From Gemmataceae bacterium (GTDB lineage Bacteria > Planctomycetota > Planctomycetia > Gemmatales > Gemmataceae): 32,200 nt of DNA. This document shows, piece by piece, positions 1 through 32,200 of the stretch. The notes beneath the pieces were generated by a model. It was not told the origin of the DNA. It saw nothing but the letters and a program-made list of their open reading frames with translations, and searched no databases. The DNA is taken from assembly GCA_025055215.1 (NCBI GenBank), contig JANWYO010000304.1, positions 1 through 32,200 of the forward strand, given 5' to 3'. Position 1 is the first letter of the stretch; each line of letters opens with the position of its first letter. The translations under genes were made by a program, and so were the position numbers.

Positions 1-80
1 GCAACAGCCGACCGGCGTCGGCGAGCAGGTGCGGCGGCAATTGCCGCCGCACCTGCTCGCCGACGCCGGTCGGCTGTTGC
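1..80. repeat. Perfect 80-bp palindrome (40-bp arms, no spacer) at contig end
   Basis: Bases 1-40 are the exact reverse complement of bases 41-80, centred on the 40/41 junction (caa|ttg). The right arm runs straight into a convincing coding sequence, so bases 41-80 are probably genuine and 1-40 a fold-back copy. Zero-spacer palindromes at a contig edge are typical of assembly or amplification chimeras. Confidence 0.9.
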
Positions 81-1129
81 GCAACACCACTTACCAGGAC
101 CTCCGTGTCAGAGCCGCGACGGTGTTTCCGCCCCCGCCCAAAATCGATCCCAAGAAGGTTCCCAGCCCGGCCAGCCTCGCCCAACGCATCGGCAACGCCG
201 CTCATGGCCGAGAACTCCTCGCCGCCTCCCTTCGGAACGACCTCCAGTGCCTCAAGTGTCACACCATCCACGGTCTGGGTGGTTCCATTGGTCCCGACCT
301 TTCCGTCATCGGCAAGAAAGCAAGCCGGGAAAACCTCTTCGAGTCAATCCTGCAACCCAGCAAGGCTGTCGCCGACCAATACGTCACCTGGCAGGTGGCC
401 ACGTCGAAGGGGCTGGTGCTTAACGGGCTGTTAGTGGAAGAGACGCCCGACAGCCTCACCTTGCGGGATGCCAACGGCAAAGACACGCGCATCGACAAGA
501 GCGACATCGAAGCCCGAGCCAAGCTGCCGACGTCGCTGATGCCCGACAACCTGCTCGCCTTCATGACCGTCGATGACTTGGTCGACATCGTCGAATATCT
601 GTTCAGTTTGAAGACGCCTTCAACGCCGGTGCTGCAATGGCACCTGGCGGCGCCTGTGCGGCCTAAGCCGGCCACGGTACCCATCGACTCCGTCGACATT
701 CCCGAGCGGCATATCAATCTGCAATCGGTCTTCCACGCCAAGTCTCCTAACCCAGTTACTTGGCGGCCAGCCCAGGCGACGGCCCAAGGGTTCGTGGACG
801 TGCGGCCTTTTCTGGGCACCAACAACGCAACCAGCTTGGTGTACGCCCAAGCGCACATCGAATCGCCCGAGGCCCAGCCGGGAGCGATCCTCTTCAGCGC
901 CTCGACGCCGTGCAAGATTTTTGTCAATGACGATCTCGTTTACACTCGACGGGAAGCCCGGCCCGCTGTGCCCTGTGAGGAGAGCATCCTCGTGTCCTGG
1001 AAGAAGGGCCGCAACGTGGTCATGGTCAAACTGGCTGTCGAGCCGGGAAGCACCTCCGAGGGTTTCTTCCTGCGCGGCTTGGCGGAGCGAGAGTTGAAAG
1101 CCATCTTTGTCACGCCGAAGGCACCATAG
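2..1129 (+). CDS. Secreted planctomycete-type haem-binding (cytochrome c-like) protein, 5' truncated
   Basis: This is the 3' part of a larger gene; the reading frame is open to the left edge, so the GTG at 29 is probably not the true start. Counting from that GTG, a single c-type haem motif CLKCH lies at residues 74-78, followed by GPDLSVIGKKASRENLFESI and a short beta-rich stretch ending near residue 190. This matches the C-terminal haem-binding domain of large planctomycete proteins that usually carry a PQQ/glucose-dehydrogenase-like propeller and HEAT repeats upstream. Residues ~205-366 form a further beta-rich module (FVNDDLVYTRR, SWKKGRNVVMVKL) resembling a carbohydrate-binding-type sandwich. 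A periplasmic redox role is inferred from the family; the substrate is unknown. The first ~80 bases lie in a perfect palindrome, so residues before ~L5 may be artefactual. Confidence 0.75.
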   Translation, partial: QQPTGVGEQVRRQLPPHLLADAGRLLRNTTYQDLRVRAATVFPPPPKIDPKKVPSPASLAQRIGNAAHGRELLAASLRNDLQCLKCHTIHGLGGSIGPDLSVIGKKASRENLFESILQPSKAVADQYVTWQVATSKGLVLNGLLVEETPDSLTLRDANGKDTRIDKSDIEARAKLPTSLMPDNLLAFMTVDDLVDIVEYLFSLKTPSTPVLQWHLAAPVRPKPATVPIDSVDIPERHINLQSVFHAKSPNPVTWRPAQATAQGFVDVRPFLGTNNATSLVYAQAHIESPEAQPGAILFSASTPCKIFVNDDLVYTRREARPAVPCEESILVSWKKGRNVVMVKLAVEPGSTSEGFFLRGLAERELKAIFVTPKAP

Positions 1130-1223
1130 CTGTGGCCCAAGGAAGCAGGGTGCTCGCGGCCTCGCGCGCTCCGGCGTCGGCCGTACGGGTATCGCCCACG
1201 GCGGTCCCCGCAGGGCCTTCGCC

Positions 1224-3392
1224 CTAACTGTGCCGGCCGCGCCCTTTCCCGCGGCGTTGATCGTCGCACACCCGAAAATCGAGTTGCCGCCGCTGCAAAT
1301 CGACTCGAACCACGTTCACCCGCACCTTGTCTCCGAGACGATAGCGGCGACGCGTCCGCCGACCGATCAGGCTGTGGGACGCCTCGTCGAAATAGTAGTA
1401 GTCGTCGTTCAGGGTGCTGATGTGGACCAATCCCTCGACCGGCCATTCCTCCGCCTCGGCGAAGAAGCCGTAGTCGGCGACACCGGTGACGATCGCTTCC
1501 AACTCCAGGCCGATGCGCGTGGACAGGAACGTCAAGAGCTTGAGCTTGATCAGTTCGCGCTCGGCCAGATCGGCCCGGCGCTCGGTCTTGCTGCAATGCT
1601 CCCCCAGGGCGATCAACTCGGTTTCATCGCCGCGCGCCCGGCCCGTCCGCAGCCACCGCTTCAACAAGCGGTGGATCGTCAGGTCGGGATAGCGGCGGAT
1701 GGGAGAGGTGAAGTGGCAGTAGTGCTCGCTCGCCAGGGCATAGTGCCCCTCGGCGATCGGACTGTAGGCGGCCTGTTTCAGGCTGCGAAGCAAGGCATAG
1801 TGGACCGCGTGCGCCTCCGGCTGGTCCGCCGACTGGTTCAGGATGCGCTGCAAGCAAAACCGGTCGGTCTCTCGCTCGATCTTGTAGCCCAGGATCCGGG
1901 CGAACTCAGCGAAGGCCTTGAGCTTGTTCGGCTCCGGGGCAGGATGCACCCGACGGAGAAACGGCACGTCCAGCTCCGCGAGGTGCTCGGCCACCGCTTC
2001 GTTGGCCGCCAGCATGAACTCCTCGATGATCTGGTGGCTGATGTCGTGCTTGACGAAATGGGCCCCGCAGACCTGCCCTTGGTCGTCGAATTCCAACTCG
2101 GTCTCCGGCATGTTGAGTTCCAAGGCGCCGCGCTTGAGGCGGCGCTGGCGGAGGACCAGGCCCAGTTCGCGCATGTGCAGCAGCAGCGTCAGCACGTCCG
2201 GTTCCAGGCGAGCCGCGGGCGGCGGCTCGCCGTGAGCGTCGTAGTGCGCGAAGATGGCCGACACCTCGTCGTAGGTGAAGCGTCGCCGGACGCGGATCGC
2301 CCCTTCCACGAAGCGGACCCCGGTGCGTTGCCCGGCGGCGGTGAAATCCATCAGGGCGCTGAGGACATAGCGGACTCTTCCCTGTTGCAGGCTGGCCACG
2401 CCGTTGGAAATCAACTCCGGGAACATCGGCAGGACGCGCTGCGGCAGGTAGACGCTGTTGCCCCGTTTGCGCGCCTCGCGGTCGAGGGCACTGCCGGGCG
2501 GCGCGAAATGCGCCACGTCCGCAATATGCACTCCCAACAGCCAGTGCTTGCTGCGGCTGTCGCGCACCAGCGACACCGCATCGTCAAAGTCCCGGGCGTC
2601 GGCAGGATCGATGGTGATGATCGTTTCGCCGGTGAAGTCCTCTCGACCGTGAACGTCGTTTTCCCGAAAACCCTCGGCCGCGGCCCGCGCCTCCTCCAGG
2701 GCGTCCTCCGGGAACTCGTCGGGGAGGTCAAAGGCGCGGATGATCGAAAGCGTATCGACACCTGGCTGGCCGCGCGGCCCCAGGACCTCGGTGATCACCC
2801 CCTCGCCGCGGTCTTCCGGCGTGGGGAAGCGGAGCATCTCGAAGACGACCTTGTCGTCGGGTCGGGCACCCTTGGCGCCCGGATCGCCGACGAAGATGCT
2901 GTGGCTGAAGACGGTGCCATCGACGCGGACGAAGCCTTGGCCGTCTCGCTCGAAATAGGTGCCGACGAACTGGCGGGTGGCCCGTTCCAGGACGCGGATG
3001 ATCTCGCCGGTCGGGCAGACGTCGGGGCGCGTCGGCTGGCGAAGGATGCGCACCAGGACCTCGTCGCCCGTGACGGCATCGAGGCAGTGCCCCTCTCGAA
3101 TGAAAATCTCCGGCGGGGCCGTGCCCTCGATCACGTGCGGCCGGACATATCCCGCGCCGCTGCCCACCTTGCGAAAAATGCCGGCGACCGTGCCGTGCGG
3201 CTGCCGCGGCCGAACGGTGTGGTTCTTCCCCATTTCGGCCCGGCCTTCACGGACCAGCCGCTTGATTGCCCCGCGGAACTCGGCGTAGTCTGCGGCGGGC
3301 ACCCCCAGCTTCCGCGCCAAGGCCTTCGGCTTCAGCGGTTGGTAGCTCCTCTTGCTCAGCTCGGCCAAGATCAGCGTTTCCCATTCCGCCAT
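1224..3392 (-). CDS. rnr: Ribonuclease R (RNB-family 3'-5' exoribonuclease)
   Basis: The product has 722 residues, normal for RNase R, and degrades structured RNA processively from the 3' end. An N-terminal winged-helix-like region (1-60) is followed by OSN/CSD-type RNA-binding segments (around HTVRPRQPHGTVAGIF and GQGFVRVDGTVFSHSIFVG). The RNB catalytic domain starts near residue 255. Its signature at 261-272 (IDPADARDFDDA) retains the acidic residues D262, D268, D270 and D271 that bind Mg2+ in RNase II/R. A C-terminal S1 domain (GLELEAIVTGVADYGFFAEA, VEGLVHISTL) lies near 645-705, and the protein ends in a basic tail (RRGKGRGRHS), as in other RNase R proteins. It converges with the haem-binding gene, with stops about 95 bp apart. 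A small hairpin (1212-1225) overlaps its stop codon. Confidence 0.95.
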   Translation of the reverse strand: MAEWETLILAELSKRSYQPLKPKALARKLGVPAADYAEFRGAIKRLVREGRAEMGKNHTVRPRQPHGTVAGIFRKVGSGAGYVRPHVIEGTAPPEIFIREGHCLDAVTGDEVLVRILRQPTRPDVCPTGEIIRVLERATRQFVGTYFERDGQGFVRVDGTVFSHSIFVGDPGAKGARPDDKVVFEMLRFPTPEDRGEGVITEVLGPRGQPGVDTLSIIRAFDLPDEFPEDALEEARAAAEGFRENDVHGREDFTGETIITIDPADARDFDDAVSLVRDSRSKHWLLGVHIADVAHFAPPGSALDREARKRGNSVYLPQRVLPMFPELISNGVASLQQGRVRYVLSALMDFTAAGQRTGVRFVEGAIRVRRRFTYDEVSAIFAHYDAHGEPPPAARLEPDVLTLLLHMRELGLVLRQRRLKRGALELNMPETELEFDDQGQVCGAHFVKHDISHQIIEEFMLAANEAVAEHLAELDVPFLRRVHPAPEPNKLKAFAEFARILGYKIERETDRFCLQRILNQSADQPEAHAVHYALLRSLKQAAYSPIAEGHYALASEHYCHFTSPIRRYPDLTIHRLLKRWLRTGRARGDETELIALGEHCSKTERRADLAERELIKLKLLTFLSTRIGLELEAIVTGVADYGFFAEAEEWPVEGLVHISTLNDDYYYFDEASHSLIGRRTRRRYRLGDKVRVNVVRVDLQRRQLDFRVCDDQRRGKGRGRHS

Positions 3393-3453
3393 GCGTCATC
3401 GGCTCCCGGCAGGCCCCCGACACCGCCTCACGGCCGGTTCCGCCCGGCGACCG

Positions 3454-5388
3454 TCACGGCCGCGGGGCCGTATCCAGGTAAAGCCCCAAGGCCTCAGCCA
3501 AGGCCGGCAGACTGCTGGGGTGGTCCCTCAGCGTCGCGGCAAACGCCTGAAAGGTCTTCTCGGCCTGTCGGCGATAGCTGGCGTCGCCTGTCTTGACTGC
3601 CAGGCGGACGAGGTTGCGGGCGGCCAGGCTATTGGCCGAAGGCTGGGCACCGTCGTGCTGGTCTTTGGAACGAGCAAACAGCTGTTCGTGGTCGTGCGAG
3701 GTGTAAAAGAATCCCCCTTGTTTGTCGTCGGCGAAGAGCCGGATCATGGTGTCGGTCAAGGCCCGCGCCTCGGTCAGCCAGCGGTCCTGCCCAGTCGCGT
3801 CGTGCAGGGCCAGCAACCCGTGCACGAGAAAGGCATAATCGTCGAGATACCCGTTCAAGCGGGCCTCGGCCTGCTGGCCGGGCCGCGCCGCATAGGTCCG
3901 CCGCAGCCGACCGTCCTTGGTTTTCATCCGACTGAGGATGAAGTCGGCGGCGCGAGCGGCGGCCTCGACGTAGCCAGGCTCGCCCAACGCTTGGCCAGCC
4001 ACGGCGTAGCCGGCGATCATCTGGCCGTTCCAGGCGGTCAGGATTTTGGTATCGAGGAACGGCCTGGGGCGCTGCATCCGCAGGGCCAACAGCCGACGAC
4101 GCAGCGGTGCCAGTTCGGCGTGCCGTTTTTCGCGCTCGGCCCAGTCATCCCCCTCCGCTCCGGTCGGTGCCAGCACCAGGATGTGATACTTCCCTTCGAA
4201 ATTGGCCGGGCCGGCTGCCCCATAAGCCTGGCGGAACCGGGCGGCATCCGCGCCGAGGGCCTCGTCCAGTTCCTTGGCTGTCCACACGTAAAAACGGCCT
4301 TCATGGGCTTCCGTTTCCGCATCGAGAGCGGAGTAAAAACCGCCGTCCGGGGCGGTCATTTCCCGGCGGACAAAGTCGAGCGTTTCCCGCACCACGCGAC
4401 GGTAGCTGGGGCGCTGCGTCAATTGAGCGGCCTGGGCGTAGACTTCGACGAGCTGGGCGTTGTCGTAGAGCATCTTCTCGAAATGGGGCACCGTCCAAGT
4501 GCGCTCGGTGCTGTAGCGATGGAACCCGCCGCCGAGTTGGTCGTAGATCCCACCCGCGGCCATGTGGTCGAGCGTGACCGTCAGGATTTTGGTCAGCGCG
4601 GGCGACTTGGAGCGCCGGACCTCGGCCAGGATGAGGTTGAGATACGGCGGCAGGGGAAACTTGGTGCCGCGAAAGCCGCGCTCCCGCGAGCCGAAGCCAC
4701 CGTACACCGGATCGAATTCCTCCTGCACCGCCTCGACGGCAGCCTGGACCAAGCGGCGGTCGAGGGGCACCGGCACCGCGGCCGGCCGCTCCCGCGCCAG
4801 GGCCTCACGGGTCGCGGCGGCCAGACGATCGGCCTGCTCCAGAAGTTCCTTCGGTCGGTCGGTCCAAAACTCATGAACGATCTTCAGGATGCTCTTGAAG
4901 CCGCGGACCGTCTCCCCCTCGATCATTCGGTCTTCCCGGGGCCAATAGGTGCCGCCGATGATCGGCTTGCCGTCGGGGGTCAGGAACATCGACATCGGCC
5001 AGCCTCCTCGTTGGCCGAGAACGTGCAGCGCCATCATGTACACGGCGTCGATGTCTGGCCGCTCTTCGCGATCGACCTTGATGCACACGAACCACTGGTT
5101 CAGGAGCTTGGCGACTTCGCCATTGGCGAACGACTCGCGCTCCATGACGTGGCACCAATAGCACGAGCTGTAACCGATGGAGAGGAAGACGAGTTTGTTT
5201 TCCTTTTTGGCCTTGGCGAATGCTTCGGGGCCCCAAGGAAACCAGTCGACGGGGTTGTGGGCGTGTTGCCGCAGGTAGGGGCTGCTTTCCTGGGCCAGGC
5301 GGTTGGTCGGGCGAGGCTGGTCCTTGGGGGGCTCGGCGGCCAGCCACGGACCGAGGACGAGGAGGACGAAACCCGGGTGCGGACTCAT
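3454..5388 (-). CDS. DUF255 thioredoxin-fold protein (YyaL/SSP411 family), probably exported
   Basis: I chose the ATG at 5388 rather than an upstream codon because GAGGAA lies at ribosome-binding distance and the protein then begins with a hydrophobic signal-like segment ([17 protein letters not shown]). It is 644 residues. The family core follows: [21 protein letters not shown], then a thioredoxin-like domain with SSCYWCHVM (C76 and C79, a CxxC pair) and [13 protein letters not shown]. The rest is an (alpha/alpha)6-barrel-like region ([33 protein letters not shown]) resembling N-acylglucosamine 2-epimerase/glycosidase folds. No firm reaction is known for the family; disulfide chemistry is suggested by the CxxC pair. 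The secreted DsbD-alpha-like gene lies 99 bp upstream on the same strand, supporting a shared cell-envelope thiol role. Confidence 0.88.
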
Positions 5389-5487
5389 GGAGGTTCCTCG
5401 GAGCAAGTCGCGGTCGATGGGGCGGTTCGCGTCTCCCCCCATCGGGCAGACGCGAACCAATTCACGTTTTCACGTTGGCGCTGCCGC

Positions 5488-5958
5488 TTACGGCACCATC
5501 AGCGTTACTTCACCGGGCGGCAGGCATCCCTTATCATCGCAGGCATGGAAGCGCACGCGGACCGTGAGCGGCTTGGCATCGTTCGGCGAGCGCTTGACGG
5601 TGGCCTTGATCTGCACCGTCCCTTCGTAGGTCCGGTAGTCGCCCACGTCCTTGTCCTTGACGAGCTTGCCGGCGGGATAGTCGATGGTGACTTCGGGCTT
5701 CGGCGTGTGGTCGATGGCGACGACCGTGGCCGTCGAGGCGAGCGTCTCGTTGCCGACGGGGTTGGCGTAAATGTGCCAACCCTTTTCGATCGACAAGGTT
5801 ACGATGACGACTTGGGTGCCGTCCGGGCCGGGCGTCTCCGGCATGGCCCTGGCAGTCACCTTGACGACTGCCTCGGACTTGCGCGGGCCGGCGGCGGCGA
5901 CCGCGACCATGCCGGCCAACAACAACACGCTCCATCGCAACGTCCTTCGTCGCACCAT
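5488..5958 (-). CDS. Secreted DsbD-alpha-like (DsbD N-terminal domain) protein
   Basis: The product is 156 residues from the ATG at 5958, which has AGGAGA upstream. It begins with a signal peptide (MVRRRTLRWSVLLLAGMVAVAAAG). The mature part is a single beta-sandwich resembling the periplasmic N-terminal domain of DsbD (IEKGWHIYANPVGNETLAST, FHACDDKGCLPPGEVTL). The two cysteines in ACDDKGCLPP occupy the place of the DsbD-alpha redox pair. The membrane electron-transfer and C-terminal thioredoxin domains of full DsbD are absent. It lies directly upstream of the DUF255 gene, probably co-transcribed. A periplasmic thiol carrier is likely but the donor and acceptor are not visible here. Confidence 0.75.
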   Translation of the reverse strand: MVRRRTLRWSVLLLAGMVAVAAAGPRKSEAVVKVTARAMPETPGPDGTQVVIVTLSIEKGWHIYANPVGNETLASTATVVAIDHTPKPEVTIDYPAGKLVKDKDVGDYRTYEGTVQIKATVKRSPNDAKPLTVRVRFHACDDKGCLPPGEVTLMVP

Positions 5959-6106
5959 GGTTTGCTCTCCTGATTTAGACCCAGTCTGATCCTTGACACC
6001 CATGCATACTATCCCCGGACGGGTCGCGTTCGCCAAGGGGAAAATCCTGGACGGCGACGCCACGAGCCGGCATCATGACAGATCCACCCTGTGCGAGGAA
6101 CTTGCC

Positions 6107-6958
6107 ATGCGCTCGATGATGAACGTCGGTTTGTTCGCAGTGACTCTGGTGACTTGGGCGGCATACGCGGCTAATGACCAGGCGGCGGAAGAACTCGCCC
6201 GGCAGAAGGAAAGCGTCAAGGCCAATTGGCTGAAAGTGGTGGGCAAGGAAGCCAACCTCAAGGAGACCGACAACCTGTTGCTGGTGGCCCCGCTCCCCGA
6301 GGAGAAGCTCGATGCCCTGGGAGCGAGCTATGAGAAGCAGTTGGCAGTGGCGCGCAAGGCTCTCCAGATTCAAGAGCCGTTGTGGAAGGGGAAGCTCGCC
6401 GTGTATGTCTTCCCCGAGCGTTTCCAATTCAGCTCGTTTGTCCGGAGCGTTGAGAAGCGCCGCCCCGAGGTCGATGATCTCAGCAGCTCGGTCCTCAGTG
6501 GCGACCTCCCGCATGTGGCTGCCGGCCCCGCCCCCGACAAGGGACCGACAGCGGAGCAGTCGGCTGGCTATGAATTGGCCACGGCATTGCTGTCGCGCAA
6601 GGTTCGCACCGACCTCCTTCCCGGTTGGCTGGTGGAGGGCTTTGGCCGGGCGACGGCATGGCGGGCGAATCCGACGGCGTATGCCAGCGAGCGGGCCTTG
6701 GTTCGCAAACTGGTGAAGGTGCGCAGCGCCCGGGACGTTTGGGAAGGTCGACTTCCCGCCGCCGAGGCCACGGTCCTGCGTGCCAGTCTGGTGGATTTCC
6801 TGGCGTATGGCCCCGGAGCGGGAACTTTCCTGAGCCTGCTTAATGGTTTTAAGCCTGGAGAGGGCGAAGAGATGCGTTCCTTCTCCCAGGCTATGGAGTA
6901 CGCGAACATCAGCCCCGAGCGGCTCGACAAGGAATGGCGTGCCTGGGCCGCGCGCTGA
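6107..6958 (+). CDS. Secreted degenerate peptidase-MA-like protein of unknown function
   Basis: I chose the ATG at 6107 because it has GAGGAA upstream and opens a clear signal peptide (MRSMMNVGLFAVTLVTWAAYA, cleaved before ND). The 284-residue protein has the layout of planctomycete peptidase-MA-like (gluzincin-type) proteins: an N-terminal helical part, KGKLAVYVFPERFQFSSFVR, and a segment LLPGWLVEGFGRATAWRANP that resembles the active-site-following helix (W-L-x-E-G) of that group. The expected zinc motif HExxH is absent; the equivalent position reads YELATALL. It is therefore probably catalytically inactive, perhaps a binding or scaffold protein. It is divergent from the DsbD-alpha-like gene, with 148 bp between starts. 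The family assignment is pattern recognition only. Confidence 0.6.
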   Translation: MRSMMNVGLFAVTLVTWAAYAANDQAAEELARQKESVKANWLKVVGKEANLKETDNLLLVAPLPEEKLDALGASYEKQLAVARKALQIQEPLWKGKLAVYVFPERFQFSSFVRSVEKRRPEVDDLSSSVLSGDLPHVAAGPAPDKGPTAEQSAGYELATALLSRKVRTDLLPGWLVEGFGRATAWRANPTAYASERALVRKLVKVRSARDVWEGRLPAAEATVLRASLVDFLAYGPGAGTFLSLLNGFKPGEGEEMRSFSQAMEYANISPERLDKEWRAWAAR

Positions 6959-7345
6959 TGTCCGCTGGCGAACTCGGGTTAAGGTCCGCAACCGGAGATA
7001 AGATTTTAGTCTTGAATACCCCGACCACCCGTCAAAGTGAGGAAGATGCGAGTAACAGAATTTCCGGCGCGAGTCGTCCGATGCCTCGTTTTGCGCCCGT
7101 TGATCAATCGTTTCGCGTTCGCTCGGCACGCAGCGAGGAAACGATGAATCATGGACGCTCGCCAGCGCTCAGCAAGCGTCTGCCATCCTCAACCGAGCGC
7201 GAACCGATCTCCTCCCGCACTCCCAGATGGAGGTCGCCGCTGGTTGGGTTTGACCAGGCCGATCACTCCGCGCTAAAATACCGTGAAGGCCACGTCATGG
7301 AAGGCGGGGCCTGGCAGGTTGCGGAACTAGAGAGGGACAGGAAAG
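6959..7345. other. Intergenic region, 387 bp, no gene seen
   Basis: No convincing coding sequence, RNA gene or strong hairpin is visible. One reading frame on the plus strand (from 6934) runs across it but has no family resemblance and overlaps the well-supported CDS at 7346. The region carries a promoter-like sequence near its right end (7250-7279). Confidence 0.5.
7250..7279 (+). promoter_or_regulatory. Sigma-70-like promoter for the 183-aa gene
   Basis: TTGACC at 7250-7255 (5 of 6 to the -35 consensus) and TAAAAT at 7274-7279 (5 of 6 to the -10 consensus) are separated by 18 bp. The predicted start of transcription is about 60 bp before the ATG at 7346. The AT-rich -10 stands out in a GC-rich region. 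Confidence 0.4.
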
Positions 7346-7897
7346 ATGCGCTCTGTCAGCCCCGATCATCCGCTCCGGCGGTTGTTCGCCGGCATTACCG
7401 AACAGGCGTTTCTCACGACCCTCGGCGTCGGGGACCCACCCCTGATCGACTACCTCTCGGAGCTTCTGACCCGATTCATCCACATGGATGCCATTTACCG
7501 GCTGCGGAACGCGGCGGGGCGTCGCCTGGAAGAAGTCGCCGACATGATGCTGGAGGCCAACGAGTTGCCGCGGGAGGGGCGCACCTACCGCGAATTCCAC
7601 CGCCATATCGGCGACTTTACCCTGTTCTGGACCGGGGTCTATCCTGAAGCCGTCCAGCGGTTCCGCTCCGGGCTGCGAAAGGATCGGTTCATCGATTATT
7701 GCGAGCAGGGAAAGCGGTCCTATTACATCGCCAGCACTTACGAAGACGACGAGCTTTGCCGCGAGCAAGCCCCGATCCTACGCCGGCTCAGCGATGAGTT
7801 TGAGCTGTGTGCCTATGGCCTCAGCCAAGTCCGGCGGGAATGGGAGCGGCAACTTCCGTCCCAAGCCGACGCCGCCCGTCGCCGATTGCTCGGTTAA
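7346..7897 (+). CDS. Conserved-looking cytoplasmic protein of unknown function (183 aa)
   Basis: I do not recognise a named family. The ATG at 7346 has AGGAAA upstream. The protein is soluble and mostly helical, rich in charged and aromatic residues, with no signal peptide or membrane segment. Notable segments are FIHMDAIYRLRNAAGRRLEE, FHRHIGDFTLFWTGVYPE and DYCEQGKRSYYIASTYED; the dense His/Tyr/Trp/Asp content suggests real selection on the sequence. Its stop codon overlaps that of the convergent cobT gene by four bases (7894-7897, TTAA). Nothing in the neighbourhood assigns a role. Confidence 0.7.
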   Translation: MRSVSPDHPLRRLFAGITEQAFLTTLGVGDPPLIDYLSELLTRFIHMDAIYRLRNAAGRRLEEVADMMLEANELPREGRTYREFHRHIGDFTLFWTGVYPEAVQRFRSGLRKDRFIDYCEQGKRSYYIASTYEDDELCREQAPILRRLSDEFELCAYGLSQVRREWERQLPSQADAARRRLLG

Positions 7898-8985
7898 TCG
7901 CTGCGGATTTGATCGGCTCGCTCACGTCGCGGAGCCGAGTCCAAGCGCCGGCTCACGCCTGCCGCGTCGAAGGTCGCCATTCGAGTCATCACGTCGGCCG
8001 CGCTTTGAATGAGATGCACCGCGAGGACAGCCCCGCTCCCCTCGCCGAGGCTCATGTCAAGTTCGAGCAGAGGTCGTAGTTTCAGCGCCTCAAGGACCAC
8101 GGCGTGGCCCGGCTCGCGGCTGCGATGGCCGGCGACCAAGTAGCCGGCCAGGGCCGGCTCCAGCCGGACGGCCAGTAAGCCGGCTACCGAACTGATGAAG
8201 CCATCGAGGACCACGAGCATCTGTCGAGCGGCGGCTTCGATGGCCGCCCCGACCAGGCCGGCAATTTCCAAGCCGCCGACCGCGGCCAGCACCGACAACG
8301 GCGGCGTCGCCGGCGACAGACCGTGGCGTTGCACGGCCTGGGTCACCACATGGAGCTTGTGGCGGTAGCCGGCGTCGTCCAGGCCGGTGCCGCGGCCCGT
8401 AACGGCCTCAGCGGGCTGGCCCGTCAGTGCCGCCGCCAAAGCGGCGGCACTGGTGGTATTGCCGATCCCCATCTCTCCCAGAGCGAGGACGCGCACGTCG
8501 CTGAGTCGCTCGGCCACGATGCGTCGCCCGGCCGCCAGGGCGGCGGCGACCTCGGCAGGCGTCATCGCCGGTCCGTGCAGGAAGTTCGCCGTTCCCCGGG
8601 CCACGGCCAAGTCGGGCACATAGTCCGGGTGGTGGGCCGACACGGGCGTTTTCATCCCCAGGTCGGCGACCACCACACGCATACCCAACCGGCGCGCCAG
8701 CACGTTGACGGCGGCAGTCCCCTGAAGGTAGTTGACCACCATCTGGGCCGTTACTTCTTGGGGGTAGGCGCTGACCCCCTCCGCGGCAATTCCGTGGTCG
8801 GCAGCCAAGACGAGCACGGCCGCCGGCTCGGCTCGGCAGGCGAGCGTACGCTGGGCGGCACAAAGCTGTCGGCCCAATTCCAGGAGCCGACCCAGGGCCC
8901 CGCGGGGCATGATCAACTCGCCCTGATACTCGGCTGCCCGGGTCCACCAGTCCCAGTCGAGGGGCGGAATCGTCATGGCCATCAC
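7894..8985 (-). CDS. cobT: Nicotinate-nucleotide--dimethylbenzimidazole phosphoribosyltransferase (CobT)
   Basis: CobT transfers phosphoribose from nicotinate mononucleotide to dimethylbenzimidazole, giving the alpha-ribazole phosphate needed for the cobalamin lower ligand. The 363-residue protein is of normal family length. It shows LVLAADHGIAAEGVSAYPQE, the glycine-rich GEMGIGNTTSAAALAAALTG (170-189) and, near the C-terminus, LGEGSGAVLA with E315 at the position of the catalytic glutamate. Start choice is uncertain: GTG 8985, ATG 8982 and ATG 8976 lie within ten bases and none has a clear ribosome-binding site. It converges with the 183-aa gene with a four-base overlap of stops. A PduO-type adenosyltransferase at 26566-27129 serves the same pathway. 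Confidence 0.95.
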   Translation of the reverse strand: MMAMTIPPLDWDWWTRAAEYQGELIMPRGALGRLLELGRQLCAAQRTLACRAEPAAVLVLAADHGIAAEGVSAYPQEVTAQMVVNYLQGTAAVNVLARRLGMRVVVADLGMKTPVSAHHPDYVPDLAVARGTANFLHGPAMTPAEVAAALAAGRRIVAERLSDVRVLALGEMGIGNTTSAAALAAALTGQPAEAVTGRGTGLDDAGYRHKLHVVTQAVQRHGLSPATPPLSVLAAVGGLEIAGLVGAAIEAAARQMLVVLDGFISSVAGLLAVRLEPALAGYLVAGHRSREPGHAVVLEALKLRPLLELDMSLGEGSGAVLAVHLIQSAADVMTRMATFDAAGVSRRLDSAPRRERADQIRSD

Positions 8986-9359
8986 CGATTGAAGACTTAA
9001 CCAAGGTCCGGGTCGTCCGTCGCGCGGTCACTCGCCGCCAACAAGTTTATCCCATGGGAGCAAGTGATCCGGTCTTCGATGAACACCGGCGCCTGGCGCT
9101 CTAATACCCGGCGGAGAACCTTGAGGCAGTTACTCTCTGCGGGAAAGTTACGGCGGCGGATTTGCCGAAGCAAACGTGGTCGTGGACAAAGCGTGGATGA
9201 GTTGGCCTCGAAGCCGCAGTGTTCGCGATTTGCCCAATATTCTGTTGGCATTTGGACTCAGGTACGGTATAAAAATTGAAAGCGAACAAGACAAGCGCCT
9301 AGACGAGCCGCGAATATCCCGTCACGATTCGGCTCCGTGATCCCCCCTTTCACGGCCGA
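8986..9359. other. Intergenic region, 374 bp, between divergent cobT and histidine kinase genes
   Basis: Only short frames without family resemblance occur here. The right part is AT-rich relative to its surroundings (9225-9300) and contains a good promoter for the kinase (9245-9273). No riboswitch could be confirmed upstream of cobT; I looked for a cobalamin-box-like core and found none. Confidence 0.5.
9245..9273 (+). promoter_or_regulatory. Sigma-70-like promoter for the histidine kinase operon
   Basis: TTGGCA at 9245-9250 (5 of 6) and TATAAA at 9268-9273 (5 of 6) are separated by exactly 17 bp. The expected transcription start is near 9280, about 80 bp before the kinase start codon. It sits in a locally AT-rich stretch. 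Confidence 0.5.
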
Positions 9360-10577
9360 GTGAGAGTGAGTCCCTTGCATGTGACCGACCGATCGGCGTG
9401 CGTCGTTGAGTGGATTGGACGAAGATGGGTCGCGGATGGGGCAGCGCCCGCCGAACCGCGGGCCCTTCTTGGGGAGTTGGCCTGCGCGTTTGGTGCCTCC
9501 GGTGCGGGTTGGATGTGGATGCGATCTGCCCCCGTACCGACCTGTTGGGTCCATGCTGAGCGTACAGAAACTCCCGCGTCGCAGTGGCCTTGGGTCAACC
9601 AACCCTGGCTGTTGCCCTTGGCGCAGCACGAAACCACGGCGCTGGCGGTTCGTGCACCCGACGGGTGCCCGTTTCTCCTGGCAGCGGCGACGGCGGTAGG
9701 GAGGGAGGGGCTGGTTTGGCTGGAGGGCGGGTCGGAGGACTCTTGGACACCGCCGCAACGGCGTGCGCTGTGGCTGGCGGGCCAGACCCTGGCCGCACTG
9801 TGGACCCCGACGCCTCAAGAAAGGGCCGACCGTGTTGCGGATCGTCTGGCTGACGCCGCCGTGGGCGGCGCGCGGCTGGCCCATGCCTTCGACAACGTCT
9901 TGACCGGGATTCTCGGCTTCGCCGAGCTGGCCTTGAGCCAGACCCCGGCCGGCTCGGCCAGCCACCAGTACCTGAAGGAGGTGCTACGCGCCGGCCAAGA
10001 GGGGGCGCGACTGACGCAGCAGCTGCACGACTTGGCCCGCAGTGGCAGCTTCCCGCCGGGCAGCGCCTCGCTTGCCGAGGTAGTGGCCGAGCAGGTGCAG
10101 ACCGTCCGACCCCTCCTGGGGCCGCAAGCGCGGCTGCACTGGAGCGTGCCGGCAACACTCCCGCTGGCGGCGATCCACCCCGATGCCCTGCGGCTGCTCC
10201 TAGGTCAACTGCTCGAAAATGCCCGCGACGCGCTCCGAGACGTGGGAGAGATTAACGTCTCGGCCCGGGCCCTGGAGTTGGGCCAGCAAGATCGCTGGGC
10301 CTGGTTTGGCCGCCCGGTTCCGGGTCGTTACGTAGAGTTAGCCATTCGCGACACCGGGACGGGTTTGAATGCAGCTGTCCGACCGCGGCTGCTGGTGCAG
10401 CCGCTGGTCACCACCAAGCCCCGCCATCTCGGGTTGGGGTTGGCGATCGTGGCCCGGATTGTCCTTAGCTGCGGAGGTGGCCTGCGGCTGGAGGACAACT
10501 CCGAGGGCGGCACCCTGGTTTGCGTGCTGCTCCCCCTGGCCCGAACAACCTTAGGAATCACACGCCCCGCTTCGTAG
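9360..10577 (+). CDS. Soluble sensor histidine kinase
   Basis: The protein has 405 residues from a GTG at 9360; a second GTG at 9366 is equally possible, since neither has a strong ribosome-binding site. There is no transmembrane segment, so sensing is cytoplasmic. Residues ~30-150 form a Trp-rich alpha/beta region compatible with a degenerate GAF-like sensor. The H-box is LAHAFDNVLTGILGFAELAL with phospho-acceptor H175, of the HDFNN-type class. The ATPase domain has the N-box LLENARDALRD (N287), G1 box IRDTGTGL (D331) and G2 box HLGLGLAIVARIV (356-368). The response-regulator gene starts 25 bp downstream, so the two form an operon and a probable cognate pair. The signal sensed is not evident. 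Confidence 0.88.
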   Translation: MRVSPLHVTDRSACVVEWIGRRWVADGAAPAEPRALLGELACAFGASGAGWMWMRSAPVPTCWVHAERTETPASQWPWVNQPWLLPLAQHETTALAVRAPDGCPFLLAAATAVGREGLVWLEGGSEDSWTPPQRRALWLAGQTLAALWTPTPQERADRVADRLADAAVGGARLAHAFDNVLTGILGFAELALSQTPAGSASHQYLKEVLRAGQEGARLTQQLHDLARSGSFPPGSASLAEVVAEQVQTVRPLLGPQARLHWSVPATLPLAAIHPDALRLLLGQLLENARDALRDVGEINVSARALELGQQDRWAWFGRPVPGRYVELAIRDTGTGLNAAVRPRLLVQPLVTTKPRHLGLGLAIVARIVLSCGGGLRLEDNSEGGTLVCVLLPLARTTLGITRPAS

Positions 10578-10602
10578 ACCCCTTATAATCGGAGCTTGTC
10601 CC

Positions 10603-11262
10603 ATGCCGACCGCCCTGACCCGCGATAAAGACCCCGGCGGCTGGCACTCCACCGCCCACATCCGCATCCTGGTGTTGGACGACGACCCGGCCGTCTGTCG
10701 GCTTATCCAATCGACCCTGGCCGAGGAGGATTTCGGCGTCGATACGGTCTCAGACCCGGGCCAGATGGAGTCAGCGCTGCAAAACCCAGCCGGCTACCAC
10801 GTTATCATCCTCGACTACGTGGTGCCCGGCTTGAACTCGGACCAACTCCTGGCCTGGGTGAAACAATACCAACCCGATGCCAGCATCATCGTCGTCACGG
10901 CTTACCCGTCGGTGGATAGTGCGCTGAGTTGCCTCCGGGCCCACGCCCACGATTACATCACGAAGCCGTTCCAAATCGAGCACCTGCGGCGCGTGGTCGT
11001 TCGCTGCCTGGAAGAGAAGGGCTTGCTGCGCCTGTCGGAAGAAGCTCTCCGCGAAACCCTGGGCGCCACCATCCGGGAACGCCGCAAGGCCCTCGGTCTG
11101 ACCCTCGCCCAACTCTCGGATCGCACTGGCTTGTCGCTGGGTTACCTGTCCCAGATCGAGCTGGGAAAAAACTCGGCATCCATCGAGACGCTGTATCGGA
11201 TTTCGCTTGGGTTGGGGGTCAAGTTAGCCGACCTGTTCCACGCCGTGCAGACGAAGATGTGA
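10603..11262 (+). CDS. Response regulator with receiver domain fused to an XRE-type helix-turn-helix
   Basis: The ATG at 10603 has GGAG 8 bases upstream. Residues 20-135 are a CheY-like receiver: acidic pocket DDD (26-28), phospho-acceptor D71 (IILDYVVPG), T99 (VVTAYPS) and K121 (YITKPF). Residues ~150-213 are a Cro/CI (XRE)-type DNA-binding domain: IRERRKALGLTLAQLSDRTG, LSLGYLSQIELGKNSASIET, LYRISLGLGVKLADLF. Most DNA-binding response regulators use OmpR, NarL/LuxR, Fis or LytTR output domains; an XRE output domain is uncommon. The 219-residue protein follows the histidine kinase in an operon. It likely acts as a phosphorylation-switched transcription factor; targets are unknown. Confidence 0.9.
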   Translation: MPTALTRDKDPGGWHSTAHIRILVLDDDPAVCRLIQSTLAEEDFGVDTVSDPGQMESALQNPAGYHVIILDYVVPGLNSDQLLAWVKQYQPDASIIVVTAYPSVDSALSCLRAHAHDYITKPFQIEHLRRVVVRCLEEKGLLRLSEEALRETLGATIRERRKALGLTLAQLSDRTGLSLGYLSQIELGKNSASIETLYRISLGLGVKLADLFHAVQTKM

Positions 11263-11283
11263 TCCCGGCCCGCGCGCATCGGG

Positions 11284-11318
11284 TCGGGGCGGTGCTCGCC
11301 GGGAGCGACCCGCCCCGA
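11284..11318. terminator. GC-rich stem-loop downstream of the response regulator
   Basis: Arms at 11284-11292 (tcggggcgg) and 11310-11318 (ccgccccga) pair over nine bases, with an inner gctc/gagc stem (11294-11297 and 11303-11306). There is no T-run after it, so it is a weak candidate for a transcription end between the convergent regulator and the YHS-like gene. Confidence 0.3.
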
Positions 11319-11454
11319 AATCACACCGAGGGTGGCAGCGTCTGGGCTTTTTCTCCGATCAGCTCGGCCGGCTGAGAGTGGGCGAGGAGCCCACCGTGGG
11401 ATCAACGAGGGAAGCGGGCCTCGGTGTCGCCAGCAGACCCGGACCCGCCGGCCA

Positions 11455-12165
11455 TCACTTTCCGGCTTTCTTCTTGGCCTCGAATTCGCGAATGTACTTT
11501 TCCGGATCCTCGTTAAAGGCATCGCGACAACCGGAACAACACACGTAGTAGGTCTGGCCCTTGTAAGTTACGGTGCTGGTCCCCAGCCCGCCGCTGACGA
11601 CACATTCAGCCTTCTTGGCGGCGGTTGCCAGACTCTCCCCTTCTTTCGTGGCAGCAACTTGGAAGTCGCGGGTGAAGAGCGTGCCGCCGGTGGAATGCGA
11701 AGTCTTATAGACGAAGCGGATCCCCTCAGCCGCCGTGTTCATGGTGATGCGCTGGACCGCCTTGGTCGCCGGGTCTGTCCAATCGAGCGTCAGGTATCCG
11801 TTCTTGAAGGTTCCTTCGTAGGTCTTCTTGTTTCCCTGAGTATCGGTGGCGATCAGCTGGTAGACCTTCTTGTCGGGGAGATAGCGGAGTTCACCGCTCT
11901 TGAGGATTTTTCCATTGGTGACGGTCATGGACAACCAGACGTCCTTGCCCTTGAAGCGCCAGCTCCAGTCGATGGTCTCCTTCCACACCTCTTTGGTGGC
12001 GACCTTGGCCCTGTCTGGGGCGCCGCTGCCGTTCCAGGTGCCGATGAAGTCGTGAAAATTCTGCAACGCCTCCATGGGAGTGGTCGGTTCGCCGTCCTTG
12101 GCTGCCGCCGGAATAAGGAGCGCCCCCCAGGCGGAGACAATCAACGCGGCCAGTATGTACCTCAT
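11455..12165 (-). CDS. Secreted protein with C-terminal YHS-like cysteine motif
   Basis: The 236-residue product begins with a signal peptide (MRYILAALIVSAWGALLIPAAA). Residues ~35-180 form a beta-rich, lipocalin-like or DUF1579-like region (FHDFIGTWNGSG, YLTLDWTDPATKAVQRITMN, TLFTRDFQVAA). The C-terminal ~50 residues resemble a YHS/TRASH metal-binding module: AECVVSGG, then VTYKGQTYYVCCSGCRDAFN and EDPEKYI, with cysteines in the CCSGC cluster as likely metal ligands. A role in binding a metal in the cell envelope is plausible by family but not proven. Convergent with the response regulator; its 5' side faces the hyp operon at about 485 bp. Confidence 0.7.
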   Translation of the reverse strand: MRYILAALIVSAWGALLIPAAAKDGEPTTPMEALQNFHDFIGTWNGSGAPDRAKVATKEVWKETIDWSWRFKGKDVWLSMTVTNGKILKSGELRYLPDKKVYQLIATDTQGNKKTYEGTFKNGYLTLDWTDPATKAVQRITMNTAAEGIRFVYKTSHSTGGTLFTRDFQVAATKEGESLATAAKKAECVVSGGLGTSTVTYKGQTYYVCCSGCRDAFNEDPEKYIREFEAKKKAGK

Positions 12166-12650
12166 GGCTCAATCCTCGTCGGATATCTGGGGAAAAGTCG
12201 ATGCTTCACGATTATGCCCCAAACCGAGAAGGTTGTCATCCCTTTTTCCGTGAAGGTGGCGGTTCGCGCGGTCTTAGCCCCGGTACACATGGCGGACAAC
12301 CGGGCGAGCCAAAGCCTGTCCGTGGGTAGAGGGCCTCCGAAGCACGGCGGACTCGATCCGGTCTTCAATGTCGTTGGGGCTCGCCGACGGCATCTCACCG
12401 GTCGGTGGGACGCCGGCCGCCGCCGAGTCTGGGGGCAGCGGCCGGCGGGCAAGAATACTCGCCTGGAGATTCACGTCCCCCGCTGCGAGCGCGAGCGCCG
12501 CGAAAACGGCCACCAGGATGTCAAACGCGGCTCGCCAGCCACGCGGAGCCCATGCCGCAGTACAATGATTAGTGACGGCATGACTTTTCACTTGCGGTGC
12601 CTCCCCGCCTGCTCGCCCACGGAGACCTTCGGCTCTATCCGAAATGTACC
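12166..12650. other. Intergenic region, 485 bp, upstream of hypA
   Basis: No recognised gene. It holds one possible small minus-strand frame (12274-12591, listed separately). A TACAAT sequence at 12561-12566 on the plus strand could be a -10 element for the hyp operon, but I see no matching -35 box, so I do not call a promoter. Confidence 0.4.
12274..12591 (-). CDS. Possible small exported protein (105 aa), uncertain
   Basis: A GTG start at 12591 is preceded by GGGGAGG at 8-base spacing, which is unusually good for a chance frame. The predicted protein has a hydrophobic segment (FDILVAVFAALALAAG, residues ~23-38) followed by a Pro/Ala/Ser-rich hydrophilic tail (ILARRPLPPDSAAAGVPPTG). That layout fits a lipid-free exported or single-pass membrane peptide. 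No family is recognised, and high GC makes long chance frames common. It is divergent from hypA. Confidence 0.3.
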   Translation of the reverse strand: MKSHAVTNHCTAAWAPRGWRAAFDILVAVFAALALAAGDVNLQASILARRPLPPDSAAAGVPPTGEMPSASPNDIEDRIESAVLRRPSTHGQALARPVVRHVYRG

Positions 12651-12992
12651 ATGCATGAACTAAGTGTCATGCAGGAAATCCTGACCATCGCCAGCGAACA
12701 CGCTCAAGCCCACGGCGCGCGACAAATCTGCCGGCTGACATTGCGCGTCGGTGAATTGTCGGGTGTTTGCCCGGACGCACTGCGGCTGGCTTTCGCGGCG
12801 GCGGCCGGCGGCACGCCAACCGCCGCCGCCGAGCTGCTCATCGACTCCGTCCCGGTGCGGTGCTGGTGCGCCCATTGCCAACGCGAGTTCGCCCCCAGCA
12901 CCTCCTTTTACGAATGCCCCGATTGTGGGCAGCTTTCAGCGGACGTGCGTCAAGGGTGGGAGCTGGAAATCGCCCAATTGGAGATCGTCTAG
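12651..12992 (+). CDS. hypA: Hydrogenase nickel-insertion metallochaperone HypA
   Basis: HypA delivers nickel, with HypB, to the large subunit of [NiFe] hydrogenase. The ATG at 12651 gives the conserved N-terminus MHELSVMQEIL, in which His2 is a nickel ligand; upstream in-frame codons are rejected on this basis. The 113-residue protein has the zinc site as two CxxC pairs, C73/C76 and C89/C92 (CWCAHC and CPDC), and the helix VCPDALRLAFAAAAGGT typical of the family. The stop codon directly abuts the GTG of the hypB-hypF gene. It is the first gene of the operon. Confidence 0.95.
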   Translation: MHELSVMQEILTIASEHAQAHGARQICRLTLRVGELSGVCPDALRLAFAAAAGGTPTAAAELLIDSVPVRCWCAHCQREFAPSTSFYECPDCGQLSADVRQGWELEIAQLEIV

Positions 12993-15971
12993 GTGAGCGC
13001 CGAGGTAAGCGTGCCCGGACCTGGGACGGCGACGTCCGCGGTCCCGCGCGTGCTGACCATTGAGCGGGCCGTCCTGGGACGGAATGCCGAGCGGGCGGCA
13101 GAAAATCGCCGAGAATTTCGCCGCCGGGGCGTCCTGGTGTTGAACGTCGTGTCGGCTCCCGGCTCGGGAAAGACCGAACTGATCGAGCGGACGTTGCGCG
13201 ATCTTGGCGACCGGCTGCGTGCCGCGGTCATCGTCGGCGATCTGGCCACCGACCGTGACGCTCGCCGCCTCGCTCGCAGCGGCGCCCTCACCGTGCAGCT
13301 GACCACCGGGAGTATCTGCCATCTCGAAGCCGGCATGATCGCCCACGCCTTCGCCGAGCTTGCTCCCACCCCCCTCGACTTGCTGGTGATCGAAAACGTC
13401 GGCAACCTGGTTTGTCCCGCCGCTTACGATCTGGGCGAGGACTTGCGCATCGTCGTGATGTCGGTCACCGAAGGCGAGGACAAGCCACTGAAGTATCCCG
13501 TCATCTTTAAGACTGCCCAGGCGGTCGTGATCTCGAAAATCGACCTCGCCGATGTCGTGGGTTTCCATCGGGAAGAGGCTTGGGCCAACATCCGGGGTAT
13601 CGCCCCCCAGGCTCAGGTGTTCGAGCTGTCGGCCCGGACAGGGTCCGGTCTGGAGGCTTGGTATCACTTCCTGCTGACGCACGTTCACCGCACCGGTGCC
13701 GGCCGTGCGGCGCGACGCCTCGTCGTCCGAGGCCGGGTGCAGGGCGTGGGCTTTCGGCCTTACGTTTGCCGGCTGGCCATGAGCCTCGGGCTGGCGGGGG
13801 GTGTCCGCAACGTTGCCGAGGGAGTGGTCATCGAGGTCGAAGGGCCAGGGGCGTTGCTGAGCGAATTTCAGAATCGCCTGACGACGGAGGCCCCCGCAGG
13901 CGCGGTGATGGATGAAGTCTCGGTGACGCCTGTGGAGCCGACCGGGCGTGTAGGCTTCGAGATCGTACCGAGCGGACCGCCGGCGGCGCCGGCGGTCCGC
14001 GTACCGCCGGACCGGGCAACGTGCCCCGCGTGCCGGGCGGAGGTTTTCGCTGCCGATAATCGCCGCCGTCACTATCCGTTTACCAGCTGCATCGAGTGTG
14101 GGCCGCGCTACACGATAATCGAACGGCTTCCTTATGACCGGTCGGCTACATCGATGCGGGGCTTTACGCTCTGTCCTCCGTGCGCGACGGAGTACCATTC
14201 CCCCGCTGATCGCCGGTTTCATGCCGAGCCGAATGCCTGCCCGGCGTGCGGTCCGCGTCTAGCGCTTTGGGACAGCGCGGGACGAGTGCTCGCTGGGACG
14301 GACGAGGCCGTCAAGGCCGCGGCGGCGTTGCTGCGGGCAGGGCGTATTGTCGCCCTGAAGGGATTGGGCGGCTTCCAGCTCCTGGTCCGGGCCGACGATG
14401 CCGCCGCAGTCGGGCGCCTGCGGCAGCGAAAGCAGCGTCCCGGCAAACCCTTCGCGGTGATGGTCAGCAGCCTGGCCGAGGCGGAAGAATTGGCCTGTCT
14501 CACCGACACCGAGCGTCGCTGGCTGACCTCGCCCGAAAACCCGATCGTGCTGGTGACGGCTCGGCCCGGTGATCGCCTGGCGCCCAACGTCGCTCCGGGC
14601 CTGCGAAGCGTGGGACTTTTCCTGCCGACGACGCCGCTCCATCATCTCCTTCTGGCCGAAGTGGGCGTGCCCGTGATCGCCACCAGCGGCAACCGCGGCG
14701 GCGAGCCGATCGTCATCGACGAGCACGCCGCCATCCGCGACCTGGCCGGCATCGCCGACGCCTTTCTGGTACACGATCGGCCGATCGTTCGCCGGGCGGA
14801 TGACTCAGTCCTGAGGTTGATGGCGGGGGAGCCGATGGTATTTCGGCTGGCGCGGGGTTTTGCGCCGTGGCCGTTGCCATTCCTGGAGCGCCGGGCAACG
14901 CAGGCCGGGGCACCACCGTGCCTGGCGACGGGTGGGCATCAGAAGGTGGCTTTGGCGGCGTGGACGGGACACCAGGCCGTGCTGGCACCACACCTGGGCG
15001 ACATGGACGATGTGGCCACGCGGGTCGCCTTCCAAGGAGCGGTTCGCGATTGGGGCCTCTTGTATCATTTCGAAGCGGCGACCATCGTCTGCGACTTGCA
15101 CCCCGATTATTTCACCACGCGCTGGGCCCACACCCAGGGTCGGCCGGTGGTCGCCGTGCAGCATCATCACGCCCACGCCGCAGCGTGCGTGACCGAGCAT
15201 GGACTGTTTGGCCGACCCGTGCTCGCCTTTACCTGGGATGGCACAGGCTACGGCCCCGACGGCACGGTCTGGGGTGGGGAGGTCTTGGCACGCTCGGCTG
15301 AGGGCTGGCTTCGCCGAGCGTCGCTTCGACCTTTCCCGCTCCCCGGCGGCGAGGCGGCCATCCGCCACCCCAATCGCACCGCCTTCGGCTTGCTCTACGA
15401 GTGTCTCGGGGAGGACGGGCTTCGGCAGCACACGGAACTGCTCGATGCGCTGGGCTTGTCACAACAGGAAGCTCACCTCCTCGCCGCCATGATCCGACGC
15501 CGGCTGCAAACCCCCGCGACGACGAGCGTCGGCCGGTTGTTCGATGGCATCGCGGCGCTGCTCCTGGGAATCCGAGAGGTCAGCTATGAGGGGGAGGCAG
15601 CGATCGCCCTCGAGGCCGTCGCTGCCCCGGATGCCCCGGAGTGGTACCGTGTGTCCGCGGGAGACTGGCGGCCCATGCTCCGCGCGATGCTTGAGGATTG
15701 GAAAGCGGGCCGGGACGTGGGCGCCATGGCGGGTGCCTTTCATGCCGCCTTGGCCGGCTGGGCCAAGGCGGAGTCTGAGACACTGCCAGGATGGGACGTG
15801 GTCCTCGGCGGTGGCTGTTTTCAGAATCGGTTGTTGTTGGAGCGGACCGTGGCCCTGCTACGCGACGCCGGCCGGTCAGTTTATTGGCCCCGAATGATTC
15901 CGCCGGGCGACGGGGGGTTAGCGGCAGGGCAGCTGGCCACCTGTCTGCTGCAACCGACTTCACCTCGGTGA
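12993..15971 (+). CDS. HypB-HypF fusion: nickel-insertion GTPase joined to carbamoyltransferase
   Basis: One continuous frame of 992 codons encodes two complete maturation proteins. Residues ~20-231 are HypB: P-loop SAPGSGKT (54-61), metal-site C109/H110 in GSICHLEAGMI, ENVGNLVCPAAYDLGE with C141, and SKIDL (181-185). It lacks the His-rich or CxxCGC N-terminus of some HypB proteins. From ~242 HypF begins: an acylphosphatase domain (VVRGRVQGVGFRPYV), a zinc region with four CxxC pairs (344/347, 366/369, 394/397, 416/419), a YrdC-like domain (~435-620, RIVALKGLGGFQLLVRADDA) and a Kae1-like domain with VQHHHAHAAACVTEHG and LGGGCFQNRLLLER. HypF makes thiocarboxamide on HypE from carbamoyl phosphate. 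The joint is a short Gly/Ala/Arg-rich linker (THVHRTGAGRAARR) near base 13,700, with no stop or restart. GTG start, abutting hypA. Confidence 0.93.
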   Translation: MSAEVSVPGPGTATSAVPRVLTIERAVLGRNAERAAENRREFRRRGVLVLNVVSAPGSGKTELIERTLRDLGDRLRAAVIVGDLATDRDARRLARSGALTVQLTTGSICHLEAGMIAHAFAELAPTPLDLLVIENVGNLVCPAAYDLGEDLRIVVMSVTEGEDKPLKYPVIFKTAQAVVISKIDLADVVGFHREEAWANIRGIAPQAQVFELSARTGSGLEAWYHFLLTHVHRTGAGRAARRLVVRGRVQGVGFRPYVCRLAMSLGLAGGVRNVAEGVVIEVEGPGALLSEFQNRLTTEAPAGAVMDEVSVTPVEPTGRVGFEIVPSGPPAAPAVRVPPDRATCPACRAEVFAADNRRRHYPFTSCIECGPRYTIIERLPYDRSATSMRGFTLCPPCATEYHSPADRRFHAEPNACPACGPRLALWDSAGRVLAGTDEAVKAAAALLRAGRIVALKGLGGFQLLVRADDAAAVGRLRQRKQRPGKPFAVMVSSLAEAEELACLTDTERRWLTSPENPIVLVTARPGDRLAPNVAPGLRSVGLFLPTTPLHHLLLAEVGVPVIATSGNRGGEPIVIDEHAAIRDLAGIADAFLVHDRPIVRRADDSVLRLMAGEPMVFRLARGFAPWPLPFLERRATQAGAPPCLATGGHQKVALAAWTGHQAVLAPHLGDMDDVATRVAFQGAVRDWGLLYHFEAATIVCDLHPDYFTTRWAHTQGRPVVAVQHHHAHAAACVTEHGLFGRPVLAFTWDGTGYGPDGTVWGGEVLARSAEGWLRRASLRPFPLPGGEAAIRHPNRTAFGLLYECLGEDGLRQHTELLDALGLSQQEAHLLAAMIRRRLQTPATTSVGRLFDGIAALLLGIREVSYEGEAAIALEAVAAPDAPEWYRVSAGDWRPMLRAMLEDWKAGRDVGAMAGAFHAALAGWAKAESETLPGWDVVLGGGCFQNRLLLERTVALLRDAGRSVYWPRMIPPGDGGLAAGQLATCLLQPTSPR

Positions 15972-15983
15972 CGGAGGCCCATG

Positions 15984-16226
15984 ATGTGCCTGGGCGTTCC
16001 CGGTCGAGTCGTCGACATCGATCCGAGCGACGAGTTTCGCTACGGCGTTGTCGAATTTGCCGGGCTGCGGCGCAAGGTCTGCTTGGCGTGTGTCCCCGAA
16101 GCCCAGGCCGGCGATTACGTGATCGTCCACGCCGGTGTCGCCATCAGTCGAATCGATGCGGATGAGGCCCGGCGACTCCTTGACCAGTTGGCGGCAGAGG
16201 ACGCGGGGGAGGGGGAAATAACGTGA
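15984..16226 (+). CDS. hypC: Hydrogenase maturation chaperone HypC
   Basis: HypC works with HypD to carry the Fe(CN)2CO unit to the hydrogenase large subunit. Of two adjacent ATG codons I prefer 15984, because it yields [10 protein letters not shown] with the essential cysteine at position 2, and because the GGAGG at 15973-15977 lies six bases upstream. The 80-residue length is normal. Residues [20 protein letters not shown] and [20 protein letters not shown] fit the family beta-barrel and C-terminal helix. It starts 12 bases after the hypB-hypF stop and overlaps hypD by four bases (GTGA). Confidence 0.95.
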
Positions 16227-17335
16227 AATATGTCGACGAGTACCGCCAACCGCACCTCGCTCGCCGCCTGCTCGACCGGCTCAACCGCCTGGTCAGCCGT
16301 CCCTGGACCTTGATGGAGGTCTGCGGCGGGCAGACGCACACCCTGCTGCGCAGCGGCATCGACCGGCTGGTGCCGACTTCCCTGCGGCTGGTTCACGGCC
16401 CCGGCTGTCCGGTGTGCGTGACGCCGCTGGAGGAGATCGACCGCGCTCTGGCCATCGCCCGTCGGCCGGAGGTCATTTTCTGCTCGTTTGGCGACATGCT
16501 GCGGGTTCCCGGCAGCCGAACCGACCTGCTCCACGTCCGCGCCGAAGGAGGCGACGTCCGCCTGGTCTACTCGCCCTTGGACGCCGTGCGACTGGCCCAG
16601 GAAAACCCCAACCGCGAGGTGGTTTTCTTCGCCGTCGGCTTCGAGACCACCGCTCCGGCGACGGCCTTGGCCGTGCAGCAGGCGCGGCACCTGCGGCTGA
16701 CCAATTTCTCCTTGCTGGTGGCCCACGTCCGCGTGCCCCCGGCGTTAGAAATGATCCTGACTTCCCCTGGAAACCGGGTGCAGGCGTTTCTGGCGCCCGG
16801 ACACGTCTGCACCGTTATGGGGTTCGAGGAGTACGAAGAAATTGTGCGTCGCCACCGCGTGCCCGTGGTCGTCACCGGGTTCGAGCCGGTCGATCTCCTC
16901 GAAGGCATCCTGCGAGCGGTGCGTCAATTGGAGGGCGGCCGCGCCGTGGTGGAAAACCAATATGCCCGAGCGGTCCGCCGCTCGGGCAATCGCTCGGCCC
17001 GACGGATCATGAGCGAGGTGTACGAAGTCTGCGATCGGTCGTGGCGCGGCCTCGGCCTGCTGCCGCGGGGCGGCCTCCGCCTGAAGGCCGAATACCGCGA
17101 TTTCGACGCAGCCCAGCGCTTTCCAATGGCGACATCGGCGGCAGCGGAACCGAGCGAGTGTCGCAGCGGCGCCGTCCTCCAGGGCCTCATCCGGCCCGAC
17201 GAGTGTCCCGCCTTTGGCACGCGCTGCACCCCGGAACGGCCGCTGGGAGCCCCCATGGTGTCGGCCGAAGGAGCGTGTGCCGCCTACTGGAAATATGGCC
17301 GCGGCTTGGCCCCCGTAAGAGGAGGCCATCCGTGA
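16223..17335 (+). CDS. hypD: Hydrogenase maturation iron-sulfur protein HypD
   Basis: HypD carries a [4Fe-4S] cluster and, with HypC, assembles the Fe(CN)2CO group using cyanide delivered by HypE. The 370-residue protein starts at a GTG within the GTGA overlap with hypC. Conserved segments are [49 protein letters not shown] and the C-terminal cluster-binding region, where cysteines occur in [20 protein letters not shown] and [12 protein letters not shown]. All expected cysteine motifs are present. It overlaps hypE by four bases, consistent with translational coupling. Confidence 0.96.
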
Positions 17336-18387
17336 CCGAGCCGGCCGAATGGGGACTGAGCTGTCCCTTGCCCCACACCACCGGCGACCGCATCCTCTTG
17401 GCTCACGGCGAAGGAGCGGGGCTGACCCGGCGACTCATCCGACAACTGTTTCTCGAGGCTTTCGATAACGATTACCTCCGTCCGTTGGCTGATGCCGCGG
17501 TCCTGCCCCCCGTGGGCGAGCGATGCGTGGTGACGACCGACAGTTTCGTGGTCAGCCCGCTGTTTTTCCCAGGTGGTGACATCGGCCGGCTCGCCGTCCA
17601 CGGCACGATCAATGACTTGGCGGTCTGCGGCGCTGAGCCGTTGTACCTCTGCCTGAGCGTGATCCTGGAGGAGGGATTGCCGTTGGAGACTCTTCGCCGC
17701 GTCGTCGGCAGCATCCGCGACGCGGCTCGATCGGCAGGGATCCTGGTCGTCGCTGGCGACACCAAAGTGGTGCCACGCGGTGCCGCGGATCAACTCTTCT
17801 TGACGACGACCGGCATTGGCCGCCAACTTCCTGGGTGCGATTGGGGGACTCATCGCGTTCGGCCAAGCGATCGCCTGGTGCTGAGCGGTGCCGTCGGCGA
17901 CCACGGCATCGCGGTGCTCGCCGCCCGGGAAGGACTGGGGTTGGGAACGGCGGTCTCCAGCGACACCGCGGCGTTGCACGGACTGGTGGCGGCCCTGGTG
18001 GCGGAGGGGATCGACATCCACTTTTTGCGGGATGCCACCCGCGGCGGCGTGGCGGCGGTCTTGCACGAAATCGCCGAGGCGGCCGGCGTCAGCTTGGTAC
18101 TCGACGAAGCCGCTGTGCCCATCCACGAAGCCGTCCGGGGCGCCTGCGAAATCCTCGGGATTGACCCGTTGTACGTGGCCAACGAAGGAAAGCTTCTTGC
18201 CGTCGTGGCCGAGGCCGATGCCTCGCGAGCGCTGGCGGTCCTCCGCCGCCATCCGCTGGGAGCGGAGGCGGCGCTGGTGGGGGAGGTGACGGCCGCCAGC
18301 CCGCCGCACGTCTTGCTCCGTGGTTCGCTCGGCACGCTGCGGGTGCTGGACGAGCCGACCGGGGCGCCGTTGCCGCGCATCTGCTGA
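17332..18387 (+). CDS. hypE: Hydrogenase maturation protein HypE (carbamoyl dehydratase)
   Basis: HypE dehydrates the thiocarboxamide on its C-terminal cysteine, made by HypF, to thiocyanate and passes cyanide to the HypCD complex. The frame stays open far upstream within hypD, but the GTG at 17332 is preferred: it follows AGAGGAGG, forms a GTGA overlap with hypD and gives the normal 351-residue length. Seen in the sequence: an AIR-synthase/PurM-type fold with [71 protein letters not shown] and [18 protein letters not shown]. The protein ends in PRIC with the catalytic cysteine last. It is the final gene of the hyp operon. Confidence 0.96.
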
Positions 18388-18458
18388 CGGTTGGGCTTGC
18401 CGCACCGAGGGTGCCGCTGTAAACAGCCGACAGCCCAAGGACGTGCGTCGTGCCCACG

Positions 18459-18486
18459 GAAAATCGGCAAGGTTTGGCCGATTTTC
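18459..18486. terminator. Hairpin with T-rich 3' arm after the hyp operon
   Basis: Ten-base perfect arms (18459-18468 and 18477-18486, gaaaatcggc / gccgattttc) flank an 8-base loop. The 3' arm ends in TTTT, so it could terminate hypE transcription; the A-run in the 5' arm makes it potentially bidirectional. It lies 32 bp before the xerD start and could also sit in the xerD leader. Confidence 0.45.
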
Positions 18487-18518
18487 GGCCGACGAAGGTG
18501 TCAAGGAGGACCGTACCC

Positions 18519-19442
18519 ATGCCGTCCGACGCTGCCCGCCGTTACGCCGAACTGACCGACGACATCGTGGCGTTCCGCCATTACTTGCAGGCGGAGCGGG
18601 GACTGTCGGCCAACACGGTGCTGGCTTACGGTCGGGACCTCGACCGCTTCGCCCAATGGGTGGCCAGCGGCGGCTTGCCTAACTACCTGGCGCCGACCGT
18701 TCGAGAGTTGAGCCAATACATCAGCCACCTACGGGACGAACAGCTGGCACCGTCGAGCTGTGCCCGACATTTGGTGGCGTTGAAGATGTTCTACCGCTTC
18801 CTCCGCCTGGAGGAGCGCGTGCAACAGAGCGCGGTGGAACTGTTGAGCGCCCCGGCACTCTGGGAGCGGATCCCGCAGGTACTCAGTCCGGAAAGCGTGG
18901 AAAAGCTGCTGGCGGCCCCTCAGCCGACCGACCGTTTCTTCCTTCGCGACCGTGCCCTCCTCGAAACCCTCTACGCCACCGGCAGCCGCGCCTCCGAAGT
19001 CGTCGGCCTGCTCATGGCGGACCTGCACCTGGAGTCAGGTTTCTGCAAGTGCACGGGCAAAGGGCGTAAACAACGAGTAGTGCCGTTGGGTCGGCCGGCG
19101 ATCCAGGCCCTGCGCGAGTATCTCTTGGGGCAGCGGCCGGAACTCATCCGCGCTAATCCGGACGTGCCTCATGTGTTCGTTAGCCGCGGCGGCAAGCCCC
19201 TGAGCCGGGAAATGCTCTGGGCGTTGGTGAAGAAGTACGTTCGCCGAGCCGGCCTGAACGCCCGTGTCAGCCCGCATACCTTGCGGCACAGTTTCGCTAC
19301 CCACTTGCTTGCCGGTGGTGCCGACCTGCGCACCGTGCAGGAGCTTCTGGGACACGCCAGCATCCGCACGACGCAGCACTACACCCATGTGGACCGCAAT
19401 CGCCTCAAGGCGATCCACCAGCAGTTTCATCCCCGAGGCTGA
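18519..19442 (+). CDS. xerD: Site-specific tyrosine recombinase XerD-like
   Basis: Xer recombinases resolve chromosome dimers at the dif site. The ATG at 18519 follows AAGGAGGA at 8-base spacing, so longer upstream starts are rejected. The 307-residue protein has an N-terminal SAM-like core-binding domain (1-105) and a catalytic domain with the full set of residues: R157 (YATGSRASEV), K181 (GKGRKQRVVPLG), H253 and R256 (SPHTLRHSFATHLL), H279 (LGHASIRTTQ) and nucleophile Y288 (HYTHVD). The C-terminal LKAIHQQFHPRG is closer to XerD than XerC. The gene follows the hyp operon but looks like an independent housekeeping gene. I see no sign that it is an integron or phage integrase. Confidence 0.9.
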   Translation: MPSDAARRYAELTDDIVAFRHYLQAERGLSANTVLAYGRDLDRFAQWVASGGLPNYLAPTVRELSQYISHLRDEQLAPSSCARHLVALKMFYRFLRLEERVQQSAVELLSAPALWERIPQVLSPESVEKLLAAPQPTDRFFLRDRALLETLYATGSRASEVVGLLMADLHLESGFCKCTGKGRKQRVVPLGRPAIQALREYLLGQRPELIRANPDVPHVFVSRGGKPLSREMLWALVKKYVRRAGLNARVSPHTLRHSFATHLLAGGADLRTVQELLGHASIRTTQHYTHVDRNRLKAIHQQFHPRG

Positions 19443-19459
19443 TCGACCCGCCCAACGTG

Positions 19460-19640
19460 CCGTCGCAATCGCGTTTCCATCTGGCCCTTTGCCCGATCGG
19501 GACGGCAGTTGACGAAGCTGCCGCTCCGGCTGCCAAGGTCGCGGATGGGAATCCCAGGTGGATCGATCTCGCTAGGCCATGAGCACGCGAAACCTCCTTG
19601 TGTCCGCCGCGCAGTCTTGCTCCGGAAAAACCCAAGACAG
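19460..19640 (-). pseudogene. Decayed FHA-domain fragment
   Basis: Read on the minus strand, one frame gives FSGARLRGGHKEVSRAHGLA and, after a frame change near 19570, another gives GIPIRDLGSRSGSFVNCRP. These match consecutive core elements of forkhead-associated domains, whose usual forms are roughly GR...VSRRHA and ...VRDLGSRNGTFVNG. The shift and the lack of a start or flanking sequence indicate a degraded copy. FHA domains bind phosphothreonine and are abundant in planctomycetes next to Ser/Thr kinases. Sequencing error could also explain the single shift, but no longer gene is visible on either side. Confidence 0.5.
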
Positions 19641-19705
19641 ATTTTGGCCGGGCATGTCCATCTCCTCCTCGGTCTGCTGTGCCCGCGGCGCCTTGGAATC
19701 GTTAA

Positions 19706-20242
19706 CAGGGCCTGGCTGACCCGGACACTGTCAAGGTTTCAGGCTTACGAGGCGCGGCCTGGCCCGACGCGGAAGGGTCGCTGACCGATGGCATCTTTTT
19801 TGTCGTCAGCTCGCGCGACGGGCTCACCGAGGCGTTGCCCGGCGATCATCATTTCGATCAGACCGGGTTCATGGCGTTGCTGAAATGACGCGGGCCAGAT
19901 GTGGAGGCGTGGACGAAGCCGTGGCCGCATGGTGCGCCAGTCAAGGACTTGGTGATGGTGATGCCGCGTCTTCCGGCCCAGAAAGAGGCGAGGGTGCTGG
20001 TGCTGGCAGGAGTGTTCACGCGGCGTCAAGGGTTCGCGCTGGCCGATGGAACCGTGCCGAGGTTCGGGAAAGATGCGCCGCAGGCCCGGGATTAGCTCCT
20101 GGAGTTGTGCCGGGCGCCGATCGAGAAGACCGGGCGGGACCGGGGCGCCGATGTGGGCTGGGCTGCGGATGGCGGGGCTTCGATTTCTCCGGCCCGTGTT
20201 TGCGACCGTCCCGATCTCGTGCCGGGTGGGGACTGCCTGTAA
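19706..20242 (+). pseudogene. Possible decayed gene with two in-frame stops
   Basis: One frame stays protein-like through a TGA at 19886 and a TAG at 20093. Segments include GSLTDGIFFVVSSRDGLTEA, PGDHHFDQTGFMALLK, then after the first stop PHGAPVKDLVMVMPRLPAQK and ARVLVLAGVFTRRQGFALAD, and after the second LLELCRAPIEKTGRD. The hydrophobic patterning and balanced composition look like a former protein rather than chance. I do not recognise the family, and no start codon is evident. Recoding of the stops is unlikely given two different codons. Confidence 0.35.
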
Positions 20243-20268
20243 CGGTCCATGACGTGGAACACTGTCCC

Positions 20269-20526
20269 AGGGTTGGGAACCTGACGATGCTGAAGGGTCT
20301 CCCGCTGACCACGCTGTACTGCTCCAGCACCCAGGTGACGGACCTGACGCCGCTGACGGAGCCAAAGCTCCAGGACTTGCGCTTCACGCCGAAGACCATC
20401 GTCAAGGGCTTGGACATGATCCGGGCCATGCCCAGCCTGAAAACGATCGGCATTGATTGGCGGGGAGACAAGGCGTGGCCGGCGGCGAAATTCTGGCAGC
20501 GGTGCGACAAAGGGGAGCTCAAGTAG
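20269..20526 (+). pseudogene. C-terminal fragment of a leucine-rich-repeat protein (Ser/Thr-kinase-associated type)
   Basis: The frame gives LTMLKGLPLTTLYCSSTQVT, DLTPLTEPKLQDLRFTPKTI and MPSLKTIGIDWRGDKAWPAA, ending FWQRCDKGELK and a stop at 20526. This is the repeat style (LTPLKGMPLTxLxC..VxDLxPL) and C-terminal end found in Gemmata-type Ser/Thr protein kinases and related LRR proteins. The kinase and most repeats are missing, and the frame upstream of 20269 is Gly/Arg-rich noise. It is therefore a 3' remnant of a lost gene, or an isolated duplicated end. Confidence 0.55.
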
Positions 20527-20715
20527 CAGCCAAACCGCCTGGGGGCCGGGGCGCCGTTGCCGATCTTGGTGCGAATCAGGTTATCCATCAACCCCGGCAA
20601 CAGGCCGTGGGCCGGTCAAGGCTGAGGACGGCGACTTAGTCGCGATGCCTGACCGGCGGTGAGCTGGTGCTCGTGCCGCTCGATGCGACTTGCTGCCGGA
20701 CCATGACATGCTTAG

Positions 20716-20804
20716 CGGAGAGGGCGGGATTCGAACCCGCGGTGGGGTTTGACCCCCACGCCGCTTTAGCAAAGCGGTGCTTTCGGCCACTCAGCCACCT
20801 CTCC
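20716..20804 (-). tRNA. tRNA-Ser (anticodon GCU)
   Basis: On the minus strand the sequence starts GGAGAGGTGGCTGAGTGG and folds as a class II tRNA: the 7-bp acceptor stem GGAGAGG pairs with CCTCTCC, the anticodon loop is CTTTGCTAAAG (anticodon GCT, serine AGC/AGT codons), there is a long variable arm (gtgggggtcaaacccca), and the T-loop is GGTTCGAATCC. The base after the acceptor stem is G, the usual serine discriminator. CCA is not encoded. Confidence 0.95.
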
Positions 20805-20861
20805 CTGGCGACGGCGCCACATATGAGGTTATCCTACCATCCTACCGGGGGGTGGGCAATC

Positions 20862-21001
20862 CGACGCCGGGCCATGCCCCGAAGGGCCATGCGACGCCGC
20901 GCCATGCCCCGAAGGCCGGGGGTTTTGCACACCGGGACCGCCCCGAGTAAGCCCGAGGGCCATGCGATGATGCGCCAAGCCCCGCAGGGCCATGCGACGA
21001 T
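20862..21001. repeat. Degenerate short GC-rich repeats (about 30-bp period)
   Basis: A unit of about 30 bases, cgacgccgggccatgccccg followed by aaggg(ccatg), occurs in near-tandem at 20862-20891 and 20892-20921. The shared element gggccatgcga(c/t)g recurs at 20884, 20958 and 20987. It lies between tRNA-Ser and the 3' end of acsA. It may be a REP-like or slippage-derived element; no coding function is evident. Confidence 0.5.
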
Positions 21002-21007
21002 CCAGTT

Positions 21008-22969
21008 TCATCCTTCTTCCTCCTCGCGGAGTTTGGCGAGGACGCTGTAATCTTCGAGGGTCGTGGTGTCGCCGGTGGTTTGACGGCCGCTGGCGATGTC
21101 GCGTAACAGCCGGCGCATGATCTTGCCGGAGCGAGTCTTGGGCAAGGCGTCGGTGAAGCGGATTTCGTCGGGCCGAGCTAGGGCGCCGATCTCCCGCACG
21201 ACGTGCTCGCGCAGTTCGTGTTTAAGTTCGTCACTTGGTGTCACGCCGCTGACCAGGGTGACGAAGCAGGCAATCCCTTCGCCTTTGATTTCGTCGGGCT
21301 TACCGACCACCGCGGCCTCGGCCACCTTGGGGTGATGCACCAAGGCACTTTCGATCTCCATGGTGCTGAGCCGGTGGCCGGCCACGTTAAGCACGTCGTC
21401 CACCCGTCCCATGATCCAGAAGTAGCCGTCTTCGTCCTTACGGGCGCCGTCGGCAGTGAAGTAGACGTGGGGGACTTGGCTCCAGTATTGCTGGCGATAG
21501 CGTTCGTCGTCGCCGAAGATGGTGCGGAGCATCGATGGCCAGGGTTTCTGGATGACCAATAAGCCGCCGGTGTTGGGCGGCACCGGCTGGCCCTGGCGAT
21601 CGACAACCTCGGCGACGACGCCGGGCAGCGGCCGGGTGGCCGAGCCCGGCTTGGTCGGAATCGCACCCGGTAAAGGGGCAATCAGGATCATGCCGGTCTC
21701 CGTCTGCCACCAGGTATCGACGATGGGGCACCGGCGGCCGCCGACGACCTCGTGATACCAGATCCAGGCTTCGGGGTTGATGGGTTCGCCGACGGTCCCC
21801 AGCAGGCGGAGGCTGGAGAGGTCGTGGGCCTTGGGCCAATGGTCGCCCCACTTGATGAAGGCGCGGATGGCGGTGGGCGCCGTGTAAAAGATGGAAACGC
21901 GATATTTCTCGATGATGCTCCAGAAGCGGTCCTCCCGCGGATGGTTGGGGGCCCCTTCGTACATCAGAGAGGTGGCCCCATTGGCTAACGGCCCGTAGAT
22001 GACGTAGCTGTGTCCCGTGACCCAGCCGATGTCGGCCGTGCACCAGTAGGTGTCTTCCTCCTTCAGGTCGAAGACCAGTTTGTGGCTGTAAGACACCCCC
22101 AGCAGATAGCCGGCGGTGGAATGGAGGACCCCTTTGGGTTTGCCGGTCGAGCCGCTGGTGTAGAGGATGAAGAGCGGATGTTCGCTCTCCAGCGGTGTGG
22201 CAGGGCAGTCGGCGGGCGCGTCGGCCATCAACTCGTGCCACCAGAAGTCCCGGCCCGGTCTCATCTCGATTGGCTGCTGGCAGCGATTGAAGACGATGCA
22301 TTTTTCCACCGTGGGGGACTTGGCGAGGGCGGCATCGACGTTCTGTTTCAACGGAACGACCTTGCCACGGCGCCAGCCGCCGTCGGCAGTGATGATGAGT
22401 CGGGCCTGGGCATCGTTATTGCGGTCGGCAACGGCGTCGGCACTGAACCCCCCGAAGACGATGCTGTGCGTCGCCCCAATGCGGGCGCAGGCCAGCATGG
22501 CGATGGCCAACTCCGGGACCATCGGCATGTAGATGGTGACTCGGTCCCCCGGTCGGATCCCCAGCCGCTTCAGGACGTTGGCGAAACGGCAGACCTCGCG
22601 GTGCAGGTCCTGATAACGGAGGACTCGGGTATCGCCCGGCTCGCCCTCCCAGATGATCGCTGCCTTGTTGCGTCGCGGCCCGGCCAAGTGGCGGTCGAGG
22701 CAGTTGTAACTAGCATTGAGCTGGCCACCAACAAACCATTGGGCGTGCGGTTCGTTCCAGACCAGCACGCGATCCCACTTGCGGAACCAATGCAGCGTTT
22801 CGGCCTGGGTCGCCCAAAAGCCCTCGGGATCGTCGCGTGCTTGTTGCCAAAGACCTTCGTACTCAGCGAGGCTGCGCACGTGGGCCTGGGCGGCGAAGTC
22901 GGGCGGCGGGGGGAAGACACGGCTTTCCCGCAAGACGCTGGTGATGTTGGCGGCAGCGCCCGTGGACAT
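21008..22969 (-). CDS. acsA: Acetyl-CoA synthetase (AMP-forming)
   Basis: The enzyme activates acetate to acetyl-CoA through acetyl-AMP. The 653-residue product is of normal length and starts at an ATG with GGAGG eight bases upstream. Family signatures are [15 protein letters not shown], the ATP-binding loop [36 protein letters not shown], the acetate pocket region [19 protein letters not shown], and the C-terminal [15 protein letters not shown] with K616, the lysine that is acetylated to switch off the enzyme. An ArsR-type regulator gene lies 180 bp upstream on the same strand, separated by a strong hairpin. Confidence 0.97.
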
Positions 22970-23050
22970 CGCGGAACCTCCGTGGGGGTATGCGAACCGT
23001 CAGCAGCGTGGAATGCCGCCATTCTAAAAGGCCGGCGAGGGGCCGAAAAG

Positions 23051-23078
23051 CCGGCCCGGGCGTGGCCGCCCGGGCCGG
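23051..23078. terminator. Very GC-rich hairpin between the arsR-like gene and acsA
   Basis: Perfect 11-bp arms (23051-23061 ccggcccgggc and 23068-23078 gcccgggccgg) enclose a 6-base loop. No T-run follows on either strand, so it may be an attenuating or stabilising structure, or a pause-type terminator after the regulator gene, rather than a classical terminator. Confidence 0.35.
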
Positions 23079-23149
23079 GCAATCACGGCCCGGTGGCGCC
23101 ACGCCAGGCTCCATGAGGCCCGGCAGGTTCCCCGAGCCACCAAAACCCA

Positions 23150-23551
23150 TCATGACCGCTGGTAACTCAGGACGAGGCGGCCCAAGCGAAGCCGGCGACT
23201 CCCATTGCCGAGGTCGACGAACAGTTGGTCCAATAGGCCGCGGATCGGCCGCCAGTCGGAGCGGTAATAGTTGTGCTTGCCCTGACGGCGGAAGACGACC
23301 AGCCCGGCCAAGCGCAGGCGGGTGAGGTGATGGCTGACGGCGGGCTGGGCTTGGCCGAGGAGCTGACAGAGGCGCGAGACATGCATCTCGCCGTGTTCTT
23401 CCAGGGTCAGCAGGATGCGCAGCCGCCACTCGTCCGCCAGCAGTCGGCACATCCCCGTCAGCTCTTCGACGGTGCGCTCGGAGAGGTGCCAGCTGGCGCG
23501 GGCAGCGGCCGACCGGCGACGGCGGCGACGCTGGCTCGGCAGGGTACTCAT
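23150..23551 (-). CDS. ArsR-family winged-helix transcriptional regulator
   Basis: The 133-residue protein has a basic N-terminus (QRRRRRRSAAA) and then a typical ArsR/SmtB winged helix: LADEWRLRILLTLEEHGEMH, VSRLCQLLGQAQPAVSHHLT (recognition helix) and RLRLAGLVVFRRQGKHNYYR (wing). The metal-binding ELCVCDL motif of arsenic sensors is replaced by HVSRLCQLL with one cysteine, so classical As/Cd/Zn sensing is unlikely. It lies between the arginine dihydrolase gene (105 bp away) and acsA, all on the minus strand. Control of one of these neighbours is possible but not shown. Confidence 0.88.
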   Translation of the reverse strand: MSTLPSQRRRRRRSAAARASWHLSERTVEELTGMCRLLADEWRLRILLTLEEHGEMHVSRLCQLLGQAQPAVSHHLTRLRLAGLVVFRRQGKHNYYRSDWRPIRGLLDQLFVDLGNGSRRLRLGRLVLSYQRS

Positions 23552-23656
23552 GGAGCAAACTCCCTCGCGGCTCCGGCGGAGGCGCGGTCAGCAGGCGGAA
23601 CCGCCGTTAACTTAAGCCGCACCAGAGCAGCGGCAACCCGCTTGCCCGCTCAGCGC

Positions 23657-24478
23657 CTAGTCCCAGACCGCCGCCTCCTCCCCGTCCAGTCGCAGCGTCA
23701 GGCATTTGGCACTGCCGCCCGCTTTGAGAAACTCGTCGAGCGGAGTGGCGATCGACCGATAGCCCCAGCGCTGCAACTCTTCCGCCATCCGCTCGCAACC
23801 GGTGTTGTGGATCACGGTCCGGCCCACGACCACGGCATTGCAGCCAAACCGGTGCGCCTCGGCCTCGGAAACCGTCAACAGCCGGGGGATGTGCGCTTGA
23901 AGGACTTTTCGGCCGTAGGCGTCAAAGGCCTCCGGGAACCAGATGGCTTCGCCGGGTGCCAAGGGGCAGAAGCAGGTATCGAGATGGTAAAAGCGGGGAT
24001 TGACCAATTCGACCGGCAAGACCTGCTTCCCGATGGCCTGGGCGATGTGCTGGTGGCCGCGCACGTCGCTGCGAATGCGGTAGCCGGCGAAGAGCGTCGG
24101 GCCACAGAAGAGGGCATCGCCCGCCCCCTCGAAGTAAACGCCCTCGGGGAGGTGCTCGACGGTGAAGCCGTGGGCTGCAAACCAGGCTTCGAAATGCGGT
24201 GACTCGCGGGCGCGGACGTCGTGACGGAAGCGGGAGCTGAAAAAACGTTGCCGGAAGACCAGGCCGGCGTTGGCGGTGAACACAAGGTCGGGCAAGCCGG
24301 GCTGGGGCGGCAGCAGCTCGACCGTCACCCCCAGGCTGACGAGAATGTCATGAAGCGCCTGCCACTGTTGCCGCGCCTCGCTGGCCACGCTGCCGCGGGA
24401 ACGGCTCATCCACGGATTGATCTCGTATTCGATGCCGTAGTAGTTAGGCGGGCACATCAGGATCCGTGGTTGCCGCAT
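23657..24478 (-). CDS. Arginine dihydrolase / dimethylargininase-like amidinohydrolase
   Basis: I chose the ATG at 24478, which has AGGAGG seven bases upstream. The 273-residue protein is a guanidine-modifying-enzyme fold: MCPPNYYGIEYEINPWM, PDLVFTANAGLVF, E117 in VYFEGAGDALF, H165 in FYHLDTCFCPL and nucleophile C259 in FLKAGGSAKCLTLRL. The catalytic Glu/His/Cys set is complete. The EINPWM and TANAG stretches are like those of the cyanobacterial arginine dihydrolase domain (ArgZ/AgrE), which converts arginine to ornithine, CO2 and two ammonia. The next gene upstream is the ornithine cyclodeaminase that forms the other half of that enzyme, which favours this over a dimethylarginine substrate. 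Substrate is inferred. Confidence 0.85.
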   Translation of the reverse strand: MRQPRILMCPPNYYGIEYEINPWMSRSRGSVASEARQQWQALHDILVSLGVTVELLPPQPGLPDLVFTANAGLVFRQRFFSSRFRHDVRARESPHFEAWFAAHGFTVEHLPEGVYFEGAGDALFCGPTLFAGYRIRSDVRGHQHIAQAIGKQVLPVELVNPRFYHLDTCFCPLAPGEAIWFPEAFDAYGRKVLQAHIPRLLTVSEAEAHRFGCNAVVVGRTVIHNTGCERMAEELQRWGYRSIATPLDEFLKAGGSAKCLTLRLDGEEAAVWD

Positions 24479-24562
24479 GAGGCACCTCCTGTCGCGGCCT
24501 GCCGGCAGACCTCGCATGCCACTGGCGCGGTCCTGGCGGCGGCCAAGCCGCCAGGACCACCT

Positions 24563-25816
24563 TCAGCTGCTCAACCCCAGCTCGGCCACCAGGACGCGCA
24601 AGAACGGCTCCGCGTCGGTGACGATGCCGACCGTCTGGATGCTGCCGCGATCGACCAGCTTCGTCACGGTGGCGGGGTTGATGTCGACGCAGGCGACGCG
24701 CACCCAGGCGGGGAGCAGGTTGCCGGTGGCGATCGAGTGTAACATGGTGGCCACCATCAGGGCGAAGCCGACGCCTCGGACGTGTCGCCGCATGGCCCGT
24801 TGGGCCTCCAGAATGTCGGTAATGACGTCGGGAAGCGGTCCATCATCGCGGATACTGCCGGCCAGAACGAAGGGAATCCCGCGGCGGATGCATTCATACA
24901 TGATGCCGCTCCGCAGCAGGCCGCGTTCCACCGCCGCCCGGATCGAGCCGAGCCGGCGAATGGTGTTGATGGCTCGCAGGTGGTGTTCGTGGCCCTCCTC
25001 CGCCGGCAGGCCGCGATCCAGACACACCCCCAGGCTGGTGCCGTAGAGCGCCTGCTCGATGTCGTGGCTTGCCAGGGCGTTGCCGGCGAAGAGCACGTCC
25101 AGAAAGCCGCCGCGGATCAACCGGCAGACGTGCTCCACCGCCCCGGTGTGGACCACGGCCGGGCCGAGGACAGCCAAAATCTTGTCCCCCGCAGCGCGGC
25201 AGCGGCGCATGGCCGCAGCAATTTCCCGGACCGTCACCCCTTTCGGCTTCTCGCTCGACACCGGGCTGGCCATGAACTCAAAAAGGTTCTGGCGATGCGC
25301 CGACTCGGCGGGGAAGACGCGCAGGCCCTGCCGGCCAACCACGATCCGGTCCCCTTGGCGCACCTCCGCCATCGGCACGCAGCGGGCCGTTCGGGCTTCG
25401 GGATCGACCAGGATGCCGCAGTCCATCTCCTGGTCCTCGACGTCGATCCATTCCCCGTTCAACCGCACCTGCGTCCGGTAGTTGGTTGTGCTGTAAAAAC
25501 CCTCGGGAAAGGCCCCGTCCATATCGGCCTCGACAACTCGGCAGTCGTGCGTGGCGACCGGCGTGGCACCGTGGTCGTGGATGACGTTGAGGATTTCCGC
25601 CAACGCCCGCTCGGACGCGGCCTGCACCTGGATGCGGGCATAGCTGGGGTCTTGCTGCCGCTGGCCAATGCGGATGTCCTTCAGCACATACGAACCGCCG
25701 CGGGTGAGGATCTCATCCAGAACTTTCGGCAACAGCAACGAGTCGATGATGTGACCTTGCAGTTCGACTTCCTCGACGAAGCCGGTCGGCGCCGGCGCGA
25801 TCGGTGCGTGGCTCAT
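24563..25816 (-). CDS. Ornithine cyclodeaminase, archaeal/cyanobacterial type (LOR/SDH-like, TIGR00300 family)
   Basis: The 417-residue protein belongs to the family first called LOR/SDH bifunctional-like, in which archaeal members and the C-terminal half of cyanobacterial AgrE/ArgZ form proline from ornithine. The N-terminal domain (EVELQGHIIDSLLLPKVLDE, SYARIQVQAASERALAEILN) is the Saccharop_dh_N-like part. The rest contains VHTGAVEHVCRLIRGGFLDV, LFAGNALASHDIEQALYGTS, GIPFVLAGSIRDDGPLPDVI and the C-terminal ACVDINPATVTKLVDRGSIQT, consistent with nicotinamide-cofactor binding. Length is normal. It starts in an ATGA overlap with the metallophosphoesterase gene and is followed after 84 bp by the arginine dihydrolase gene. 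Confidence 0.85.
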   Translation of the reverse strand: MSHAPIAPAPTGFVEEVELQGHIIDSLLLPKVLDEILTRGGSYVLKDIRIGQRQQDPSYARIQVQAASERALAEILNVIHDHGATPVATHDCRVVEADMDGAFPEGFYSTTNYRTQVRLNGEWIDVEDQEMDCGILVDPEARTARCVPMAEVRQGDRIVVGRQGLRVFPAESAHRQNLFEFMASPVSSEKPKGVTVREIAAAMRRCRAAGDKILAVLGPAVVHTGAVEHVCRLIRGGFLDVLFAGNALASHDIEQALYGTSLGVCLDRGLPAEEGHEHHLRAINTIRRLGSIRAAVERGLLRSGIMYECIRRGIPFVLAGSIRDDGPLPDVITDILEAQRAMRRHVRGVGFALMVATMLHSIATGNLLPAWVRVACVDINPATVTKLVDRGSIQTVGIVTDAEPFLRVLVAELGLSS

Positions 25817-26553
25817 GGTCCGTTCCCTGGCTTGGATGATCCCTGCGGCTTCGGCTCACTCGTCAGCCGGCCCCCGGTCCGCAGCACCTGGGCCAGCATC
25901 GCCTTGGCGTCGTCGGGCAGCGGCCCCTCCTCGATGACGCGGATCGTCTCGTCGACAGGATACTCTACCCGGTGGAGCTGCACCCGCGAATTCTCGATCA
26001 CCGCATACGAGGCCCGAGGATCCCCGTCCCGCGGCAAACCCACACTCCCCGGGTTGATCACCAGCTTGTCCCGCACCGTCAAGATGTACGGCTGATGCGT
26101 ATGGCCCACGCAGATGACGTCGGCATCGACCCCGTCCAGACATTCCTCCCAAAAGGCGGGATCATTGGGTGCCCACTCATCGAGCGGATCGCGCGGCGTG
26201 GCATGCACCAGGAGAAAGCGGTGCCGTTGCAGCGTCACCATCTGCGAGACGGGCAGTTCCGCCAAATAGCGAAAATCCTCCGGGCTGAGCCGTTGCCGCG
26301 TCACCGGCCGCGTCACCGCGGTCAGGTAGCGGAACCCGCCGCCCTCCGGGACGCGGACGTTCTGGACCGTGTCATGGTCGTGGTTGCCCCGGATGCTGTA
26401 ACGGGCCTCACGCCGCAGCCATTCAAGACAGGGGCTTGGCTCGAGGGCATAGTCCACCAGGTCCCCAAGACAGATGCACACGTCGTAGCGCTCCCGGATG
26501 GCTTGCAGCGCCGGCCAATTGGCGTGAATGTCGGCCAACAGGAGGACGCGCAT
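25813..26553 (-). CDS. Calcineurin-like metallophosphoesterase (YfcE-like)
   Basis: The 246-residue protein has all metal-binding motifs of the superfamily: DIHAN (D8, H10), GDLVDY (D31), GNHDHD (N57, H58), LLVHATP and GHTHQPY, followed by INPGSVGLPRD. These coordinate two metals for phosphoester hydrolysis. A C-terminal Pro/Ser-rich tail (SEPKPQGSSKPGNGP) is unstructured. It starts at an ATG preceded by AGAGG, 12 bp after the adenosyltransferase stop, and overlaps the ornithine cyclodeaminase gene by four bases. The substrate cannot be told from sequence. Confidence 0.9.
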   Translation of the reverse strand: MRVLLLADIHANWPALQAIRERYDVCICLGDLVDYALEPSPCLEWLRREARYSIRGNHDHDTVQNVRVPEGGGFRYLTAVTRPVTRQRLSPEDFRYLAELPVSQMVTLQRHRFLLVHATPRDPLDEWAPNDPAFWEECLDGVDADVICVGHTHQPYILTVRDKLVINPGSVGLPRDGDPRASYAVIENSRVQLHRVEYPVDETIRVIEEGPLPDDAKAMLAQVLRTGGRLTSEPKPQGSSKPGNGP

Positions 26554-26565
26554 GACGACCTCTTG

Positions 26566-27129
26566 TCACTGGTTTTGACCGGGGACCCAGAGAACGTCCC
26601 GGACCCCGTGATCATTGAGCACCCGGGCCAGGACAAACAACAGGTCCGACAGCCGGTTCAGGTAGATCAACACCTGCGAATTGACAGGTTCCTGCCGCAT
26701 CAGGGTGACGACCGCCCGTTCGGCCCGCCGGCACACCGTGCGGGCCAGGTGGCAAGCCGCCGCCGCCACGTTTCCCCCGGGGAGCACGAAGCTGGCCAAC
26801 GCCGGCAACGGAGCATTCAGCCGATCGATGGCCGCTTCCAGCCGGGCGACCTGTTCGGGCCGTACCCGCAGTCGGTTGGCTGCGGAGGGTGCTTCAGGAA
26901 CGCACAGGTCGGCACCGACGTCGAACAGATCATTCTGGATGCTGCGCAGCAGCGCCGCTTCCGCCATCTCCGGGGCTTGAGCCAGCAACCAGCCGAGCAC
27001 CGCGTTCAGCTCATCCACGGTGCCGTAGGCTTCGACCCGCGGGTGGTCCTTGGGAACCCGCCGGCCGTCCCCCAGGCCGGTTTCGCCGCTGTCACCGCTT
27101 CGTGTGTAAATCCGCGACAGGTAGACCAT
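26566..27129 (-). CDS. Cob(I)alamin adenosyltransferase, PduO type
   Basis: The enzyme transfers the adenosyl group of ATP to cob(I)alamin, giving adenosylcobalamin. The 187-residue protein shows the N-terminal ATP-binding motif IYTRSGDSGETGLGDGRRV, then RVEAYGTVDELNAVLGWLL, FVLPGGNVAAAACHLARTVC, RRAERAVV and NRLSDLLFVLARVLND, all diagnostic of the PduO/MMAB trimeric family. It lies upstream of the metallophosphoesterase with a 12-bp gap, in the same operon. Together with cobT at 7.9-9.0 kb it indicates use of B12 coenzymes. Confidence 0.95.
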   Translation of the reverse strand: MVYLSRIYTRSGDSGETGLGDGRRVPKDHPRVEAYGTVDELNAVLGWLLAQAPEMAEAALLRSIQNDLFDVGADLCVPEAPSAANRLRVRPEQVARLEAAIDRLNAPLPALASFVLPGGNVAAAACHLARTVCRRAERAVVTLMRQEPVNSQVLIYLNRLSDLLFVLARVLNDHGVRDVLWVPGQNQ

Positions 27130-27242
27130 GAACCGCCTCGGACCCGGCAGCGAGCCATGACCACCCTTATTTTACAACTCCCTGCCATCGCCGTTCACCG
27201 GCGGCCACATCAGCTCCAGCAACGGGACAGGGAGGCGCGGCA

Positions 27243-30200
27243 TCATAACTCGTGCTCCCAGGTCGCTAATTGGCGATGCAGGTCGTCCCAGGAGACCGGC
27301 ACACTGGGCAGACGGAAACGCTCCTCGGCCAAGGTGACGATGGCTGTCTGCTCCAGGCGGGCACGCTGTACCTCGGCTTCGAGGCGGCGAAGCCAAGAAG
27401 GCACGTCGAGCCCCACGCCGGCGGGAGTGGCACTCAGTTGGCGGAGTTCCTCCCGGAAGCGGGCAAACATCGGCCCCCCTCCGGGCGTCTTCGCTTCCGC
27501 CATGACCGGCTTAATGGCGGCGCATAGGCGGTCCAACCGCAGCGCCTGCACGAAGCGTTCGTGCAGGCGGTCGGCCACCGTGCGCAGCCTCATGCCATGC
27601 TCCTGTTCCAGCCGGGCCAATGCCTGCAACTGTTGCTCCGCCAGCGGCTCGGTCAAGCGGGCGAACTCCGCTTCCCACAACAGGGCGGCCTCCGTCTTGC
27701 CGGCCCGCGCCAGCACTTCGTGCACCACCATGAGCGGCCTCAGCTGCCACACGTGCCGCTCGTAGCCGACCTTCAGCCGCAAAAATTCCAGCAGCCGATA
27801 CAGGTTGTCGCCGTAGTCCGAGTAACTCGTCGTGGTGTTGTAGTCCTTGTACTCCTCGTAGTTCTCCACCACCGCCGCCAACGCGACTCGCAATAACCGG
27901 ATCGCTTGCTCGTGAGGATAGGCGCCGGCGTCGAGGTCCTCCACCAGGCGGATCGGTTGCAGCGGGTCGGGGTTGGCGCTTAAGTAGCGGAGATAGTCGC
28001 CCACGCCCCGATGCAGGATGCCTCGCAGGTTAGCCAGCGTCATGAAGCGGGCATGGAACAGATCGCGGCCGTAGCGGCGAATGAAGTCCCGCAACAGTAC
28101 CCAATCCTGCTCCTGGCGCAGACTGTCCAACGCGGAAAGCGTGACGGTCCGGCTGTGGTCGACCCACAGCCTCAGGAACGGCGACGTAATCGCTTCGAGG
28201 ACGTTCGCCAATGGCCGGTCCGCGGCGTGCTCCGCGGTCCAGTGGGCTGAGGAGCCCACCACGGCCTCAATCACGGCTTGAAAACCGGTCTGAAAGACCT
28301 GATTGAATTCGGTCAGCCCCTGTCCTGGGACCGGTCTTGCCTCCTCCATGACCCGAGCAAGGCGGACCAGCTGGTAGGTCTCCCGCAAGAGGCCGACTCG
28401 CGGCAGGCTCGCGCATAAGGCCCGCAGTACCGTCTGGGCGATGCGCGCCCGCAGGATGGTCCGCGGGGTACCACCCGCGTCCAACGGCGGGAAGACCAAC
28501 GGCTCGTCGCGGAAGCGAGCCACCAATTCCGGCAGTAGCGCCCGCGCCGCCTCCAGGTCGCCCCGGTACAACGCGTGCTCCAGCCGGATGATGGATGGCT
28601 CCCACGCCGGGCGGTCCGGCTCGGCCGGCCCCGGCTCCGAGCCTTGAGCGGCATGCAGCGCCCCCACCGCCATGAAGGCGTCCAGACAGGTGCCAATCGC
28701 CGCATACACCAGTCGTTCCTTCAACACCCGCCGCCGATCGAACTCAATCATCGATTCGTAGCCGCCCACGGGCGAAGGCACGGGGCAAGCGTGCAGCGCC
28801 TCGAGAAAAGCCAGGAGCTGCCGTTCCTTGGCCCGGGCCTCTGCCAGCCAGTCGGCCAACCGCGGGGGTTGGCCGTACTCGCGGGTCCGGGCGGCGATGG
28901 GCCAAAGCCGAGCCAACGTGGACAAGAAACGCAGCCGGGCCAGCAGCGGCTCGGCGCGGTCTTCCAGGGGGAAGTCCGCTCCTAGCCGGGGCTCCTCGGC
29001 CACCGACCCTTCGTGCTCGTCATCGGCGCTGTCGCGGTAGGTCACGTTCTCGTAAGCCGCGCCGTACAACTCTTCCTCTTTCTCATCCTCCGCGGGGGCC
29101 GCCGTCACTTCCGCGGTGAGCGCCGGCGCATTCCAGAGATCGTCGGCGTTGGCTTCCAGGTGGTCGAAGAAGCGCTGGATAAGGTCGAAGTCGATGCGCG
29201 GCTCGATGGTGACCAGCAACATCCAGCGCAGGGCAAGGGTGTGGAAAGAGAAGTCGTTGTCTTCCAGCGGCACGTGTTCGTGCTGGCTGAGCCAATTCAT
29301 CAGCAAGGCCATGCTGGCGCGGAAATCCTTTTTCCGCAGCAGGGCCTCAATGACCAGGGCGAAGGCCTTGGGAGAGCGGAACCCCTCGAGGTGCTGTCGC
29401 CAGAAGGCGAGGTCGCCGCTGGCTTCGCCGCGCTCGTGCCAGCGGGCCAAGGCCCGGGCCACGTGCCGGGCCGAGGCAACCGCCTCGGCGCCGTCGATGT
29501 GCCTGACGTCGCTGACCGTGGTGGTGGCGAATCGGTCCCACCAGCGGGCCAGCCGTTCGGCCGCCGGCAACAAGTTGTCGGCCAGGGAGGCCCGGCCGGT
29601 GGCCGCCGCCTCGCTCAGCAGTCGGCTATACAGGTGAAAAATCTGCTCGATAACGACGATCAATTCGTCGATCCGCGGATCGCGGACGCTGTCTTCGCGG
29701 GCGGCCGACAGGGGGAAAAGTCCCTGAAAGCCGAGGATGTTCCACGGGTCGGCCAAGGCGCCGCACTCGATGCCGCGCTGCAACAGCTCTTCGACCTCCG
29801 GGACCAGTCGCGCGGCTGCTTCGAGGTCGCCCTGCTCGGCCAACAGGTGGGCGGCGGCCAGCCGTCCCAGCATGGCGCTCATCATCCGAATGGACGGGAC
29901 GGCGACGCGCTCGGCTTCCTCCTGACTCGCCTGTGGATAGCCGAGGGCCGCGAACACCAAGGCCAGGTGGCGTTGTTGCAGCTGGATGGCCCGCTGCCGG
30001 GCGAGCTGTTCGTTAAGGTGCTGCCGGGCGCCGCCGAAGGGCTGCCGCAGGGCGGCAGCCTCGGCCCGCAGGCGCGACCCGTGTTCGCCGCCGACCTGCT
30101 GGAGCTGCTGAGCGTAGAAGGCGTCGCGGCAGCGGGCGATGCGCGGCAACAGCGTCGCCAGGCTGGCGGAGGAATCGTGGGCGGCCGGCCCGCTGCCGCT

Positions 30201-31097
30201 GATCCCGGCCGCCATCAGCATGGTGCCGGCCAGTACGGTGGCCGCCTCCAGCAACGCCTCCTCCGGCCGCGGGGACTCCCCCACCCGTTGCATCAAGGCA
30301 TCCAGGACCACCGGCCGCACGACAAACCGCCGATACCTCCCCTGCTCGTCGATCTGATGCGGGTCCCACTCCCCGAAGACATAGTTCGGCCGCCGATTGA
30401 CCGGATGTCCATGGTCATAGGCCCTGGGGTCGAGGGCCAATTCGTCGAGCAACTCAAGATCGAAGGAGGCTTCCAGCCGCAGGCTGGGATCGGTCCGCGC
30501 CAAGATGTCGAGGGCCACCGACACGAGATCGTGATACCGGCCTGGCGCCACTCCCGCCCCCCGCAGGTACAAGGGGATGGGCCGCACACGCTCCCGGGGA
30601 TACGGCTCGCCTTGGGGGCGTGTCTCCAGGATGGCGATGGGGCGATGGCCGACGTAATCGTTCAGGCGGAGGAGGCTGCCGCGGATGATCCGTTCGCTTT
30701 CGTGCCAGGGGCCTCCTTGGGCCAGGATTGCCTCAAAAAATCGAGCCACGAGAAACGGCTGGAACAACTCCGCGTCGCTCCAATGAGCAAGGACATCAGC
30801 ATGATGTCGGCGATAGGCCCGCGGCAAGTCGCGCAGTCCCAACGGGAGGACGGCCTCCACCTGCTCGGTGTTTCGGAAGGCCGCCGCGCCGCTGGCCTTT
30901 AACTCGGCCAGGCGCTGACCCAGCACCTCGAGCAGGGCGCGGCACGGGTCGCTCGCCCCTTGCGCCGCCAACCAGCGAAATGCGTCCGCCAGCTGCCGCT
31001 GGAAGCGGCAATCGGGCCGACCTTCGGAATAATTGAGATAGCCCAGTAAGGCAGCCCAACCAGGCGGCTCCATGGTCTCGACGTCGTCGTACGCCAC
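27243..31097 (-). CDS. Large cytoplasmic helical protein of unknown function (1284 aa)
   Basis: I do not recognise a family. The GTG at 31097 has GAGGG upstream; a later ATG (31073) lacks a ribosome-binding site. The protein has no signal peptide or membrane segment and is almost entirely Leu/Ala/Arg/Glu-rich helix, suggesting TPR-like or other solenoid repeats without a clean consensus. A strongly acidic linker lies near residues 665-715 ([20 protein letters not shown]). A small aromatic/acidic patch ([20 protein letters not shown]) occurs near residue 1090. It ends in [20 protein letters not shown] and a helical tail that may be coiled coil. The adenosyltransferase starts 113 bp downstream. 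A scaffold role is possible but unsupported. Confidence 0.8.
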
Positions 31098-31256
31098 CGG
31101 TCCGGTCCCTCGAAGCGTCGATGCGAATGACGGCCTCCTGCCCTCAGTGAGGATTGTTCGATCTTAGGGCTACCGCTCGGGGATGACAAGCGGGCTAGAC
31201 CGGCGGGAATCGCCCCGGGACAATGGGCGCGTCGCCTTTCTGTCGTGAGGGGTGTC

Positions 31257-32200
31257 ATGATTACCGTCGTCGTCGGCGCGGCAGGCCAACTCGGGCGCGA
31301 CCTCTGTCCGCGGCTTCCGGGCACCGTCATTCCTTGGACGCGGGCGGAAGTCGATCTCGCCCGGCCGGAGACCATCCGCCCGGCACTGGCGGCCCAGCGG
31401 CCCGACGTTGTCGTCAACTGCGCTGCTTACAACTTCGTAGATCGGGCAGAAACCGAGGTCGCGGCGGCCATGGCGGTCAATGGCTGGGGCGTGCGGGAGT
31501 TGGCGGCGGCCTGTCGGGAGTTAAACGCGGTCCTCGTTCACTTCAGCACCGACTATGTCTTTGGGCTGGAGAATGACCGGCGAACACCCTATGCCGAGGG
31601 TGACGCCCCGGGGCCGATCAGTGTCTACGGCGTGAGCAAGCTGGCAGGGGAATATTTCGTCCGCGCCCTGTGTCCCCGGCACTATGTGATCCGGACGTGC
31701 GGCCTGTATGGCGTCTGGGGAAGCGGGGGCAAGGGTGGGAATTTTGTCGAGACGATGTTGCGTCGTGCCGCGGAGGGCAAACCGCTGCGCGTTGTCGCCG
31801 ACCAGGTCTGCACGCCCAGTTACACGGTGGACGTCGCCCGGGCCACGGCGGCCCTGATCTCCACCGGTCGCTACGGGCTGTACCATCTGACCAATGCCGG
31901 GGAATGCTCCTGGTTTGAGTTCGCGGGCACCATTTTTGAGCTGGCTGGCGTTCGCGCCGATCTGTCGGCGATCAACAGCCACGCCTACGGGGCACCCGCT
32001 CGGCGACCGTCGTATAGCGTCTTAAGCCATGCGGCTTACGAAGGGCTGGGGTTGCCGCCGTTGCGGCCATGGCGGGAGGCATTGGCCAGCTACCTCGAGG
32101 AGCGGCGGAGCCGCGCCGGCGAGACGGCGGCATCGGCGGGTCGCGGCGGGGGGGGGCGCCGGGGGGGGGGGGGCCCCCCCCCGGGGGCGGGGGGGCGGCC
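31257..32200 (+). CDS. rfbD: dTDP-4-dehydrorhamnose reductase, 3' end at contig edge
   Basis: RfbD/RmlD performs the last step of dTDP-L-rhamnose synthesis, using NAD(P)H. The ATG at 31257 has GAGGGG upstream. The N-terminal Rossmann motif is VVGAAGQLG (residues 5-13), followed by DVVVNCAAYNFVDRAE, FSTDYVFG, the catalytic YGVSK (Y124, K128), RTCGLYG, ADQVCTPSYTVDVARA and RRPSYSVLS. All family parts to about residue 285 are present, so little or nothing is lost. The frame has no stop before the edge, and residues from about 297 onward are encoded by G/C runs that are probably artefact. It is divergent from the 1284-aa gene, with 159 bp between starts. Confidence 0.92.
   Translation, partial: MITVVVGAAGQLGRDLCPRLPGTVIPWTRAEVDLARPETIRPALAAQRPDVVVNCAAYNFVDRAETEVAAAMAVNGWGVRELAAACRELNAVLVHFSTDYVFGLENDRRTPYAEGDAPGPISVYGVSKLAGEYFVRALCPRHYVIRTCGLYGVWGSGGKGGNFVETMLRRAAEGKPLRVVADQVCTPSYTVDVARATAALISTGRYGLYHLTNAGECSWFEFAGTIFELAGVRADLSAINSHAYGAPARRPSYSVLSHAAYEGLGLPPLRPWREALASYLEERRSRAGETAASAGRGGGGRRGGGGPPPGAGGR
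32146..32200. other. Low-complexity poly-G/poly-C contig end
   Basis: The last ~55 bases are runs of G and C with almost no A or T, including a 13-base G run followed by a C run. They look like sequencing or assembly artefact at a read-depth edge, not biology. Confidence 0.8.

Follow-up and report, generated by a model that had tools for sequence, protein, structure and literature searches.

An in-frame hypB-hypF reading frame in a Gemmataceae genome: a probable fusion of two [NiFe]-hydrogenase maturases

INTRODUCTION

In [NiFe] cofactor assembly, HypB and HypF belong to different stages, and most studies have treated them as separate machines. The gene order of the locus described here has a counterpart on plasmid pRlvC of Rhizobium leguminosarum UPM791 (locus L179), where the order is hypABFCDE and the encoded domains are the same. 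There, hypB and hypF are neighbours that share a frame, with a stop codon and 3 nt between them, and two proteins are encoded; the reading frame described here lacks that stop and start. A precedent for joining a metallochaperone-type GTPase to another protein is IcmF (5cjt), in which a mutase and its GTPase chaperone share one chain. The fusion partner of the GTPase in IcmF is thus its client enzyme, whereas here HypB is fused to a different maturase.

Structures have been solved for each family on its own. HypB of M. jannaschii (2hf8), A. fulgidus (2wsm) and H. pylori (4lps) carry the CHxnC motif and the dimer-bridging Lys, as does the protein described here, but have no C-terminal HypF. Conversely, the full-length HypF structures 3vth and 3vti, E. 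coli 3tsp and T. kodakarensis 4g9i share the catalytic and zinc motifs with our protein, but have no N-terminal GTPase. In A. fulgidus HypB, Lys-148 is needed for dimerisation and CHxnC is the metal site (PMC3262836). HypF carbamoylates HypE, with which it forms a 2:2 complex, and HypB works with HypA, likewise in a 2:2 complex (PMC12134894). The words "fusion" and "fused" do not occur in that 2025 review, and our literature search brought up no relevant report of a HypB-HypF fusion.

Here, we analyse a window of 32,200 bases, the whole of one contig (C272) of a 347-contig Gemmataceae MAG that is 95.9% complete, in which hypB and hypF share a single open frame.

RESULTS

Positions 12993-15971 of the window form one stop-free open reading frame, which starts with GTG and encodes 992 amino acids, a HypB half followed by a HypF half. 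The HypB half (12993-13670, + strand; residues 1-226) matches the NCBIfam equivalog TIGR00073 over residues 22-230 with 268.4 bits, above the cutoff of 121.2, and is also supported by two alignments, A2 and A3. The HypF half (13716-15971, + strand; residues 242-992) is placed by Pfam, Foldseek and structure alignments with 3vth, 3tsp and 4g9i, and matches equivalog TIGR00143 over residues 244-982 with 721 bits, again above the cutoff (466). Pfam domains lie in the expected order: CobW/HypB at residues 49-210, acylphosphatase at 242-324, YrdC at 446-619, HypF_C at 641-735 and HypF_C_2 at 746-980, with the two HypF fingers between acylphosphatase and YrdC. The HypF half thus has its acylphosphatase, zinc-finger, YrdC-like and Kae1-like domains in the right succession. 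The original prediction, that HypB and HypF are joined in frame in one 992-residue protein and that each half is complete, is confirmed by the stop-free frame, the two equivalog scores and the domain order.

The frame sits in a tight co-directional cluster, hypA-[hypB-hypF]-hypC-hypD-hypE. The gene for the nickel metallochaperone HypA (12651-12992, + strand; Pfam HypA, 108 bits; translation MHELSVMQ...) ends in a TAG stop that abuts the GTG start of the hypB-hypF frame. Downstream, on the same strand, lie hypC (15984-16226; PF01455, 89.7 bits; TIGR00074), hypD (16223-17335; PF01924, 499.7 bits; TIGR00075) and hypE (17332-18387), the last identified by its AIRS and AIRS_C domains and its translation, which ends in an intact catalytic PRIC tail. 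Both hypC/hypD and hypD/hypE overlap at GTGA, and an SD-like sequence lies 6 nt upstream of the hypD start (GGGGGA) and of the hypE start (GGAGG). Nowhere else in the 347 contigs of the MAG did we find a second significant HypB or HypF match. Another contig of the same genome, C80 (locus L186, G000:C80, 3141-5080), has the gene for a [NiFe]-hydrogenase large subunit that carries the motifs RVCGIC and DPCLSC and whose best NCBIfam match is VhuA-like. A hydrogenase client that requires the functions of both HypB and HypF is therefore present. A hydrogenase maturation protease, detected by TIGR00072 and missed by Pfam HycI, adjoins the large-subunit gene; a small subunit was not located.

Each half of the protein aligns with solved structures of its own family. 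By Foldseek, the HypF structure 3vth_A is matched with a TM score of 0.93 (normalised to 3vth_A), and the HypB structures 2hf8, 2wsm and 4lps with scores of 0.89-0.95 (normalised to the target; about 0.94 for 2hf8 and 2wsm); IcmF is a weak match. An AlphaFold model shows two intact folds, with a mean pLDDT of 89.8 and a pTM of 0.78, residues 1-23 being of low confidence.

As predicted, the catalytic and metal motifs that were checked are kept on both sides. These were compared in A2 and in A3, which aligns the fused frame with 20 neighbouring hypB-stop-hypF same-frame loci, read through their single stop. The HypB half keeps the P-loop SAPGSGKT (A2 and A3) and the GTPase-domain CHxnC metal site (C109, H110 and C141), contains the SKID motif, and has an invariant K164 which, judged by motif, corresponds to the dimerisation lysine of HypB (Lys-148 of A. 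fulgidus). In A3, the HypF half keeps all four CxxC zinc pairs, QHHHAH, DGTGYG and GGGCFQN. The protein departs from only four of the columns that are invariant in the 20 homologues (at A55, S365, I367 and A665), and from a few that are nearly invariant; none of these is a P-loop Gly/Lys/Thr, CHxnC, zinc-Cys, HHHAH or GGG residue. Residues 1-22 contain no Cys or His, and an N-terminal Cys-motif or His-rich nickel site is thus absent. That site is found in some HypB only, so membership of the HypB family does not depend on it.

Two relatives within the family, G022 and G009, have the order hypA-hypB-hypF with separate hypB and hypF genes that overlap in different frames. Because the genes overlap in these close relatives, one small frameshift would be enough to fuse them. 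Measured between the same residues, HypB and HypF lie 2 nt further apart in the window than in G022 and G009. Their hypF ATG has no counterpart in the window, where the local alignment is short; its absence would fit decay after fusion. An origin by a single point mutation of the stop in a same-frame pair was considered and rejected, as no substitution at the junction gives both a stop and a usable start. Elsewhere in the family, hypAB is convergent with hypFCDE (G466, G467 and G496), or hypFCDE lies behind hydrogenase genes without hypAB (G465). A HypF tree groups the window with G022, G009, G035 and G465 (support 98/96); the HypB tree is less resolved. In G035, also a relative within the family, DUF1501 and PSD1 genes lie beside hypF (locus L155, 8190-10616), a setting that would suit a planctomycete.

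Close relatives with separate genes and an identical flank had been named as evidence that would overturn the fusion. In part this applies, since G022 and G009 have separate genes in the same hypA-B-F order. These relatives are only ~50-60% identical, and so do not demonstrate that this assembly is wrong.

A second fused frame was sought more widely. Of the entries for 183 loci, 75 place hypB immediately before hypF in the same orientation; 3 are the window itself, 5 repeat a place already represented, and none of the remaining 67 is fused. The 1,977 genomes searched (the search program's count) yielded no second case. Whole-genome searches of 59 relatives, 392 members of the phylum and 95 of the family gave no further match that spans the two halves free of stops, nor did four more sets. 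These four sets, of 289, 375, 378 and 376 genomes, are samples, not complete phyla, from the phyla of four other matches, and the last phylum searches used E-value limits of 1e-170 to 1e-180, at which divergent fusions could be missed. Several of the searched genomes carry hypB and hypF in the same frame with one stop between them. Neither the best 80 loci of a genome-contig search nor the plasmid records examined contain a fusion, and three plasmid loci that lack hypB/hypF annotation (L178, L180 and L181) are likewise not fused. In other genomes, the long open frames that precede HypF proved, once their sequences were inspected, not to be HypB fusions. A HypB-HypF fusion present in at least one other genome, and in that sense an established architecture, was not found among the genomes searched. 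Together with the literature search, the 1,977-genome search agrees with the earlier remark that no well-described HypB-HypF fusion is known.

At the junction (13671-13721, + strand), residues 227-243 read LLTHVHRTGAGRAARRL and comprise the end of a HypB helix, a linker and the start of an acylphosphatase strand. In the AlphaFold model the last HypB helix covers residues 220-233, and residue 238 opens the first acylphosphatase strand. Of the short Gly/Ala/Arg-rich linker that had been proposed, the shortness stands, and these limits narrow it to only ~4-5 residues. The stretch that links the two cores, HypB and HypF, contains no stop codon and no in-frame ATG, GTG or TTG; the nearest such codon upstream of the HypF part is a GTG at 13617, within HypB.

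Does this frame yield one working polypeptide? The frame could be real and yet the activities reside in separate polypeptides, if translation begins at a non-standard internal start (e.g. CTG at 13674) or the short linker is cleaved; alternatively, one half could be inactive. A GGAGG at 13652-13656, in the end of the hypB part, would suit internal initiation, and the hypB/hypF overlap in relatives suggests translational coupling in those organisms. Against this, the junction offers none of the usual start codons in frame, and the hydrogenase client would need both functions, for which no other copies were found. We regard separate products, or an inactive half, as very unlikely.

An assembly or sequencing error is a different matter. 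By this account, the hypB stop is masked, either by one extra base near 13671-13674 or by a larger misassembly, and the locus actually contains two overlapping genes, as in G022 and G009. The frame is known from a single MAG, and the genomes, loci and plasmid records searched yielded no other fusion. Positions 13671-13679 read CTGCTGACG; CTGTGACG at this place is an example of a stop-bearing alternative. Deletion of C13674 creates a GTGA overlap of the sort that joins hypC to hypD and hypD to hypE, and since this is the operon's own overlap type, a one-base error has a concrete form. However, when all 408 single-base edits across 13671-13721 were evaluated, only 4 produced two tidy genes, each by deleting one base at 13671-13674. 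HypB would then end four residues past its conserved Trp, shorter than at every relative locus compared, and the spacing between GGAGG and the GTG would be 16 nt, versus 6 nt at the two GTGA overlaps of the operon itself. A comparison of 56.6 kb of the same genome with the ORFs of relative G001 revealed no frameshift candidates, using a screen that detected 47 of 56 artificial one-base deletions (~84%). Overall, we judge error of one kind or another to be unlikely, and a single-base assembly error in particular to be possible but disfavoured.

The window fits its bin, with a GC content of 0.658 (mean, 0.657) and a tetranucleotide distance to the bin below that of other large contigs sampled. 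A chimera of two organisms was rejected, given that both GC and tetranucleotides match the bin and that the hypA-B-F order is known in relatives of the family.

DISCUSSION

We consider it probable that the frame at 12993-15971 is a genuine gene fusion, a singleton, that gives one bifunctional HypB-HypF protein. The ancestral operon would have been hypA-hypB-hypF-hypC-hypD-hypE with overlapping hypB and hypF, and a small indel may have put the two frames in register, with loss of the internal stop and start. The product would be a single chain of 992 residues and about 105 kDa. Its N-terminal HypB half would act as a GTPase and, with HypA, deliver nickel to the hydrogenase; its C-terminal HypF half would S-carbamoylate HypE, encoded next door with its PRIC tail, for cyanide synthesis. 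The fused chain might form a dimer that binds HypA through its HypB end and HypE through its HypF end.

It had been proposed that fusion could couple the Fe(CN)2CO and nickel stages, or else fix the stoichiometry of the two proteins. We find no support for coupling: the partners differ (HypE for HypF, HypA for HypB), and since no intermediate passes from HypF to HypB, the halves would not be expected to hand anything over directly. Co-synthesis at 1:1 is the simpler consequence of fusion and its most likely effect. We infer that the fused protein is made, that both halves are active, and that 1:1 co-synthesis rather than direct coupling is what the fusion mainly brings about. A more elaborate possibility, that the protein is a bifunctional HypB-HypF maturase, the first of its kind known, which holds the two activities obligately at 1:1, nucleates a supercomplex with HypA and HypE and so couples early and late steps of [NiFe] assembly, seems doubtful to us.

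The evidence for the fusion comes from one genome and one MAG contig, at the level of sequence, and no second fused genome was found. If real, such a natural fusion would mean that HypB and HypF can both work on one chain. It would allow a simple test for contact between the Fe(CN)2CO and nickel machineries, and could serve as a compact component where hydrogenases are produced in a foreign host.

Finally, the window contains other genes near the cluster. Upstream of hypA and on the same strand, 9360-11262 encodes a sensor histidine kinase and a Cro-type HTH response regulator, a possible regulator of the hyp operon. Directly 3' of hypE lies a gene for a tyrosine integrase (18450-19442; Phage_integrase, with a SAM-like N-terminus), which could mark a rearranged region or could instead be XerC/D-like. 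Further along, on the minus strand, adjacent DDAH-like and ArgZ/LOR-SDH-like (arginine dihydrolase-type) genes occupy 23657-25816.
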